Assembly: GCF_001685415.1 (NCBI RefSeq) | Contig: NZ_CP014989.1 | Coordinates: forward strand, 620,001-684,000 | Source: Serinicoccus hydrothermalis | Lineage (GTDB): Bacteria > Actinomycetota > Actinomycetes > Actinomycetales > Dermatophilaceae | Length of the DNA stretch: 64,000 nt | Direction: 5' to 3' | Program-made: the position numbers and the translations under genes | Shown here: piece by piece, positions 1-64,000 of the stretch | Position numbering within the stretch: the first letter of the stretch is position 1 | How the letters are laid out: the number at the start of each line of letters is the position of its first letter | Notes under the pieces: model-generated | Told to the model about the DNA's origin: nothing | The model's input: the letters and a program-made list of their open reading frames with translations, nothing else | Databases searched by the model: none

Positions 1-15
1 CACGCCTCCTCTATT

Positions 16-897
16 ATGAGCACGCAGATCTTCGCTATTTCGACGAACGGGACCACCATGACCAGCGCCGCCCCCGCCGCCCTGCAGCGGAGCCGTCAGC
101 TCCACCCGCTCCACGTCCGCCGCGCCGGCGTCAGCCACGTCGAGCAGCTCGGCGGGCGGATGCGGCGCATCACGCTCGGGCTCGAGGCCGGCGCGCCGCC
201 GATCCCCTGGGTGCCGCTGGCCGTCGGCGACCACGTCAAGGTCGCCTTCCCGCACCCGACCACCGGCGAGCTCACGCTCCCGACCGTCGTCGACGACCGG
301 CCCAGCCTCCCCGAGGGCGCGCAGCGCCCGGTGACCCGCGACTACACCGTGCGCGGGGTCCACGACGCGGACCAGACCCAGCAGGTCACGATCGACTTCG
401 TCGTGCACGGCACCGGCCCGGCGAGCACCTGGGCGAGCGGCGCCAGGAAGGGCGACGTCGTCGGCCTGCTCGGCCCGCGCGGGTCGATGACCGAGCCGGC
501 CGACGCGCGGCGCTACGTCTGCCTGGCCGACGAGACCGCCCTGCCCGCCGTCGGACGCTGGCTCGAGGAGGCTCCCGCCGGCATACCCCTGGAGGTCGTG
601 GTCCAGGTCCCGGACGCGACCTGCCTGGTGCCCCTGCCCCAGCGCGCGGACGCCCGCGTCACCTGGCTCATGGACGAGGAGGAGGGCACGCTCGCCGAGT
701 CGCTGCGGTCCCTGCCCCCAGAGCCGGGCGACTACGTGTGGGCCGCGGGCGAGGCCGGCGCGATGGTCCAGGTGCGCCGTGCGGCCGCCGAGCTCGGCGT
801 CGGTGGGGAAGCCCTGCAGCCCAGCGCGCTGCAGGTGGACGGCTACTGGCGGCGCGGCGTCGCCGGACGCGACCACCACGAGCCGCTGGAGAGCTGA
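16..897 (+). CDS. Siderophore-interacting protein (SIP/ViuB family)
   Basis: Predicted cytoplasmic flavin-dependent ferric-siderophore reductase, which releases iron from imported Fe(III)-siderophore by reduction. The N-terminal half is the FAD-binding barrel of the SIP family, with the motif MRRITLGL near residue 50 and RDYTVR near residue 108 that bind the flavin. The C-terminal half (about residues 155-290) is the NAD(P)H-binding SIP domain, ending in the family-typical YWRRGVAGRDHHEP. Length 293 is close to the usual 250-290. An alternative start at position 58 (MTSAAPAAL) would remove 14 residues that do not look conserved and may be the true start; neither start has a good ribosome-binding site. 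It stands alone, 40 bases before the polyphosphate kinase. Confidence 0.85.
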   Translation: MSTQIFAISTNGTTMTSAAPAALQRSRQLHPLHVRRAGVSHVEQLGGRMRRITLGLEAGAPPIPWVPLAVGDHVKVAFPHPTTGELTLPTVVDDRPSLPEGAQRPVTRDYTVRGVHDADQTQQVTIDFVVHGTGPASTWASGARKGDVVGLLGPRGSMTEPADARRYVCLADETALPAVGRWLEEAPAGIPLEVVVQVPDATCLVPLPQRADARVTWLMDEEEGTLAESLRSLPPEPGDYVWAAGEAGAMVQVRRAAAELGVGGEALQPSALQVDGYWRRGVAGRDHHEPLES

Positions 898-937
898 GCC
901 TCTTCACGACGCGCCGTCGTAGTGGCACGATGACCCC

Positions 938-1840
938 ATGGCGACGCGCAGCAACGCGAAGAAGACCGAGGGGACCACGGGCGGGAGCACCGCAGGACCG
1001 GTGCCGCGGCTGAACAAGAAGGTCTACGAGGACGAGCTGCTCCGGCTCCAGGAGCAGCTCGTCGAGATGCAGACCTGGATCAAGGAGACCGGCCACCGGC
1101 TCGTCGTGGTCTTCGAGGGTCGGGACGCAGCCGGCAAGGGCGGGGCGATCAAGCGGGTCACCGAGTACCTCTCCCCCCGCGACGCCCAGATCGTGGCCCT
1201 GCCGACCCCGACCGAGCGGCAGAAGACGCAGTGGTACTTCCAGCGCTACATCGAGCACCTGCCCGCCGCCGGCGAGACCCGGCTCTTCGACCGCTCCTGG
1301 TACAACCGCGGCGGGGTCGAGCGGGTCATGGGCTACTGCACCCCGGAGGAGCACCGGCGCTGGCTGCAGCAGACCCCGATCTTCGAGCGGATGCTCATGG
1401 ACGACGGGATCATGCTGCGCAAGTACTGGTTCTCCGTCTCCGACGACGAGCAGGAGCGCCGCTTCCGGTCCCGGATGGAGGACCCGATGCGCCGCTGGAA
1501 GCTCTCCCCCACCGACCTGGAGTCGCTGACCCGGTGGGAGGACTACAGCCGGGCCAAGGACGAGATGTTCGTCCACACCGACATCCCCGAGGCCCGGTGG
1601 AACGTCGTGCCGTCCGACGACAAGCGCTCGGCCCGCATCAACATGATCGCCCACCTGCTCTCCACGGTCCCCTACGAGCAGGTGGACCAGGACGAGCTGC
1701 GTATGCCGGAGCGCCCCGACTCGACCGGCTACCAGCGCACCGACCGGCGGCTGCAGCTGCCGGTCCCCGACCACGCCGCGGCGGTCGGGGAGGCGGCGGG
1801 CAAGCCGGTGGAGCGCCGCTCCCAGCAGGACCTCAGCTAG
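938..1840 (+). CDS. ppk2: Polyphosphate kinase 2 (PPK2 family)
   Basis: Transfers phosphate between inorganic polyphosphate and nucleoside di- or monophosphates in the cytoplasm. The 300-residue protein shows the whole PPK2 signature: Walker A-like FEGRDAAGKGGAIKR at about residue 65, the Walker B region LFDRSWYNRGGVERVMGY at about 120, and the lid segment RFRSRMEDPMRRWKLS at about 182, followed by WEDYSRAKDEM. Length and a single catalytic domain fit class I PPK2 enzymes, which favour nucleoside diphosphates; substrate preference cannot be read from sequence alone. Residues 1-25 are a low-complexity tail. No clear Shine-Dalgarno precedes the ATG. Confidence 0.93.
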   Translation: MATRSNAKKTEGTTGGSTAGPVPRLNKKVYEDELLRLQEQLVEMQTWIKETGHRLVVVFEGRDAAGKGGAIKRVTEYLSPRDAQIVALPTPTERQKTQWYFQRYIEHLPAAGETRLFDRSWYNRGGVERVMGYCTPEEHRRWLQQTPIFERMLMDDGIMLRKYWFSVSDDEQERRFRSRMEDPMRRWKLSPTDLESLTRWEDYSRAKDEMFVHTDIPEARWNVVPSDDKRSARINMIAHLLSTVPYEQVDQDELRMPERPDSTGYQRTDRRLQLPVPDHAAAVGEAAGKPVERRSQQDLS

Positions 1841-1849
1841 CCGCCGCGC

Positions 1850-2170
1850 TCAGTCGATCTGCAGCTCGCCCATCGGCTCCCAGCCGTCGCCCTCGACCTG
1901 CCGGGAGACGATCTGCGGGGTGCCGGTGAGGTGCGGGCGCATCGCCTCGATGCCCTCGGTGAAGTGCGGGCTCTCGACGTGCTTGGCCGCGCCCTCGTCG
2001 GTGAAGGCCTCGACGAGGACGTACTGCAGCGGGTCCTCCAGGCTCCGGGACCACTCGAAGGAGATGTTGCCCTCCTCGCTGCGGCAGTCGGCGGTGTAGT
2101 CCGCGACGATCTGCGGCCACTGCTCGGCCGACTCGGGCTTGACGGGGAACTTGACGACGATGAAGTACAT
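1850..2170 (-). CDS. Antibiotic biosynthesis monooxygenase (ABM) domain protein
   Basis: A 106-residue ABM/YgiN-type ferredoxin-like protein, a family of small cofactor-free quinol monooxygenases or oxygen-detoxifying enzymes that act as dimers. Typical features are MYFIVVKFPVKPE at the start, the Phe-Glu-Trp segment near residue 42, and the PHFTEGIEAMRPHL helix near residue 70. The frame stays open upstream, but the ATG at 2170 is chosen because it opens the domain and lies seven bases behind a good promoter, so the mRNA is probably leaderless. It is divergent from the IclR regulator. Substrate unknown. Confidence 0.85.
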   Translation of the reverse strand: MYFIVVKFPVKPESAEQWPQIVADYTADCRSEEGNISFEWSRSLEDPLQYVLVEAFTDEGAAKHVESPHFTEGIEAMRPHLTGTPQIVSRQVEGDGWEPMGELQID

Positions 2171-2177
2171 GCGCCCG

Positions 2178-2206
2178 ATCGTGGGGTGCCCCGCGCCGGA
2201 CGTCAA
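2178..2206 (-). promoter_or_regulatory. Promoter of the ABM monooxygenase gene
   Basis: On the minus strand a -35 TTGACG (2201-2206) and a -10 CACGAT (2178-2183) are separated by exactly 17 bases, and the -10 ends seven bases before the ATG at 2170. This places the transcription start at or beside the start codon, as in leaderless actinobacterial mRNAs. The short divergent gap (60 bases) means the IclR regulator could control both directions, but no clear palindrome lies here. Confidence 0.55.
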
Positions 2207-2230
2207 GCGCGGCTGCCCCATGATGGGGGC

Positions 2231-3016
2231 GTGAGCACGACACCCGCCGGTGCGCGCGCCGTGGAGCGCACCTTCGCCCTGCTGGAGCTCGTCGCGGACC
2301 GGGGCGGCGCCACCGCGCGGGAGCTCGCCGACGAGCTCGGCCTGCCGCTGTCCACCGTCTACCGGCTGGCCGCGGACCTCGTGGCGAGGGACTACCTGCT
2401 CCACCTGCGCCACGAGGGCCGCTTCGAGCTCGGCTTCAAGCCGCACCGCCTGGGGCTGGCGCTGCACCGTCAGATCGGGCTGTCCGCCCAGGTGCGTCAG
2501 CGGGTCGTGGACCTGCACCGCGCGACCGGCTGCGCGGCATACCTCGCGATCCGCAGGGGCGCCACGCTGGCGCTGGTCTTCGTCGCCGACTCCCCCGAGT
2601 GCCCGCGCCTGGAGCCCATGACCTTCGGCTTCCACGAGGCGCCGCACGCGACCGCCTTCGGCAAGATCCTGCTCGCCGACCTATACGACACCGAGCGGCA
2701 GGTGGAGCTCGCCCGCCACGGGCTGCCCGCCCTCACCCCGCGCACCATCACCGACGCCGGGGTGCTCGAGGCCCACCTGGCGCGGGTCACCCGGCGCGGC
2801 GTCGCCTGGGAGTTCGAGGAGTTCCTGCCCGGCAGCAGCTGCGCCGCGGTCGCGGTCCGCCGACCGGACGGCGGGCTGCTCGGCTGCGTGGCCGTCTCCG
2901 CGGGTGCCGCGCGCTTCGACGGACCGGACCTGCGCATCGAGCACCGGCTGCGGGTGGCGGCCGGCGACGTCGCCGCGTACTTCCGTCGCGTCGACCCCGA
3001 CGTTCTCACGCACTGA
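2231..3016 (+). CDS. IclR-family transcriptional regulator
   Basis: A 261-residue one-component regulator. The N-terminal winged helix-turn-helix (about residues 8-65) contains ATARELADELGLPLSTVYRL, and the rest is the IclR effector domain, including the HATAFGKILLA motif near residue 145 and the GSSCAAVAVRRPDG segment near residue 200. The GTG at 2231 is chosen because the frame upstream lacks HTH sequence. The gene precedes a two-gene GMC oxidoreductase operon on the same strand and is divergent from the ABM gene, so these are its likely targets (inference). A perfect inverted repeat spans its own stop codon (3002-3020). Confidence 0.9.
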   Translation: MSTTPAGARAVERTFALLELVADRGGATARELADELGLPLSTVYRLAADLVARDYLLHLRHEGRFELGFKPHRLGLALHRQIGLSAQVRQRVVDLHRATGCAAYLAIRRGATLALVFVADSPECPRLEPMTFGFHEAPHATAFGKILLADLYDTERQVELARHGLPALTPRTITDAGVLEAHLARVTRRGVAWEFEEFLPGSSCAAVAVRRPDGGLLGCVAVSAGAARFDGPDLRIEHRLRVAAGDVAAYFRRVDPDVLTH

Positions 3017-3020
3017 GAAC
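3002..3020. promoter_or_regulatory. Perfect inverted repeat, candidate IclR operator
   Basis: GTTCTCA, five bases, TGAGAAC: two perfect 7-base arms overlapping the last codons and stop of the iclR gene. A -10-like TAGCGT lies downstream at 3049-3054, so the repeat sits just upstream of the expected -35 of the GMC operon, a usual place for an IclR-family site. It could also act as a weak terminator hairpin, though the arms are AT-richer than the terminators seen elsewhere in the window. Confidence 0.5.
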
Positions 3021-3100
3021 ACCCGTGGCGGGCTCCGCCGGACGCGCCTAGCGTGGGCGACACGTCGCACGACGCGGTGCGACGGGGACGAGGAGGCTCC

Positions 3101-3628
3101 ATGGCGGACAAGGACTCGGCAACGATCAAGCGCGACACGAGCTCTGCGCTGCGCGGCGGCCCGGCCGCCCTCACCTCCCGGCAGCGGCAGGTGCTCGTCC
3201 GGCTGCTGCGGGTGGCCTACCCGCACGACAGCTTCCCCGACGGCCCCTACGAGCGCACCGCGGACGCCGTGGTCGAGGCCACCGCCGACGACCGGCGCCT
3301 CGCCGCCACCCTCGGCCCCGACCTGGACATGCTGGACACCATCTGCGGCGGCGACTTCCTCGGCGCACCGGACGAGGAGGCGACGCTCATCCTGCGCGAG
3401 TATGCCGACGAGCCCTACTTCCGGCAGATCCGCGGCGTGGCCGTCGTCGCCCTCTACGACGACCGCGAGGTGTGGGAGCTGCTCGGCTACGAGGGCCCCA
3501 GCTTCGACCAGGGCGGCTACCTGCACCGGGGCTTCGACGACCTGGACTGGCTGCCCGACCCGCGGATCACCGAGTTCGACGGCGAGCCACGGACCGAGCT
3601 GCGCACCCCCGAGGAGGACTCCCGATGA
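3101..3628 (+). CDS. Small partner subunit of GMC oxidoreductase (gluconate dehydrogenase subunit 3-like)
   Basis: A 175-residue protein whose stop overlaps the start of the GMC oxidoreductase gene (ATGA), so the two are translationally coupled. It resembles the small subunits that accompany membrane or cytoplasmic GMC dehydrogenases (gluconate 2-dehydrogenase subunit 3-like): a helical region after TSRQRQVLVRLLRVAYPHD and a C-terminal half rich in aromatic and acidic residues (GYEGPSFDQGGYLHRGF). No signal peptide or Tat motif is visible, unlike the exported members of the family. The ATG at 3101 is preceded by GAGGAGG at a good distance. Assignment rests partly on context. Confidence 0.7.
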   Translation: MADKDSATIKRDTSSALRGGPAALTSRQRQVLVRLLRVAYPHDSFPDGPYERTADAVVEATADDRRLAATLGPDLDMLDTICGGDFLGAPDEEATLILREYADEPYFRQIRGVAVVALYDDREVWELLGYEGPSFDQGGYLHRGFDDLDWLPDPRITEFDGEPRTELRTPEEDSR

Positions 3629-5202
3629 CCACCCACGGCAAGACGATCCCCCAGGACGAGCCGGTCGTCGTCGTCATCGGCTCCGGCGCCGGTGGCGGCA
3701 CGATCGCCCACGAGCTGGCGACGCAGGGCGTCAAGGTCGTCGTCCTCGAGGCCGGCCCCTATCTCACCGCGGACGACTACACCAACGACGAGTGGCCGGC
3801 CTTCAACCAGATGGCCTGGCTGGACATGCGGACCACGTCCGGGTCGTACCGCGTGGCGCGGGACTTCCCCAACCTGCCGGCCTGGATCGTCAAGGCGGTC
3901 GGCGGGACCACCACGCACTGGGCCGGCGCGACGCCACGCTTCATGGCGCACGAGTTCGCGGCGCGGAGCACCTACGGCGAGGTCGAGGGGGCGAACCTGC
4001 TGGACTGGCCGATCACGCTCGAGGAGATGGAGCCGTGGTACGACCGGGCCGAGAAGGCGATGGGCTCCTCGCACCGGCACGGCCGGCCGCCGATGCCGGC
4101 GAACAACAACTACAAGGTCTTCGCGAACGGCGCCGAGCGCGCCGGCTACAAGTACTACGCCACCGGTCCCTACGCCACCAACGCCGAGCCCTACGACGGC
4201 CGCCCCGCCACGGTGCAGGACGGCTTCAACTTCCAGGGCGACAAGTCCGGCGCCAAGTGGTCCACCCTCGTCCGGGAGATCCCGCGGGCCCTGGAGTCCG
4301 GCAACGCCGAGCTGCGCCCGCTGTCCCAGGCGGTCCGCATCACCCATGGCTCGGACGGACGGGTCGATGCGGTGGAGTACCTCGACTCCGACGGCAACCT
4401 GCACCGGCAGGCGGCGCGGGCGGTGTGCGTCGCCGGCAACTCCATCGAGACGCCCCGGCTGCTCCTCATGAGCGACTCCCCCTCGCACCCGGACGGCCTG
4501 GCCAACTCCTCCGACCAGGTGGGCCGCAACTACATGCGGCACCTGACCGGCTCGGCCTACGCCCGCTTCGAGCAGCCGGTGCGGATGTACCGCGGCGAGA
4601 CGATGGCCGGCATCATCGCCGACGAGGCGGTCTACGACCCCTCGCGCGGCTTCGTCGGCGGCTACTACATGGAGACCCTCTCGCTCGGCCCGGCCTTTCT
4701 GGCCAGCTTCGTCGAGCCCGGCAGCTGGGGACGCGAGTTCACCCGGCTCATGGACGCCTACGCCCACACGGCGGGTATGTGGCTGGTCGGCGAGGACATG
4801 CCGCAGGAGTCCAACCGCATCACGCTGGACCCCGACGTCAAGGACCAGTGGGGCCTCCCCGCGCCGCACGTCCACTTCGACGACCACCCGAACGACATCG
4901 CGATGCGACGGCACGCCTACCGCGCCGCCGACTCGATCTACCGTGCCGCCGGCGCCCTCGGGGTGCACCACACGCCGCCCTACCCGGCGACGCACAACCT
5001 GGGCAGCTGCCGCATGGCCGCCGACCCGGCGGACGGGCCGCTCAACGGCTGGGGGCAGGCGCACGACGTGCCCAACCTCTTCGTCTCCGACGGTTCGGTG
5101 ATGACCACCGGCGGCGCGGCCAACCCGACGCTGACCATCGTGGCGCTCGCGATGCGGCAGGCGGACCACCTGCGCGAGCTGCTCCGCACCGGCGAGCTCT
5201 GA
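3625..5202 (+). CDS. GMC-family FAD-dependent oxidoreductase
   Basis: A 525-residue glucose-methanol-choline oxidoreductase that oxidises an alcohol or sugar hydroxyl using FAD. The dinucleotide-binding motif GSGAGGGTIAHELA lies near residue 20, the adenine-binding VVLEAG near 42, and GGTTTHWAGATPRF near 92 is the flavin-contact region. The C-terminal part has the catalytic His/Asn region, with HNLGSCRMAADP near residue 455 and GGAANPTLTIVALAMR near 495. Length is typical of the gluconate/sorbitol dehydrogenase branch. It is the second gene of a pair with the small subunit and lies behind an IclR gene, suggesting inducible catabolism of a hydroxylated substrate; which one cannot be told. Confidence 0.9.
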   Translation: MTTHGKTIPQDEPVVVVIGSGAGGGTIAHELATQGVKVVVLEAGPYLTADDYTNDEWPAFNQMAWLDMRTTSGSYRVARDFPNLPAWIVKAVGGTTTHWAGATPRFMAHEFAARSTYGEVEGANLLDWPITLEEMEPWYDRAEKAMGSSHRHGRPPMPANNNYKVFANGAERAGYKYYATGPYATNAEPYDGRPATVQDGFNFQGDKSGAKWSTLVREIPRALESGNAELRPLSQAVRITHGSDGRVDAVEYLDSDGNLHRQAARAVCVAGNSIETPRLLLMSDSPSHPDGLANSSDQVGRNYMRHLTGSAYARFEQPVRMYRGETMAGIIADEAVYDPSRGFVGGYYMETLSLGPAFLASFVEPGSWGREFTRLMDAYAHTAGMWLVGEDMPQESNRITLDPDVKDQWGLPAPHVHFDDHPNDIAMRRHAYRAADSIYRAAGALGVHHTPPYPATHNLGSCRMAADPADGPLNGWGQAHDVPNLFVSDGSVMTTGGAANPTLTIVALAMRQADHLRELLRTGEL

Positions 5203-5216
5203 GTACTGCTCTGTAG

Positions 5217-5250
5217 CCGCTGAGGCTGTCCTGGCCTCGAGCGTCAGCGG
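5217..5250. terminator. Stem-loop between convergent genes
   Basis: CCGCTGA (5217-5223) pairs perfectly with TCAGCGG (5244-5250), and GAGGC with GCCTC forms an alternative inner stem. The hairpin sits exactly between the stop of the GMC gene and the stop of the convergent DUF2690 gene, so it may end both transcripts. There is no U-tract, as is common in GC-rich actinobacteria. Confidence 0.5.
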
Positions 5251-5251
5251 A

Positions 5252-6079
5252 TCAACTGCACACAGGATCACTGTGGATTCCTTCACCGTCCGTGAACGCC
5301 GCACCCTCGACGCATAGTCGTTGCACCGGCGAATCCTTGACGATCAGCATCGTGTAGGCGCCGGCAATGTCAGGCTCGACGGCTTGCTGACGAGATGGGC
5401 CCTCCGGATCGTCACGATCATAAATGGCGACCTCGATCCGATTGCCGTGACCTTGATCGTCGTGGCGAGCGATTCGTCCCCAAGCAGCATCACACGCGGG
5501 CGAGAAAATAATTTCGACGGTGAATCCGTCTTCGTCCAGTGCGCCAACGATCCGAGCGTCATCTACACAGCGGGTATCAGCTGGGTCATCCCCGGTCTGC
5601 ACTGGGTTCTCAGAGGTTTCAACCGTGTCAGACGCCGTGGCGGCAATCGTCTGGATCGCTTCCCCGCCTGGCCCTTCCTGCAGCCAGAAGATCCACCAGA
5701 TAGTCGAGGTCACAACGGCTCCCGCGGCCGCGCCACTAGTCAACCACCTCGCCCTCGAACGAGAGGACGGTTGTTTCGTGACTGAGAGCTCGTCCTCCGG
5801 CGTCGCCCGCCCGCGACCTGCTGCACGGGATAGCTGAACAGCAAGATCCGAGCGCCGCTGCTCCCACCGCTGAGCCGATCCGCTGTCGAGTTCTTCCACG
5901 AGTGAGGACAGGACCGTCTCGGACGGAAGCCTGTCAGTGCGCCGCATCGCATCGTTGAGGCTTGTGCGACTGAGGTGTGTCTTCGCAGCGAGTGACGAGA
6001 ACGACGGTCTACCGGCCCGGATCCACAATTCACGGAGGTCGTCCGTGAATGCCTCCACCGAATCGTCACCGTCGTGCAT
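5252..6079 (-). CDS. Membrane-anchored helix-turn-helix protein with extracytoplasmic DUF2690 domain
   Basis: A 275-residue protein of the XRE/DUF2690 type common in Streptomyces. An N-terminal DNA-binding region (about residues 8-75, with SFSSLAAKTHLSRTSLNDAM) is followed by a charged linker, one membrane segment (WLTSGAAAGAVVTSTIWWIF, near residue 115) and a C-terminal DUF2690 domain with paired cysteines (TRCVDDARI, SPACDAAWGRI, RLCVEG, DPVCS). The architecture suggests a membrane-bound regulator that senses something outside the cell. The ATG at 6079 follows GGAGGG at ideal spacing; 27 further upstream codons are open but lack such a site. Base composition is clearly lower in GC than the neighbours, suggesting transfer. 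Confidence 0.8.
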   Translation of the reverse strand: MHDGDDSVEAFTDDLRELWIRAGRPSFSSLAAKTHLSRTSLNDAMRRTDRLPSETVLSSLVEELDSGSAQRWEQRRSDLAVQLSRAAGRGRATPEDELSVTKQPSSRSRARWLTSGAAAGAVVTSTIWWIFWLQEGPGGEAIQTIAATASDTVETSENPVQTGDDPADTRCVDDARIVGALDEDGFTVEIIFSPACDAAWGRIARHDDQGHGNRIEVAIYDRDDPEGPSRQQAVEPDIAGAYTMLIVKDSPVQRLCVEGAAFTDGEGIHSDPVCS

Positions 6080-6188
6080 GAGAACCCTCCACCAGGAAAG
6101 CCGGCCAGTCGATGGGCGAACCGTACCGCGGAGTAGTCGTCCGGGCTCCCTCGATCGCACAAATCCCTCGGGTCACGGCTGATGGCCG

Positions 6189-6223
6189 GTCCGGGCCCGC
6201 CGCGCCACGGCGGACCCGGACCT
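6189..6223 (-). terminator. Terminator hairpin after the M23 peptidase gene
   Basis: A long stem: GGTCCGGG pairs with CCCGGACC, one C/A mismatch, then CCGCCG pairs with CGGCGG around the loop CGCCA. It begins six bases past the stop of the M23 gene, and is the strongest hairpin in this interval. Confidence 0.7.
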
Positions 6224-6228
6224 AGCGA

Positions 6229-7062
6229 TCACCTGGCGTTCCAGGAACTGAGCGATGCACCTAGCGGGTAGGAAGTTCCCCGCTCCTGAGTCTTCAGAAT
6301 GGTGAGACTCTTCTGGGTGCTGCAGTACACGACATTCATGTGGAGGTGAGGGGCGTAGTACCCCTGCTGACCGTTCCCGGAGCCTCCCGACTTGCCGATG
6401 ACCTGTCCTCTGATGACCTTCTGCCCGTCGTTGATGTAGGAGGCAGACTGGTGGGCCAGCTGGTAGCAGGTGTTGGACGTTCCCGGCTTCTTGATGAGCG
6501 TGACAATCCCGCCCGGGCCGGACCAGCCCTCGAAGTACACCTTGCCGGTGATGGGCGCGCGCAGCGTCGTTCCATTGGGCAGGCCCACATCGACGGCGTG
6601 CCGGTTGTAGCTGTCACCGTGCGAGTACCCCGATCCAGGACTCTGCGTGACGGGATACGCCTGCCCTTCCGTCCAAGGCAGGTTGGCATCACAGCGCGGT
6701 ACAACAGGGTCGTTGCTCCCTGTGTCGAGGTCGATATCGGCCACCCAGACTCCACCATCGCCGATCGTCTGATACCAGAGATCCGACTTGCCCACCCAGG
6801 GCGAGTAGTAGCCCGACACCAACTGGCCCCGTTCGTAGCACCTCAACTTCAGACTCTTCCCACGCTGGAAGGTGCGGTGCTGGTACGAGTTCAGAGTTGG
6901 GCCGGCCATCCCTTGCGTGGAGGAAGCCTTGACGGTGACCGTCGGCGCGGCCTGCGCCGGAATCGGTTGAAGGACCACAGCCAGGCCCAACGCGATCATC
7001 ACACTGAGAACCCTCATGAACTGTGCCATCCAGGTTCGCCTTGTTCGTTCCATGGTCGCCAT
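6229..7062 (-). CDS. Secreted M23-family metallopeptidase
   Basis: A 277-residue exported protein. The N-terminus has a basic segment (MERTRRTW), a hydrophobic stretch and a likely signal-peptidase site at PAQAAP (about residue 40). The C-terminal half is a peptidase M23/LytM-like fold: GYSHGDSYNRHAVDVGLPNG holds the first zinc ligands, APITGKV starts the core sheet, and APHLHMNV carries the HxH pair. The spacing of the first His to Asp is not the textbook HxxxD, so the His in YSHGDS may be the ligand; activity is likely but unproven. Members cleave peptidoglycan cross-bridges or antimicrobial peptides. ATG at 7062 follows GGAG; 7053 is an alternative. Lower GC than the surroundings. Confidence 0.85.
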   Translation of the reverse strand: MATMERTRRTWMAQFMRVLSVMIALGLAVVLQPIPAQAAPTVTVKASSTQGMAGPTLNSYQHRTFQRGKSLKLRCYERGQLVSGYYSPWVGKSDLWYQTIGDGGVWVADIDLDTGSNDPVVPRCDANLPWTEGQAYPVTQSPGSGYSHGDSYNRHAVDVGLPNGTTLRAPITGKVYFEGWSGPGGIVTLIKKPGTSNTCYQLAHQSASYINDGQKVIRGQVIGKSGGSGNGQQGYYAPHLHMNVVYCSTQKSLTILKTQERGTSYPLGASLSSWNAR

Positions 7063-7297
7063 TCCCTTCTCCGGCGAACTGTGGTCGCTCACCGGGATCA
7101 CATCGGCGAGAGTGCCGATAGCCACATCGTGCGATCATGGAGAAGCCCCTGACCAGGGAAAACGTCGCCACGGATGTCAATGGACAGCGCGCGGACGAAG
7201 GCGGACGCACCTGCTGCTGCCGTGGACGGCGACCAAGGTCGTCTCACCCGTTGGACCGCGGTCCATCCGGTCGATGCATATCGGGCAGTGACGACAG

Positions 7298-7333
7298 CGG
7301 CGCCCCGCCGGCCGGACGGCTGGCGGGGCGCCG
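7298..7333 (-). terminator. Terminator hairpin after acnA
   Basis: CGGCGCCCCGCC (7298-7309) pairs perfectly over 12 bases with GGCGGGGCGCCG (7322-7333), with a 12-base loop, starting 25 bases after the acnA stop. The rest of 7063-7297, between the M23 start and this hairpin, shows no gene; it holds a TTGACA on the minus strand near 7180 without a convincing -10. Confidence 0.75.
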
Positions 7334-7357
7334 AGGTGCGGTATGCCGGGGCTCGCC

Positions 7358-10189
<2,832 letters not shown>

Positions 10190-10219
10190 CGTAGGTCGCT
10201 CCTTCGCTCACCGGCAATT

Positions 10220-10237
10220 TATCTTGACATCAAGATA
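10220..10237. promoter_or_regulatory. Palindromic operator upstream of acnA
   Basis: TATCTTG, ACAT, CAAGATA: perfect 7-base arms in an AT-rich patch within a very GC-rich region. It lies about 30 bases before the TTG start of acnA, where the promoter must be, so it is a likely repressor site. No regulator gene is adjacent (in mycobacteria and corynebacteria a TetR-type AcnR lies beside acn), so the binding protein is not identified here. Confidence 0.6.
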
Positions 10238-10350
10238 TCTCATCCAGGGTGCCCGCCGCAACGCGGCGCGCCCGCTTGCCGTCCATCCTGCCGCACCGCC
10301 CGCCCCGGCGTCAGGTGAGGCTTGCCTGCCTCCGCGACCGGGCCCCTGAC

Positions 10351-11922
10351 TCAGCTCAGCCCGTGCCGGGTGAGGGGCCCGATGAGCTCGCGCTCCTCGT
10401 ACGCGAGGTGGGAGAGCAGGGTGTCGGTGAGCAGGTCCAGCGAGCGCTGCACCCCCTCGAGGACCTCCTCCCCCGCGCGGCCGGTCCCGTCCTCGCTCAC
10501 CAGCTGCACCAGCGCCCGGTCGAACTCGTCGAGGACGTCGTGGATGACCACGTGCTCCTCCTCCAGCCGGTCCAGCACCGGCGCCAGACCGGGCTCGCTG
10601 CGCCGCAGGTGCGGGAAGACGCTGCGGTCCTCCAGGGTGTGGTGCCCGGTGACGATCCGGCAGTAGGACTCGCAGTAGGCACCGAGGGTCCAGTTGTTCT
10701 GCCGCATCGTCATGGTGTTGATGACCGAGCGTGCGGCCCCGACGGTGAGGTGCCCGCGCCGCACCTGGTCGAGCACGTCGCGGACCTGGCCGAGCTCGGA
10801 GCGCAGCCCGTCGTGGATGTCGACGAGGTGCTGGGCCTGCTCCGGGTGCCGGCCGGCCTCGCCGTCCGGCGCGGTCGGGCGCGCGCCCTCGTCCCACGGC
10901 ATCGAGGGCGAGAGGCGGGTCCCGTCGTCCGGGGTCGCGGCGACGGTATGCCGCACCTCGACGAACTCCTGCTCCGGCACGGCCTCCTCGGTCCCGGTGG
11001 CCACGCGCTCGGCTCCGTCGTCGGGCTCGGGCGCCGCGGCCCGCCGGGCGCGCTCGGCCTCGACCAGCTCGCGGGTCGCGGGGGCCACCTCGGCGGCATA
11101 CCGGCGGACCATGTCCGGGTCGTCGGTCCCGAGGATGTAGGAGCTCATGCCGACCTCGAGGGTCAGCCCGGCGAGCTGCTCGGCCCAGTCCTGCGGGCGG
11201 CCGCGCAGGAAGCCGCTGCCGGTGCCGAAGGATCCGTTGACGTTGTAGATGCGGCGGACCGCGGCGGGCGGGCGGCCGGCCTCCAGCGCCGCCTCGTCGA
11301 CCACGGCCGCGAGCCCGGCGAGGGCGGGCGGGTCGGCATACCCCATGCTCGGGACCCACCCGTCGGCGACGCGCCCGGTGAGGCGCAGCATGCGCGGCTT
11401 GTAGGCGCCGAGCCAGATGGGGATGCCGTGGGCCGGGACGGGGCCGGCGTGCAGACCCTTGGCGCGGTAGTGCTCGCCCTCGAAGCGCACCGTGCCCCCG
11501 GCCCAGAAGGCCCTGATGAGCTCGACCGCCTCGGCCAGCGCCCCGACCGCCTCCCCCGGCGTCCGGCGCGGGCCGCCCGCCGCGACGATGGCGTCCCAGA
11601 AGGCGCCGGCCCCGAGGCCGAGCTCGACCCGCCCGTCGGTGAGCAGGTCCAGCGAGGCGGCCGCCTTGGCCAGCACGACCGGCGGGCGCAGCGGCAGGCT
11701 GGCGACGTTGGGGGCGAGCCGGATCGTCGTGGTGCGCGCCCCGAGGACCGACAGCAGCGTCCAGGTGTCGAGGAAGGCGTCCTGGTAGGGGTGGTCCTGC
11801 ACCGAGACGAGGTCGAGGCCCTCGACCTCGGCCAGGCTCACCAGGGAGAGCAGGTCGGGGATGCGGCGGGCGTCCGGCGTCGGGAAGACGCCGAACTCCA
11901 GCTGCTGGTCCAGGTCGGGCAT
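10351..11922 (-). CDS. Fusion of luciferase-like (LLM) oxidoreductase and hemerythrin domain
   Basis: One uninterrupted 523-residue frame with two unrelated domains. Residues 1-300 are a bacterial luciferase-like flavin/F420 monooxygenase (FGVFPTPDA at the start, LDLVSVQDHPYQDAF near 37, GRVELGLGAGAFWDA near 97, GIPIWLGAYKPRMLRL near 165). After an acidic linker, residues about 385-515 are a hemerythrin HHE domain with di-iron ligands visible in VDIHDGLR, GHHTLEDRSVFPHL, EEEHVVIHDVLDEF and LSHLAYEERE. The natural reading is a flavin- or F420-dependent redox enzyme coupled to an O2- or NO-sensing or iron-binding module. GAGGAG precedes the ATG; the gene follows the RNA methyltransferase by 18 bases. 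Confidence 0.88.
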   Translation of the reverse strand: MPDLDQQLEFGVFPTPDARRIPDLLSLVSLAEVEGLDLVSVQDHPYQDAFLDTWTLLSVLGARTTTIRLAPNVASLPLRPPVVLAKAAASLDLLTDGRVELGLGAGAFWDAIVAAGGPRRTPGEAVGALAEAVELIRAFWAGGTVRFEGEHYRAKGLHAGPVPAHGIPIWLGAYKPRMLRLTGRVADGWVPSMGYADPPALAGLAAVVDEAALEAGRPPAAVRRIYNVNGSFGTGSGFLRGRPQDWAEQLAGLTLEVGMSSYILGTDDPDMVRRYAAEVAPATRELVEAERARRAAAPEPDDGAERVATGTEEAVPEQEFVEVRHTVAATPDDGTRLSPSMPWDEGARPTAPDGEAGRHPEQAQHLVDIHDGLRSELGQVRDVLDQVRRGHLTVGAARSVINTMTMRQNNWTLGAYCESYCRIVTGHHTLEDRSVFPHLRRSEPGLAPVLDRLEEEHVVIHDVLDEFDRALVQLVSEDGTGRAGEEVLEGVQRSLDLLTDTLLSHLAYEERELIGPLTRHGLS

Positions 11923-11940
11923 CGTCGGCTCCTCGCTCGG

Positions 11941-13344
11941 TCAGCGCGGGGCGGCCGGGCGCAGCAGCGCCAGGCACTCCACGTGGTGGGTCATGGGGAA
12001 GGCGTCGAGCACCCGGAGCGCCTCCAGCTCCAGCCCGGCCTCGCGCGCGGTGGCGACGTCGCGGGCCAGCGCGGCCGGGTCGCACGCGACGTAGACCACC
12101 GCCCGCGGGCCTAGCGCGGCCAGGTCGCGCACCACCTCGGCACCCGCACCGCTGCGCGGCGGGTCGAGGACGACGAGGTCGACCCGCTCGTCCTCGGCGA
12201 CCAGGCGGCCCAGGGCGCTCGCGGTGGGCTCGGCGACCGCCTCCGCCCAGGGGTATGCCCCGAGGTTGCGTCCCGCGGACCGGGTCGCCTCCTCGTCCGC
12301 CTCGACCGCGAGGACCCGTCCGTCGGGACCGACCGCCGCGGAGAGCGGCACGGCGAACAGCCCGACACCGGCATACAGGTCCAGGACGGAGTCCCCCGGT
12401 CGTGGGTCGAGCCAGTCCAGCACCTGCTCGGTGAAGGTGGCGGCGGCGCCGGGGTGCACCTGCCAGAAACCGCGGGCCGAGACGGTGAAGTCGTGCCCAC
12501 CGACCCGCTCGGTGACCTCGGGGACCGGCCCGAGCGGCGCGGGGGGACGCCGGGAGCCGCGGCGGGAGGCCGGCCGCCCACCGCGTCCACCGCGCGGGCG
12601 ACCCTGCCCCGGCGCCGCCAGGAGCACGACGACGGGCTCGCCGACCGCTGGGGCGACGACGTCGAGGGCGGTCACGACGTCCGCCCGGCGGGAGCGGTCG
12701 TGGGTCGCGGGCACCAGCGACGCGGGGTCGGTGAAGGCACCGGTGGCGGCCACGCCCGGCGCGGCGATGCGGCAGTCGTCGACGTCGACCACGTGGTGCG
12801 AGCGGTGCGCCCGGAGCCCGGAGACCGGCGGCCGGCCGGGGACGTGGTGCAGCGCCACCTCGACCCGGGTGCGCCAGCGCAGGCCGCGCTCGTCGCCGGG
12901 GACCGGCTCGCACACGAGGTCCGCTCCACCGCCGAGCCGGAGGATCTCCTCCTCGTCCAGGCCGGCGACCCGGGCGAGCTGCTCGGTGACGACCTGCGCC
13001 TTGAGCCGGCGCTGCGCGTCGAGGTCGGCGTGCTGCCAGTCGCACCCGCCGCAGCGTCCCGGGCCGGAGAACGGGCACGGCGGCTGCACGCGGTCCGGCG
13101 AGGCCTCGTGCACCGCGACGGCGTCGGCCCGCAGGAAGCGGCCGCCCCCGCCGGTGCCGGTGACCCGCACGCGCACCCGCTCACCGGGCAGGGCGTGCCG
13201 GACGAAGACGACGAGCCCGTCGTCGGCGTCGCCGACGCGGGCGACGCAGTGACCGCCGTGCGCCACCGGGCCGACGAGGAGGTCCAGCTCGTCGCCGACC
13301 ACGGGCGTGGCGCCGGGCGCACCAGCCGTCGGCGCCGGCGCCAC
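11941..13344 (-). CDS. TrmA/RlmD-family RNA (uracil-5-)-methyltransferase
   Basis: A 467-residue class I SAM-dependent methyltransferase that makes 5-methyluridine in rRNA or tRNA. An N-terminal TRAM domain (about residues 15-70) precedes an iron-sulfur motif PPCPFSGPGRCGGCDWQH (near 90). The catalytic part has the SAM-binding VLDLYAGVGLFAVPL (near 300), the DPPRSGAG motif (near 378) and the nucleophile region YVACDPAALARD (near 405). Starts at a GTG directly behind the DUF3159 gene. In other actinobacteria this gene lies near TrkA potassium-uptake genes, which are absent here. Its exact target base is not predictable. Confidence 0.9.
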   Translation of the reverse strand: MAPAPTAGAPGATPVVGDELDLLVGPVAHGGHCVARVGDADDGLVVFVRHALPGERVRVRVTGTGGGGRFLRADAVAVHEASPDRVQPPCPFSGPGRCGGCDWQHADLDAQRRLKAQVVTEQLARVAGLDEEEILRLGGGADLVCEPVPGDERGLRWRTRVEVALHHVPGRPPVSGLRAHRSHHVVDVDDCRIAAPGVAATGAFTDPASLVPATHDRSRRADVVTALDVVAPAVGEPVVVLLAAPGQGRPRGGRGGRPASRRGSRRPPAPLGPVPEVTERVGGHDFTVSARGFWQVHPGAAATFTEQVLDWLDPRPGDSVLDLYAGVGLFAVPLSAAVGPDGRVLAVEADEEATRSAGRNLGAYPWAEAVAEPTASALGRLVAEDERVDLVVLDPPRSGAGAEVVRDLAALGPRAVVYVACDPAALARDVATAREAGLELEALRVLDAFPMTHHVECLALLRPAAPR

Positions 13345-13345
13345 C

Positions 13346-14104
13346 TCAGCGGCCCTGGGTCGGGTCGATCGCCGCGGTCCCGCTCGAGGCGTCCTCCGGC
13401 TGCGCCTGCGTGCGGCCGGTCGCGAGCATCCAGCCCATGACGACGACGGCCAGCAGGTAGGCCGGCCAGCTCAGCAGGATCTTGGTCACGCCCAGCCAGG
13501 CCACCTGCTCGGTGAGGTAGAGCGGGAGCATGATGACGACCCGCAGCGCGAAGAGCGCGACGAGGACCCAGGTGAGGCGGGCGCAGACCGCGACGAGGCC
13601 GGGGTCGCGCCGCCAGGCCGTGGGCCGCTCGGCGAAGTCCGGGTCGCCCAGGGCGACGATGAAGCCGAGCAGCGGCCACCGGGTCACGATGGAGACCAGG
13701 GCGACCACGCCGTAGAGGCCGCTCACGAGGATCCCCGGGAGGAAGGCGTCCTGGGCCTCGCCGGAGCGCAGGGCGAAGAAGGCGGCGATGCCGGTGGCGA
13801 AGATCGCCGAGCCCAGGAAGCGCCACGACCCGCCCAGGAAGCCCCGGATGACGGTGAGGACCACGAGCAGCGCGGCCGCCGCGATCACCGCGGGCCGGAC
13901 CGCGTCGGTGACGAGCCAGGTGGTGACGAAGGCGACCGTCGGCAGGGCGGTCTCCAGCGAGCCGTACCACCCGCCGAGGGCGTCGCTGATCCGGCGCCGG
14001 ATGACCTGCTCGACGGTCTCCTCCGCCGTGCCGCCCGACCCGACCGCGGTGGCGTCGGGCTGCGGCTGCGGCTCGGGCTGGGGCTTCGGCTCGTCGCCGC
14101 TCAT
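13346..14104 (-). CDS. DUF3159 membrane protein
   Basis: A 252-residue integral membrane protein with a proline- and glutamine-rich cytoplasmic N-terminus (repeated P-E-P-Q) and about six hydrophobic segments (for example LVTDAVRPAVIAAAALLVVL and the pair around LTWVLVALFALRVVIMLPLY). DUF3159 is conserved through actinobacteria next to DUF3710 and dut; its function is not known. The start overlaps the DUF3710 stop (ATGA), implying translational coupling. Confidence 0.9.
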   Translation of the reverse strand: MSGDEPKPQPEPQPQPDATAVGSGGTAEETVEQVIRRRISDALGGWYGSLETALPTVAFVTTWLVTDAVRPAVIAAAALLVVLTVIRGFLGGSWRFLGSAIFATGIAAFFALRSGEAQDAFLPGILVSGLYGVVALVSIVTRWPLLGFIVALGDPDFAERPTAWRRDPGLVAVCARLTWVLVALFALRVVIMLPLYLTEQVAWLGVTKILLSWPAYLLAVVVMGWMLATGRTQAQPEDASSGTAAIDPTQGR

Positions 14105-15015
14105 GTGAAGTCGGGGTTGCGCGGCGCCTTGGGTGCGTCCGTGGGCTCCGGCTGCGGGGTCGCGGGGGCACCGCCCCCGGTGGGCGCGTCCTCCCCGCCC
14201 CCGGCGGTCAGCCCGACGCCGGCGACCGCCGTGGCGTCGCTCGACCCGCCGGCCGAGGGCGCCTTGCGCACCGCGTCGGCCGCAGCCGCCCGGCGGGCCT
14301 GGTCCTGCTGCTCGCGGCGGGCCTCCGCCTCCTTGGCGACGGCCTCGGCGAAGCCCTTGGGCGGGGTCAGCGTGAGCACCTCGCGCGGCGGGCGCGGCTC
14401 GTCGCCACGGCTGACGACGATCCGGCGGACGAAGGCGAGGACGCCGCGGGCCTGGTTGTCGTCGCTGGCCGCAGGGCCGCCGATCACCACACGCAGGAAC
14501 CACCGGGGTCCGTCGATCCCGACGAACCGGGCCGGCTGGTAGGCGACGCGTCCGTCCGGGGCGCGTCCGGGCATACGGGCGCGCAGCTCCTTGCCCATGC
14601 GCCCGTCCACCGCTTCGGCCGCCCCGCCGGAGTCGACCAGGCCGCGGGCGATCTCGGCGCGCAGCTCGTCCCAGATGCCCTCGCTGCGGGGCGCGGCGAA
14701 GACCTGCACCTGGGCCTGCGAGGCGCCGAAGCCGAGGGTCGCGCCGATGACCCGGCCGGAGTTCTGCTCGATGTCCAGCCGCAGCGACATCCCCTTGACC
14801 GAGGGCAGGCGCAGGGCGCCGAGGTCGATCCCGCTGTCCACCTCGGGCCACTCGGTGATGTCGTAGGGGCCGTCCTCGGCGCGCACCCAGTCGCGGTCGA
14901 CGCCGGGCTCGCCCTCGGCCGGTTCGGGCCGGACGGCGGTCGCCTCGTCCTCGTCGAGCTCGAGGAGCTCGTCGTCGCTGAGCTGCTTGGTCTTGCGTCG
15001 GCCGAAGAGTGCCAC
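14101..15015 (-). CDS. DUF3710 protein
   Basis: A 304-residue soluble protein of the actinobacterial DUF3710 family. The conserved core (about residues 45-230) runs from GPYDITEWPEVDSGIDLGAL to PARFVGIDGPRWFLRVVIGG. Flanks are low-complexity: an acidic N-terminus after a basic MALFGRRKTK, and an Ala/Gly/Pro-rich tail from about residue 240. Function unknown; conserved placement between dut and DUF3159 suggests a cell-envelope or division-related housekeeping role, which is only inference. Confidence 0.9.
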   Translation of the reverse strand: MALFGRRKTKQLSDDELLELDEDEATAVRPEPAEGEPGVDRDWVRAEDGPYDITEWPEVDSGIDLGALRLPSVKGMSLRLDIEQNSGRVIGATLGFGASQAQVQVFAAPRSEGIWDELRAEIARGLVDSGGAAEAVDGRMGKELRARMPGRAPDGRVAYQPARFVGIDGPRWFLRVVIGGPAASDDNQARGVLAFVRRIVVSRGDEPRPPREVLTLTPPKGFAEAVAKEAEARREQQDQARRAAAADAVRKAPSAGGSSDATAVAGVGLTAGGGEDAPTGGGAPATPQPEPTDAPKAPRNPDFT

Positions 15016-15022
15016 GGGTGGC

Positions 15023-15523
15023 TCAGTCCTTCCGGGTCGGCCCGGCGGTGGCCGGGAGGGTGGTGGAGGTGCCGGTATGCCCGTGGCCGCCGGCGCCCCG
15101 CGCCGACTCCCCCAGGTCCTCGACCTCGGTGAAGACGGGACGGGCGACCTGCTGGAGGACGAGCTGGGCGATGCGGTCGCCCCGCTGCACCTCCACGGGC
15201 TCGCGCGCGTCGGTGTTGAGCAGGTTGACGAGGATCTCGCCGCGATAGCCGGAGTCGACGGTGCCCGGGGCGTTGACGATGGTCAGCCCGTGCCGGGCCG
15301 CGAGCCCGGAGCGCGGGTGGACGAAGGCGGCATACCCCTCGGGCACGGCGAGCGCCACCCCCGTGGCGACGAGCACCCGCTCCCCCGGGGCGATGCTGAC
15401 GTCCTCGCGCGCGTGCAGGTCCACCCCGGCGTCGCCCGGCCGCGCCTGCGTGGGCACGGGCAGGCCCCCGTCCAGGCGTCGCAGCGCGACGGGGACGGTC
15501 TGGGGCTCGGGGGGCATGGTCAT
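15023..15523 (-). CDS. dut: Deoxyuridine 5'-triphosphate nucleotidohydrolase
   Basis: Trimeric dUTPase that hydrolyses dUTP to dUMP and pyrophosphate, keeping uracil out of DNA and feeding dTMP synthesis. All five motifs are visible in the 166-residue protein: PGDAGVDLHA (1), HPRSGLAARHGL (2), NAPGTVDSGYRGEI (3), RGDRIAQLVLQ (4) and the glycine-rich GAGGHGHTGTS (5). A second in-frame ATG two codons downstream is also possible. It lies after the DUF4193 gene, separated by a strong terminator, and just before DUF3710. Also linked in pathway to tdk at 20.5 kb. Confidence 0.97.
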   Translation of the reverse strand: MTMPPEPQTVPVALRRLDGGLPVPTQARPGDAGVDLHAREDVSIAPGERVLVATGVALAVPEGYAAFVHPRSGLAARHGLTIVNAPGTVDSGYRGEILVNLLNTDAREPVEVQRGDRIAQLVLQQVARPVFTEVEDLGESARGAGGHGHTGTSTTLPATAGPTRKD

Positions 15524-15541
15524 CGAGGGTAGCCGCCCGTC

Positions 15542-15572
15542 GGGCGGGGACGGTCCGCGACCGTCCCCGCCC
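15542..15572 (-). terminator. Strong terminator hairpin between DUF4193 and dut
   Basis: A perfect 14-base stem (GGGCGGGGACGGTC / GACCGTCCCCGCCC) with a three-base loop CGC, the most stable hairpin seen in the window. It is 22 bases past the DUF4193 stop and about 20 bases before the dut start, so it both ends the DUF4193 transcript and implies that dut has its own promoter or depends on read-through. Confidence 0.85.
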
Positions 15573-15593
15573 GCGACGGCGTCGTGGTGCTGG

Positions 15594-15893
15594 TCAGGCC
15601 GCGCACTCCGTGCACACCGGCATCCCCCCGACCTCCTTGGCCAGCTGGCTGCGGTGGTGCACGAGGAAGCAGCGCGAGCAGGTGAACTCGTCCTGCTGCC
15701 GGGGCAGCACGTGCACCGACAGCTCCTCGTTGGACAGGTCCGCCCCCGGGAGCTCGAAGCCCTCGGCCTGCTCGGTCTCGTCGACGTCGACGCTGCCCGA
15801 GGACTTGTCGTTGCGTCGAGCCTTCAGCTCCTCGATCGAGTCCTCGTTGAGCTCGTCGTCGTTCTTGCGTGGTGCGTCGTAATCGGTCGCCAT
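15594..15893 (-). CDS. DUF4193 zinc-ribbon-like protein
   Basis: A 99-residue actinobacteria-specific protein. The N-terminus is charged and probably disordered (MATDYDAPRKNDDELNEDS), and the C-terminus has four cysteines in two CxxC pairs (EFTCSRCFLVHHRSQL and MPVCTECAA) that very probably bind zinc. Conserved next to dut in this phylum; role unknown. A Shine-Dalgarno-like GAGAGGCGAG precedes the ATG. The 149 bases upstream (15894-16042) hold no gene. Confidence 0.93.
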   Translation of the reverse strand: MATDYDAPRKNDDELNEDSIEELKARRNDKSSGSVDVDETEQAEGFELPGADLSNEELSVHVLPRQQDEFTCSRCFLVHHRSQLAKEVGGMPVCTECAA

Positions 15894-16042
15894 CTCGCCT
15901 CTCTTGCCTTCCCGCGTGGTCTCGTCGTCGTGAACGCCGCGACCACCGATTTTGTGCCCGCCGCCGGCGCTCGGTGCACATCCGCCGCGCGGGAGTATGC
16001 CTTATCGCCCGTGACCCGCGCGAGGCGGTATGCGACGGGCGG

Positions 16043-16921
16043 TCAGGAGCCCTGGCCGAGCCGGTCGATCTCGCCGCTCAGGAGAGGGTGGAGGGTCGGG
16101 TTGGCCGCCACGACGAGCTCGCTCGAGGGCGGGCGCGAGCCGCCGGGGCCGCTCACCACGCCGCCCGCCTCGGTGACGACGAGGCACCCCGCCGCGAGGT
16201 CCCACGGCTGCAGGTTGCTCTCCCAGTAGCCGTCCACCCGCCCGGCCGCGACGTGGCACAGGTCCAGCGCGGCCGCGCCCATGCGCCGCACGTCGCGCAC
16301 GCGGGGCAGCAGGTCGGAGACGATCGCCGCCTGGGTCCGCCGGACCTCGCGGTCGTAGGAGAACCCGGTCGCGAGCAGGGCCGACTCCAACCGGGTCTGC
16401 GTGCCGACGGCGAGGGTCCGGGTGGTGCCGCGGCTGCGCACCCGGGCGCCGCCCCCGGCGTGCGCGTGGAAGATCTCGTCGGTCCGCGGGTTGATGACGG
16501 CTCCGGCCACCGGGGTCCAGGCCCCGGGCGTCGTCGGGTCGCCGAGGACGACCGCGACGGAGACGGCATACGAGGGGAGGTCGTAGAGGTAGTTGACGGT
16601 GCCGTCGATGGGGTCGAGCACCCAAGTGAGGCCGGTCGTGCCCGCCCCGAGGCCGCCCTCCTCGCCGAGGATGCCGTCACCCGGGCGGGCGGTGGCGAGC
16701 CGGTCGCGCAGCAGCGCCTCGGCGCGGGTGTCCATCTCGGTGACGACGTCGAGGTCGGTGCTCTTGGTGTGCGCGACGCCGAGCCCCTCCGGGCGCTCCT
16801 CCCGGATGAGCGTGCCGGTCTCCGCGGCGAGGTCCACCGCGAGCCGCTCCAGCTCCGCGCGCTGCTCGGCCGGCACCTGCCCGGGGTCGGGCGCCGTCGG
16901 GGCCTGCGGGGCAGAGGGCAT
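16043..16921 (-). CDS. Inositol monophosphatase family protein
   Basis: A 292-residue Mg-dependent, Li-sensitive phosphatase fold. Metal ligands are clear: EEGG near residue 85, DPIDGTVNYLYDLP near 100 and the later WESNLQPWDLAAG near 235, where the second Asp binds metal. Family members act on inositol-1-phosphate, histidinol phosphate or other small phosphate esters; position near hemH and sepH is the usual actinobacterial arrangement. The start codon shares a base with the hemH stop (TGATG), so it is translated by coupling. Substrate cannot be fixed from sequence. Confidence 0.92.
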   Translation of the reverse strand: MPSAPQAPTAPDPGQVPAEQRAELERLAVDLAAETGTLIREERPEGLGVAHTKSTDLDVVTEMDTRAEALLRDRLATARPGDGILGEEGGLGAGTTGLTWVLDPIDGTVNYLYDLPSYAVSVAVVLGDPTTPGAWTPVAGAVINPRTDEIFHAHAGGGARVRSRGTTRTLAVGTQTRLESALLATGFSYDREVRRTQAAIVSDLLPRVRDVRRMGAAALDLCHVAAGRVDGYWESNLQPWDLAAGCLVVTEAGGVVSGPGGSRPPSSELVVAANPTLHPLLSGEIDRLGQGS

Positions 16922-18183
16922 CAGTCGCTCCCGCAGGCAGCCGGCTTCGCCTGGCGCAGGTTGGGGCAGCAGCCCGGCAGGCAGACCGCCGGGCGCGGCG
17001 CGTCGCCGGGCCACGTGGGCAGCTCGACCTCCTCCTCGCGGGCCTGGGTCGCCCGCTCCATCGCGAGGTCGACCAGGCCCATGACGAACTCGGTGTCGGT
17101 GCCGACCGTCGGGACGCGCAGCAGGTCCATCCCCAGCTCCTGCGCCGTCTCCGCGGCCTCGGTGTCGAGGTCGAAGACGACCTCCATGTGGTCGGAGACG
17201 AAGCCGATGGGGGCCAGCACGACGTCGCGGACGCCCCGGGAGGCGAGCTCGCGCAGGTGGTCGTTGACGTCCGGCTCCAGCCACGGCTGGCTCGGCGGGC
17301 CGGAGCGCGAGCAGTAGGTGAGGTCGTGCTCGACCTCGACGCCCAGGGTGGCGCGCACCTCGGCGGTGATCGCGGCCGCCAGCTCGGTGTGCTGGGTGGA
17401 GTAGAGGTTGCCCTCCTCGTCGCCCGGGCCGGAGGTGTCGTCCATGGAGTCCGGCAGCGAGTGGGTGACGAAGACGAGGTGCGGCGCCGCCCGACCCGGG
17501 CCGGCGTCGGCGTCCCCTTCACCGGCCTCCATCCGCTGGCGCACCGCCTCGGTGACGATGCGCGCGTTGGTGGCGGAGAAGCCCGGGTGGTTCCAGTACT
17601 GCCGCACCTTGTCGACGTGCACCTCGTGGCCCTCGGCGAGCAGCTCCTCCTGCGCGGCGGCGATGTCCTCGCGGTACTGCCGGCACGAGGAGTAGCACGA
17701 GTAGGCGCTGGTCGTGATGGACAGCAGCCGGGTCATGCCCTCGGCCGCCGCCTCGCGGAAGGCGTCGGCGAGGAAGGGCTCGGAGTTGCGGTTGCCGAAG
17801 AGGACGGGGACCGGCAGCTCGCGGCGCTCCAGCTCGGCCCGGATCGCCTCGATGAGCGCGCGGTTCTGGTCGTTGATCGGGCTCTTGCCCCCGAACTGGT
17901 AGTAGTGCTCGGCCACCTCCTCGAGCCGCTCGTCGGGGATCCCCCGGCCGCCGGTGACGCGGCGCAGGAAGGGCATGACCTCCTCGGGGCCCTCGGGTCC
18001 GCCGAAGGAGGTGAGCACGATGGCCTGGTAGGGGAAGAGGTCGTTCTCCTCAGTCTCCTCCAGGGACTCCTCGAGCTCGGCGACGACCTCGTCCTCGACG
18101 GAGGAGACGTCGTCGGGGCTGGCCGCCGGGTCGGCGACCCCGGGCTCGGCAGGCTCGCTCGGGTCGGTCACGGGGTTGCTCAT
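16921..18183 (-). CDS. hemH: Ferrochelatase (coproporphyrin ferrochelatase type)
   Basis: Inserts ferrous iron into coproporphyrin III in the coproporphyrin-dependent haem pathway of actinobacteria. Family motifs in the 420-residue protein include TSFGGPEGPEEV (near residue 58), NRNSEPFLADAF (near 130) and APIGFVSDHMEVVFDLD (near 318, with the active-site region). Cysteines in SCYSSCRQY and in the tail CLPGCCPN match the pattern of the [2Fe-2S] cluster known in mycobacterial enzymes. Odd: about 50 extra residues at the N-terminus, strongly acidic (DEVVAELEESLEETEEND), before the catalytic domain begins. The stop overlaps the IMPase start and its start overlaps the TRIC-channel stop. Confidence 0.93.
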   Translation of the reverse strand: MSNPVTDPSEPAEPGVADPAASPDDVSSVEDEVVAELEESLEETEENDLFPYQAIVLTSFGGPEGPEEVMPFLRRVTGGRGIPDERLEEVAEHYYQFGGKSPINDQNRALIEAIRAELERRELPVPVLFGNRNSEPFLADAFREAAAEGMTRLLSITTSAYSCYSSCRQYREDIAAAQEELLAEGHEVHVDKVRQYWNHPGFSATNARIVTEAVRQRMEAGEGDADAGPGRAAPHLVFVTHSLPDSMDDTSGPGDEEGNLYSTQHTELAAAITAEVRATLGVEVEHDLTYCSRSGPPSQPWLEPDVNDHLRELASRGVRDVVLAPIGFVSDHMEVVFDLDTEAAETAQELGMDLLRVPTVGTDTEFVMGLVDLAMERATQAREEEVELPTWPGDAPRPAVCLPGCCPNLRQAKPAACGSD

Positions 18184-18854
18184 GCTGCTTCTCCTCGGGA
18201 GGGGATGGGCGTCGGGGCGTTCAGGTCGAAGACGATGGCGGCGATCCGGATCCCCAGGACGAGGGCCACGGCGGACCAGACCACCACGAAGGACAGCTGC
18301 CCGAGCTCGGCCGCGACGACGACGATCGCGGCACCGAGCAGGGCGGGGACGGCATACAGGTCGCGGCGGAGCACCTCGGGCACCTGGCCGACGAGGACGT
18401 CGCGCACCACGCCGCCACCGACGGCGGTGATGCCGCCGACGAAGACCGCGGCGAGCGGCGGCGCCCCCAGGACCACCGCCTTGAGCGCGCCGGCCACGGC
18501 GAAGGTGGCCAGGCCGACGGCGTCGAGGTACTTCACCGACTCGCTGATCCGCTGCAGACGCAGCTTGGGCCGGTGCCGGGAGAGGTCGACGAAGAGGCCG
18601 TGGAAGGCGAAGACGACCAGGCCCGCGACGAGGACGGTGACGACGTACCAGGGGTTGCTGATGCCGGCCGGGGGGACGTCGCCGAGGAAGACGTCGCGGA
18701 CGATGCCGCCGCCCAGGCCGCTGACCCAGGCGAGGACCGCGACGCCGAACAGGTCGAGCCGCGCGCGCACCGCGACGAGCCCCCCGGAGAGCGCGAAGAC
18801 GAAGATGCCGACGAGATCGAGGGCGAGTCGCACATCGGCGGAAGCGGCGATCAT
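18180..18854 (-). CDS. TRIC-type (UPF0126/YicG) membrane channel protein
   Basis: A 224-residue membrane protein made of two repeats of the UPF0126 unit, each carrying the family glycine motif (GLGGGIVRDVFLGDVPP near residue 46 and AVGGGVVRDVLVGQVPE near 138) after a hydrophobic helix; about seven membrane segments in all. Prokaryotic TRIC homologues form trimeric cation channels. Its stop overlaps the hemH start, so it heads a hemH-containing operon; a link between ion flux and haem synthesis is not otherwise indicated. Confidence 0.9.
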   Translation of the reverse strand: MIAASADVRLALDLVGIFVFALSGGLVAVRARLDLFGVAVLAWVSGLGGGIVRDVFLGDVPPAGISNPWYVVTVLVAGLVVFAFHGLFVDLSRHRPKLRLQRISESVKYLDAVGLATFAVAGALKAVVLGAPPLAAVFVGGITAVGGGVVRDVLVGQVPEVLRRDLYAVPALLGAAIVVVAAELGQLSFVVVWSAVALVLGIRIAAIVFDLNAPTPIPSRGEAA

Positions 18855-18926
18855 GGCCCGTTCAGGGTATCCCGCGCGGCGTGCCCTCCCGCGCGCGGTC
18901 CGGGCGGGGTGGCACAGTGGTCAACC

Positions 18927-20501
18927 ATGCAGCAGCTCCAGTTCGTCGAGCTCGACGAGGGTGGTCGTCTGGTCCTCACCGACGACGACGGGTCGCAGTA
19001 TGCCGTGCGCGTCGACGACCGGCTGCGCGCCGCGCTGCGCCCCCGGTCGCGGCAGCCCGAGCAGGGGGTCAGCGGCCGTCGGGCGGCGAGCCCGCGCGAC
19101 GTCCAGGCGATGATCCGGGCCGGGCAGCCGGCCGAGGACGTCGCCTCCTCGACGGGGTGGGACCTGGAGCGGGTGCGCCGCTTCGAGGGGCCGGTGCTCG
19201 CCGAGCGCGAGCACGTCGTGGGCCTGGCGCAGCGCGCGCCGGTGCGCGCGAGCGGCCGCACCGACGGGTCGCACACGCTGGACCGGCGGGTCCGGGAGCG
19301 GTTGCAGAGCCGGGGCGTGGACCTCACGGCGGTGTCCTGGGACGCCGCCCGGGGCGAGGCGCACGAGCCGTGGACGGTCATCGTCGCCTTCGGCGCGGGC
19401 GGCCGGGAGCGGCGCGCTGCCTGGCACTACGACGTGCGCGCGCGCTCGGTGGAGGCGCTCGACGACGAGGCACGCTGGCTGAGCGAGGACGAGCAGGCGC
19501 TCCCGGGCGGGCTGTCGGGGCACCCGCTGCTCGGCGGGCACGGGGAGGACGAGGCAGCGGCCGGCCTCATGGCCACGATGCGCGAGCGTCGGCAGCGCCG
19601 CGGGCGGCGCAGCCAGCCCGCCTCGCGGGCCGGCGCCGACGACCCGGGCCACCTGCCGGGCCAGCGCGACATGCCGGACGAGGTGCTGCCGCTGGAGGAC
19701 CTGCCCTACGACCCCGACACCATGGGCGACCCGCCCGCGGCCCACCCCCGCGGGTCGGCAGCCGAGGCGCCCGCCCCGGTCGGCCTGGAGGACGAGCAGG
19801 TCGAGGACGCCGTCTCGGTCGAGCCGGAGCCCGAGGTGCTCGAGGAGCCGGACGTCGCCGAGACGTCCGAGACGCCCGAGGTGGTGCTCGAGCCGGAGCC
19901 CGAGCCCGAGCCGGTCTCGCCCGAGGAAGCCAAGCGCGCCGTCGGCCGGGGACGGGGCCGCAAGCGGCGCCGGCTGCGGCTGCCGAGCGTGGCACCGGCG
20001 CAGGACGACCTCGACGACGAGCCCGAGGGCAGCTTCGCCCGCACCCGGCACGACCCGCGCGAGGTCACCTTCGACGAGTTCTTCGGCGTCGAGGACGAGG
20101 ACGACCTCGAGCCGGAGATCGAGCGGGAGCCGCAGGTCCGGGAGAGGGTCGTCGAGGAGAGCGTGGTCGACGACGTGACCGCCGAGGACCCGGTCGACGA
20201 CGAGCCGGTGGAGGACGAGGTCGTCGAGGACGAGGTCGTCGAGCCGCTGGTCGACGACGAGCCGGAGCAGGAGGCCGAGGCGGAGATCGAGCCCGAGTCC
20301 GAGGCCGGTCAGCCGGTCGGTGAGCCGGAGGCGGACGCCGCCCCCGAGGACGACACGGCTGCTGAAGCCACCGCTGCGGACGAGGCTGCTGCCGACGAGG
20401 TCGCCGAGGAGCCGGCGAGCAAGCCGTCCGGGCGCAAGGGCCGGACCAGCGTCCCCAGCTGGGACGACATCATGTTCGGCTCGCGCCCTCCCCGCGACTG
20501 A
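18927..20501 (+). CDS. sepH: Cell division protein SepH (DUF3071)
   Basis: Actinobacterial FtsZ-binding division protein. The 524-residue protein has the N-terminal DUF3071 domain (MQQLQFVELDEGGRLVL at the start, the helix-turn-helix-like ASPRDVQAMIRAGQPAEDVA near 52, and EPWTVIVAFGAGGRERRAAW near 147), a long disordered acidic middle with repeats such as VEDEVVEDEVVEP, and the short conserved C-terminal motif RTSVPSWDDIMFGSRP that ends SepH proteins. It is on the strand opposite to its neighbours and its last 32 bases overlap the 3' end of tdk. Confidence 0.93.
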   Translation: MQQLQFVELDEGGRLVLTDDDGSQYAVRVDDRLRAALRPRSRQPEQGVSGRRAASPRDVQAMIRAGQPAEDVASSTGWDLERVRRFEGPVLAEREHVVGLAQRAPVRASGRTDGSHTLDRRVRERLQSRGVDLTAVSWDAARGEAHEPWTVIVAFGAGGRERRAAWHYDVRARSVEALDDEARWLSEDEQALPGGLSGHPLLGGHGEDEAAAGLMATMRERRQRRGRRSQPASRAGADDPGHLPGQRDMPDEVLPLEDLPYDPDTMGDPPAAHPRGSAAEAPAPVGLEDEQVEDAVSVEPEPEVLEEPDVAETSETPEVVLEPEPEPEPVSPEEAKRAVGRGRGRKRRRLRLPSVAPAQDDLDDEPEGSFARTRHDPREVTFDEFFGVEDEDDLEPEIEREPQVRERVVEESVVDDVTAEDPVDDEPVEDEVVEDEVVEPLVDDEPEQEAEAEIEPESEAGQPVGEPEADAAPEDDTAAEATAADEAAADEVAEEPASKPSGRKGRTSVPSWDDIMFGSRPPRD

Positions 20502-21234
20502 CGGGAGACGACTCGGGCGAGCCCGGCAGCGGGCAGAGGTCGAGGTCGAAGGGCAGCAGCTCCGGGGAGCTCGAGGCCGAGCGCGCTGCGGCGGAGTTCA
20601 TGCGGCGCATGTAGTGCCGGCGGCAGAGCACCTCGTACTCCACCACCGGTACACGGGCGCCGCCCTCCACGTCGCCGTCGGTGCCGTCGCCGTCGCTGCC
20701 CGCTCCCCCGACGTCGCCGACGACCACCTGCTCCCCCTCGACGACCATGTGGCCGTCGACGACGCGGGCATTGACGGTGGCCGGCTTGCCGCACCAGCAC
20801 AGGGCGCGCACCTGCAGCTGCTCGGTGCGGTCCGCGAGCTCGATGAGGCGGCGGGAGCCGGGGAAGAGCTCGGTGCGGAAGTCGGCGGTGATGCCGAAGG
20901 CATACACGTCGATGCCCATCTCGTCGACCAACCGGGCCAGCTGCTCCACCTGCTCGGGCCGGTAGAACTGCGCCTCGTCGCAGATGACGTAGTCGACGGC
21001 GCGGCCGTTGGTGCGCTGGCGGACGACGAGCTCCCAGAAGTCGAGGTCGTCGCCGACCTCGAGGGCGTCCTTGGCCAGGCCGAGCCGGGAGGAGACGACC
21101 GCCGCCCCGGAGCGGTCGTGCTGGGTGAAGAGCAGGCCGCGGCGACCGCGCTGGTGGTGGGTGTGGTTCATCTGCAGCGCGAGGGTGGACTTGCCGCAGT
21201 CCATCGTTCCGGTGAAGAAGACGAGCTCGGCCAC
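20470..21234 (-). CDS. tdk: Thymidine kinase (type II)
   Basis: Salvage enzyme phosphorylating thymidine to dTMP. P-loop GTMDCGKST lies at residue 9, the Walker B-like DEAQFY near 87, the lasso region near 150 and zinc ligands in ALCWCGKPA and LCRRHY. Two oddities: an acidic glycine-rich insert (GGAGSDGDGTDGD) between the substrate-binding strands, and about 45 extra C-terminal residues. The latter are encoded antisense to the conserved C-terminal motif of sepH, a 3'-to-3' overlap of 32 bases. Confidence 0.93.
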   Translation of the reverse strand: MAELVFFTGTMDCGKSTLALQMNHTHHQRGRRGLLFTQHDRSGAAVVSSRLGLAKDALEVGDDLDFWELVVRQRTNGRAVDYVICDEAQFYRPEQVEQLARLVDEMGIDVYAFGITADFRTELFPGSRRLIELADRTEQLQVRALCWCGKPATVNARVVDGHMVVEGEQVVVGDVGGAGSDGDGTDGDVEGGARVPVVEYEVLCRRHYMRRMNSAAARSASSSPELLPFDLDLCPLPGSPESSPVSRGEGASRT

Positions 21235-21275
21235 CCCGGCAGTCTACGGACCGGCGAGGGCCGCGCCGGGAGGGG

Positions 21276-22436
21276 TCAGGTGGTCGCGACGAGCAGCGGG
21301 ATGGCGGTCTCGGCGTCGGTGATGGAGCCGTGGTGGCCGCGCAGGCGCAGCACCTCCGGCCGCAGCAGCCGCGAGTCCAGGAGCGTGGCGTGGCCGAGCA
21401 TGGCGACGACGACCTCGCCGATGCGGGAGGCATACCCCTCGCGCACCGGGCCGAACCAGCCGGCCTCGACCGCCTCCTCCCGGGTGAGCACGATCGCGCT
21501 CTCCCCCAGCTCCTCCCGCCAGGTCGCGACGACGTCGTCGAGCGCGCCCGGGCGGCACCAGGCCTGCGGCGCCCGCGGCTCCCCGGCCAGCAGCGCCACC
21601 CCCTCGTCGAGCACCGGCTCGAGCGCGATGTCCCGGCGCAGGTCGTGCGGCGCCTCGATCATCCCGTGGTCGGCGGTGACGAGCACCGTCGTGCCCGAGG
21701 GAAGACGGGCGAGCAGCCCGGCGAGCCAGGTGTCGAAGACCTCGACCGCCTCGCCCCACTCCAGCGAGTCCGGACCGTGCACGTGGCCGGCCTTGTCGAT
21801 CTCGTCCCAGTAGGCATACACCAGGGCCCGGCCGCGCCGGCCCGCCTGCATGAGGGTCTGGAGCACCCCGCTGGTGCGCTCGTCGTGGTCGCCGGCACCG
21901 ACGAAGCCGCCACCGCGCAGGGAGGCGCGGGTGAGGCCGGAGCCGGAGAAGGTCGGCTGCGACACCGAGGTCATGGAGATGTCGCGCCGGGTCGCGTGCT
22001 GGAGCAGCGTGGGCAGCGGCTGGTGGGTGTGAGGGTCGGGCCCGTCCTTCCACGCGAGGTGGCTGAACAGCCTTCCCCGGTAGTTCGTCTGCCAGCCGAC
22101 GATGCCGTGCCCGCCCGGCAGGTGGCCGGTCCCGAGGCTGGTGAGGCTGGAGGCGGTCGTGGACGGGAAGCCGCAGGCGAAGTCCTCCGCGCCCTGCGGC
22201 GTGGCCAGGGTGCGCAGGGTGCGCGCGTGCCCGCTGCGCCGCTCCAGCTGGCGGGCACCGAGCCCGTCGGCGAGCACGACGACGACGCGGCGGGTCGGCT
22301 CCAGCGACCAGGTCGCGGGGGCGACGCCCTCGGGCAGGTCGTCCACGCCCAGGGCCGCGAGCGCGCCGGGCAGCACCGAGGCCAGGCCCGACCCCGGCGC
22401 CGGCGGCTGGTATGCCTCTGCGTCCCGGGCGATCAC
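21276..22436 (-). CDS. Alkaline-phosphatase-superfamily phosphodiesterase/nucleotide pyrophosphatase
   Basis: A 386-residue member of the type I phosphodiesterase/nucleotide pyrophosphatase branch of the alkaline phosphatase superfamily, hydrolysing phosphodiesters or pyrophosphates with two zinc ions. VVVVLADGLGARQL (near residue 52) holds the first metal-binding Asp, FPSTTASSLTSLGTG (near 93) the nucleophilic Thr, and later DEIDKAGHVHG and LVTADHGMIEAP the remaining ligands. No signal peptide is visible, so it is probably cytoplasmic. I place the start at GTG 22436, six bases after the DUF5998 stop; the frame remains open upstream but overlaps that gene. Partnership with DUF5998 is conserved in actinobacteria. 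Confidence 0.85.
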   Translation of the reverse strand: MIARDAEAYQPPAPGSGLASVLPGALAALGVDDLPEGVAPATWSLEPTRRVVVVLADGLGARQLERRSGHARTLRTLATPQGAEDFACGFPSTTASSLTSLGTGHLPGGHGIVGWQTNYRGRLFSHLAWKDGPDPHTHQPLPTLLQHATRRDISMTSVSQPTFSGSGLTRASLRGGGFVGAGDHDERTSGVLQTLMQAGRRGRALVYAYWDEIDKAGHVHGPDSLEWGEAVEVFDTWLAGLLARLPSGTTVLVTADHGMIEAPHDLRRDIALEPVLDEGVALLAGEPRAPQAWCRPGALDDVVATWREELGESAIVLTREEAVEAGWFGPVREGYASRIGEVVVAMLGHATLLDSRLLRPEVLRLRGHHGSITDAETAIPLLVATT

Positions 22437-22441
22437 CGGTC

Positions 22442-23020
22442 TCAGTGACCCAGCCTCGCCGAGAGCTCGCTGGCGAAGAGCAGCGTCTGCTCCAGCCGCT
22501 GCTCGCCGTGGGTCTCCGTGGCGACGCGCAGCGAGATGTCGTCGCTGGAGACGGTGCCCTCGTAGCCGTGGTCGCCCTCGCACTGCGGGTCCTCGCAGAT
22601 CGCGGGCAGCAGGTCGACCCGGGAGACGGCGCCCCAGCCGAGGGTGAGGGTGACGCCGCGCCCGCCCAGGCCCCCGTCATACCGCTCCGGGTCGGGGACG
22701 GTGTGGGTGAGCATGACCCCGCGGACCGAGCGCAGCGGGACCGTCTCGGTGGTGGCGGTCGCCATCCGCTGGCCCTCGGGGCCCTCGTGGTCGTCGGCGT
22801 GCGCGATGACCAGGCGGCGATCGGTGAGGACCAGGACGGTGAGGTGGTTGCGCACGGCCATCTCGTCGAACGTCGTCTCGTCGTGGACGAGGTGCGTCAC
22901 CACCGTGTCACGCCCGACGGCGGTGACGATGACGTCGTGCACGACCGCCGGCAGGTAGCCCGCCGCCTGGATGTCGGCGACGAGCGACTCGGGCAGGGAC
23001 GACCTCGTACGACGGACCAT
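22442..23020 (-). CDS. DUF5998 protein
   Basis: A 192-residue actinobacterial protein of unknown function. Recognisable conserved parts are LVADIQAAGYLPAVVHDVI near residue 12, TVLVLTDRRLVIAHADDH near 60 and CEDPQCEGDHGY near 142, which includes two cysteines. The middle resembles a PH-like beta structure reading "lvlTdrRLv". It lies between the phosphodiesterase and the GNAT/acyl-CoA-synthetase gene, 12 bases from the latter, on the same strand. Confidence 0.88.
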   Translation of the reverse strand: MVRRTRSSLPESLVADIQAAGYLPAVVHDVIVTAVGRDTVVTHLVHDETTFDEMAVRNHLTVLVLTDRRLVIAHADDHEGPEGQRMATATTETVPLRSVRGVMLTHTVPDPERYDGGLGGRGVTLTLGWGAVSRVDLLPAICEDPQCEGDHGYEGTVSSDDISLRVATETHGEQRLEQTLLFASELSARLGH

Positions 23021-23032
23021 GGGGCCATCGTC

Positions 23033-25696
23033 TCAGACGTCGGCGAGCAGCGTCCGCCGCTCGGCGTCGGCCCGGGTCGGGGCAGGGGCGACCCGCACGC
23101 TGGCGCCGAGCACCTCCACCCCCTCCTGGTGGGCCAGCACCGGGTTGAGCCGCACGTGCGCCAGCTGCGGGTGGTCGTCGGCGAGCACGCTCACCCGGGC
23201 GATGAGGTCGTGCAGCGCGGCGTGGTCGACCGGCATGGCGCCGCGGTAGCCGTCGAGCATCGGCGCGGCCTTGATCGAGGACACCATCTCGGTGATGTCG
23301 ACGTCGGTCAGCGGCGGGAAGCGCAGCGCCTCGTCGCCGAGCAGGTCGATCGGCAGCCCGGCCACCCCGAAGCCGACGACCGGCCCGAAGAGCGGGTCCT
23401 CGGCCGAGTTGACCTCGACGCTCACCCCCGAGGGCGCCATCTGCTGCACCGCGATGCCCTCGACGCCGATCGGCTCCAGCTGCCCCGCGAGGTCGAGGTA
23501 TGCCTCCCGCACCGCCTCCGGGCTGCGCAACGAGAACCGCACCCACCCCTGCCCGGGCTGGTGCTGCAGCAGCGGGGAGGTCGCCTTGAGCACCACGCCG
23601 TCGAACCGGTCGGCCACCTCGACCGCCTCGTCGGCGGAGCCGACCGGGACGCGCGGCCACACGTGGATGCCGTAGGCGGCGAGCAGCGCGGTGGCCTCCT
23701 CGGGCTCCAGCTCGGTCCCGCGGGGCGAGCGGGCGAGCGCCGCGTCGAGGATCTCGCCGGCCGCGGCGCGGCGCACCCCCTCCAGGCGCACCCGCTCGCC
23801 GTGGTCGCGGCGGCGCCACTGGGCATACCGGACGGCGGCGGCCAGGGCGCGGACCGCGTCCTCGGGCATGGGGTAGGACGGGACGCCGGCCCCCGGGGTG
23901 ACCCCGCGCATCCCGACGAAGGTCGCCACGCACGGCTTCACGTGCCCCTCGGCGGCCGCGGACACCGCCTGGACCACCTCGGGGTCGATGTCGGCGATCG
24001 GGGGGACGAAGCAGGCGATGAGGGCGTCGACGGCCTCGTCGGCGAGCGCGGCGTCCGCGACCTCGCGGAACTGCTCGGTGAGCGCCTCGGCGGGGACGGT
24101 GACCGGGCCGTGGGTGACCTGCAGCCCCCGGGCGGAGGCCGCGTCGGCGGCCAGCGAGCCCAGCGCGTCGTTGTTGCTCACCACCGCGACCCGCTCCCCC
24201 CGGGGCAGCGGCTGGTTGAGCACGAGCTGGGCGACGTCGAAGAGCTGGTGGGCGTTGTCGACCCGGATGACCCCGGACTGGCGCAGCATCTGGCCGAAGG
24301 TCTCCGGCCGCTCGTGGGTGAGGCGCACGCGGTGCCCCTGGGGGATCGCGTGCTGGCCGATGCCGGACTTCACCACGACGACCGGCTTGGTCATGGCGAG
24401 CTTGCGGGCGATGCGGGTGAACTTGCGCGGGTTGCCCATGGTCTCGAGGTAGAGGCCGACGGCGGTGGTGCTGTCGTCGTCGGTCCAGTACTGCATGAGG
24501 TCGTTGCCGGAGATGTCGACCCGGTTGCCGGCCGAGGCGAAGGTCGACAGGCCCAGGCCCCGCCGGCGGGCGGAGTTGAGCAGCGCGATGCCCAGGCCGC
24601 CGGACTGGCTGAACAGCCCGAGGCTGCCGAAGGGCGGCAGCTGGTCGGCCGAGGCGATGGAGGCGTTGAGCCGGATCTGCGGGTCGTTGTTGATGAGCCC
24701 GAAGCTCGTCGGCCCGAGCACTCGCATCCCGTGGTGACGGGCGCGGACCAGGAGCTGGCGCTGCAGCGCCCGGCCCTCGGTGCCGGCCTCGGCGAAGCCC
24801 TCGGAGGCGACGACGAGGGCCTTGGCCCCGGCGTCGGCGCACTCGTCGACGATGCCGAGGACCTCCTCGGCCACGACCGCGACGACGGCGAGGTCGATCC
24901 CGCCCTCGATGTCGCGGACCGAGGCGACGGCGGGGTGGCCGTTGATGAGGGTGCCGGGCTCGGCCGCGTTGTTGACCGGGTAGACGCGGCCGGTGAAGCC
25001 ACCGGCGACGATGTCGTCGAAGAAGGCCCGCCCGATGGTCGCCGGGCGGCGGCTCACGCCCACCACGGCCACCGACTCGGGGTGCAGGACGGCGCTCATC
25101 GAGCGCACCTCGGACCGGTGCTCGCGGGACATCCGCACCGCCCGCGACTCCTCGGTCGGCTCGATGTCGAAGGCCACCGCGATGACGCCGTCGTCGAACT
25201 CGTGCGAGACCTCGAAGCCGGCGTCGCGGAAGACGCCGATCATCTTGCGGTTCTGCGGCAGCACGTCGGCCACGAAGCGGGTCACCCCGCCCTCCCGGCC
25301 GATGTCGGCGAGGTGCTCGAGCAGGACCGAGCCGATGCCGCGGCCCTGGTGGTGGTCGGAGACGTTGAAGGCGACCTCGGCGACGCTGCCGCCCTCCCGG
25401 ATCCGGTCGTAGCGGCCGATGCCCACGAGGTCGTCACGGACATACATCACCAGCGCCACGCGGTCGGAGTAGTCCACGTGGGTGAAGCGGTGCACGTCCT
25501 TGTCCGAGAGCCGCTTGATGGGCGCGAAGAAGCGCAGGTAGATCGACTGCTCGGACTGCGCCGCGTGGAAGCGGTGGATCGCCTCGGTGTCGTCGGGGCG
25601 GATCGGGCGGACGTGGGCGACCCTGCCGTCGGAGAGCACGACGTCGGCCTCCCACTCGCGGGGATAGCCCGGTGGCAGCACGTCGGCCTCGCTCAT
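23033..25696 (-). CDS. Pat-like protein acetyltransferase: GNAT domain fused to NDP-forming acyl-CoA synthetase-like domains
   Basis: An 887-residue protein. Residues about 15-190 are a GNAT acetyltransferase with the acetyl-CoA loop DHHQGRGIGSVLLEHL; residues about 205-650 are CoA-binding and CoA-ligase domains (VVGVSRRPATIGRAFFDDI, SQSGGLGIALLNSA, VSNNDALGSLAADAA); residues about 665-885 are an ATP-grasp domain. In true synthetases a phosphorylated His lies in a SHTG motif before GVIRV; here that place reads GHRVRLTHERPETF, so the ligase part is probably a sensor, as in Pat lysine acetyltransferases that inactivate acyl-CoA synthetases. Here the GNAT domain is N-terminal. Starts at 25705 or 25708 are also possible. 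Confidence 0.88.
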   Translation of the reverse strand: MSEADVLPPGYPREWEADVVLSDGRVAHVRPIRPDDTEAIHRFHAAQSEQSIYLRFFAPIKRLSDKDVHRFTHVDYSDRVALVMYVRDDLVGIGRYDRIREGGSVAEVAFNVSDHHQGRGIGSVLLEHLADIGREGGVTRFVADVLPQNRKMIGVFRDAGFEVSHEFDDGVIAVAFDIEPTEESRAVRMSREHRSEVRSMSAVLHPESVAVVGVSRRPATIGRAFFDDIVAGGFTGRVYPVNNAAEPGTLINGHPAVASVRDIEGGIDLAVVAVVAEEVLGIVDECADAGAKALVVASEGFAEAGTEGRALQRQLLVRARHHGMRVLGPTSFGLINNDPQIRLNASIASADQLPPFGSLGLFSQSGGLGIALLNSARRRGLGLSTFASAGNRVDISGNDLMQYWTDDDSTTAVGLYLETMGNPRKFTRIARKLAMTKPVVVVKSGIGQHAIPQGHRVRLTHERPETFGQMLRQSGVIRVDNAHQLFDVAQLVLNQPLPRGERVAVVSNNDALGSLAADAASARGLQVTHGPVTVPAEALTEQFREVADAALADEAVDALIACFVPPIADIDPEVVQAVSAAAEGHVKPCVATFVGMRGVTPGAGVPSYPMPEDAVRALAAAVRYAQWRRRDHGERVRLEGVRRAAAGEILDAALARSPRGTELEPEEATALLAAYGIHVWPRVPVGSADEAVEVADRFDGVVLKATSPLLQHQPGQGWVRFSLRSPEAVREAYLDLAGQLEPIGVEGIAVQQMAPSGVSVEVNSAEDPLFGPVVGFGVAGLPIDLLGDEALRFPPLTDVDITEMVSSIKAAPMLDGYRGAMPVDHAALHDLIARVSVLADDHPQLAHVRLNPVLAHQEGVEVLGASVRVAPAPTRADAERRTLLADV

Positions 25697-25822
25697 GCGC
25701 CCCATCATCCCACCGTCGGCCGACACCGCCCCCGGACCTCGTGAGCGCGACGTGTCGGAACGACGACCGTAGGCTGGTGGGGGACCGAGCCCGCCGTGCC
25801 GACCACCGAACGAGGATGTCGT

Positions 25823-27022
25823 ATGCGCCGCCAGCCCGCCCGCCGTCCCTTTCTCCTCCCCCTGTGCCTGGCCGGCGTGGTCGTGAGCGGGTGCTCGACC
25901 GCCGGCAGCGGCGGCCCGGCAGAGGGTGGGGAGGGTGAGACGCAGCAGACCCTCGCCGCCGAGTCCGCGGCCGCCGGGTCCTCCGGCTTCGTCGTCGAGG
26001 AGGTCGACCAGTTCGCCGAGCCCTGGGCCATGGCCTTCCTGCCGGGCAGCGAGGACCTGCTCGTCACCGAGCGGAGCGGGGAGCTGCACCTGCGGCCGGC
26101 CGACGGGGGCGAGCGCATACCGGTGGAAGGGGTGCCCGAGGTGGTCCACGAGGGCCAGGGCGGACTGGGCGACGTGCTGCCCGGGCCCGACTTCGCGCAG
26201 GACCAGGTCGTCTACCTCAGCTGGGTCGAGGCCGGGGACGGCGGCACCGGTGCCGTGGTCGGCCGCGCCCGGCTCGTGCAGGACGGCGGCAGTGCCGCGC
26301 TGGAGGACCTGGAGGTCATCTGGCAGCAGACGCCGAAGGTGGACGGGACGGGGCACTTCTCGCACCGGCTCGCGCTCGACCCGGACGGGGAGCACCTCTT
26401 CGTCAGCTCCGGCGACCGGCAGCAGATGGACCCCGCCCAGGACACCAGCAACACCCTGGGCACCGTCGTGCGGCTCACCCTCGACGGCGAGGCTGCCCCC
26501 GGCAACCCGCTCGAGGACGAGGGCGGGGTCACGGCGCAGATCTGGAGCTGGGGGCACCGCAACCCGCTGGGCCTGGAGTTCGGCCCGGACGGCACCCTGT
26601 GGTCCTCGGAGATGGGTCCGGAGGGCGGGGACGAGCTCAACGTCGTCGAGGCGGGCGGCAACTACGGCTGGCCCGAGGTGTCCGACGGCAACCACTACGA
26701 CGGCGGCGAGATCCCCGACCACGCGGAGGGCGACGGCTTCGTCGCGCCGGTGACGTCGTGGGTCCCGAGCATCTCGCCGGGCAGCCTGCTCATCTATTCC
26801 GGCGAGATGTTCCCGCAGTGGCAGGGTGACGCCCTGCTCGGGGCGCTGTCCGGGCAGGCGCTGGTGCGGGTCGACCTCGAGGACGGGCAGGCGCAGGGCA
26901 GCGAGACCTTCGACCTGGGGCAGCGGATCCGGGCGGTCGAGCAGGGACCGGACGGCGCGGTCTGGCTGCTCGAGGACGCGGGCAGCGGGCGGCTGCTCCG
27001 GCTCACCCCCGAGGAGGCCTGA
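25823..27022 (+). CDS. PQQ-dependent aldose sugar dehydrogenase-like lipoprotein
   Basis: A 399-residue exported six-bladed propeller of the soluble glucose/sorbosone dehydrogenase (Asd/YliI) family, oxidising aldoses to lactones with PQQ. The N-terminus is a lipoprotein signal (RRPFLLPLCLAGVV, lipobox VSGC near residue 24), so the enzyme is tethered to the outer face of the membrane. Family motifs: FAEPWAMAFLPG near 60, the catalytic-His segment GTGHFSHRLALDPDG near 172, and IWSWGHRNPLGLEFGPDG near 232. The ATG at 25823 is chosen over an earlier one because GAGG lies seven bases upstream and the lipobox position fits. Confidence 0.9.
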   Translation: MRRQPARRPFLLPLCLAGVVVSGCSTAGSGGPAEGGEGETQQTLAAESAAAGSSGFVVEEVDQFAEPWAMAFLPGSEDLLVTERSGELHLRPADGGERIPVEGVPEVVHEGQGGLGDVLPGPDFAQDQVVYLSWVEAGDGGTGAVVGRARLVQDGGSAALEDLEVIWQQTPKVDGTGHFSHRLALDPDGEHLFVSSGDRQQMDPAQDTSNTLGTVVRLTLDGEAAPGNPLEDEGGVTAQIWSWGHRNPLGLEFGPDGTLWSSEMGPEGGDELNVVEAGGNYGWPEVSDGNHYDGGEIPDHAEGDGFVAPVTSWVPSISPGSLLIYSGEMFPQWQGDALLGALSGQALVRVDLEDGQAQGSETFDLGQRIRAVEQGPDGAVWLLEDAGSGRLLRLTPEEA

Positions 27023-27049
27023 GGGGCCGCTGCGGCAGGATCGGGCGGT

Positions 27050-27673
27050 ATGGAGCTCCGCGACGTGGTGCGCGCCCGCCGGATGGTGCGGGCCTACGAC
27101 CCCTCCCGACCGGTGCCGACCGAGGTGATCGATCGGGCCCTGGATCACGCGGTGCGGGCGCCCAGCGCCGGCTTCTCCCAGGGCTGGGACTTCGTGGTGC
27201 TGACGACCGAGGAGGAACGCCAGCGCTTCTGGTCCGCCGCCACGGGCACGCAGGCGCAGGAGCGCATGGACGCCTGGCTGCGCGGGGTGCGCACCGCCCC
27301 CTGCCTGGTCGTCTGCCTGTCCGACAAGGAGGCATACCTGGACCGGTATGCCGAGGCGGACAAGGGCTTCACCGACCGCTCCGAGGAGCGCTGGCCGGTG
27401 CCCTACTGGGACGTGGACACCGGGATGGCGGCGCTGCTCATGCTGCTCACCGCGGTGGACGAGGGGCTGGGCGGGCTCTTCTTCGGGGTGCCGCCGGAGC
27501 GGCGGGCGAGCACGCTGGCCGCCCTGGAGGCGCCGCCGGAGCGGCGGATCGTGGGCGTCGTCGCGATGGGGTATGCCGCGCCGGACCGGCGCTCGCCCTC
27601 GCTGCGCCGTGGGCGGCGGCCGGTCAGCGAGGTGGCGCACCGGGGCCGCTTCGGGCAGCCCTGGACGGGCTGA
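27050..27673 (+). CDS. Nitroreductase-family flavoprotein
   Basis: A 207-residue FMN-binding NAD(P)H oxidoreductase fold. MELRDVVRARRMVRAYDP at the start and VRAPSAGFSQGWDFVVL near residue 38 are the classic phosphate- and flavin-binding elements; LGGLFFGVPPE near 142 and VGVVAMGYAAPDRR near 168 close the domain. Substrates in this family range from nitro compounds to quinones and F420-like cofactors and cannot be assigned. It follows the sugar dehydrogenase by 27 bases and could be co-transcribed with it. Confidence 0.9.
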   Translation: MELRDVVRARRMVRAYDPSRPVPTEVIDRALDHAVRAPSAGFSQGWDFVVLTTEEERQRFWSAATGTQAQERMDAWLRGVRTAPCLVVCLSDKEAYLDRYAEADKGFTDRSEERWPVPYWDVDTGMAALLMLLTAVDEGLGGLFFGVPPERRASTLAALEAPPERRIVGVVAMGYAAPDRRSPSLRRGRRPVSEVAHRGRFGQPWTG

Positions 27674-27688
27674 GGTCGCGGAGCCGGG

Positions 27689-27955
27689 TCAGGAGTGGCG
27701 GAGCAGGCTGACCGTCGCGAGGACCGCCAGGGTGACGCCGACGAGGAGAAGGACCACCGAGGCCCCGGCCACCACCGCGCTGGTCGGGGCGAGCGCGCCG
27801 GCCACCGGGCCGGCGACCACGACGAGCAACGCGGCGAGCGCGAGCTGGACCTCGGGTGCATACCGGGTGGGGTCGAGGGCCGCGACCGCGCCCCGGGCCG
27901 TGCGGGCGCGGCGGGCGCGCGGGGTGATCGTGGGCCGGTGCTGCGAGCGCTCCAT
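27689..27955 (-). CDS. Small membrane protein, unknown function
   Basis: An 88-residue protein with a basic N-terminus (PRARRARTARG) and two hydrophobic helices (VQLALAALLVVVAGPVAGAL and the segment ending VLLLVGVTLAVLATVSLL). The ATG at 27955 is preceded by AGGATC; the frame is open for 23 more codons. It is convergent with the nitroreductase gene, 15 bases away. No recognised family. Confidence 0.6.
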   Translation of the reverse strand: MERSQHRPTITPRARRARTARGAVAALDPTRYAPEVQLALAALLVVVAGPVAGALAPTSAVVAGASVVLLLVGVTLAVLATVSLLRHS

Positions 27956-28096
27956 GTCGATCCTGTCTCCGAGGGGGGCCGGCGCCCCCTGCGCGCCAGC
28001 CTCAGTCCTCCAGACGTCCAGCATGACGGCTGCCGTTGCGTCCGCGGGGAGAACGTGACCGGATCGTGACCTCGGGGCCGGATCCGGGCCGGCGGG

Positions 28097-29212
28097 TCAG
28101 CGCGAGGCGAGGAAGTCGTCGACCTCTTCGGCGGTCGGCGCGGTCGCCGGGCCGCGGCGGGTGACCTTGATGGCCGCCGCCGCGTTGGCGCGCCGGGCCG
28201 CCTCGACCCAGTCCCGGCCCTGCGCCACGCCGGCGCACAGGACCCCGGTATGCGTGTCCCCCGCCCCGTTGGTGTCGACCGGCGTCTGCGGGAAGCCGGG
28301 CACCCGGGTGGTGACCCCGTCGGCCCGCACCACGCACCCCTCCGGCCCGTCCCGCACCACGACCACCGCCCCCTCCGGCAGCCGCCCCGCCACCGCCTCG
28401 CACAGCCCCGCGAGCCCAACGCCCCCTGTGACTCCTGCGCCTCCTGTGACTCCTGTGTCCCCCGTGCCCTCTTCCCCGTTTTCGACCTCTGATTTGTTCG
28501 CCATGGCAGCGAAACCAATAGTCGAATTCGTGCCCTGCTGCCCGTTTTCGACCTCTGATTTGTTCGCCATGGCAGCGAAACCAGTAGTCGAATTCGAGCG
28601 GCTGGGGGCGTCCAGGAGGGCGCGGGCCTCGGCGGCGTTGGAGGTCCACACGGTGGTGCGGGCCAGCACGCGCTCAACGAGGTCGGCGTCGAAGGTCGCG
28701 AAGGGCTCACCGGGGTCGAGCACGACGTCCACGCCCTCCGGTATGCCCTCCAGCCAGGCGAGCAGCGGGTGGCGGGTGGGCTCGAAGAGGGTGTAGCCGG
28801 ACAGGCATACCAGATCGCCGGTGACCGCCGCGCTCGTCGCGAGCGAGTCCGTGGTGATCCGGCGCTCCGCCGCCCGTGTCGTGACGAAGGTGCGCTCCGC
28901 GCTGGGCTCGACCAGCACCACGCAGACGCCGGTGTCCAGGTCCTCGACCGGCGGTGCGCTGACCTCGACCTCCTCGCCGGCCAGCACCTCCCGCACCAGG
29001 TCGCCGTTGGGCCCGGTGCCCACCGCCCCGGCGAGCACCGCCGGAGCACCCGAGCGCGCCGCGGCGACGACGATGGTGACGGCACCACCGGCATACCTCG
29101 TCGCCCGGTCGGCCATGACGTTGCCGCCGCGCGCCGGGAGCGAGCCCACCTCGAGGACGAGGTCGACCATGGCCTGCCCGGTGTGGATGACCCTGCGCGG
29201 CGTCTGCGTCAT
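28097..29212 (-). CDS. PfkB-family carbohydrate kinase with in-frame repeat insertion
   Basis: A 371-residue ribokinase-like sugar kinase. Motifs: GSLPARGGNVMA near residue 23 and AGGAVTIVVAAARSG near 42 (sugar-binding PfkB signature 1 region), and the catalytic signature VDTNGAGDTHTGVL near 308 with the general-base Asp. Residues about 205-263 are an insertion not found in the family: two copies of a 56-base palindromic element (translated as GFAAMANKSEVENG twice), then T-G-x tripeptides from a 9-base repeat. The insert falls in a surface region between the strand with ALLDA and helix LAGLCEAVAG, so activity is probably kept. The substrate sugar is unknown. Divergent from the M20 gene. Confidence 0.88.
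   Translation of the reverse strand: MTQTPRRVIHTGQAMVDLVLEVGSLPARGGNVMADRATRYAGGAVTIVVAAARSGAPAVLAGAVGTGPNGDLVREVLAGEEVEVSAPPVEDLDTGVCVVLVEPSAERTFVTTRAAERRITTDSLATSAAVTGDLVCLSGYTLFEPTRHPLLAWLEGIPEGVDVVLDPGEPFATFDADLVERVLARTTVWTSNAAEARALLDAPSRSNSTTGFAAMANKSEVENGQQGTNSTIGFAAMANKSEVENGEEGTGDTGVTGGAGVTGGVGLAGLCEAVAGRLPEGAVVVVRDGPEGCVVRADGVTTRVPGFPQTPVDTNGAGDTHTGVLCAGVAQGRDWVEAARRANAAAAIKVTRRGPATAPTAEEVDDFLASR
28422..28466. repeat. Degenerate 9-base tandem repeat within the kinase gene
   Basis: Five units of the form nnTCCTGTG (for example ACTCCTGCG, CCTCCTGTG, ACTCCTGTG), read on the minus strand as Thr-Gly-x tripeptides. It adjoins the palindromic repeats and keeps the reading frame. Confidence 0.75.
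28475..28530. repeat. Palindromic interspersed repeat, copy A (in frame)
   Basis: A 56-base sequence running from CCCGTTTTCGACCTCTGA to TAGTCGAATTCG that differs from copy B at one base. Its ends are imperfect inverted repeats (CGTTTTCGAC against CGAATTCGAC read from the other strand) and CTCTGATTT pairs partly with AAACCAATAG, so it can fold into one long hairpin. Its GC content is near 50 percent against about 72 percent around it. It inserts without a stop or frameshift into the kinase gene. Confidence 0.85.
28541..28596. repeat. Palindromic interspersed repeat, copy B (in frame)
   Basis: Second copy of the 56-base element, ten bases after copy A, making a 66-base period (22 codons), so both copies are read in the same frame. 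55 of 56 bases agree with copy A, implying recent duplication or conversion. No other copy was noticed in the window. Confidence 0.85.
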
Positions 29213-29264
29213 GGGTCGTACCCTGCCACCCCCGCCGGGCCGGGCGAGCGCATACCCTCACCGC

Positions 29265-30533
29265 ATGAGCTCGCCCACCGCCGCCGTCCTCGCCCCGCTC
29301 CCCGACCTGCGGCCGTGGGTCGAGGACCTGTACCGCCACCTGCACGCCCACCCCGAGCTGTCGATGGCCGAGTACGAGACCGCCGCGCGGGTGGTCCAGG
29401 AGGTCTCCGGTATGCCCTCGGCCGACGAGCTCGAGGTCCACACCGGGATCGGCGGGACGGGCGTGGCCGTGGTCGCCCGCAACGGCGAGGGACCGACGGT
29501 GCTGCTGCGGGCGGACATGGACGGGCTGCCGGTGGCCGAGGACACCGGGCTCGACTACGCCTCGACCGTGACGACGACGAACGCCGCGGGCGAGCAGGTG
29601 CCGGTCATGCACGCCTGCGGGCACGACACCCACGTCGCGACGCTGCTGGCGGCGCTGCGGCTGCTGCTGGAGGGGCGGGAGCACTGGGGCGGGACCGTGG
29701 TCGCCGTCTTCCAACCGGCCGAGGAGCAGTACAACGGCGCGGACGCCATGGTGGCCGACGGCCTGACCGACCTGCTGCCGCGGCCCGATGTCGCGCTGGG
29801 GCAGCACGTGCTGCCCGGCGCCGCGGGGTCGGTCGAGGTGGCGCCGGGTCCGATCATGGCCAGCTGCGACGACTTCCGGATCACGCTGCACGGCAAGGGC
29901 GGCCACGGCTCGGCGCCGCACACCGCCATCGACCCGGTGGTCATGGCGGCCTCGCTGGTGATGCGGCTGCAGACCGTCGTCGCGCGGCAGGTGTCGCCGC
30001 AGGCCACCGCGGTGGTGACGGTGGGGCGGATCAGCGCCGGCACGAAGACCAACATCATCCCCGCGCAGGCGGTGCTGGAGGGGACGGTGCGCACGTATGA
30101 CGCGGACGTCGCCGCGCACTGCCTCGAGGTCATCGAGCGGACCGCCCGCGCGGAGGCGCTCGCGTGGGGCGCTCCCGAGCCCGGCTTCGAGACCTTCGAC
30201 CACCTGCCGGTGACCGACAACGAGCCCGGCGCGACCGACCGGGTGCGGGCGGCGCTGGAGGCCGAGCTCGGCGCGGACCGGGTCGGCGACTTCACCCCGG
30301 AGATGGGCTCGGAGGACTTCGGCGCGCTCCCGGGCGCGTGGGGCATCCCCTCCTGCTACTGGGCGTTCGGGGCCTTCGACGCCGAGGAATGGGCCGCGGC
30401 CCGCGAGCGGGGCACCGAGCAGGCCGACTTCCCGGACAACCACTCGGCGCACTTCGCGCCCGTGCTGCAGCCGATGCTCGACACCGGGGTGCGGGCCATG
30501 GTTGCCGCGGCGATGGCCTGGATCGGGCGGTAG
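29265..30533 (+). CDS. M20-family amidohydrolase
   Basis: A 422-residue zinc metallopeptidase/aminoacylase of the M20D (IAA-amino-acid hydrolase, HipO, AmhX) group. Metal-binding and catalytic residues are in RADMDGLPVAEDTG (near residue 82), HACGHDTHVA (near 115), FQPAEEQYNG (near 149) and GQHVLPG (near 178); the dimerisation lid includes GKGGHGSAPHTAIDPV (near 207). Members hydrolyse N-acyl amino acids or dipeptides. TACCCT six bases before the ATG suggests a leaderless mRNA. A second M20D enzyme lies at 44.4 kb, about half identical by eye in its motifs. Confidence 0.92.
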   Translation: MSSPTAAVLAPLPDLRPWVEDLYRHLHAHPELSMAEYETAARVVQEVSGMPSADELEVHTGIGGTGVAVVARNGEGPTVLLRADMDGLPVAEDTGLDYASTVTTTNAAGEQVPVMHACGHDTHVATLLAALRLLLEGREHWGGTVVAVFQPAEEQYNGADAMVADGLTDLLPRPDVALGQHVLPGAAGSVEVAPGPIMASCDDFRITLHGKGGHGSAPHTAIDPVVMAASLVMRLQTVVARQVSPQATAVVTVGRISAGTKTNIIPAQAVLEGTVRTYDADVAAHCLEVIERTARAEALAWGAPEPGFETFDHLPVTDNEPGATDRVRAALEAELGADRVGDFTPEMGSEDFGALPGAWGIPSCYWAFGAFDAEEWAAARERGTEQADFPDNHSAHFAPVLQPMLDTGVRAMVAAAMAWIGR

Positions 30534-30613
30534 CCCGGGCGCCCTCGCGGAGTTTTCCACAGGCGCGGGTGAGCGCTCAGCGGGGCGGGTGAGTTCCGGC
30601 ATACCGTCGGGAC

Positions 30614-32146
30614 ATGAGGGGAAACCACCGCTTCGCCGTGGGTATGGGGGCACTCGCCCTGGTCACGCTCGTCCTGTCGAGCTGCACGGGGTCGGCCGAG
30701 GAGGAACCGTCCGAGCCCACCACCGGGACGGCCGCGCAGACGGCAGCGCCTCCCGGCGAGCCTGCGGAGGCGGAGGTGGCCACCTCGACGCCGGAGCCCC
30801 CACCTCCGCCGCCCGAACCGGTGTGGACCTTCGACGGGACGATTCTGTCGAACCCGGTCGCGCACGACGGCGACCTGCTGCTCCACGTCGACCCCGAAGG
30901 TGGGGAGGCCATGGCCCTCGTCTCGCTCGACGCCGCGACCGGCGAGGAGAACTGGCGCCGACCGGTCGGCCACTCCGGCCTGTTCTCCGCGGGTCCGCCC
31001 TCGCTGCGGGACGACCTGGTCTATGTCTTCGAAGACACCGGGCAGGACGACCAGGCCTTCGTCGTCGCGCTCGACGCGGTGACCGGCGACGAGGTCGCCC
31101 GGTCCGACCAGGAGCTCCGCGGCTACCAGCTGCCCCGGGCCTGCGGCGAGAGCGAGGTATGCCTGGGCTACCGCCTCCCGGGCGCGGACGAGGTCTCCTC
31201 CGGTCACCTGGCCCGCGAGGGTGACGTGCTGCGGCTGGTCGAGGGTCAGCCGCTCGGGTCCGGGGAGCAGGACGCCCCGGACGGGACGTCGGGCGAGGAG
31301 GCCGAGGATGGCGAGGACGTCGAGGCGCTGCCCGAGGTGGATATCGACCGGGACTGGGAGACCGGTGAGGAGCGGATCGAGGGCCGGCGCGGTGACGAGG
31401 TCGTGTGGTCGGTGTCGGTCGACGAGGTCGGGGTGCGGGCCGACCCGGAGCACGCCGGGGTCGCGGGCTGGTCTCAGGACGTGGGCGGGGTCTACCTGCA
31501 CGACACCTACTACGGGCCGGAGCTCGGGACCTCCGAGGCGCAGGCCTTCCCGCTCGAGGACCATGTGCTGCTGGCCCTCGACCGGGAGGACGGGACCGAG
31601 CTCTGGCGACGGGAGGGTGCCAGCCTGTGCGCGACCGTCGGCCCGGACGCGGCGGTCGTCGTCGTGTGCTCGGGCGAGGGCGAGCTGCGCAGCGACGGCT
31701 TCGAGGACACCAGCGTCGACGCCGACCGTGTGCAGCTCACCGGTGTCGCCGTCCGGTCCGGGGAGCAGGTGTGGAGCCACGAGATCACCGACGCGGACTG
31801 GAGCGCGCGCTACGGCGACCTGCCGGTCGCGCTGGACGAGGAGCAGTCCCTCGTCACCGTGGACGGCGACCGGGTGGCGGTGGAGCTGACCACGGGAGAG
31901 CTCATCCCGGCGGCGGATGCTCGCGTGGTCGAGGGCTTCGCGTGCTGGTGGGCGGTCCCCTGGGACGCGCCGACGAACCTCGAGGACGGCTCGGAGCGCC
32001 AGAGCGAGCGCTTCTGGTTCCCCTGCGACGCCCAGGGCGACCAGGTCCCGGTCCCCACCGAGGAAGGGGTCGAGACCTTCGCCGAGACGGTCGGTGAGGC
32101 ACGGCTGGTGGTGGGCCCGGACCGGGTGACCGCCTACCCCGGCTGA
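30614..32146 (+). CDS. Secreted lipoprotein with PQQ-like beta-propeller repeats
   Basis: A 510-residue exported protein. The lipoprotein signal reads MGALALVTLVLSSC, with the lipid-modified Cys near residue 24, then a Pro/Glu/Thr-rich linker (PEPPPPPPEPVW). The body has propeller-blade motifs of the PQQ-like type (ALVSLDAATGEENWRR, AFVVALDAVTGDEVAR, VLLALDREDGTELWRREG) and a charged insert rich in Glu and Asp near residue 215. Such proteins bind ligands or partner proteins at the cell surface; no enzyme is implied. TACCGT lies six bases upstream of the ATG (leaderless type). Confidence 0.82.
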   Translation: MRGNHRFAVGMGALALVTLVLSSCTGSAEEEPSEPTTGTAAQTAAPPGEPAEAEVATSTPEPPPPPPEPVWTFDGTILSNPVAHDGDLLLHVDPEGGEAMALVSLDAATGEENWRRPVGHSGLFSAGPPSLRDDLVYVFEDTGQDDQAFVVALDAVTGDEVARSDQELRGYQLPRACGESEVCLGYRLPGADEVSSGHLAREGDVLRLVEGQPLGSGEQDAPDGTSGEEAEDGEDVEALPEVDIDRDWETGEERIEGRRGDEVVWSVSVDEVGVRADPEHAGVAGWSQDVGGVYLHDTYYGPELGTSEAQAFPLEDHVLLALDREDGTELWRREGASLCATVGPDAAVVVVCSGEGELRSDGFEDTSVDADRVQLTGVAVRSGEQVWSHEITDADWSARYGDLPVALDEEQSLVTVDGDRVAVELTTGELIPAADARVVEGFACWWAVPWDAPTNLEDGSERQSERFWFPCDAQGDQVPVPTEEGVETFAETVGEARLVVGPDRVTAYPG

Positions 32147-32215
32147 GGTCCCCGGGGGCTGGTGACGGTTCCGCTGGCCCCGGGGTGTCGGCGGGTGCGC
32201 CTACGATCGAGCATC

Positions 32216-33211
32216 GTGAGCATCATCGAGGCGCAGGACCTGCGCAAGACCTACCACCCGCGCTCCGGCGACGTGCACGCGCTCGACGGGCTGTCGCTGA
32301 ACGTGCCCGAGGGCAACGTCAAGGGATTGCTCGGCCCCAACGGCGCCGGCAAGACGACCGCCGTCAAGGTCCTCAACACCCTGCTGCGACCGGACTCGGG
32401 CACCGCGACCGTCGCCGGGGTCGACGTGCTGCGCGACCCGGAGGGCGTGCGCCGGGTGATCGGCGCGAGCGGGCAGTACGCCGCGGTCGACGAGCACCTC
32501 ACCGGGCGGGAGAACCTCGAGATGGTGGGGCGGCTCTACCACCTCGGCGGCAGCACCGCGAAGGCTCGCGCGGTGGAGCTGCTGGAGCAGTTCGACCTCG
32601 TCGACGCGGGCGACCGGCCGGTCAAGGGCTTCTCGGGAGGTATGCGCCGGCGCATCGACCTCGCCTGCGCGCTGGTCAACAGCCCGCAGATCCTCTTCCT
32701 CGACGAGCCCACGACCGGGCTCGACCCGCGCAGCCGGCTCGGGCTGTGGGAGGTCATCAAGACCCTCGTCGGCCAGGGCACGACGGTGCTGCTCACGACG
32801 CAGTACCTCGAGGAGGCCGACTACCTCGCCGACGACATCAGCGTCATCGACCACGGCCGGGTCATCGCCGAGGGCACCGCCGACGAGCTCAAGTCCCAGG
32901 TCGGCGGGCACCGGGTGGTCGTCACGCTCGTGGACGCCGGGCAGGCCGACACCGCCCGCGAGGTGCTGCGCCGCCACGGGACCGACGACGTGCAGGCCGA
33001 CTCGGCCGGGCGCACCCTGTCGGTGCCGGTGGACGGCGGCCCGCAGACGCTGCAGCAGGTGCTGTCGGCGCTCGGCGAGGCCGGGGTCGAGCTGCACGAC
33101 GCCGGGATGCGGCGCCCGACGCTCGACGACGTCTTCCTCACCCTCACCGGCCGCGAGCAGGCCGACGACAGCGACGCCGCAGGCGCCCAGGACGTCAAGG
33201 AGAGCGCATGA
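32216..33211 (+). CDS. ABC transporter ATP-binding protein (DrrA-like exporter)
   Basis: A 331-residue ATPase of the daunorubicin-resistance DrrA group. Walker A GPNGAGKTTAVKVL (near residue 40), Q-loop GQYAAVDEHLTG, signature FSGGMRRRIDLA (near 140), Walker B ILFLDEPTTGLDPR (near 160) and switch His after TTQYLEEAD are all present. The C-terminal 100 residues are the accessory domain typical of DrrA proteins. GTG at 32216 fits the family start. The stop overlaps the permease start (ATGA). Probable function: export of a hydrophobic compound or lipid; no biosynthetic cluster is nearby, so the substrate is unknown. Confidence 0.93.
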   Translation: MSIIEAQDLRKTYHPRSGDVHALDGLSLNVPEGNVKGLLGPNGAGKTTAVKVLNTLLRPDSGTATVAGVDVLRDPEGVRRVIGASGQYAAVDEHLTGRENLEMVGRLYHLGGSTAKARAVELLEQFDLVDAGDRPVKGFSGGMRRRIDLACALVNSPQILFLDEPTTGLDPRSRLGLWEVIKTLVGQGTTVLLTTQYLEEADYLADDISVIDHGRVIAEGTADELKSQVGGHRVVVTLVDAGQADTAREVLRRHGTDDVQADSAGRTLSVPVDGGPQTLQQVLSALGEAGVELHDAGMRRPTLDDVFLTLTGREQADDSDAAGAQDVKESA

Positions 33212-34056
33212 GCACCCAGACCGTTCCCGCCCCGGCCACCGAGCGCGCGACCTCGTCCTCGGGGATGGGGTCGTGGGCCTCCGACGTGTGGACCGTGACC
33301 TGGCGCAACCTCATCAAGTTCCGCCGCAACCCCGAGATGCTGCTCTTCGCGGTCCTGCAGCCGATCATGTTCGTCCTGCTGTTCAGCCAGGTGTATGCCG
33401 GCTCGATCGAGATCGAGGGCGGCAACTACACCAACTACCTCATGGCGGGGATCTTCGGCCAGACGGTGCTCTTCGGCTCGACCTTCTCCGGCTTTCAGAT
33501 GGCGCAGGACCTCAAGGAGGGGATGATCGACCGGTTCCGGACGCTGCCGATGCACGACTCGGCGGTGCTCTTTGGCCGGACGAACGCCGACCTGGCCCTC
33601 AACGGCATCTCGATGGTCATCATGATGCTCACCGGCCTCGCCGTGGGGTGGCGCTTCACCGACGGCTGGGTGTCCTTTCTCGGCGGCGTGCTCATCCTGC
33701 TCTTCTTCAGCTATGCCTTCAGCTGGGTGATGACGGTGCTCGGCATCATCGTGCCCACGCCCGAGGTCATCAACAACGCGTCGTTCATGATCCTCTTCCC
33801 GCTGACCTTCATCTCCAACGCCTTCGTGCAGACCGACAGACTGCCGCGGGTGCTGGAGGTCATCGCCAACTGGAACCCGATCTCCGCCCTGGTCCAGGCG
33901 GCCCGGGAGCTCTTCGGCAACACCGGGGACGTCCCGACACCCGACACCTGGCCGATGCAAAACCCGGTGATCACGGTCATGGCCGGGTCGATCCTGCTCA
34001 TGGCGATCTTCATCCCGTTCTCCGTCAACCGCTTCCGCCAGGCCTCCTCGCGCTGA
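33208..34056 (+). CDS. ABC-2 type permease (DrrB-like)
   Basis: A 282-residue membrane subunit with six predicted helices and the ABC-2/DrrB landmarks: RRNPEMLLFAVLQPIMFVLL (helix 1), GMIDRFRTLPMHDSAVLFGR (cytoplasmic loop with the conserved R-F-R-x-L-P-M), and NWNPISALVQAARELFGN before the last helix. It forms the pore with the ATPase immediately upstream (overlapping start/stop). Ends 146 bases before a convergent HNH gene, with a hairpin between. Confidence 0.93.
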   Translation: MSTQTVPAPATERATSSSGMGSWASDVWTVTWRNLIKFRRNPEMLLFAVLQPIMFVLLFSQVYAGSIEIEGGNYTNYLMAGIFGQTVLFGSTFSGFQMAQDLKEGMIDRFRTLPMHDSAVLFGRTNADLALNGISMVIMMLTGLAVGWRFTDGWVSFLGGVLILLFFSYAFSWVMTVLGIIVPTPEVINNASFMILFPLTFISNAFVQTDRLPRVLEVIANWNPISALVQAARELFGNTGDVPTPDTWPMQNPVITVMAGSILLMAIFIPFSVNRFRQASSR

Positions 34057-34166
34057 GGAGGGGCTTTCCAGCCTGCTGGAGCGACGCCACGCCGTCGGCG
34101 GGACTGCCTCACGCCGTGCCTCGACCGCTTTCGCGCTCCTTCTCCCGCTCTTCGGGCATGCCTGTG

Positions 34167-34189
34167 AGCCGGCCCGCCTGGGGCCGGCT
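34167..34189. terminator. Hairpin between convergent ABC permease and HNH genes
   Basis: AGCCGGCCC and GGGCCGGCT form a perfect 9-base stem with the loop GCCTG. It is 14 bases from the HNH stop and about 110 bases past the permease stop, so it mainly serves the minus-strand transcript but can end both. Confidence 0.6.
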
Positions 34190-34203
34190 GCGGGGCGGGG
34201 TGG

Positions 34204-35682
34204 TCACAGGTGCCAGGTGACGTGGCCGCCGTGGACGGTGGCGTCCAGGTCGTGCTGGTGGACGTGGGTGTGGTGACGCCCGCACAGCAGCGCCATCCGG
34301 TCGACATCGGTCTTCCCGCCGCGGGCCCAGTGGTCCAGGTGGTGGCTGTCGCACCACTGCGGCGGCATCGTGCACCCCGGGTAGGAGCACCCCTGGTCCC
34401 GGACCGCGAGGGCCTTCCACTGCGAGGGTGTGGCGAACCGTGCGTCATGGCCCAGCGCCAGCGGCTCCCCGCCCGCGCCCAACCACACGGGTGTGACATC
34501 CGCGGTGCACGCGGCCTGGGCGGCCGCCCCGGGCGGGACGTAGTCCCCGCTCGGTGTCGTCGCCGGACCGTTCGGGACACCCCGGTCGGGGTCGAACGGG
34601 ATCAGCAGCATCACCGAGGCCCTGGCCGTCGACGGCGGCGCACCGGGGTTGCCGACACCTCGCTCGATCACGGCCAGCAACGCGTCGAACCGCCGCTGTC
34701 CCGGCATCCGCAGATCCGCCTCGGTGACCTTCCCGTGCTCGTCCTTCAAGGGCGCCGGCGCCGCGAGGGCACCGGTGAGGACCCCGTTGATGGTCGCCGC
34801 CGCCCCGTCCGGGGCATCGATGGTGAACCGGGTCAGGCCCGAGGCGATCCGCCGCCGCGTCACCCGCCGCAGCTCGTGCGCGGCCCGCTCCCGCTCTTTC
34901 GGCTCCTTCTCCTGCAACAGGTCCTCCACCAGCTGGTGGCACACCCGGGCCAGGTCACGATCCGACAGGTCCGCTCTCGCCGCGGCCGCGGTCGCGATGT
35001 CGGCATACGCCTGTGCCTGCTCCACGTGCAACGACCCCGCAAGGCGTCTCATCGTGCGCGCCACCATCGCGCCCCGGTGCAACGCGACCCGGCCCGCGGC
35101 GACCGCCTCCCCGATCTGCGCCGTCGCGGGGGAGTCCGCGACCGCGACCACGTCCTTGATCCGTGCCGCGTCCTCGACCGGCAACCACGGGCACCGCACC
35201 CGCAACCAGTCCACCAACGACAACGCCACGTCCTGGTGCAACCCCCGCGAGGCGGCCTCCCGCGCCAACGTGTACCCCACCGCGCACAGCTGAGTGTGCA
35301 ACCGGCCCACCGACTCGATCGCCTCCCGCAGAGGTTCGTCCAGCACCGTGACCGCCTCGCTGCCGGTCAACCCCGCCCGACCCAAACAGACCCGCGCCCC
35401 CTCCAGGCCGCCCGTCAGCTCCCGCACCGGCAGGTCCGGCACCCACCCCGCCAACGACTCCTCCACCTCGTCCATGAACACCTGGTACTCCGCCGGGCCC
35501 ATGCCCTCCAACCCCTCCGGCGGACACCACCCCTCATCGTCCTGCTCATACCCCTCATAGCCCTGGTGGCTCGGCACCCCACCCGCCGGCGCACTCACCC
35601 ACTGCACCGGCCCCGCAGCCGCGATCGCCTCAGCCGACCACACATCCTCCTGATCGGCCCTCACGCCCCCGCCCGTCTCCAT
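34204..35682 (-). CDS. DUF222 and HNH endonuclease domain protein (13E12-type)
   Basis: A 492-residue protein of the family annotated as DUF222/HNH or 13E12 repeat, present in many copies in actinobacterial genomes. The DUF222 region occupies about residues 80-350 (LHTQLCAVGYTLAREAASRG, VGEAVAAGRVALHRGAMVAR-like helices), and the C-terminal HNH nuclease shows zinc cysteines in GCSYPGCTMPPQWC followed by DSHHLDHWARGGKTDVDRM and LCGRHHTHVH. Possibly linked to mobile DNA, but no transposase or terminal repeat is seen. The ATG at 35682 is chosen; an in-frame GTG at 35727 would add 15 residues. Codon use favours CCC/ACC more than its neighbours. Confidence 0.85.
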   Translation of the reverse strand: METGGGVRADQEDVWSAEAIAAAGPVQWVSAPAGGVPSHQGYEGYEQDDEGWCPPEGLEGMGPAEYQVFMDEVEESLAGWVPDLPVRELTGGLEGARVCLGRAGLTGSEAVTVLDEPLREAIESVGRLHTQLCAVGYTLAREAASRGLHQDVALSLVDWLRVRCPWLPVEDAARIKDVVAVADSPATAQIGEAVAAGRVALHRGAMVARTMRRLAGSLHVEQAQAYADIATAAAARADLSDRDLARVCHQLVEDLLQEKEPKERERAAHELRRVTRRRIASGLTRFTIDAPDGAAATINGVLTGALAAPAPLKDEHGKVTEADLRMPGQRRFDALLAVIERGVGNPGAPPSTARASVMLLIPFDPDRGVPNGPATTPSGDYVPPGAAAQAACTADVTPVWLGAGGEPLALGHDARFATPSQWKALAVRDQGCSYPGCTMPPQWCDSHHLDHWARGGKTDVDRMALLCGRHHTHVHQHDLDATVHGGHVTWHL

Positions 35683-35805
35683 GAAACTACTCAAGCACCC
35701 ACCACCGACATACCCGCTGACCTGCACCGATGCGGGAAGGAGTGGGGAGAAGCGGGTCGCAGGGACCGGCCCGTCAGTCCTGTGGCAGCCCGACAGCCGG
35801 GGCGC

Positions 35806-36750
35806 TCAGCCCTCCCGGGAGCGCAGGACCAACGCCGCGGCGGCGAGGTCCTCGGCAGCCGTCCCGACCGAGACGAAGGCGGTGACCTGCTCCGCCTCCT
35901 CCCGCCCCGGCTCCCGCCCACCGGCCAGGTCGGCGAGCGTCACCCGGACGTCCTCCTCGCCCAGCACCCCACGCTCGAGCGGCCCGGCCAGCTCCCCCGC
36001 CGTCTGCCGAGCCTCGGGCACGTCGACGACGATCCGGGCACGGGTCATGAGCGCCTCGTCCGCCTCGACCATCTGCGGGCTGAAGGAGCCGATGAGGTCG
36101 ATGTGGGTGCCCGGCGACACGTCCTCCCCCAGCACCAGCGGGCTCGTCGCCGAGGTGGCGGTGGTGACGACGTCGGCCCGGCGCACCGCGGCGCGCAGGT
36201 CGTCGGCGACGTGGACGGCATACCCCTGTCCGCGCAGTTCCTCGACCAGCCGCTCGGCGCGCCCGCGGTCGCGCGCCCAGACGCTGGTGTGCCCGACATC
36301 GCGGACCGCGGCGTAGCAGGCCGGGACCGCCGCGGCGACGTTGCCGGCTCCGACGATCAGGTGCTCCCCCACCTGGGCGGGGGCGAGGTGGTCGGCCGCC
36401 AGGGCGCTGGCGGCCGCGGTGCGCCACCGGGTGAGCTCGGTGCCGTCGAGGATCGCGCGCGGCACGCCCGTGGCGTGGTCCAGCAGCAGGTAGGTGCCGT
36501 GAATCGCAGGCAGCCCCCGCTCACCGTTGCCCGGGTGGTGGGTCGCCACCTTGACCCCCAGCAGGTCGCCGTCGCGCCACGCCGGCATGAGCAGCAGGGT
36601 CGCCTCGTGCCGGTCGTCGAGCGGGACGTGGCTGCGCTCCGGCGCCTCGACGCCACCCCGCGCGAAGACCTCCCGCAGCGCCTCGACCAGGGCCGCCGGG
36701 TCGAGCGCGTCACGCACCGCCGCGGCGTCGAGGGCGGCGGGCACGGTCAT
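35806..36750 (-). CDS. Ornithine cyclodeaminase/mu-crystallin family protein
   Basis: A 314-residue NAD(P)-binding protein of the ornithine cyclodeaminase, alanine dehydrogenase and ketimine reductase family. The N-terminal part has HVPLDDRHEATLLLMPAW and LLGVKVATHHPGN (substrate-site Lys near residue 71), and the Rossmann fold starts at LIVGAGNVAAAVPACYAA near 130; the DLIGSFSPQM segment near 218 is also typical. Its start overlaps the stop of the amidohydrolase gene (ATGA), so the two are a unit. Likely an amino-acid- or imine-processing step, substrate not predictable. Confidence 0.87.
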   Translation of the reverse strand: MTVPAALDAAAVRDALDPAALVEALREVFARGGVEAPERSHVPLDDRHEATLLLMPAWRDGDLLGVKVATHHPGNGERGLPAIHGTYLLLDHATGVPRAILDGTELTRWRTAAASALAADHLAPAQVGEHLIVGAGNVAAAVPACYAAVRDVGHTSVWARDRGRAERLVEELRGQGYAVHVADDLRAAVRRADVVTTATSATSPLVLGEDVSPGTHIDLIGSFSPQMVEADEALMTRARIVVDVPEARQTAGELAGPLERGVLGEEDVRVTLADLAGGREPGREEAEQVTAFVSVGTAAEDLAAAALVLRSREG

Positions 36751-38006
36751 ACCTGCTCCGCGTCCGACCCCCGGCCGGCCTCCCCGGACAGGTCCGGCCC
36801 CGCCGCCGGCTCCCCCGCGAGCCACACCGAGCGCACCCGGTCACCGAGCCCCGCCAGGTCGTCGTAGCTCCCGTCCAGGACGACCACGTCGGCGACCTTG
36901 CCCGGCTCCAGCGTGCCGTGCTCCTCGTCCACCCCCAGCAGCTCGGCGGCGACCTGCGTCGTGGCGTGCCACGCCTCCACCTCGCTCATCCCGAGGTCGC
37001 GCATGATCGCCAGCTCGTCGAGGTTCGTGCCGTGCGCGCCGACCCCCGAGTCCGTCCCCATGGCGACCTTGACGCCGGCGTCGATCGCGCGGCGCACCGA
37101 GTCGACGTGCGCCTCGGACACCATGCGCGCCTTGGCCACCACCGCGTCCGGGAGGGGTATGCCCGCATCCGCCTGGGCGAGCACGGCGCGCGGTGCGAGC
37201 AGGGTCGGCACCAGCCAGGTGCCGCGGTCGAGCATCATCTCGATCGCCTCGTCGTCGAGGTAGATCCCGTGCTCGATGGAGCGGATACCGGTGCGGATCG
37301 CGGCCTTGATGCCGTCGGTGGCCTGGGCGTGCGCCATGACGTGCAGCCCCGCCGCGCTGGCCTCGGTGACCAGCGCCTCCAGCTCGTCGTCGCGCAGGTG
37401 GCCGTGCAGCGGGTTGCTGCGCGGCGACAGCACCCCGCCGCTGGTCGCGACCTTGAGCACGTCGGCGCCCGCGCGGATGAGCTCGCGCACCTTCTTCCGC
37501 ATCTCGACCGGCCCGTCGACGACGGCCGAGGGGCAGCCCGGGTGCTCCTGGATGAGCCCGACGTGGGCGCCGCAGGCCTGCCAGTCGTCGCCGTGCCCGC
37601 CGGTCTGGCTGATCATGTTGATCGCGATCTGCATGCGCGGGCCGGGGATGAGGCCGCGGCGCACCGCCTCGGCGACCCCGAGGTCGGCCCCGCCCGCGTC
37701 GCGCACCCAGGTGACGCCGGTCGCGAGGGTGCGCCGCAACCGACCCGCCGCCTCGTAGAACGGCAGGCTGAAGGGCGTCTGCAGCATCCGGACGGTGCTC
37801 GGCTCCTCGAACATCACGTGCACGTGGCAGTCGAAGAGGCCGGGCGTGACGAATCGGCCGGTGCAGTCGACGACCGTGTCCGCCTCGGCGCCGAGCGAGG
37901 GGCCAACCTCGGCGATCCGCCCGTCCCGGACGAGGACGTCCGCCTGGCGCGGCTCGGTCAGGGTGCCGTCGACGACCGTGCCGCCGCTGAAGAGAGTGCT
38001 GGTCAT
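36747..38006 (-). CDS. Metal-dependent amidohydrolase (imidazolonepropionase/prolidase-like)
   Basis: A 419-residue amidohydrolase-superfamily enzyme with a binuclear metal centre: HVHV near residue 58, a candidate carboxylated Lys in ADVLKVATSGG near 183, His in VMAHAQATDG near 220 and SIEHGIYL near 242, and the catalytic Asp in AMGTDSGVGAHG near 322. It belongs to the branch that contains Xaa-Pro and Xaa-Arg/Lys dipeptidases. No signal peptide. Paired by overlap with the ornithine-cyclodeaminase-like gene, suggesting that a released amino acid or imine is the partner enzyme's substrate (inference). Confidence 0.88.
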   Translation of the reverse strand: MTSTLFSGGTVVDGTLTEPRQADVLVRDGRIAEVGPSLGAEADTVVDCTGRFVTPGLFDCHVHVMFEEPSTVRMLQTPFSLPFYEAAGRLRRTLATGVTWVRDAGGADLGVAEAVRRGLIPGPRMQIAINMISQTGGHGDDWQACGAHVGLIQEHPGCPSAVVDGPVEMRKKVRELIRAGADVLKVATSGGVLSPRSNPLHGHLRDDELEALVTEASAAGLHVMAHAQATDGIKAAIRTGIRSIEHGIYLDDEAIEMMLDRGTWLVPTLLAPRAVLAQADAGIPLPDAVVAKARMVSEAHVDSVRRAIDAGVKVAMGTDSGVGAHGTNLDELAIMRDLGMSEVEAWHATTQVAAELLGVDEEHGTLEPGKVADVVVLDGSYDDLAGLGDRVRSVWLAGEPAAGPDLSGEAGRGSDAEQV

Positions 38007-38048
38007 GGCCTCGAGGCTAACCCCGACCGGTCTGCGATGATCGGCGCC

Positions 38049-38735
38049 ATGCTCGCCATCCTCGGGGCCATCGAGACGGAGGTGGCCGACAACAGGTCCC
38101 TGCTCGAGGATCCGGTCGAGCTGCGGGCGGGTCACCTCGCCGTCCACCAGGGGCGGCTGCACGGGGTCGAGGTGCTGCTGGCCCGCTGCGGCGTGGGCAA
38201 GGTCAACGGCGCCATGGCGACCACCCTGCTGCGCTCCGCCGGCGCCACGTCGCTGCTGTTCACGGGGGTCGCCGGTGGGGTCGCGCCCGCTCAGCGGGTC
38301 GGGGACCTCGTGGTCGCGACCGACCTGGTCCAGCACGACGTGGACGTGACGGCGCTGGGCCGCCCGCCCGGGCAGCTCCTCGGCGAGCCCCGCTCGTGGC
38401 CCGCGGACCGGGCGATGAGCGAGCGACTGCTGGCGGCCGCAGACGCCTGCGCCGCGCGCGACAGGCGCCAGGTGCACGAGGGCCGCATCGCCTCGGGCGA
38501 CCAGTTCGTCGCCTCCGCCCCGCGAGCGGCGGCGATCCACACCGACTTCGGCGCGCTCTGCGTGGAGATGGAGGGTGCGGCAGTGGCCCAGGCGGCGACG
38601 ACGCTCGGTATGCCGTTCGCCGTCCTGCGGGCGCTCTCCGACACCGCCGACCACGGCGCCGCGCAGGACTTCCCGGCCTTCCTCGTGGGGTCCGCGCGGC
38701 TCATGGCCGACGTCGTCCAGCACTACCTGCGCTGA
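38049..38735 (+). CDS. mtnN: 5'-methylthioadenosine/S-adenosylhomocysteine nucleosidase
   Basis: Cleaves the adenine from MTA, SAH or 5'-deoxyadenosine, recycling the by-products of SAM use. The 228-residue protein has MLAILGAIETEV at the start, GVGKVNGAMATTLLR near residue 45, FTGVAGGVAP near 66, GDQFVASA near 150 and the substrate-binding VEMEGAAVAQAA near 170, with the catalytic Asp in RALSDTADHG near 195. An in-frame ATG twelve bases upstream (38037) is also possible; the chosen one fits the usual family N-terminus. Divergent from the amidohydrolase gene by 42 bases. Confidence 0.92.
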   Translation: MLAILGAIETEVADNRSLLEDPVELRAGHLAVHQGRLHGVEVLLARCGVGKVNGAMATTLLRSAGATSLLFTGVAGGVAPAQRVGDLVVATDLVQHDVDVTALGRPPGQLLGEPRSWPADRAMSERLLAAADACAARDRRQVHEGRIASGDQFVASAPRAAAIHTDFGALCVEMEGAAVAQAATTLGMPFAVLRALSDTADHGAAQDFPAFLVGSARLMADVVQHYLR

Positions 38736-38790
38736 CCGGGGGCGGACCATGGAGCCGGCGCACGGCATACCCTCCGGCGCGGCTCGCGCC

Positions 38791-39810
38791 TCAGTCGAAG
38801 ATGGCGCTGTAGGCGTTAAGGGCGAGCTGCCCGCCGAGGTGGGCGTAGAGCACGGTCGAGTCCGCGCCGATGGTGCCGTCGCCGACGAGGTCGATGAGCC
38901 CGGCCATCGACTTGCCCTCGTAGACCGGGTCGAGGATGACGCCCTCGAGCCGGCCGACCGTCCGGATCGCCTCGACCGTGCTCTCGTCCGGGATGCCGTA
39001 GGCGGGACCCTCCCACCCGGGCAGCACGGTGACCTCGTCCTCGCGCAGCTCCCGCCCCAGCTCGAGCAGCCCCGCGGTATGCGTGGCGATGCGGCGCACC
39101 TGGTCACGGGTCTGGTCCAGGGTGGCCGAGGCGTCGATGCCGATGACCCGGCGCGGCCGCCCGCCCGCCTCCTCGATCTCGGCGAAGCCGGCGATCATCC
39201 CCGCGTGCGTCGATCCGGTCACGGTGCAGACGACGACGGTGTCGAAGAAGACCCCCAGCTCGGCCTCCTGCGCGACCACCTCGTGCGCCCAGTTTGCGAA
39301 GCCCAGCCCGCCCAGGTGGTGCTCGGAGGCACCCGCCGGGATGGGGTATGCCGTGCCGCCCGCCTCCTCGACGTCCGCGAGCGCCGCCTCCCAGCTGGGC
39401 CGGATGCCGATGTCGAAGCCGGCGTCATCGAGCCGGACGTCGGCGCCCATGATCCGGGAGAGCTCGATGTTGCCGACCCGGGCGTTGCCCGGGTCGTCCC
39501 AGTCCACCCAGCGCTCCTGCACGAGGACGGCCTTGAGGCCCAGGTGGGCGGCGACCGCGGCCACCTGCCGGGTGTGGTTGGACTGGTAGCCGCCGATGGA
39601 GACGAGGGTGTCGGCGACGGAGGCCAGGATATCGGGGACGAGGTACTCCAGCTTGCGGGTCTTGTTGCCGCCGAAGGCGAGCCCGGAGCTGACGTCCTCG
39701 CGCTTGGCCCAGATGCGCGGTCCGCCGAGGTGGTGGCTCAGCCGGTCCAGCCGGTGGACCGGGCTGGGCCCGAAGGTGAGGGGGTGACGGGGGTAGTCCG
39801 ACAGTGCCAT
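38791..39810 (-). CDS. acdS: 1-aminocyclopropane-1-carboxylate deaminase (PLP-dependent)
   Basis: Converts ACC, the ethylene precursor of plants, to 2-oxobutyrate and ammonia. At 339 residues it has exactly the usual length. PLP Lys lies in [15 protein letters not shown] (near residue 50); [18 protein letters not shown] follows near 75; the C-terminus has [31 protein letters not shown] and [14 protein letters not shown], which favour ACC deaminase over D-cysteine desulfhydrase, although the two families are close. The ATG at 39810 gives the standard N-terminus [19 protein letters not shown]. Divergent from a GntR regulator, the common arrangement in actinobacteria. Confidence 0.88.
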
Positions 39811-39850
39811 GCGCGTGCTCTCTTCCCCGGTCCGCGGGCCGGACCTCACG

Positions 39851-39889
39851 GCAATATATTGCATATCGCCGGGCGATGGCGTCTAGTGT
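39851..39889 (+). promoter_or_regulatory. Operator palindrome and promoter of the GntR gene
   Basis: GCAATATATTGC (39851-39862) is a perfect 12-base palindrome in the divergent acdS-gntR gap. It overlaps a -35-like TTGCAT (39859-39864), and a -10 TAGTGT lies at 39884-39889 (19-base spacing), six bases before the GTG start, so the gntR mRNA is probably leaderless and self-controlled. The same site lies 41 bases upstream of acdS, so both genes can answer to it. Confidence 0.6.
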
Positions 39890-39895
39890 GGGCGG

Positions 39896-40570
39896 GTGCC
39901 GATCCCCTCCACCCCTGCGTCCACGGCGGGCCGCCGCCTGCTGCGCGACGACGTCTACGGCCGGATCCGCGACGCCATCGTGCGGGGCCGGCTCGCGCCC
40001 GGGGAGAAGATCAACGACGCGGAGCTGGCCGTCTGGCTCGGGGTCTCGCGCACGCCCGTCCGGGAGGCGCTGCTCCGGCTCTCCCGCGACGGCCTGGTGC
40101 ACGCCCGCCCCGGCCGGGTGACGACGGTCGCCCCCGAGGACGAGACCGTGCTGGCCGACGCCCGCGAGGTGGTGGCCGAGCTGCACGGGCTCGCGGTCCG
40201 CAGCGCCTCGGCCCGCCTGGGCGCCGAGGAGCTCGATGCCATGGACGAGGCCACCGCCCGGCTGCGCGAGGCGCTCGAGGGGCCTGACCCGGCCGCTGCG
40301 CTGCAGGCCGACGACGACTTCCACGCGGTGCCGGTCCGGGTCGCCGGCAACCCGATCCTCGCCGCCCAGCTGGACGCCGTGACGGCGATGCTGCGCCGTG
40401 CCGAGTTCCTGCACTTCGGCTCGCTCACCGGGAGCGACTCTCCCGCCGAGCACGACCTCATCGTGCGCCGGCTGCGCGAGGGCGACGTGGCGGGTGCCGT
40501 CGAGGCGACCCGGGCCAACTGGCTGGGCCTGGGCCGGCCCCGTCCACAGCCCGCCGCGCCTCCCCGGTGA
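39896..40570 (+). CDS. GntR-family regulator with FCD domain
   Basis: A 224-residue FadR-type regulator. The winged helix (about residues 14-75) includes [24 protein letters not shown] and [16 protein letters not shown]; the C-terminal all-helical FCD domain shows metal-ligand residues in [15 protein letters not shown] (Asp and His near residue 140) and in the later His of [12 protein letters not shown]. It is divergent from acdS and likely represses it until ACC, or a product of it, binds (inference from arrangement). Starts at GTG with a leaderless-type promoter. Confidence 0.9.
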
Positions 40571-40652
40571 TCCCGGGCGCACGGCATACCCTGAGTCGAC
40601 CCTGGCGCGCCCGCCGGGACCCACCGTGAGCACGAAAGGTCGCACCACCCCC

Positions 40653-43133
40653 ATGGCCCGCCGCAAGCGCCCGCAGAGCGAGGACCTCTTCGACGTCGAG
40701 GAGAAGATCCTCGAGGTCGACGCCGTCCAGGAGATGGAGGGCGCGTTCCTGGAGTATGCCTACTCGGTCATCTACTCGCGGGCGCTGCCGGACGCGCGGG
40801 ACGGGCTCAAGCCGGTGCAGCGGCGGATCCTCTACGGGATGCACGAGCTGGGTCTGCGGCCGGACCGGCCGCACGTGAAGTGCTCGCGGGTCGTCGGTGA
40901 GGTGATGGGTAAGTACCACCCGCACGGCGACACCGCGATCTACGACGCGATGGTGCGGATGGCGCAGCCGTTCACGATGCGGCTGCCGCTGGTGGACGGG
41001 CACGGCAACTTCGGCTCGCTGGACGACGGCCCGGCGGCCAGCCGCTACACCGAGGCGCGGATGGCGCCGGCCGCGCTGCTCATGACCGGCAGCCTGGACG
41101 AGAGCACGGTCGACTTCGTCCCCAACTACGACGACCAGCTGTTCCAGCCCGACGTGCTGCCCGCGGCATACCCGAACCTGCTGGTCAACGGCGCCACCGG
41201 CATCGCGGTCGGGATGGCGACCAACATGCCGCCGCACAACCTCGTCGAGGTCATCGGCGCGGCGCGTTACCTCATCGCGCACCCGGAGGCCGACCTGGAG
41301 GCGCTCATGCGCTTCGTGCCCGGCCCGGACCTGCCGCTGGGAGGGCGGATCGTGGGGCTGGACGGCATCCGTGAGGCCTACGAGACCGGGCGCGGGTCGT
41401 TCAAGACGCGGGCGACCGCGCGGATCGAGAACGTCACGCCCCGCAAGAAGGGCATCGTCGTCACCGACCTGCCCTACCTCGTCGGGCCGGAGAAGGTCAT
41501 CGAGAAGGTCAAGCAGCTCGCGCAGAGCAAGAAGCTGCAGGGCATCTCGGACATCATCGACCTCACCGACCGGACCAAGGGGCTGCACCTGGTCATCGAG
41601 ATCAAGACCGGCTTCAACCCCGAGGCGGTGCTGGAGCAGCTCTACAAGCTGACCCCGATGGAGGAGTCCTTCGGGATCAACAACGTCGCGCTCGTCGAGG
41701 GGCAGCCGCGCACGCTGGGGCTGCGCGACCTGCTGGGCGTGTATGTCGACTTCCGCACCGACGTGGTGCGGCGCCGGACCGAGCACCGGCTGGGGAAGAA
41801 GAAGGACCGGCTGCACATCGTCGAGGGCCGGCTGCTCGCGATCCTCGACATCGACGAGGTCATCCAGCTCATCCGGTCCAGCGACGACGCCGCCGAGGCG
41901 AAGACCCGGCTGATGCAGGTCTTCGACCTCTCCGAGCGGCAGGCCGACGACATCCTCGCGATCCCGCTGCGGCAGCTGACGAAGTTCTCCCGGATCGAGC
42001 TGGAGAGCGAGCGGGACGAGCTGCAGCGCGAGATCGAGGCTCTGGAGGCGATCCTCGCCGACCCGCAGCTGCTGCTCAAGGTGGTCTCGGACGAGCTGGC
42101 CGCGGTCGCGGCCGAGCACGGGACCCCGCGGCGGACCGTGCTGCTGGAGAGCGACGGGACGGGCGCGTCCTCCTCCGCTGCCGGCCCGACGACGGGTGGC
42201 AAGGCGTCGGGGATGGACCTGGAGGTCGCCGATGACCCGTGCTGGGTGCTGCTGTCGTCGACCGGGCTGCTGGCCCGCACCGCGAGCACCGACGACGAGC
42301 CGCTCGGGACCGGCGGGCGGCGGGCGAAGCACGACGTCATCACCTCCAGCGTGCGGACGACCACCCGCGGGCACGTCGGGCTGCTCACCACCGCGGGGCG
42401 GGTCGTGAGCCTGTCGGTCGTGGAGCTGCCCTCGCTGCCGCCCTCGGCCGACGCGCCCAACCTGTCCGGCGGCGCTCCGCTGTCGGCCTTCGTCGACCTG
42501 CCCCCGGGCGAGCAGGTGCTCGGGCTGTGCTCGCTGACCGGTGAGGGTCCGGGCCTCGCGCTCGGCACGAAGCACGGCGTGGTCAAGCGGGTCAACCCGG
42601 ACTACCCCGCCCACCGTGACTCCTTCGAGGTCATCTCGCTCAAGGACGGCGACAGCGTCGTCGGCGCGATGGAGCTGGCCACGGGCGAGGAGGAGCTGGT
42701 CTTCATCACCTCGGATGCGCAGCTGCTGCGCTTCTCCTCGTCGCTGGTGCGGTCGCAGGGGCGCTCCGGCGGTGGCATCGCGGGCATCAAGCTCGGTGCG
42801 GGCGCCGTTGTCGTGGGCTTCGCCGCCGTCGACACCTCGGCGGAGAACGTCGTCGTGACCGTCGCTGGCACCTCCGGCTCGCTGCCCGGCACCCAGACGG
42901 GCTCGGTGAAGGTCACCGACCTGTGGGCATACCCCACGAAGGGGCGCGCGACCGGCGGCGTCCGCTGCCACCGTCTGCTGCGCGGCGAGGACGCCCTGGT
43001 CCTCGGCTGGGCCGGCGCCGCTCCCCCGCGTGCCGCCTCCGGCAACGGTGTCGCCGTCGAGCTCCCGGAGACGAACGACAAGCGCGACGGCTCAGGTATG
43101 CCTGCAGCCGCCCCGATCGCTGCTGTCGGTTGA
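40653..43133 (+). CDS. parC: DNA topoisomerase IV subunit A
   Basis: Type IIA topoisomerase subunit that breaks and rejoins DNA to decatenate chromosomes. The 826-residue protein has [19 protein letters not shown] near residue 50, [19 protein letters not shown] near 85, and the active-site Tyr in [12 protein letters not shown] near 132. The coiled-coil/C-gate region reads [19 protein letters not shown] near 460. The C-terminal propeller lacks the gyrase-specific GyrA box (QRRGGKG); the comparable place reads [15 protein letters not shown], which supports topoisomerase IV rather than gyrase. A GTG at 40626, nine codons upstream, is an alternative start. parE is outside the window. Confidence 0.95.
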
Positions 43134-43147
43134 CGCGACCCGCACGT

Positions 43148-43552
43148 CTACGGACGCCAGGGAGACATCCACCAGGGTTCGCCCGAGGACGCCGACGCCA
43201 CCTCGGCCGAGATGCTCAACGTCGCGCCGCCGGTGAAGTCCAGGCGGAGGCGGCCGTCACTCTCTGCCGTCGCCCTCGAGACGGTAAGGCCGTTGAGATC
43301 GTCAGCTGCCACCAGCCAATCCTCCGTAGCCCCCGAGCGTGGTCCCCTCTCATCGTTGATCGACCAGGAGGCGTCCAGGTAGAGGCGGGCCTCCTTGCTC
43401 GGGGCCTCGCGGTTGTCGCAGAAGCCGAGGAAAGGCCACGCCTGCCGGATGCCGACCTCCACGACGAAGGCACCCACGAGCTGGTCGACATCCACCGCGA
43501 CATCATGCAAGGAGACCGCGGCGACGCGCCACCAACGCAGGCAGGTGCCCAA
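43148..43552 (-). CDS. Small protein resembling DUF6188
   Basis: A 134-residue protein beginning at TTG three bases after the stop of the upstream gene. VDVDQLVGAFVVEVGI near residue 20, ARLYLDASWSINDERG near 57 and the closing strand GRLRLDFTGGATLSIS near 100 resemble the small all-beta DUF6188 family often found in actinobacterial accessory loci. Function unknown. Convergent with parC, 14 bases away. The exact start is uncertain because the first 15 residues are not family-like. Confidence 0.6.
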   Translation of the reverse strand: MGTCLRWWRVAAVSLHDVAVDVDQLVGAFVVEVGIRQAWPFLGFCDNREAPSKEARLYLDASWSINDERGPRSGATEDWLVAADDLNGLTVSRATAESDGRLRLDFTGGATLSISAEVASASSGEPWWMSPWRP

Positions 43553-43555
43553 CGC

Positions 43556-44233
43556 TCAGTCGGTGGCGATGCGCGGCAGGTCTCGGTTGGGGCGCGCTCG
43601 CGTGTCCTCGACCCCATGCTCGTTCAGGCCGTCGAGCACCGCCCGAACGCGCCGCTCGTATGCTCGCGCCTTCGTGGCGGCGAGCACCTCCTCGGCGAGC
43701 TCCCGCGCCTGGGCCAGCCACTCCCGCAGTGCCCCGGCATGTGAGTCCGAGGACTGCGCGATCTCCTGCATACGAGCCACGACCCGAGGGTCGTCTGCCA
43801 CGTCGCTGCCTCGCGCCGGTTCGAGCCGCTCGTGCACCCTCGCCAGCTGAGTGAGGTGCAGGACCAGCTCGTCATTGGGCAGCAGGCTCTCGAACCCCCA
43901 CGCATCGATGTCCTCGTCTCCCACGACGAGACCGGCGAGGAACGCGCCTACCTCCGCCAGGACAGCCTCAGATTCTGTGATCCCGGCCGTGTCACGTGCA
44001 GGAGCAACGAGCGTGCGGGTTGGCTGCGTGACGGGCTGCCAGACCGGCTCAGTGGCACTACCGAAGCGCATACCGAATGCGACGCGGTTCACCGCCCGCT
44101 GCAGATGAATTCGTACCCGACCATCGTCAGTCGGGTCGATACGCAAGAGCGTCACGCTGTCCTTCGGGTCATCGGCGAGGGGCAGAAAGAAGTAACCGTT
44201 CTCGCGCTGCCGCTCCGCGTCCTGCTCCACCAT
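43556..44233 (-). CDS. Hypothetical protein, unknown function
   Basis: A 225-residue soluble protein that I do not recognise. The N-terminal half is mixed (NGYFFLPLADDPKDSVTLLR, then beta-rich DGRVRIHLQRAVNRVAF), the C-terminal half is helical and rich in Glu, Ala and Arg (ELAEEVLAATKARAYERRV), suggesting a coiled-coil or helical bundle. It forms a tight pair with the DUF6188-like gene (three-base gap). Start could be further upstream (44311). Lower GC at its 5' end than parC. Confidence 0.55.
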   Translation of the reverse strand: MVEQDAERQRENGYFFLPLADDPKDSVTLLRIDPTDDGRVRIHLQRAVNRVAFGMRFGSATEPVWQPVTQPTRTLVAPARDTAGITESEAVLAEVGAFLAGLVVGDEDIDAWGFESLLPNDELVLHLTQLARVHERLEPARGSDVADDPRVVARMQEIAQSSDSHAGALREWLAQARELAEEVLAATKARAYERRVRAVLDGLNEHGVEDTRARPNRDLPRIATD

Positions 44234-44423
44234 CCCCACACGATATGGCGCTGGCACCCACGTGCCGACATCTCCTCGACCGTGCCTGCAGCACCCCAGA
44301 TCGGATACCACCTAGCCACGCAGCAGTCGCGTCTCCCTGATCCTGCGCAGTGCGCCATGTATGTTGTCCGGGCGTAGCACCAGAGGCACGGCCGGCTCAG
44401 ACCCTCACCCGGAGGCCACACCC

Positions 44424-45632
44424 ATGACGTCCACCTCCGCTCTTCCTGACTTCCCCAGCGAGGCTCGCGCCCTCGCCGACGACCTCACCGCGCTGCGGCG
44501 TGGCCTCCACCAGACACCCGAGCTCGGCAACGACCTGCCCCAGACCCAGGCGCGCGTTCTCGCCGCCCTCGATGGTCTGCCCCTGGAGATCACGACGGGC
44601 ACCGCCCTCACCTCGATCGTGGCGGTCCTGCGCGGGGCGAACCCCGGTCCCACCGTCCTCCTCCGCGGGGACATGGACGCGCTGCCCGTCGCCGAGGAGA
44701 CCGGTCACGACTTCGCCTCGACCAATGGCAACATGCACGCGTGCGGGCACGACCTCCACACCGCCGGCCTCGTGGGCGCGGCGAGGCTGCTGGCCGCCCA
44801 CCAGAATGAGCTGGCCGGCAACATCGTCTTCATGTTCCAGCCCGGGGAGGAGGGGCCAGGGGGTGCCGCACCGATGATCGCCGAGGGTGTGCTCGACGCC
44901 GCCGGCGCCCGGATCGACGCGGCCTACGGTGTCCACGTGCTACCTGGCGAACCCGGTGTGTTCGGCACCCGCCGAGGCGCCATCCTTGCCGGGGCCAACG
45001 AACTGCGCATCACGTTCCACGGCGCGGGCGGACACGGTTCGCAGCCCCACCGCGCGCTCGACCCGGTGCCACCGCTCCTGGAGTTCTGTCAGGCCCTGCA
45101 GGTGATGATCTCTCGCCGCTTCGATGTCTTCGATCCCGTGGTCGCTTCGATTACCAACCTCTCCGCAGGCGACGCCATCAACGTGATCCCGGCCTCGGCA
45201 TCGATGGGGGCCTCCGTGCGCACCCTCTCGCAGGGCACGACCGAAGCCTTCCCCCGGTATGCGGCCGAACTCGCGCAGTCGGTCGCCGCTGGTCATGGCT
45301 GCACCGCTGAGGTGGACTGGAAGAGCCTCTACCCGCCGACCATCAATGACCCTGGCGAAGCGGACTTCGCCCTCGCCACGCTCCGCACGGTGTTCGGGGA
45401 GGACCGAGCCGTCGAGACCAAGGACCCACTGATGGGCTCTGAGGATTTCTCCTACGTCCTGCAGAACGCTCCGGGCGCCTTCTACTTCTTTCAGGTCTCT
45501 CCGCCGGAGATCGATCCGCAGACCGCCGCCTTCAACCATTCCCCGCACGTGCTGTTCGACGATGCACACCTCGCGGACCAGGCGGCTTCCCTGGCAGCGC
45601 TGGCGTTCGCGCGCACCGTCCGGGACGTCTGA
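44424..45632 (+). CDS. M20D-family amidohydrolase
   Basis: A 402-residue zinc hydrolase of N-acyl amino acids or peptides, second of its type in the window. Metal-site motifs: LLRGDMDALPVAEETGHDF (near residue 77), HACGHDLHTAGL (near 105), FQPGEEGPGGAAPMI (near 137), GVHVLPGEPG (near 170) and the lid GAGGHGSQPHRALDPVPPL (near 200); MGSEDFSYVLQ near 340 completes the active site. GGAGG is eight bases before the ATG. It is followed 63 bases later by a polytopic membrane protein that probably imports its substrate. Confidence 0.93.
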   Translation: MTSTSALPDFPSEARALADDLTALRRGLHQTPELGNDLPQTQARVLAALDGLPLEITTGTALTSIVAVLRGANPGPTVLLRGDMDALPVAEETGHDFASTNGNMHACGHDLHTAGLVGAARLLAAHQNELAGNIVFMFQPGEEGPGGAAPMIAEGVLDAAGARIDAAYGVHVLPGEPGVFGTRRGAILAGANELRITFHGAGGHGSQPHRALDPVPPLLEFCQALQVMISRRFDVFDPVVASITNLSAGDAINVIPASASMGASVRTLSQGTTEAFPRYAAELAQSVAAGHGCTAEVDWKSLYPPTINDPGEADFALATLRTVFGEDRAVETKDPLMGSEDFSYVLQNAPGAFYFFQVSPPEIDPQTAAFNHSPHVLFDDAHLADQAASLAALAFARTVRDV

Positions 45633-45695
45633 CACGCATCCACCTGTCACTGAAACTCCCGGCGCGGTGACCCGGAGCAACAGAGAGGCACTTCC

Positions 45696-46862
45696 ATGGA
45701 ACCCATCTACGCAGCGGCCATCATCCTGGCGTTCATCGCGCTGGGCGAGTTGGTCTCGATATGGTCCAAGGCGCGCGTCCCGGGCCTCCTCGTGGCGATG
45801 CTCGGGGCTTTCGTCTTCGCGCAACTAGGGCTCATCCCCACGGACACTGTCGACCAGTCGTTGCTGACGCAGGTCTACGTGATCCTCGTCGGGCCCCTGC
45901 TCTTCCACATGGGCTCTCTCATACCGCTGCGGACGATGTTGCAGCAGTGGCGGTCGGTGGTCATCGCGCTCGCCGGCATGCTCGGCGCGGTGCTCCTGCT
46001 GGCCGCGACCATCATCCCGCTCTTCAGTTTCGAGCACTTCGTCGCGGGCGCGGGGCCGCTGGCCGGCGGCATCGTCTCTACCGGACTCACGACGCAGGGT
46101 CTGACGGCTGCCGAGGTCTCGACCGCGATCATCGTCCTGCCCTCGCTCGTGCTGATGATGCAGTCCCTGCCGGCGATGCCCCTGACGAACTTCCTGCTCC
46201 GCCGCTACGCGCTCAGCCTCCGCGAGAGCGGTGAGCTGACGAGGCTCGCGACGGAGGCACAGCATGTGGACACGACGACGAAGAAGAAGCTTGTCACCCT
46301 GCCGGACTCTCTCGCCGGCAATGAGTTGTTCGTCCTCTTCCTGATCCTGGTCGGTGGCTCGGTCGCCACTCTTCTCGCTGGCCCGACCAACATCCCCTCA
46401 TCCATCATCGCGCTGCTGCTGGGTATCGCCTCGACCGCGATCGGCCTCACACCCGAGCGCGCGATGGAGAAGTCCAGCTCCTTCGGCATCGCGATGGCCG
46501 GGGTGGTCGCGATCGTCATAGCCCCGCTGCTCACCGCCTCTCTGGCCGACGTGCTCGCGGCCCTGGTGCCCATGGTCGCGATCCTCCTCATCGGCGGAAC
46601 GGGCATCCTGTTGGGCGGACTCATCGCCACCAAGCTGCTGCGGTGGCGGCCGATGCTGGGCATGTCCGTCGCTCTCACCGCGATGTACGGCTTCCCGGCG
46701 GACTACCTCCTCACCAACGAGGTCGCACGCTCCACCGGCCGCACCGACGAGGAGCGCCAGCAGCTCACCGACGCCATGCTCCCGGCGATGCTGGTGGGCG
46801 GGTTCACCTCCGTGAGCGCCGGATCCGTCGTCATCGCGAGCATCCTGGTCAGCTTCCTGTGA
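45696..46862 (+). CDS. Polytopic membrane protein, probable transporter
   Basis: A 388-residue integral membrane protein with about ten hydrophobic segments arranged as two similar halves (YAAAIILAFIALGELVSIW at the start; ELFVLFLILVGGSVATLLAG near residue 210), joined by a charged cytoplasmic loop with VDTTTKKKLV. Glycine/serine-rich stretches such as AGGIVSTGLTTQGLTAA and GGFTSVSAGSVVIAS lie at matching places in the two halves, as in GltS-like and other inverted-repeat carriers. I do not recognise the exact family. Being downstream of an M20 amidohydrolase suggests it carries the N-acyl amino acid or peptide that enzyme cleaves. Confidence 0.75.
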   Translation: MEPIYAAAIILAFIALGELVSIWSKARVPGLLVAMLGAFVFAQLGLIPTDTVDQSLLTQVYVILVGPLLFHMGSLIPLRTMLQQWRSVVIALAGMLGAVLLLAATIIPLFSFEHFVAGAGPLAGGIVSTGLTTQGLTAAEVSTAIIVLPSLVLMMQSLPAMPLTNFLLRRYALSLRESGELTRLATEAQHVDTTTKKKLVTLPDSLAGNELFVLFLILVGGSVATLLAGPTNIPSSIIALLLGIASTAIGLTPERAMEKSSSFGIAMAGVVAIVIAPLLTASLADVLAALVPMVAILLIGGTGILLGGLIATKLLRWRPMLGMSVALTAMYGFPADYLLTNEVARSTGRTDEERQQLTDAMLPAMLVGGFTSVSAGSVVIASILVSFL

Positions 46863-46933
46863 GGCCGCCCGACGGCATACCGGACGTCGGTCATCCCGAC
46901 GGCTAGCGTCTGCTCCAGCACTGCGAGCCGTGG

Positions 46934-47438
46934 TCAGTCGGCGGCGAGCCGAAAGATCTGCGGGTCAGGCTTGACCAGTCCCTCCTCGAAACTGAGGGCG
47001 ACGGTGTCGAGTATGCGAGCAGGCCCAGCTCCGCCAGGCGTGGTCGAAGGTCGATCCCCGTGTTCGACACCATCCGATCCGGTGACCGCCTGCCCTCAGT
47101 CGCTCCAGCAGCTCGATGGCGCCCGGGACGGCCACCCAGTGGTCGGACATCGTGTCGTAAAGGATGTCCGCCAGCGTCCGGGTGCAGCTGGCCTTACGCA
47201 TGAGGACTTCTCGGAAGACGGCACGGTGCAGCCCCGGGTCCAGAACCCAGCGCGTGTCTGGATAGCGGAGAGCTGCCCGGGCCCAGACCGACCGCAGCGC
47301 CGCGAGAATCTCCGCGTCCGCGACATCGTCCTAGACCGAGGCATCGACGGACTGGCGCAACCACGACTCGAGCGAGCCGGCCACCACCAGTGTCTTGTGG
47401 AAGTCGAAAAGCACACCCGCGAACCCCATACCGTGCAT
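46934..47438 (-). pseudogene. Decayed HAD-family hydrolase gene
   Basis: Reading the minus strand from the ATG at 47438 gives a HAD-like start (GVLFDFHKTLVVAGSLESWL), then an in-frame TAG (47331-47333), then good sequence (VPGAIELLERLRAGGHRIG), a one-base loss near 47072-47080, the HAD motif II region VSNTGIDLRPRLAELGLLAY, a second one-base loss near 47009-47014, and finally DTVALSFEEGLVKPDPQIFRLAAD, motif III with its Lys, before the stop at 46934. One nonsense and two frameshifts leave no functional product. The first motif has His where the second Asp is usual, so the ancestor was already atypical. Confidence 0.8.
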
Positions 47439-47666
47439 CCTCACCCAGACGACGTCAACGCTGCCATCGCACACCGTCGCGAGCGAAGGAGGATTTCCAT
47501 TCAGGTCGTTCCCTCACGGGTTCGCGAAGGGCTGCAAGTAGACCCCGGTGGTGCGCCGCCAACTTTCGCTACTGCCGCCGTCCGCGGGCCCGCGCTAGTG
47601 CCACGTGGCCAGGTGGCCCGCGCCGTTCGGCCGCCTCACCGCGACGTCCACATCTACAGTGCCGGA

Positions 47667-48521
47667 ATGTTGCACGTCACCTCGACCGTGCCCGAATACC
47701 TCGCTCTGCTCGACGTGGCACCGGGCGATCGTGAGCGCGCTTGGGTCAGGGAGTACGAGCAGGCGCATGCCGATCTGTTCGAGATGTACTACGCCGGCTA
47801 CGGACACCGGGACGGTCGCCCCGCCGCCGTAGCGCTCGTGCCCGACCTGGCCCCCGAGGTCCGCGAGCGCGAAGCGCGCGCCCTACTTGCCCTCGAGCAT
47901 GCCGCCAGTGACTTCGAAGGCCTGGGTCTACTGCCTGGTGGCACCGACCTTCACGTGACGCTGATGGTCGGGACCGGTCACTCCAACGCCTGGGTCAGAC
48001 CCGTCGACGGCACTCCGGTCCTGTTCGTCGCCCTGGAGCTGCTGCCACCTGAGGGCTATGAGGACATCCTGGTGGTGCACGAGCTCGTCCACGTGGTCCA
48101 CCTGCAAGCCCTACTGCCCGCCCTGGCCCGGCGAGCCGAACTGGAGAACCACCTCGGTCTGCGCATCTGGCTCGAGGGGCTGGCCGTCGCCGCTACGCGC
48201 CAGTTGCTGCCCGACCGGCCCGCCCACCACTACTTCTTCGTGGCCGGCTACGACTGGCCCGAGCAGTGCCGGACGGCCCTACCTCAGATCGCCCCGACGC
48301 TGTTGCGCAATCTGGAGGTCTGCGACGCCACCCTCACCTACGCGTTCGTCGGAGTCACTGAGGACCAACCGTGGCCCAGCCGCGCCGGGTACTGGATCGG
48401 TGATCAGGTTGTCACCGAGGTCATGCAGGCCGGAACCGAACTCGACGAGCTCTTGGGCTGGCAGCCAGACCGCATCGTCCAAAGCCTCCGAGCCAGCGCC
48501 CTCCTGACGGGTCGATCCTGA
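47667..48521 (+). CDS. Predicted gluzincin-like zinc protease (DUF2268-like)
   Basis: A 284-residue protein with the metalloprotease motif HELVHVVH near residue 140 and a downstream Glu in GLRIWLEGLAVAATRQLLP near 168, the arrangement of a gluzincin active site; this resembles the DUF2268 predicted Zn-dependent proteases. No signal peptide, so it is probably cytoplasmic. TACAGT lies exactly six bases before the ATG at 47667, a leaderless-type promoter that fixes the start. The 228 bases between it and the HAD pseudogene hold no other gene. Confidence 0.8.
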   Translation: MLHVTSTVPEYLALLDVAPGDRERAWVREYEQAHADLFEMYYAGYGHRDGRPAAVALVPDLAPEVREREARALLALEHAASDFEGLGLLPGGTDLHVTLMVGTGHSNAWVRPVDGTPVLFVALELLPPEGYEDILVVHELVHVVHLQALLPALARRAELENHLGLRIWLEGLAVAATRQLLPDRPAHHYFFVAGYDWPEQCRTALPQIAPTLLRNLEVCDATLTYAFVGVTEDQPWPSRAGYWIGDQVVTEVMQAGTELDELLGWQPDRIVQSLRASALLTGRS

Positions 48522-48670
48522 CCCGGACTCCGATATGCGCTCAAGCATCTGCGCTCGGTTGCGACCGCCAGATCTGCCATGCCCTAGTCCTGGGCTCCGA
48601 CTCGCATCGCTCCTATGCCATGGGCGGACGCCCACATCTCTCAGCTCCTGCGCTCGGTGCCTGCCCGCCA

Positions 48671-49093
48671 CTATCCAGGCGTGGCCCGCTGACGCAGCTC
48701 CTGCAGTCGGGGAAGGTCTGCCGGCGGGACGCCCGCCAGGGGCACGGTCGAGCCATCCACCAGGTGCGCCTCCACGACCTCGGCCCACCGGTTCGGCTGA
48801 TCGGCCCACAGGTCGCTCACCTGCTCCCACGGGATGCGGCGGGCCCGCACGCCCCGTCCCGTCGTCTCCAGGTCGCTCGTCGTGGCACGAGTACCGAGCC
48901 GCGAGAGCACGATCACGCCGACAGCCGTCAGGCCCGACAGAGCGCGCCCCAGCGAGCCCCACGTGAGCGCGCCTTGTGACACCACTGAGATCAGAAAGAT
49001 CACCAGGGTCGCCGCGAGCAAGATCCATCCCAACCGGCCCAGCCAGCGCGGGCCTCCCCATCTGGACGAGTCCCCGTCATCGGTACGCCTCAA
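48671..49093 (-). CDS. Membrane protein with PH-like domain
   Basis: A 140-residue protein with two hydrophobic helices (LGWILLAATLVIFLISVV and the segment GLTAVGVIVLSRLG) followed by a bacterial PH-type strand set: RARRIPWEQVSDLWAD and DGSTVPLAGVPPADLPRLQ. The TTG start has a strong AGGAGG seven bases upstream. Function unknown; this layout is common in small actinobacterial membrane proteins. The 149 bases between its stop and the upstream plus-strand gene hold nothing recognisable. Confidence 0.7.
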   Translation of the reverse strand: MRRTDDGDSSRWGGPRWLGRLGWILLAATLVIFLISVVSQGALTWGSLGRALSGLTAVGVIVLSRLGTRATTSDLETTGRGVRARRIPWEQVSDLWADQPNRWAEVVEAHLVDGSTVPLAGVPPADLPRLQELRQRATPG

Positions 49094-49174
49094 CGGCCCA
49101 CCTCCTTCTCAGCACCGCCGGTGGCGATCCTGAGATACCGCCACCGGGCCAGGAGTGCCGTGCGCCCATCGGCC

Positions 49175-49666
49175 CTACCGGCGGTGCCACTGGGCGTACG
49201 CGAAGGCCACTGCCACAGACACGCATACGAGCGAGCCGACCAGCAACCCCAGGAAGACCAAGGGCGGGTTCGCCTCGATGGAGCTCAAGTAGGTGTTGAC
49301 GCCTGCGAATGCCATCGCGACTGCCAGCAGCAAGACGACGGCGAGAGCCAGCGCCACGTGCTGCCCCGGCGTCAGGCGTGACGCGGAACCCAGCGCCGGA
49401 GCGAGCGCCCACACGATCAGCAGGACGAGCTCGCCAGCGACGGCGCAAGCACCCAGGATCACGAGGAAGGGAACCCTGAGATAGTCAACCTCGGGAAAGC
49501 TCGTGGCAAACGACTCCGCCCACAAGGGCAGTGATACATGCGCGACCGCGAGTATCGCCGCGATCCCGAGAAGCACCCACCGGTGTCGAACCCAGGCCGG
49601 TCGCGGGAGTTCCTCAATGCCCCACTGGGCCCGCCTTCGGGCTGCTACTACGTCCGGAGCTGCCAT
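49175..49666 (-). CDS. Four-helix membrane protein, unknown function
   Basis: A 163-residue protein with four hydrophobic segments (WVLLGIAAILAVAHVSLPLW, LVILGACAVAGELVLLIVWA, VALALAVVLLLAVAMAFAGV and LVFLGLLVGSLVCVSVAVAF) and short loops. No family recognised. TAGACT lies five bases before the ATG, so the message may be leaderless. Lies 81 bases upstream of the PH-like gene on the same strand. Confidence 0.65.
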   Translation of the reverse strand: MAAPDVVAARRRAQWGIEELPRPAWVRHRWVLLGIAAILAVAHVSLPLWAESFATSFPEVDYLRVPFLVILGACAVAGELVLLIVWALAPALGSASRLTPGQHVALALAVVLLLAVAMAFAGVNTYLSSIEANPPLVFLGLLVGSLVCVSVAVAFAYAQWHRR

Positions 49667-49753
49667 AGGTCAGTCTAACCCGCCAACAATTGCGGATCTG
49701 TTGACGAGCACCAGCCAGTGCCCACGAATGGGTCGTCGGCTACTCGGGCGATG

Positions 49754-50212
49754 TCAGGCGGCTGAGCGAGCGAAGGCGAGACTCTCTTCGATGATAGAAA
49801 GCACCGTGCCGAGTTCATCGCCATCGCGGGGACCGAAGATCAAGAACTCGGTGCCGAAGTCCGCGTACTGTTGCGGTTCAGCCCAGCCCAGGGGCACCAG
49901 CTCCTCACCACGAGCCATCGGCAGCACCAAGTGCACGCTCGTGTCCTGCACGCCATGCAGATGCACCGGTTCGAGGCGCCCCCCGGGCGCCAGTGACCTT
50001 CCAGGACCAGCCTCTTCATCGAGATCCACTAGGTAGACCGCTCTGGAAGAAACGGGAGAAACCTGGCTGATGCCCTCAACGACGCCCTCGAGCGTGAAGA
50101 CCTGAGCGACCAGCTCACCCCAGATCGCCGGCGGCGCTTGCTGATCAAGCTGCCGATGCGGGCCTTCCGAGGACGTGGCCGGCCGGGCTCCAACCCGTGG
50201 TTCTAGGTGCAC
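49754..50212 (-). CDS. DUF5519/luciferase-family small protein
   Basis: A 152-residue protein whose second half matches the actinobacterial DUF5519 ("luciferase") family: GGRLEPVHLHGVQDTSVHLVLP near residue 78, GWAEPQQYADFGTEFLIFGPRD near 108 and EESLAFARS at the end. Despite the name, these are not light-producing enzymes and their role is unknown. The GTG start is preceded at six bases by TACAGT, the leaderless pattern seen repeatedly here. Confidence 0.7.
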   Translation of the reverse strand: MHLEPRVGARPATSSEGPHRQLDQQAPPAIWGELVAQVFTLEGVVEGISQVSPVSSRAVYLVDLDEEAGPGRSLAPGGRLEPVHLHGVQDTSVHLVLPMARGEELVPLGWAEPQQYADFGTEFLIFGPRDGDELGTVLSIIEESLAFARSAA

Positions 50213-50262
50213 CTGACGACTGTATCGGGCCCTGCAGCACGACTCGCCACGGAGCAGGACCG

Positions 50263-50721
50263 TCAGCGCGCATCCGACGGGACTGAGTTCGTGCTTGTGC
50301 GACGGTGCTGTTCCCGAGAGGTCGGGTGATCACGCAGTTGGTAGAAGGCACGGAACCCGACGATGGTCAGCCACGTGATTGCCAGCGGCTGCGCGTCCCC
50401 ATAGGTCATCGCGGTGACCCAGGATCCGCCGATACCGAGCCACAGGACCCAGGCTATGGGCGGCACGATGGCGATGACGGCAGCGACCACTGCCTCGACC
50501 GCCAGCACGAGCCACCGATGCGGCAGACGTCGACCGATCAAGGCCACGACGACGAAGACGAGGCTGAGAACAAGCGAGATCGCCCACGGCCCCCAGTAGT
50601 CCTCCATCGAAATCATGGCAAGCGCCGACATCTTGGCCTCCGCAACGGATCCCATCGCCAGCAGAAGAATCAACAGCACGGGTATCCGGGCGAGCATAAA
50701 CACTTCACGCTTCGAGCCCAT
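50263..50721 (-). CDS. Small membrane protein, unknown function
   Basis: A 152-residue protein with an N-terminal hydrophobic stretch (MLARIPVLLILLLAMGSVAEA, perhaps a signal peptide) and three further helices (PWAISLVLSLVFVVVALIG, VLAVEAVVAAVIAIVPPIAW, and a shorter one near residue 112), then a hydrophilic tail. GGAGGAGG lies nine bases before the ATG. No family recognised. The 160 bases upstream hold nothing recognisable. Confidence 0.65.
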   Translation of the reverse strand: MGSKREVFMLARIPVLLILLLAMGSVAEAKMSALAMISMEDYWGPWAISLVLSLVFVVVALIGRRLPHRWLVLAVEAVVAAVIAIVPPIAWVLWLGIGGSWVTAMTYGDAQPLAITWLTIVGFRAFYQLRDHPTSREQHRRTSTNSVPSDAR

Positions 50722-50882
50722 GGGTTACGCCTCCTCCAGCCACTCTGCTGGTGCTCTTTTGCACGTCAGAGTGTGAACCTGTGTGCCTTACCACCCTGCC
50801 CGATCCTGCTCGCGACCACAAACGCTAGACCAGCACCGGGTTTGCCCCCTCGGCAGAAATCCCATTTCGACACGAGCGTCAG

Positions 50883-51395
50883 CTATGGCTTGACCAGGGC
50901 CACCCGCTGCTCTGGGCCCCAGCGATAGGTGTCGTCGCAGCGGTACCCCCTCAACCATGCCTCGTCGTCGACCATGCGCAGGTAGAAACCCTTGGGGTAT
51001 GCCTCATCGTCGCTGAGCGCCTCGGACGCGATATGGACGGCGCCGGTCGGGGGTCTTCCAGCGGACAAGATGGAGTCTGGCGCGTTGGGCTGACCCAGTG
51101 TGGCCAGTCGGAGGAACGGGCCACTGATCATGGGGCATAAGTGAAGTCCCGCCGCTCGTGCGGCGTCGAACACCTGCAACTGCGTGCCACCGGTCGCCAG
51201 CCCGAGCTCATGCACAGTCCGTTCGACGAAGCGCAGGTCTTGTCCTGCAGGGTCGTCGAAGACCGTGTGACGAAGAAGCGTCTCGGCGTGGACGTTGAGC
51301 CGTATGCCCGCTGTCTGCAGAGCGCGCATGAGCTCGTCTCGGCGCCGCCCACCGACCCGAATGGTGCGGTCCTCCACGCCGAGCGCGTCCGTCAT
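50883..51395 (-). CDS. Conserved hypothetical protein
   Basis: A 170-residue soluble protein of a widespread small family of unknown function: an N-terminal helix pair with DELMRALQTAGIRLNVHAETLL, then RFVERTVHELGLATGGTQLQ near residue 65 and GLHLCPMISGPFLRL near 92, a pattern (eLGf..Ga, glhlCPle.gp.LRL) shared by homologues in Firmicutes and Actinobacteria. The ATG at 51395 is preferred over the open codons upstream because GAGGATGGG precedes it. Confidence 0.65.
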   Translation of the reverse strand: MTDALGVEDRTIRVGGRRRDELMRALQTAGIRLNVHAETLLRHTVFDDPAGQDLRFVERTVHELGLATGGTQLQVFDAARAAGLHLCPMISGPFLRLATLGQPNAPDSILSAGRPPTGAVHIASEALSDDEAYPKGFYLRMVDDEAWLRGYRCDDTYRWGPEQRVALVKP

Positions 51396-51480
51396 GGTCA
51401 CCCATCCTCTCTGCACTGGCTATCGGCATCGGGTCCAGCCGTGTCCATCCGACCCGACGCAGATCAGCGAGCGACACAAC

Positions 51481-51510
51481 CTTGCACTGCAAGATAGATG
51501 CCGCTACCTT
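51481..51510 (+). promoter_or_regulatory. Promoter with overlapping palindrome before the PadR gene
   Basis: TTGCAC (51482-51487), 17 bases, TACCTT (51505-51510), then seven bases to the ATG at 51518: a well-spaced leaderless promoter. The 13-base palindrome CTTGCACTGCAAG (51481-51493) covers the -35, so the PadR protein probably binds here to repress itself and the following gene. Confidence 0.6.
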
Positions 51511-51517
51511 GTGACGC

Positions 51518-51856
51518 ATGGCAACCGACAGGGCGGTCACACAGCTTCGGCGGGGGGTTCTTGAGTACTGCGTCCTGGCACTGCTCAGCGACGAGGAACG
51601 CTACGGGTACGACCTCGTGGTCGAACTGTCCGCAGCCGGCCTGGTCGCCAGCGAAGGCACCATCTACCCACTGCTCAGTCGGCTTCGCAAGGACGAACTC
51701 GTCAGCACCGTCTGGCGGGAGTCCCCGACCGGCCCACCCCGGCGGTACTACGCCCTCACGAGACATGGCCGAGCGGTCCTGGACGACTTCGTACGCTCTT
51801 GGACCACGTTCAAGCTCTCGGTCGACCACATCCTCACGCGGGAGGCACAGAAATGA
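51518..51856 (+). CDS. PadR-family transcriptional regulator
   Basis: A 112-residue winged-helix repressor of the PadR-s1 type: VLEYCVLALLSDEERYGYDLV near residue 13, the recognition region ASEGTIYPLLSRLRKDELV near 44, and the wing GPPRRYYALTRHGRAVLDD near 72. Its stop overlaps the start of the HAAS-domain membrane protein (ATGA), the usual arrangement for PadR/HAAS pairs in actinobacteria and Firmicutes. Confidence 0.92.
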   Translation: MATDRAVTQLRRGVLEYCVLALLSDEERYGYDLVVELSAAGLVASEGTIYPLLSRLRKDELVSTVWRESPTGPPRRYYALTRHGRAVLDDFVRSWTTFKLSVDHILTREAQK

Positions 51857-52500
51857 CCACCGGACAGGAACACCCCTTGGCCCAGGACTATCTCGAGCGG
51901 CTGCATGCAGAGACCGTCCGGCTACGCGTCGACGAAGGGCGAGAGCTCGAGGCGCAGATCCGAGAGCACCTCACCGAAGCCCTCCCGGACAAACCGAACG
52001 ACGCATCGGTGCGTCAGGTGCTCGACCGACTGGGCGAACCCGCCCTGCTGGTGGACGCGGCAGGAGGGGCACCGCCGGGGCCAGGCCGGCGCACCGAACC
52101 CGTCGACCAGACCTCGCCTGCGCGCGAGATAGGGGCCTTGTTGGCGCTCGTTGCTGCTGCCGTGCTGTTCTGGCTCCCCGTGATCAACATCTTGTTGTGG
52201 GTGGGCGGGCTCATCCTGCTCATCCTGGCGCAGCGGTGGACCCTGACCGAGAAGGTCTGGGGATTCCTCGTCCTGGGACTATCCGTCTGGTTCCCGATCC
52301 TTGGGGCCGGGATGGCTTTCTTAGTCGTGGAGGGGCCTGCCTGTACGACCGACGAGGCGGGTGCGAGCGTATGCCCCGGTGACGAAAGGGGCCTCACCAC
52401 GATGGACATCCTTCTCATCTCAGCGGCGGTTCTCTGGCTGGCCATCTACATCTGGACGATCGTCCGCCTCGCCCGATCCGCAGCGCGCCCCCGACAGTAG
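51853..52500 (+). CDS. HAAS-domain (DUF1700-like) membrane protein
   Basis: A 215-residue protein. The N-terminal cytoplasmic region (LAQDYLERLHAETVRLRVDEGRELEAQIREHL) is a HAAS-type helical domain that commonly partners PadR regulators, and four membrane segments follow (IGALLALVAAAVLFWLPVI, ILLWVGGLILLILA, VWGFLVLGLSVWFPILGAGM, ILLISAAVLWLAIYIWTIV). It may hold the regulator at the membrane or sense envelope stress; this is inference from pairing. Confidence 0.85.
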   Translation: MTTGQEHPLAQDYLERLHAETVRLRVDEGRELEAQIREHLTEALPDKPNDASVRQVLDRLGEPALLVDAAGGAPPGPGRRTEPVDQTSPAREIGALLALVAAAVLFWLPVINILLWVGGLILLILAQRWTLTEKVWGFLVLGLSVWFPILGAGMAFLVVEGPACTTDEAGASVCPGDERGLTTMDILLISAAVLWLAIYIWTIVRLARSAARPRQ

Positions 52501-52545
52501 GCTGTATTGAGCTTGTTCTCGACACCAGAGCGGTAGCGTTCCGAC

Positions 52546-52992
52546 GTGCACTTCACCGAGTACGACACCCGGTTGGCCGCCTATGCACTCCTGACCACGG
52601 ACGATCAGCAGGTCCTGCTCACGTGGTTCAACGGAGGAGCTCGAGCACAGAATGCCGCATGGTCGCTGCCAGGTGGCGGGGTCGAGTTCGACGAGTCCAT
52701 CCATGACGCTGTCGTGCGTGAGGTGTTCGAGGAGACCGGCTACACGGTGACGGTCGGACAGATTGTCGCCGAGCACCACTTTACGGTCCCCCGCACCGCC
52801 TCCCGCCGACCCCTGCGCTCACAGCGCTTCCTGCTCGACGCCGCCATCACCGCCGGTGAACTGGGCACCACGGAGTCGGGCGGCACGACAGACTTCGCGA
52901 AGTGGTTCCCCCTCAGTGACGTCCCCGACCTGCACCCACGAGCCGACATCGTCGACCTGGCTGTCGAGATCCTCGAAGAGCGGCTTCCCTAG
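52546..52992 (+). CDS. Nudix hydrolase
   Basis: A 148-residue Nudix-fold pyrophosphohydrolase. The Nudix box is complete: GGGVEFDESIHDAVVREVFE then ETGY, with the metal-binding Glu residues in REVFEETG. Substrate type (nucleotide, ADP-ribose, or other) is not evident. The start is GTG, with TAGCGT six bases upstream, so the transcript is probably leaderless. Confidence 0.92.
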   Translation: MHFTEYDTRLAAYALLTTDDQQVLLTWFNGGARAQNAAWSLPGGGVEFDESIHDAVVREVFEETGYTVTVGQIVAEHHFTVPRTASRRPLRSQRFLLDAAITAGELGTTESGGTTDFAKWFPLSDVPDLHPRADIVDLAVEILEERLP

Positions 52993-53019
52993 TCAGCCCG
53001 AGCCGAAGACCGCCATGTG

Positions 53020-53499
53020 TCACAGCTGGCGCGGTGTGGCCGGCACCACGACCGGGCCTCGGTCTTCGTGCATGACGACGACTGCGGCGTTCCGCCGATG
53101 GAGTTGCGTGACCAGGACGGAGTCCCCTTCGTCCAGCTCAGACGTCACGCCACCGCGCCCGATGACGAGCACCTCGTCCCCGGCGCGAATGTGCAGGACG
53201 CCGAGCTTCACCGAGATCACGACGCCGTGCGCCAGAACGCTGGGAGGCCGCCGCACCCAGGTCGGCATCGTGAAGAACCACCAGGCCAGCCCTATGAAGA
53301 CGGCGAAGATGGCCGCCCCCAGCACGGCCACCGCGAGAGACCACGAGTTGACGACGGCCATGAACGCCGCCCAGATTCCAGCGGCGACCAGCACGACGGG
53401 CAGCATCAGCACGCGCTGCTTCTTCGCGGCTCGGCGGAGCGCAGCGACCGCGGCTGCATCATCCACGTCGCTGACCGGCATACCGTCGCCACCATCCAT
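53020..53499 (-). CDS. Membrane protein, unknown function
   Basis: A 159-residue protein with two close membrane helices (LMLPVVLVAAGIWAAFMAVV and the next, AVAVLGAAIFAVFIGLAWWF) and a C-terminal beta-rich soluble part (VISVKLGVLHIRAGDEVLVI, GDSVLVTQLHRRNAAVVVM). The ATG at 53499 follows GGAG at five bases. No family recognised. The 207 bases upstream, up to the alcohol dehydrogenase, hold a short inverted repeat (CTACC, ATA, GGTAG at 53625-53637) but no gene. Confidence 0.65.
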   Translation of the reverse strand: MDGGDGMPVSDVDDAAAVAALRRAAKKQRVLMLPVVLVAAGIWAAFMAVVNSWSLAVAVLGAAIFAVFIGLAWWFFTMPTWVRRPPSVLAHGVVISVKLGVLHIRAGDEVLVIGRGGVTSELDEGDSVLVTQLHRRNAAVVVMHEDRGPVVVPATPRQL

Positions 53500-53706
53500 G
53501 GCTCTCCGCTCTTCCACTCAAGATCGTCCCAGACAACCGCGGGCCAGGCTCCCCAGTGAATCCCACTTCGGGATTCACCCACCCGAGGCGGTCCGACCCA
53601 GGCTCATCCACCCCGCGCTATCCCCTACCATAGGTAGTAGATCGACCCGGGCTCCCCGCCTGGCCGCCGTGGTCAGCAGACCGGCCGATCCGGACGGAGG
53701 AGAAGC

Positions 53707-54753
53707 ATGCGCGCGATCGTCTTCACCGACTACCAGACGTTCCCCGAGCTGAGGGAGGTCGAGCGCCCGACGCCCGGCCCCGGCGAGGTGCTGCTCAAGG
53801 TGGCGGGCGCCGGCGCCTGCCACTCCGACGTCGGCCTCTTCGCCGAGTTCCAGTCCGACCCGACCGGGCTGCTCACCCCGCCCTTCGTCCTCGGTCACGA
53901 GACCTCCGGCTGGATCGAGGAGCTCGGACCGGGCGTCACCGGCCTCGAGAAGGGCGACGCCTACCTCGTCTATGGCCCGATCGGCTGCGGCCGCTGCCCC
54001 GCGTGCTCGCGCGGGCAGGACACCTACTGCGCCCAGCCCCAGACCGTCGGGTATGCCGCCGCCGGGCTCGGGCGCGACGGCGGCATGGCGGAGTACCTCG
54101 CCGTCCCGGCGCGCAACCTCGTGCCGCTCGGCGACGCCGACCCGGTCGCCGCGGCCCCGCTCGCGGACGCCGGCCTCACGCCCTACCACGCCATCAAGCG
54201 GGTGCTTCCCCACCTGGACGGCGGCGGCCGCACCGCCCTGGTGATCGGCCTGGGCGGCCTGGGGCTCGTGGCCGTCCAGATCCTGCGCGCGCTCACCGGC
54301 GCCACCGTGATCGCCACGGACTCCAAGCCCGCGGCCATGGCGGCCGCCGAGGAGCTGGGCGCCGTCACGGTGCCCTCCGGCGAGGGCCAGGTCGAGCGGA
54401 TCCGCGAGCTGACCGGCGGCCGTGGCGTGGACGCCGTCTTCGACATCGTCGGTGTCGATGCCACGATGCAGCTCGCCGGCGCGACGGTCGCCCAGCGCGG
54501 CTCTGTCACGATCGTCGGGATCGGCGGCGGCACCTTCCCCTGGAACTTCTTCACCGTGCCCTACGAGGTCAACTTCTCCTCGACCTACTGGGGCACCATC
54601 GAGGACCTGCACGAGGTGGTGGCGATGTACCGCGCCGGCCAGATCACGCCCGCGATCGAGCGCTACTCGCTGGACGACGGGCTCGAGGCATACCGACGCC
54701 TCCGGGACGGCGAGCTCGACGCGCGCGCCGTCATCGTGCCGCACGAGTCGTGA
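53707..54753 (+). CDS. Zinc-dependent NAD(P)+ alcohol dehydrogenase
   Basis: A 348-residue medium-chain dehydrogenase/reductase. Catalytic zinc ligands are Cys in GACHSDVGLF (near residue 38) and His in GHETSGWIEELGPG (near 64); the structural zinc uses four Cys in GCGRCPACSRGQDTYC (near 95). The Rossmann motif VIGLGGLGLVAVQILRAL starts near 180. An acidic Asp in ATDSKPAAM after the second strand favours NAD over NADP. GGAGGAGAAG precedes the ATG. The substrate is unknown; no pathway partner is adjacent. Confidence 0.93.
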   Translation: MRAIVFTDYQTFPELREVERPTPGPGEVLLKVAGAGACHSDVGLFAEFQSDPTGLLTPPFVLGHETSGWIEELGPGVTGLEKGDAYLVYGPIGCGRCPACSRGQDTYCAQPQTVGYAAAGLGRDGGMAEYLAVPARNLVPLGDADPVAAAPLADAGLTPYHAIKRVLPHLDGGGRTALVIGLGGLGLVAVQILRALTGATVIATDSKPAAMAAAEELGAVTVPSGEGQVERIRELTGGRGVDAVFDIVGVDATMQLAGATVAQRGSVTIVGIGGGTFPWNFFTVPYEVNFSSTYWGTIEDLHEVVAMYRAGQITPAIERYSLDDGLEAYRRLRDGELDARAVIVPHES

Positions 54754-54840
54754 GGCGCTGAGGCGGGGGCGGATCGCTCGCTTCCCTGGCGTCGGCCACA
54801 CTAGGAGGATGCCGATCGCCACAACAACGAGGAGTCTGTC

Positions 54841-55788
54841 GTGACCGAAGGAACCGTGCGGTGGTTCGACGCCGACCGGGGGTTCGGCTTCATCGCCCTC
54901 GCAGAGGACGCCGAGGACCTCTACGTGCACGCGTCCGAGATCGTCGGCAACGACTCGACGAGGGTCCTGCGAGAGGGCCAGGTCGTGGAGTTCGAGATCG
55001 GCGAGGGTGACCGGGGCCCGCAGGCGCGCCGCGTCAGGGTCACGGCCGAGCAGCCCGCGGACGCCCCGCTGGGTCTGCTCGGCACGGTCTCCTGGTACGA
55101 GCCGAGCAAGGGATATGGCTTCGTGACCTCGGACGACGGCGGTGACGAGATCTTCCTGCACAGCTCGGCGATCGTGCCGGGCGGTCTGGTCTCCGAGGGC
55201 CAGCGGGTCGCCTTCCTCGTCGTCGACGGGGAGAAGGGGCCGCAGGCGGACCACCTGCTCCCCCTGGCAGGCCAGGGCGCCGGGCAGCCCGGACCCTCGG
55301 ACGGGGCGGACGGCACCGTGTCCTGGTACGACGACGACAAGGGCTTCGGCTTCATCGCTCCCGAGACGGGCGGCCCCGACGTCTTCGTCCACGCCCGAGC
55401 ACTGCCCGCCGACCTCACCGGTCTGGACGAGGGTGACCGGGTGACCTTCGACACCGTCGACAGCGAGAGGGGCCCGCAGGCTCGCGACGTGCGGCTCGTC
55501 GGTGGGTCGCCGCGTCGGGGCGCACCCGCGCGCTCGAACTCCCCGCGCCCCCGCTCGGGCCCGCGGCGGACGTCCGACGGCCCGGCCCGCGGCGGCCAGG
55601 GCGTGGTCGCTCGCTACGACGCGGACCGGGGCTTCGGCTTCATCACCCCGGACGCCGGAGGCGCGGACCTCTTCGTGCACGTCTCCGTCCTGCGCGACGG
55701 CGAGACGCTGTACCCGGGTGACCGGGTGCGCTACCAGGTGCGGCAGAGCGACCGAGGACCGCAGGCCGACCGGGTCGAGCTGCTCTAG
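54841..55788 (+). CDS. Protein with four tandem cold-shock domains
   Basis: A 315-residue protein made almost only of cold-shock (OB-fold) domains, at about residues 1-68, 80-142, 157-220 and 251-315. Each opens with a variant of G(T/V)V-x-W/R-Y/F-D-x-D-x-G-F/Y-G-F (GTVRWFDADRGFGFI, GTVSWYEPSKGYGFV, GTVSWYDDDKGFGFI, GVVARYDADRGFGFI), has the second RNA-binding motif (YVHAS, FLHSS, FVHAR, FVHVS) and closes with RGPQA or KGPQA. A basic Arg/Ser/Pro linker precedes domain four. Bacterial cold-shock proteins normally have one domain of about 67 residues. Likely binds single-stranded RNA or DNA with high avidity. GTG start with GAGGAG. Confidence 0.9.
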   Translation: MTEGTVRWFDADRGFGFIALAEDAEDLYVHASEIVGNDSTRVLREGQVVEFEIGEGDRGPQARRVRVTAEQPADAPLGLLGTVSWYEPSKGYGFVTSDDGGDEIFLHSSAIVPGGLVSEGQRVAFLVVDGEKGPQADHLLPLAGQGAGQPGPSDGADGTVSWYDDDKGFGFIAPETGGPDVFVHARALPADLTGLDEGDRVTFDTVDSERGPQARDVRLVGGSPRRGAPARSNSPRPRSGPRRTSDGPARGGQGVVARYDADRGFGFITPDAGGADLFVHVSVLRDGETLYPGDRVRYQVRQSDRGPQADRVELL

Positions 55789-56037
55789 TCCGTCGGCGGA
55801 CGGTATGCCGCTCGCCCCGGGTATGCCCGTCGCGTGGCCAGGCGCGAAGTCCTTGCTCCGCGTCAGCGTCCTGGAAACCGCTGTCACGTTCTTCTACAGA
55901 TGGTTCAGACTCGCATAGGTGCCTCTAGGTTCATCGAGTCGTGAGCGCGTACCGCGATCTTGACGGCGACCTCCACGGAGTGAACGCCTGGCCGGCCACA
56001 GGGGTCGACCTCCAGATCTACGAGGAAGGACTCGACG

Positions 56038-56280
56038 ATGGCCAAGATAGTTGATCCCAAGTTGATCTCCGAGATGCGTGAGGAGTCTGAGCTCACCAAG
56101 GACGACCCCTATCCGACGCACACCCAGGGCAAGCGGCCGAACCGGTCGCAGGTCTACTCCGTCCGACTGAGCGCAGAAGAGCAGGCCAGGGTCCAGAGCG
56201 TGGCCGACGCCAAGCACTTGCCCGCATCCACGCTCGTGCGCTCCTGGATCCTGGAGCGGCTGGACCAGGAGAGCGCCTGA
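56038..56280 (+). CDS. Ribbon-helix-helix antitoxin-like protein
   Basis: An 80-residue protein with a disordered N-terminus and a C-terminal ribbon-helix-helix: strand QVYSVRLSAEEQARVQ followed by helices VADAKHLPASTLVRSWILER. This fits CopG/ParD-like antitoxins. AGGAAGGA lies just before the ATG. No toxin gene is seen downstream; upstream, a 37-codon open frame (GTG 55941 to stop 56054) overlaps it by 17 bases, too short for a known toxin. The 55789-56037 interval otherwise shows no gene. Confidence 0.75.
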   Translation: MAKIVDPKLISEMREESELTKDDPYPTHTQGKRPNRSQVYSVRLSAEEQARVQSVADAKHLPASTLVRSWILERLDQESA

Positions 56281-56344
56281 GCTGCGCGTCATGGCTGCAT
56301 GACCCGACCCCGCCACTCCCAGCTATGCCCGTAGCGTGGGCAGC

Positions 56345-56689
56345 ATGACCTGGTTGCGCTCGCGTGTGGCGTGGTTCGCGGCCGTCATCTCGCTGTGGGC
56401 GCTGCTGCGCGCCCTGCGCCGCCTCGTGGAGCCGGACGAACGACCGGTTGCGCTCGCCGTCGCGGTCGTCGTCATCGTCGCCGCCGCGCTGATCCCTCCC
56501 GCCCGAGGTCGCGGCCGCGTGACGGCCGAGCAGGCGGGCTGGCGCAAGGTGGTGCAGCTCTTCCTCGCGGCAGCGGTGACGGCCCTCGCCGCGCTGGTGG
56601 GCGCCGGCGTGCTGGTCGCCGGGGTGCTCGGTGTCGTCACGGCCGCGGTGGTGCCGCTGGCCTGGCCGGCACCGAGAGAGCCGTCCTGA
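56345..56689 (+). CDS. Small membrane protein, unknown function
   Basis: A 114-residue protein with three or four hydrophobic segments (WFAAVISLWALLRALRR, ALAVAVVVIVAAALIPP, LFLAAAVTALAALVGAGVL and LGVVTAAVVPLAWP). TAGCGT lies seven bases before the ATG, supporting the start and suggesting a leaderless mRNA. No family recognised. Convergent with the VOC gene, 16 bases away. Confidence 0.65.
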   Translation: MTWLRSRVAWFAAVISLWALLRALRRLVEPDERPVALAVAVVVIVAAALIPPARGRGRVTAEQAGWRKVVQLFLAAAVTALAALVGAGVLVAGVLGVVTAAVVPLAWPAPREPS

Positions 56690-56705
56690 CCCCGACCCGA
56701 CCGCG

Positions 56706-57434
56706 TCAGTCCTCGGGGTCGGCCAGCACGCAGAACTCGTTGCCCGACACGTCGCGCATCACCGTCCACGGGTGCTCCTGCGCCCAGTCCTCGCTCGCCA
56801 GGGAGGCGCCGAGCGAGAGGGCGAGGTCGACCAGACCGCGCTGGTCCGGCCCGTCGGGCGTCGGCCGGACGTCGAGGTGCGCGCGGTTCTGCCGCACCTT
56901 CGGCTCCGGCTCGGGGCAGAGCTCGAGCAGCGGACCGCGCAGGCTCGGGTGCCGCAGCGTGACGAGTCCGACCCCTTCGACCGGGACCCAGCCGGTGATC
57001 GCGGCATACAGCTCGGCGTCGCGCGCGGGGTCGGCGCTGTCGAGCGGCAGCGCCGCGATCGGCCCGGTGTCGGCATAGGCGGCGCGCTCCTCCATGACGC
57101 AGAACGGGTTGCCGTCCGGGTCGGCGAGCACGACCCACGGCACGTCCACCTGTCCGATGTCGGTATGCCTGGCGCCCAGTCCGTGGAGCCGCTCCACCAC
57201 CTCCGCCTGCTGGGCACCGCCGCGCAGGTCCAGGTGCAGGCGCCACCCGGGCGGCGGTGGCTCGGTCACCGGTTCGATGCAGACGTCCAGCCAGACGTCG
57301 TCGTCGATCCGCAGCCGCCCTTCGTAGTCGTCCGGGCTGCCGGGGCTCAGGTCCTCGAGCCCGAGCGCCGCCGACCAGAACCGGCCCGTGGCCTGCGGGT
57401 CCCGGGCCTGCATGACGATGTTCTCCAGCCGCAT
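56706..57434 (-). CDS. Two-domain VOC-superfamily (glyoxalase/bleomycin-resistance-like) protein
   Basis: A 242-residue protein with two vicinal-oxygen-chelate domains in tandem. The first (about residues 1-118) runs from MRLENIVMQARDPQATGRFW to VPWVVLADPDGNPFCVME; the second (about 125-242) is similar and ends HPWTVMRDVSGNEFCVLADP. The His/Glu metal positions are only partly conserved, as in many actinobacterial pairs of this type that may bind ligands rather than catalyse. The frame is open far upstream, but the ATG at 57434 opens the first domain. Confidence 0.85.
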   Translation of the reverse strand: MRLENIVMQARDPQATGRFWSAALGLEDLSPGSPDDYEGRLRIDDDVWLDVCIEPVTEPPPPGWRLHLDLRGGAQQAEVVERLHGLGARHTDIGQVDVPWVVLADPDGNPFCVMEERAAYADTGPIAALPLDSADPARDAELYAAITGWVPVEGVGLVTLRHPSLRGPLLELCPEPEPKVRQNRAHLDVRPTPDGPDQRGLVDLALSLGASLASEDWAQEHPWTVMRDVSGNEFCVLADPED

Positions 57435-57490
57435 GGTCGTGACCCTAGGCCGTCCGGAGGACAGCGGCGGTCCGCCAGCCGGACACCACC

Positions 57491-57513
57491 AGGGGCTGCG
57501 TCTCATAGCCCCT
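57491..57513 (-). terminator. Weak hairpin over the nagB stop
   Basis: AGGGGCT and AGCCCCT form a perfect 7-base stem with a nine-base loop that includes the nagB stop codon. It is the only hairpin between nagB and the VOC gene, but its overlap with coding sequence and lack of a U-tract make termination uncertain. Confidence 0.3.
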
Positions 57514-58288
57514 GCCAGTCGGGCTTGTTCGCCCACGCCTCCCGGTAGTACCCGGCAAGCCCCAGCCCGGCCGCGGCCGCCTCGTCGAGCAGCACGCTGA
57601 CGTGCGGGTGCCACTGGAGCACGGTCGCGGGCCAGCGCGCAGAGACCGCACCCTCGACGAGCTGGGCGACCGCCCGCGCCTTGCCCTCCCCCGTCGCGAC
57701 GAGCACGACGTGCCGGGCCTGCATGATCGTCGCCAGCCCCTGGGTCAGGCAGTGCGTCGGCACCGCGTCGGTGTCGCCGTCGAAGAAGCGCGCGTTGTCC
57801 TCCCGCGTCCGCCGGGTCAGGGTCTTGATCCGGGTCCGGCTCGCGAGCGAGCTGCCCGGCTCGTTGAAGGCGATGTGCCCGTCGCTGCCGATCCCGAGCA
57901 GCTGCACGTCGACGCCGCCCGCCGCCGCGATCCGCTTCTCGTAGGCCCGCGCCGCCGCGGGCAGGTCCCCCGCGCTCCCCTGCGGGCTGTGCACCCGCTC
58001 CGGGGGGATGCCCGCCGGGTCGGTCAGCTCGCGCCGGATCTCGGTGCGGTAGCTCGCCGGGTGTCCCTCGGGCAGCCCGACGTACTCGTCCAGCGAGAAC
58101 GTGCTCACCCCGGACAGGTCGAGCTCGCCCGCTCGCACCCGGGCGACGAGCTCGGCATACACCGGGCGCGGGCTGGAGCCGGTCGCGACGCCGAGCACCG
58201 CCTCCGGCCGGGTCCGCACGAGCCGGCTCACGACGTCGGCGCCGAGCCGCCCGATCTCCTCCTCGTCGCGGCAGATGACGACCTCCAT
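57503..58288 (-). CDS. nagB: Glucosamine-6-phosphate deaminase
   Basis: Converts glucosamine-6-phosphate to fructose-6-phosphate and ammonia, the last step of amino-sugar breakdown. Motifs in the 261-residue protein: VLGVATGSSPRPVY near residue 33 (phosphate loop), STFSLDEYVGLP near 62 (catalytic Asp), and LGIGSDGHIAFNEPGSS near 131 (catalytic Asp/His and Glu). Starts on the last bases of anmK (TGATG). It is last in the murQ-anmK-nagB operon. No nagA deacetylase, needed between MurQ and NagB, lies in the window. Confidence 0.95.
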   Translation of the reverse strand: MEVVICRDEEEIGRLGADVVSRLVRTRPEAVLGVATGSSPRPVYAELVARVRAGELDLSGVSTFSLDEYVGLPEGHPASYRTEIRRELTDPAGIPPERVHSPQGSAGDLPAAARAYEKRIAAAGGVDVQLLGIGSDGHIAFNEPGSSLASRTRIKTLTRRTREDNARFFDGDTDAVPTHCLTQGLATIMQARHVVLVATGEGKARAVAQLVEGAVSARWPATVLQWHPHVSVLLDEAAAAGLGLAGYYREAWANKPDWQGL

Positions 58289-59457
58289 CAGCCCACCACC
58301 TCCAAGCGCGTCGGGGCGACCTCCGCGGGCTCGGGCAGCCGCAGCGGCCCGTGACCAGGGGTGATGCGCCCGGCCAGGCGTGCCTCGCGGGCCCCGGTGA
58401 CGCCGGGCAGGGTGCCGGGCACGCCGTGCCAGGTGAGGAAGCCGAGCAGCGCGAAGAGGCAGGCCTCCTTCGCGTCGACCGGTATGCCGTGGCTCTCGCT
58501 CGTCGTCACCCGCACCTGCGGCATCGCCTCGGCGAGCATCCTCATCAGCGTCGGGTTGTGCGCACCGCCGCCGCTGGTCACGACCTCCTGCGGCGCGAAC
58601 GGCGCCAGCGCGTCGGCCACAGTGCGGGCGGTCAGCGCGGTGAGCGTCGCGAGCAGGTCGGCGTCCGCGACGGGGCGACCGCGCGCGGCCAGCGCGGCGT
58701 CGACGTGCCCGAGGTTGAAGCGCTCCTTGCCGGTCGTCCTCGGCGGCTCCCGCCGGTAGTAGTCGTCCGCCAGCAGGACCGCGAGCAGCCCCTCGTCCAC
58801 GCTCCCCGCCGCGGCGCCCGCGCCGTCCGCGTCGTAGCGCGCCCGCCCCGCGGTCTGCCGCGCGACCACGGCGTCGACCAGCGCGTTGGCGGGCCCGGTG
58901 TCGAAGGCCAGCACCTCCTGCGGGCCGACCACGGTGACGTTGGCGATGCCCCCGAGGTTGAGCGCGGCACAGGTATGCCCCTGCCCGCCGAGCCACAGCG
59001 CGTCCCACCGGCTCGCCAGCGGCGCACCCTGCCCACCGGCAGCGACATCGGCGACCCGCAGGTCGGAGACCACCGGTCTACCCGTGCGCTCGGCGATCCA
59101 CGCCGGCTGCCCGAGCTGCAGGGTCCCGGCGACCTGCCCGTCCACGACGTCGTGGAAGAGGGTCTGCCCGTGCGAGGCCACGAGGTCGGGCGCTCCCCCG
59201 GCCAGCTCGGCGCCGAGCCCCGCCACAGCCCCGGCGAAGGCCTGGCCGAGCCCGGTGTCGAGCCGGCACACCTGCTCCATCCCGACCTGTCCCGGCGGGT
59301 ATGCCGCGAGCACCTCCTCCCGCAGCGCGTCGTCGAAGGGCACGGTCCCCGAGCCCAGGATCCGCGCCTGCACGACCTCGCCGCGCAGCTCCAGGTCGAG
59401 GGCCACGACGTCGATGCCGTCGACGCTCGTGCCCGAGCCGACCCCGAGGACGATCAC
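58288..59457 (-). CDS. anmK: Anhydro-N-acetylmuramic acid kinase
   Basis: Opens and phosphorylates 1,6-anhydro-MurNAc from peptidoglycan turnover, giving MurNAc-6-phosphate, the substrate of MurQ. The 389-residue protein has the AnmK signatures GSGTSVDGIDVVALDL (near residue 7), LVASHGQTLFH (near 92), LNLGGIANVTVVG (near 165) and LAFDTGPANALVDAVVA (near 183), with the C-terminal TSGGGAHNPTLMRML near 300. GTG start inside the end of the fusion gene (GTGA overlap). Confidence 0.95.
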   Translation of the reverse strand: MIVLGVGSGTSVDGIDVVALDLELRGEVVQARILGSGTVPFDDALREEVLAAYPPGQVGMEQVCRLDTGLGQAFAGAVAGLGAELAGGAPDLVASHGQTLFHDVVDGQVAGTLQLGQPAWIAERTGRPVVSDLRVADVAAGGQGAPLASRWDALWLGGQGHTCAALNLGGIANVTVVGPQEVLAFDTGPANALVDAVVARQTAGRARYDADGAGAAAGSVDEGLLAVLLADDYYRREPPRTTGKERFNLGHVDAALAARGRPVADADLLATLTALTARTVADALAPFAPQEVVTSGGGAHNPTLMRMLAEAMPQVRVTTSESHGIPVDAKEACLFALLGFLTWHGVPGTLPGVTGAREARLAGRITPGHGPLRLPEPAEVAPTRLEVVG

Positions 59458-61373
59458 GCGTGCACCTGCCCGAGCGCCCCGCGCACCGAGTCGCCGCCCC
59501 GGGCGAGCAGCTCGCGCGCCCGGTCGGCGTCGTGGTCGCCGAGCACCATGACCACGGCGACCTTGGTGCTCCAGCCGGACAACTCCAGCGCCTCGGTCGC
59601 GCGGTCCGCCCCGCAGCCGGTCACCCTCTGCACCATCCGCACCGCCCGGTCGCGCAGCTTCACGTTGGAGGCCTGCATGTCGACCATGAAGGGCCCGTGC
59701 GTCTTGCCCAGTCGCACCATGACCGCCGTCGACAGCGCCCCGAGCAGCATCTTCTGCGCCGTGCCCGCCTTGAGCCGGGTGGAGCCGCTGATGACCTCCG
59801 GCCCCGTCGGCACCTCGATCGCGTGGTCGACCCCGGCCGACGCCCTCGCCCCGCTGTTGCCCGACACGGCGACGGTCAGCGCACCCCTCGACGACGCCTC
59901 GGCCAGCCCGTGCAGGACGTAGGGCGTCCGCCCGGACGCGCTGATCCCGACCACGACGTCGTCCGGGCCGACCCCGGCGCCGCGCACCATCTCGGCCCCG
60001 GCCGGCCCGTCGTCCTCGGCGCCCTCGCGCGCCTGCACCATCGCCTCCACTCCGCCGGCGGGCAGCGCCCGCACCAGGTCGGGCGTGGTGCCGTAGGTCG
60101 GTGGCAGCTCCGAGGCGTCGACGAAGGCCAGCCGGCCCGGCGTGCCGGCCCCGAGGTAGAACATCCGCCCTCCCCCGCGCAGCCGCTCGGCGATGTCGTC
60201 CACCGCGGGGGCCACGGTCGGCACGACCCGCAGCAGCGCGGGCGCGACGGTCGCCTCGGCCTCCCACAGCTCGGTCAGCACCGCCGCGGAGTCGCGCTCG
60301 TCGAGGTCGAGCAGGTCCTCCCGCACCCCCTCGGTCGCGAGCGCGCCGATGACCTCAGGCACCTCCACCCCGTCCGCATCTCCCTCGACCACGGCACCCT
60401 CCGCCGCGCTCCCGGAGGCGCGCACGACGCTCACCTGGTCCGCCACGACCGGGCTCACCCGGCCCGACCACACCTGACGCGCCAGCGCCTCCGCCCCGTC
60501 GAGCGAGGTCCCGGCCGGAGAGACCACCTCCCCGCCCACCGCGGCCGCGAAGGGCTCGGTCAGCAGAGCGCCCACCCCGGCCAGCCCACCTGCCAGGCAG
60601 ACCGGCAGCCCGGGGTCGAGCGCCTCGCGGCACGCCCGCGCCGTCCGCGCCAGCGCCGCTGCGGCGTCCTCCCAGATCTGCCGTGCCACCTCGTCGCCCT
60701 CCTGCGCCGCCCGCGCCACCTCGGTGGCGAAGGAGGCGATGAGCCGCGAAGGGTGCTCCGCGGAGTGGACCGCCGCCGGCAGCCCGACGAGCTGGCCGAA
60801 GCGCTCCGTCGCCGCCCGTTCCAGCGCCGCCGACCCGCCCCGGCCGTCCCGGTGCTCCAGGGCGGCGCGCAGGCCGGCGCGACCCACGGCATACCCGCTG
60901 CCGTCATCCCCGAGCAGGAACCCCCAGCCGTCGCGCACCGCGGTCCGCCCCTGCGCGTCCGCGCCCAGGGCGACGGCCCCGGTCCCGGCGGCGACGACCA
61001 CCCCGGGACGGTCGCCGAGCGCACCGACGTAGGTCGTCGTCACGTCCCCGGTCAGGACGGCGACGTCGGCGAACTCACGCACCACCGCTGCCGCGAGCGC
61101 CCCCCGCCGGGCGCTCGCAGCGTGGTAGCCCACCAGTCCCACGGCCAGCACGTCGACCCGCCCGACGTCCAGACCGCCGGCGTCCAGCGCCGCGCGCAGG
61201 GCGCGCACGACCTCACCCACCCCGTCGGCCGCAGCGAGGCCGACCACCCCCGGCCCCTCGCTCTCGCGCACCCCCTCGGGTCCGCACCAGCGCACGCGCG
61301 CGCCGGTCTTGCCCAGGTCGACCGCCAGCAGGCTGGGCGACTCGCCGTCAGATCTCGTCGTCGTTGACACCAC
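59454..61373 (-). CDS. murQ: Fusion of BadF/NagK-type sugar kinase and MurQ etherase
   Basis: A 639-residue protein. Residues about 15-310 are a BadF/BadG/BcrA-family ATPase of the N-acetylhexosamine kinase type (LLAVDLGKTGARVRW, VVVAAGTGAVALG, FLLGDDGSGYAVGRAG, CLAGGLAGVG). Residues about 335-639 are N-acetylmuramic acid 6-phosphate etherase with its SIS domain: DASELPPTYGTTPD and AREGAEDD hold the two catalytic Glu, then VVGISASGRTPYVL and SGSTRLKAGTAQKMLLGALS. The kinase would make GlcNAc- or MurNAc-6-phosphate and the etherase would release D-lactate. GTG start seven bases past a -10; first gene of the operon. Confidence 0.92.
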   Translation of the reverse strand: MVSTTTRSDGESPSLLAVDLGKTGARVRWCGPEGVRESEGPGVVGLAAADGVGEVVRALRAALDAGGLDVGRVDVLAVGLVGYHAASARRGALAAAVVREFADVAVLTGDVTTTYVGALGDRPGVVVAAGTGAVALGADAQGRTAVRDGWGFLLGDDGSGYAVGRAGLRAALEHRDGRGGSAALERAATERFGQLVGLPAAVHSAEHPSRLIASFATEVARAAQEGDEVARQIWEDAAAALARTARACREALDPGLPVCLAGGLAGVGALLTEPFAAAVGGEVVSPAGTSLDGAEALARQVWSGRVSPVVADQVSVVRASGSAAEGAVVEGDADGVEVPEVIGALATEGVREDLLDLDERDSAAVLTELWEAEATVAPALLRVVPTVAPAVDDIAERLRGGGRMFYLGAGTPGRLAFVDASELPPTYGTTPDLVRALPAGGVEAMVQAREGAEDDGPAGAEMVRGAGVGPDDVVVGISASGRTPYVLHGLAEASSRGALTVAVSGNSGARASAGVDHAIEVPTGPEVISGSTRLKAGTAQKMLLGALSTAVMVRLGKTHGPFMVDMQASNVKLRDRAVRMVQRVTGCGADRATEALELSGWSTKVAVVMVLGDHDADRARELLARGGDSVRGALGQVHA

Positions 61374-61380
61374 GGGAGGC

Positions 61381-61428
61381 AGTATGCCAATCTCTGGACC
61401 GTTGGTCTAGCACCGTTGGTCTAGAGAT
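61381..61428. promoter_or_regulatory. Divergent promoter region with DasR-like operator sites
   Basis: TTGGTCTAG occurs twice (61402-61410 and 61416-61424), each carrying the TGGTCTAG half of the published DasR site, AGTGGTCTAGACCACT. The whole stretch is also an inverted repeat: ATCTCTGGACC at 61390 against GGTCTAGAGAT at 61418 (10 of 11). For the minus-strand operon a -35 TAGACC (61404-61409) and -10 CATACT (61381-61386) are 17 bases apart and the -10 ends seven bases from the GTG, so a bound repressor would block it. The HutC-type regulator 1.7 kb away is the likely binder. Confidence 0.65.
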
Positions 61429-61453
61429 GCCTCTGACAAGGACGTGAGAGCAC

Positions 61454-63097
61454 ATGCCCCAGCCGAACCGCCGACGCACCCGCAACCGGGTGGCCCTCGC
61501 GCTGACCCTCCCCCTCGGCGCGACCCTGGCGCTGGGCGCCCCCGCGCTCGCCTCCGACGACGCGACCGAGGGAGGCTCCTCCGCAGAGAGATCGACCGGC
61601 GAGCGCTCGACCGCGACCCTCACCCGTTGCACCCCGGCGCCCGAGGCGCCGCTGCACGAGATGCGCGGGGTCTGGATCGCCAGCGTCGGCAACATCGACT
61701 GGCCGTCCCAGCCTGGCCTCAGCCCGGAGCAGGCGCAGGCCGAGCTCGAGGCGTGGTACGACGAGGCGCTCGCCTCCGGGCTCAACAGCGTCGTCGTGCA
61801 GGTCCGCCCCACGGCCGACACCTTCTGGCCCTCCGACCTCGAGCCGAGCAGCGCCTGGCTCACCGGCGAGCAGGGCGCGGACTTCGGCGGCTGGGACCCG
61901 ATGGCCTTCGCCGTCGAGGAGGCGCACGCCCGCGGCCTGGACTTCCACGCCTGGTTCAACCCCTACCGCGTCACCCTCACCGGCACCGACCCCTCGGTGC
62001 TCGCCGAGGACCACCCGGCCCGGGTCCACCCCGACTGGGTCGTCCCCTACGGCGGCAAGCTCTACTACGACCCGGGTGTCCCCGCGGTCCGCGAGCACAC
62101 CACCGCCGTCATCATGGAGGCGGTCGAGCGCTACGACATCGACGGCGTCCACTTCGACGACTACTTCTACCCCTACCCCGTCGCCGGCGAGGACTTCCCC
62201 GACGACGACAGCTTCGCCGCCTACGGCGACGGCTTCAGCGACCGCGGCGACTGGCGCCGCGACAACGTCAACCAGCTCATCGAGGGCCTGCACCAGCAGA
62301 TCGAGGCGGCCAAGCCGCACGTCGCCTTCGGCGTCAGCCCATTCGCCGTCTGGCGCAACGCCGGCACCGACCCGGAGGGCTCGGACACCACCGCCGGCGC
62401 CCAGACCTACGACGACCTGTATGCCGACACCCGCCTGTGGGTGCAGCAGGAGTGGCTCGACTACGTGCTCCCGCAGGTCTACTGGGCGATCGGCTTCGAG
62501 CCCGCGGCCTACGACGTGCTCGTCCCCTGGTGGAGCGATCAGGTCGAGGGCACCGACGTGGCGCTGTGGATCGGGCAGGCGACCTACAAGGTCGGCACCT
62601 CCACCCAGAGCCCGGAGTGGTCCGACCCGCAGGAGATGGTCCGCCACCTCGACCTCAACGAGCAGTACCCCCAGGTCACCGGCGACGTCTACTTCTCGGC
62701 CAAGGACGTCCGGGCCAACCGGCTGGACCACTGGCCGCTGCTGCAGCAGGCGCACTACGCCAACCCGGCGCTGCCGCCCGCGCTCCACCCCGGCACCACC
62801 GAGGAGGTGGCCGCCCCCACCCAGCTGCGCACCGCACGCGCCGCGGAGGGCACCCGCCTGTCCTGGTCGCACGCGGGCGAGGACGCCGGCTTCGCCGTCT
62901 ACCGGGTCGACGACGCCCGCGGCCCCGGCCGCGTGGACTGCGACGACCTCAACGCCGACACCCTCGTCGCCGTGCTCGGCGACGGCGACACCGACTGGGT
63001 CGACCCCGACGGCGACAAGCACGACGTCTACGTCGTCACCGCCCTGTCGACCGACAACACCCAGTCCCCCGCCTCCAAGCCGAGGCGCGGCCGGTGA
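61454..63097 (+). CDS. Secreted glycoside hydrolase-like protein (GHL10/DUF187)
   Basis: A 547-residue exported protein. A twin-arginine-free signal peptide (NRVALALTLPLGATLALG, cleavage near ALAS at residue 34) precedes a GHL10-type TIM barrel (about residues 65-440): MRGVWIASVGNIDWP at its start, LNSVVVQVRPTADTFWPS near 112, DFHAWFNPYRVT near 170, and the DGVHFDDYFYPYP motif near 232 with acidic residues typical of the active site. The last 85 residues form a fibronectin-like beta domain (TRLSWSHAGEDAGFAVYRVDD). GHL10 proteins act on cell-wall glycans, fitting this locus. Its stop overlaps the regulator start (GTGA). Confidence 0.88.
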   Translation: MPQPNRRRTRNRVALALTLPLGATLALGAPALASDDATEGGSSAERSTGERSTATLTRCTPAPEAPLHEMRGVWIASVGNIDWPSQPGLSPEQAQAELEAWYDEALASGLNSVVVQVRPTADTFWPSDLEPSSAWLTGEQGADFGGWDPMAFAVEEAHARGLDFHAWFNPYRVTLTGTDPSVLAEDHPARVHPDWVVPYGGKLYYDPGVPAVREHTTAVIMEAVERYDIDGVHFDDYFYPYPVAGEDFPDDDSFAAYGDGFSDRGDWRRDNVNQLIEGLHQQIEAAKPHVAFGVSPFAVWRNAGTDPEGSDTTAGAQTYDDLYADTRLWVQQEWLDYVLPQVYWAIGFEPAAYDVLVPWWSDQVEGTDVALWIGQATYKVGTSTQSPEWSDPQEMVRHLDLNEQYPQVTGDVYFSAKDVRANRLDHWPLLQQAHYANPALPPALHPGTTEEVAAPTQLRTARAAEGTRLSWSHAGEDAGFAVYRVDDARGPGRVDCDDLNADTLVAVLGDGDTDWVDPDGDKHDVYVVTALSTDNTQSPASKPRRGR

Positions 63098-63873
63098 GCG
63101 CCGAGGCGACGACGAGCGACGCCGCCCCCGCCGCGGGGCTCGCGGCCGGCGCCCGCGTGGGCAAGGCCGAGGTGGTCCGACAGCGGCTCGAGGACCTCAT
63201 CGCCCCCATGAGCCCGGGCGAGCCGCTGCCCGCCGAGCGCGACCTCGCCGCCGAGCTCGGCGTCGCCCGGATGACGCTGCGCCGTGCGGTCGAGTCCCTC
63301 GTCGCCGACCACCGGCTCATCCGCCGGCCCGGCGCGGGCACCTTCGTCGCCCCGGCGCGCGTCGACCAGCAGCTGTCCGCCACCTCCTTCTCCACCGACA
63401 TGCGCTCGCGCGGGATGGCACCGGGCGCGCATACCGTGTGGGCGCGGGAGCAGCCGGCCGGGATGATGCTCGGCTCCGTGCTCGGGATCGAGCCGACCGC
63501 GAGCCTCGTCCACGTGCGGCGCGTGCGGACCGCCGACGGCGAGCCGATGGCCCTGGAGGACCTGCACGTCCCCGGCGACCTCGTGCCCGGGCTCACCGGC
63601 GCCGACCTCGAGGACTCCTCCTTCTACCAGCTGCTCGAGTCCCGCTACAGCCTGACGATCACCGCCGCGACCCAGACCATCGAGCCGCACCTGATCACCG
63701 CCGAGGAGTCCGAGCAGCTCGCCACCGACCCCGGCTCCCTGGCCTTCCTCTTCGAGCGGACCTCACGCGTCGCCGACGGGCGCGTCACCGAGTTCGTCCG
63801 CTCGGTCTACCGCGGCGACCGCTACCGCATCCTCGTCGACATCTTCCCCACCTCCACCGGCGAGCGCCGGTGA
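63094..63873 (+). CDS. GntR/HutC-family regulator with UTRA domain (DasR/NagR-like)
   Basis: A 259-residue regulator. The winged helix (about residues 22-88) has PLPAERDLAAELGVARMTLRR and LIRRPGAGTFVA; the UTRA ligand domain (about 100-255) has SFSTDMRSRGMAPGAHTVW near 105 and LEDSSFYQLLESRYSL near 175, as in DasR and NagR, which bind phosphorylated amino sugars such as GlcN-6-P or GlcNAc-6-P. Translationally coupled to the glycosidase gene. It probably controls both operons through the sites at 61.4 kb. Confidence 0.9.
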   Translation: MSAEATTSDAAPAAGLAAGARVGKAEVVRQRLEDLIAPMSPGEPLPAERDLAAELGVARMTLRRAVESLVADHRLIRRPGAGTFVAPARVDQQLSATSFSTDMRSRGMAPGAHTVWAREQPAGMMLGSVLGIEPTASLVHVRRVRTADGEPMALEDLHVPGDLVPGLTGADLEDSSFYQLLESRYSLTITAATQTIEPHLITAEESEQLATDPGSLAFLFERTSRVADGRVTEFVRSVYRGDRYRILVDIFPTSTGERR

Positions 63874-63913
63874 CCCCACCCCGCCCCAGCGGCACCCCTC
63901 GAAAGGACACACC

Positions 63914-64000
63914 ATGAAGAGCACATCCCGCGCCCTGCTCGCGCTGGCGGCCGCCGGCGCGCTCACCCTGTCCGCCTGCGGCGACGACTCCGGCTCCGGC
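63914..64000 (+). CDS. Lipoprotein, probable ABC solute-binding protein (partial)
   Basis: Only the first 29 codons are in the window. They encode a lipoprotein signal: MKSTSRALLALAAAGALTLS with the lipobox LSAC, then GDDSGSG, the linker typical of actinobacterial sugar-binding lipoproteins. AAAGGA precedes the ATG. By position it likely begins an ABC importer for amino sugars or muropeptides. Confidence 0.7.
   Translation, partial: MKSTSRALLALAAAGALTLSACGDDSGSG

Follow-up and report, generated by a model that had tools for sequence, protein, structure and literature searches.

A REP-like palindromic repeat family in Serinicoccus hydrothermalis, found mainly near gene 3' ends and twice in frame within a sugar kinase gene

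Palindromes of the REP type are best described in Proteobacteria, where they are tied to RAYT transposases, according to the consulted parts of PMC3116915 and PMC3733652. In the same parts, the REPINs of Pseudomonas are presented as REP doublets forming hairpins (PMC3116915), and the CGTC families as apparently having no dedicated transposase (PMC3733652). The word 'Actinobacteria' does not occur in the available portion of the PMC3733652 text. The table of RepRanger, as available in part, gives counts for three Actinomycetota genomes (PMC12306157), so REP-like repeats in Actinomycetota are not new as such. Among titles and the beginnings of abstracts, no paper was found on the present repeat in Serinicoccus or Ornithinimicrobium.

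The window, that is, the whole 64,000-base stretch of DNA that was analysed, corresponds to bases 620001-684000 of the single-contig genome (3,597,394 bases) of S. hydrothermalis and carries two copies of a palindromic element inside a sugar kinase gene. Our preferred reading, to which we give a probability of roughly 0.55, is a genus-restricted REP-like family located at gene 3' ends, with rare and tolerated in-frame insertions.

The palindromic unit and its two copies in a kinase gene

The gene carrying both copies lies on the minus strand at 28097..29212 and encodes a PfkB-family sugar kinase of 371 amino acids (Pfam PF00294, E 3.1e-38). It is under purifying selection, with dN/dS about 0.2 against three orthologues (0.109/0.488 = 0.22 for S. 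kebangsaanensis, genome G031; 0.082/0.346 = 0.24 for G033; 0.131/0.639 = 0.21 for G010). The first-pass annotation had noticed here two nearly identical 56-base copies with a period of 66 bases, translated without stop or frameshift, and this is what we found: segments 28475-28530 and 28541-28596 form a 66-nt direct repeat with one mismatch, and the peptide GFAAMANKSEVENG is encoded twice in the open ORF. The foreign-looking composition also noticed there was confirmed as regards low GC, which was 52% in 28475-28596 versus 72% in the window. Inverted-repeat ends had been proposed as well; an inverted repeat was present, but it was not restricted to the ends, the whole 46-bp core being an imperfect dyad centred on GCCATGGC, of the form TTCGAC-N13-GCCATGGC-N13-GTCGAA, with constant ends and centre and variable arms. 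The core of copy 1 occupies 28481..28526 (extended element 28473-28534, constant centre 28500..28507) and that of copy 2 occupies 28547..28592 (extended element 28539-28600, constant centre 28566..28573); they are separated by a 20-bp spacer (28527..28546), which gives a core-to-core period of 66, a multiple of three.

Folding, which had been suggested as a check, gave a divided answer: the kinase pair folded jointly as DNA was remarkable (z -4.17), and the single copies were not (z -0.83 and -1.11). No Rfam model matched region 27900-29400 at E values up to 1. The translated insert NSTTGFAAMANKSEVENG ... NSTIGFAAMANKSEVENG (28475..28596, minus strand) was predicted with low confidence by AlphaFold2; mean pLDDT was 81.3 for the kinase, and residues 210-263, comprising most of the insert and the sequence after it, were below 50.

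A kinase query matched 30 of the 31 genus genomes, 27 strongly (S. hydrothermalis included) and three weakly, the latter probably being paralogues; six of 26 orthologues with uncertain starts were excluded before structure prediction. The comparison of orthologues, set beforehand as a test able to refute the first-pass claim, showed that the segment is not a conserved domain: among the 27 aligned kinases, that of S. hydrothermalis has two copies, that of S. kebangsaanensis has a single copy, which shares the loop and the frame, and the other 25 lack the element, close relatives showing a short low-complexity sequence at this loop position. The element would have entered a variable surface loop in frame, been tolerated there and been doubled in S. 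hydrothermalis, and the peptide added to the kinase is probably a passenger.

Copy number, genomic context and history of the sites

When up to three mismatches were allowed, 49 copies were found in the S. hydrothermalis genome and none with a reversed-pattern control, well in excess of chance and in agreement with the dispersed REP/MITE-like family first proposed. The search for further copies had also been named as a refuting test, and copies were found: at up to one mismatch, the 31 genus genomes contained 49 in S. hydrothermalis, 50 in S. kebangsaanensis, four in G014 and one each in G033 and G016, with none in 26 genomes. The first set of 28 genomes included 27 besides S. hydrothermalis, and BLAST with the window copies matched none of them. 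An exact scan of about 85,000 species genomes returned 42 stretches, 35 from S. kebangsaanensis, three from Ornithinimicrobium cerasi (four copies) and four from scattered records, and missed at least one exact S. kebangsaanensis copy (own site 3522673). A covariance model of 96 copies matched six of the 31 genus genomes (100 matches in S. hydrothermalis and 102 in S. kebangsaanensis, both strands counted, 26 in G014, four each in G033 and G016, and one in G006), these counts being lower bounds because 150 candidates were scored per genome. A search of the order covered 297 genomes sampled from a larger group; strong matches were confined to S. hydrothermalis and S. kebangsaanensis and three other genomes matched weakly, the counts again being lower bounds with 18 candidates scored per genome. 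Single pattern matches in Planctomycetota, Collinsella, Paludibaculum and Acidobacteria were attributed to chance, the first having no model match at E 0.01 and the rest reaching at most 27.4 bits. A phage or plasmid origin was also rejected, with no viral contig carrying the exact pattern and no blastn match in phages or plasmids. RAYT-type transposases (Pfam Y1_Tnp, PF01797) were detected neither in the S. hydrothermalis genome nor in any of the 31 genus genomes, and were detected in five of 14 control genomes. The best reading of this distribution is a genus-restricted, REP-like family, which would have spread to about 39 places in S. hydrothermalis by a putative dispersal mechanism.

Genomic contexts were assigned with a home-made codon-bias gene caller, which missed the kinase (assigned via Pfam) and may have made other errors. 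By these calls, the 39 own places comprised 23 between convergent genes, 13 between codirectional genes, two between divergent genes and the kinase, so that 38 of the 39 were extragenic, and the majority of copies adjoined gene 3' ends, chiefly between convergent genes. The comparison set, 159 gaps of 40 bp or more that lack the element, came from the window and from the loci of S. kebangsaanensis; they were convergent in 19 cases, codirectional in 90 and divergent in 50. Against these, the convergent excess had p 1.5e-12 by count and 2.9e-7 by gap length in S. hydrothermalis, and p 2.8e-6 by count and 0.003 by gap length in S. kebangsaanensis, where 15 of 34 gaps were convergent.

Three of the 47 S. 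kebangsaanensis copies examined lay inside gene calls. Two copies were found in the linker of an ORF with HAMP-HisKA-HATPase and DUF4153 domains, in a frame that differs from that used in the kinase, and the peptides that the element contributes to the two ORFs are unrelated; the HisKA/DUF4153 open frame is kept without the element in S. hydrothermalis and G033. The first-pass annotation had likened the element to the Rickettsia palindromic elements, which describes these exceptions and not the family in general. A family of that kind, whose role would be to insert into genes and add a peptide, agrees with the presence of in-frame copies both in two species' kinases and in the histidine-kinase/DUF4153 linker, and with periods divisible by three in both in-gene pairs (66 and 63). 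Nevertheless, it is very improbable, being largely refuted by the extragenic bias, with one of 39 own places in a gene, and by the different frames and unrelated peptides of the two ORFs.

In S. kebangsaanensis, S. hydrothermalis and G033, the histidine kinase and the DUF4153 membrane protein share one open frame (L059:243-3101), which may be one protein or two genes with no intervening stop. As a separate observation, the octamer GGTATGCC/GGCATACC was counted 44 times over the two strands of window positions 1-64000, where a second-order Markov model predicts 2.0, and is the most over-represented among octamers with at least 15 copies in the window. It was also seen directly after stop codons and in relatives, and we take it to be HIP1-like.

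The dnaA gene was located mid-contig at 2060941-2062386 (G000:C1). Chromosome sites bound to the terminus were rejected as an explanation, because the cluster of elements at 1.8-2.7 Mb surrounds dnaA and therefore gives no terminus signal; enrichment near dnaA was a weak, post hoc signal, with 16 of 39 places in the nearest quarter (p 0.02).

Comparison of the 39 own places with S. kebangsaanensis showed 24 bracketed and occupied, four bracketed and empty with no trace within four mismatches (147474, 1097051, 1972295 and 2699081), and 11 not bracketed on both sides; the 35 S. kebangsaanensis loci had been chosen by exact match, which tilts site sharing and makes block constancy there largely given. 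Flank identity to S. hydrothermalis was 87.5% for S. kebangsaanensis (12.5% divergence) and 88.8% for G033, and no intact element was found at 28 bracketed orthologous sites of G033, nor any element at 14 of G010. At the G033 site of own 3101519 there was a GC-rich relative of the element in which four of the 20 constant positions were changed and the stem was kept, as judged by inspection. At site 2547933, occupied in S. hydrothermalis and S. kebangsaanensis, the stop and start codons of G033 nearly touch. The species tree was not resolved, the three quartets being supported by 414, 487 and 312 sites.

The claim that the element is mobile received indirect support only. The empty sites in relatives, including the four empty in S. 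kebangsaanensis, fit it, but 24 sites are common to both species and a Y1 transposase was not found. As regards the features that define MITEs, the transposase search covered Y1, and the intergenic flanks of the empty sites examined were too diverged for a target-site duplication to be read. Arm identity between orthologous copies was 0.718 versus 0.556 when pairings were permuted, a value reached in none of 20000 permutations, and hence the copies were inherited in place; the best reading is that occupation of most resolvable places predates the split from S. kebangsaanensis. Concerted evolution of the arms was rejected as the main process, since orthologous arms were 0.714 alike versus 0.548 and 0.542 for paralogues within each species. 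The commonest arm motif was AAACGT in S. hydrothermalis and AATCGT in S. kebangsaanensis.

Other repeats were seen at or beside some of these sites. The S. kebangsaanensis site of own 1097051 (L157, near 1158-1212) has an unrelated long hairpin, GGGATAGCACAACC...GGTTGTGCTATCCC, instead of the element, with relatives at L030/L036 and L054. At the G033 site of own 1288277 (L183), a different palindromic unit, GACCGTGGAATGCCTGCCGGGGCAGGACTTCCCCGGTC-like, is repeated in tandem about three times. Next to elements in L022, L018, L009 and S. kebangsaanensis L156, a CGGCCGCACGGTCTGCGCCGAC-like unit forms short tandem arrays, and at site 147474 such arrays differ between S. hydrothermalis, S. kebangsaanensis and G033. 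The proposal that other hairpins fill the empty convergent sites was considered too weak: in 31 empty gaps the best hairpin averaged -23.8 versus -21.6 kcal/mol for the controls, 24 of the 31 exceeding their own control mean.

Constant blocks, arm pairing and possible roles

In the S. hydrothermalis genome, the constant blocks were exact in 47 copies and had one change in two, with none showing two or three changes although three mismatches were allowed. Comparison of 21 orthologous single sites showed differences at 154 of 546 arm positions, at 86 of 336 positions in the flanks (8 bases on either side) and at two of 420 in the constant blocks. Both of these last changes fell on the S. hydrothermalis side, which alone is a fair test because 19 of the 21 partners in S. 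kebangsaanensis came from exact-match loci, with blocks exact by construction. Four of the 21 pairs rest on one aligned flank, and in two of these the partner is the copy nearest that flank. The simplest reading is that the constant blocks are held by selection, which would have maintained them in place. Plain selfish MITE or REP debris with no host function agrees with the patchy distribution, with the own sites empty in S. kebangsaanensis and other empty sites in relatives, and with tandem pairs that correspond to a single copy in the other species. This reading is disfavoured and seems improbable to us, given the constancy of the blocks across the 12.5% divergence of the flanks and the lack of own copies with more than one mismatch.

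The arms showed pairing above expectation. Double changes were observed in 193 cells versus 136.9 (sd 7.4) after shuffling, a number reached in none of 500 shuffles, and 80.3% of cells were paired versus 27.7-48.2% for slid partners. The mean MFE of the S. hydrothermalis copies was -24.0 kcal/mol, versus -20.3 with arms exchanged among copies and -14.0 with base-shuffled arms. Only six of the 49 copies were perfect palindromes, 12 (one of them in the kinase) folded more weakly than -15 kcal/mol, and one-sided arm changes between orthologues broke pairs about as frequently as they made them (31 versus 28). Strict selection for an RNA hairpin was therefore rejected, the pairing being above shuffles yet loose.

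The position, symmetry and pairing all suggest that this is a bidirectional element at gene 3' ends, present as an RNA hairpin, as protein-bound DNA, or as both. Most likely, the elements would work bidirectionally at 3' ends, as hairpins or bound by a protein, by way of termination or transcript-end protection; we ranked this reading first on account of the convergent bias and the covariation of the arms. When compared with intrinsic terminators, the 3'-end location and the mean MFE fit, but TTTT was found 8-20 nt downstream in none of the 49 own copies (plus strand only). Together with the loose pairing and the 12 weak folds, this speaks against a 3'-end role, as does the number of places, about 39 being much too small a number if the element were to be the general terminator in this genome. 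An Rfam search of 20 of the 36 own loci retrieved by place yielded RNase P alone.

The main rival is that the element is a duplex-DNA binding site, not an RNA hairpin, for a putative dimeric protein (nucleoid, chromosome-organising or regulatory) that would read both ends and the centre, with cooperative binding to tandem sites at a distance of 73 bp, or roughly seven helical turns. We kept it because of the frozen blocks, the fixed length and the 73-bp pairs: core length was identical in 39 of 39 own copies in a search that tolerated nine lengths (34-42 between the ends), and tandem pairs closer than 250 bp had a period of exactly 73 in seven of ten cases in S. hydrothermalis and five of nine in S. 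kebangsaanensis (12 of 19), with dissimilar 27-bp spacers. Blocks are unchanged in weakly folding copies too. Moreover, the other periods (62, 63, 65, 66, 84, 95 and 113) lean to the same helical phase, with p 0.021 for a period of 10.5 bp in a post hoc test of seven values in which several periods were tried. Covariation above shuffles, however, would not be needed by a duplex reader, and some model matches outside S. hydrothermalis and S. kebangsaanensis are 1-2 nt shorter; on balance we consider duplex binding possible, if rather unlikely. A reading of the arms through the minor groove or duplex shape was rejected, since A/T and G/C swaps were stronger in the flanks (1812 of 2699) than in the arms (62 of 134).

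The bidirectional 3'-end element and a putative trans-acting reader might also be joined in a genus-specific two-part system. It is conceivable, though we regard it as unlikely, that a putative protein reads the fixed ends and centre of the 46-bp palindrome, single or in 73-bp pairs. That the same protein would mark or close the 3' ends that convergent genes share is a similarly doubtful proposal, and it is tentative in the same degree that sites would be kept by selection while the protein is present and would become plain hairpins or be lost where it is lost. The G033 site of own 3101519, with its stem kept and four of 20 constant letters lost, is cited for this reading.

Comparison with known repeat systems

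The family is dispersed, numerous (49 copies) and mainly extragenic (38 of 39 places by home-made gene calls), as REPs and REPINs are. According to the consulted part of PMC3116915, it shares with REPINs inverted ends that are conserved, a less conserved middle in which compensatory changes occur, and the extragenic location, and its preferred spacing of 73 bp compares with 71 bp in one REPIN group. Unlike REPINs, it has a constant centre as well and, in S. hydrothermalis, a core fixed at 46 bp, and unlike RAYT-linked REPINs it was not accompanied by Y1_Tnp in its own genome or in the 31 genus genomes (PMC3116915, same part). The GTAG/CGTC-tagged REPs, as described in the portion consulted of PMC3733652, are likewise mostly intergenic, near 3' ends and between convergent or unidirectional ORFs; they also form dimers, mostly 20-100 bp apart, and some of their units lie inside ORFs, where, in the view of that paper's authors, they may fall in loops or linkers. 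In contrast to them, the present family has no tag at its ends and up to 23 pairs in the stem, versus 5-13 bp (PMC3733652, same portion). In 96 copies, the sequence up to 8 nt beyond the core contained GTAG 0 times, its complement once, CGTC once and its complement 0 times, and some copies have these tetramers inside the core only. Because the RAYT and tag features are lacking, we filed the family as a REP-like variant and not as a member.

A high-GC actinobacterial genus thus has a REP-like family for which RAYT was not found in the own and 31 genus genomes. In the orthologous copies of two species, the ends and centre form a frozen frame, distinct from the arms, which change fast and in a partly compensatory way, and shared occupied sites together with clean empty ones make the question of a selfish repeat or a host 3'-end element directly testable. 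Finally, the kinase and histidine-kinase cases illustrate how a repeat can extend a protein. In this the element resembles the Rickettsia palindromic elements, which are also palindromes translated in frame inside genes; those are about 150 bp long with nearly half in ORFs, as given in the consulted part of PMC10969869, versus 46-62 bp and one of 39 own places here.
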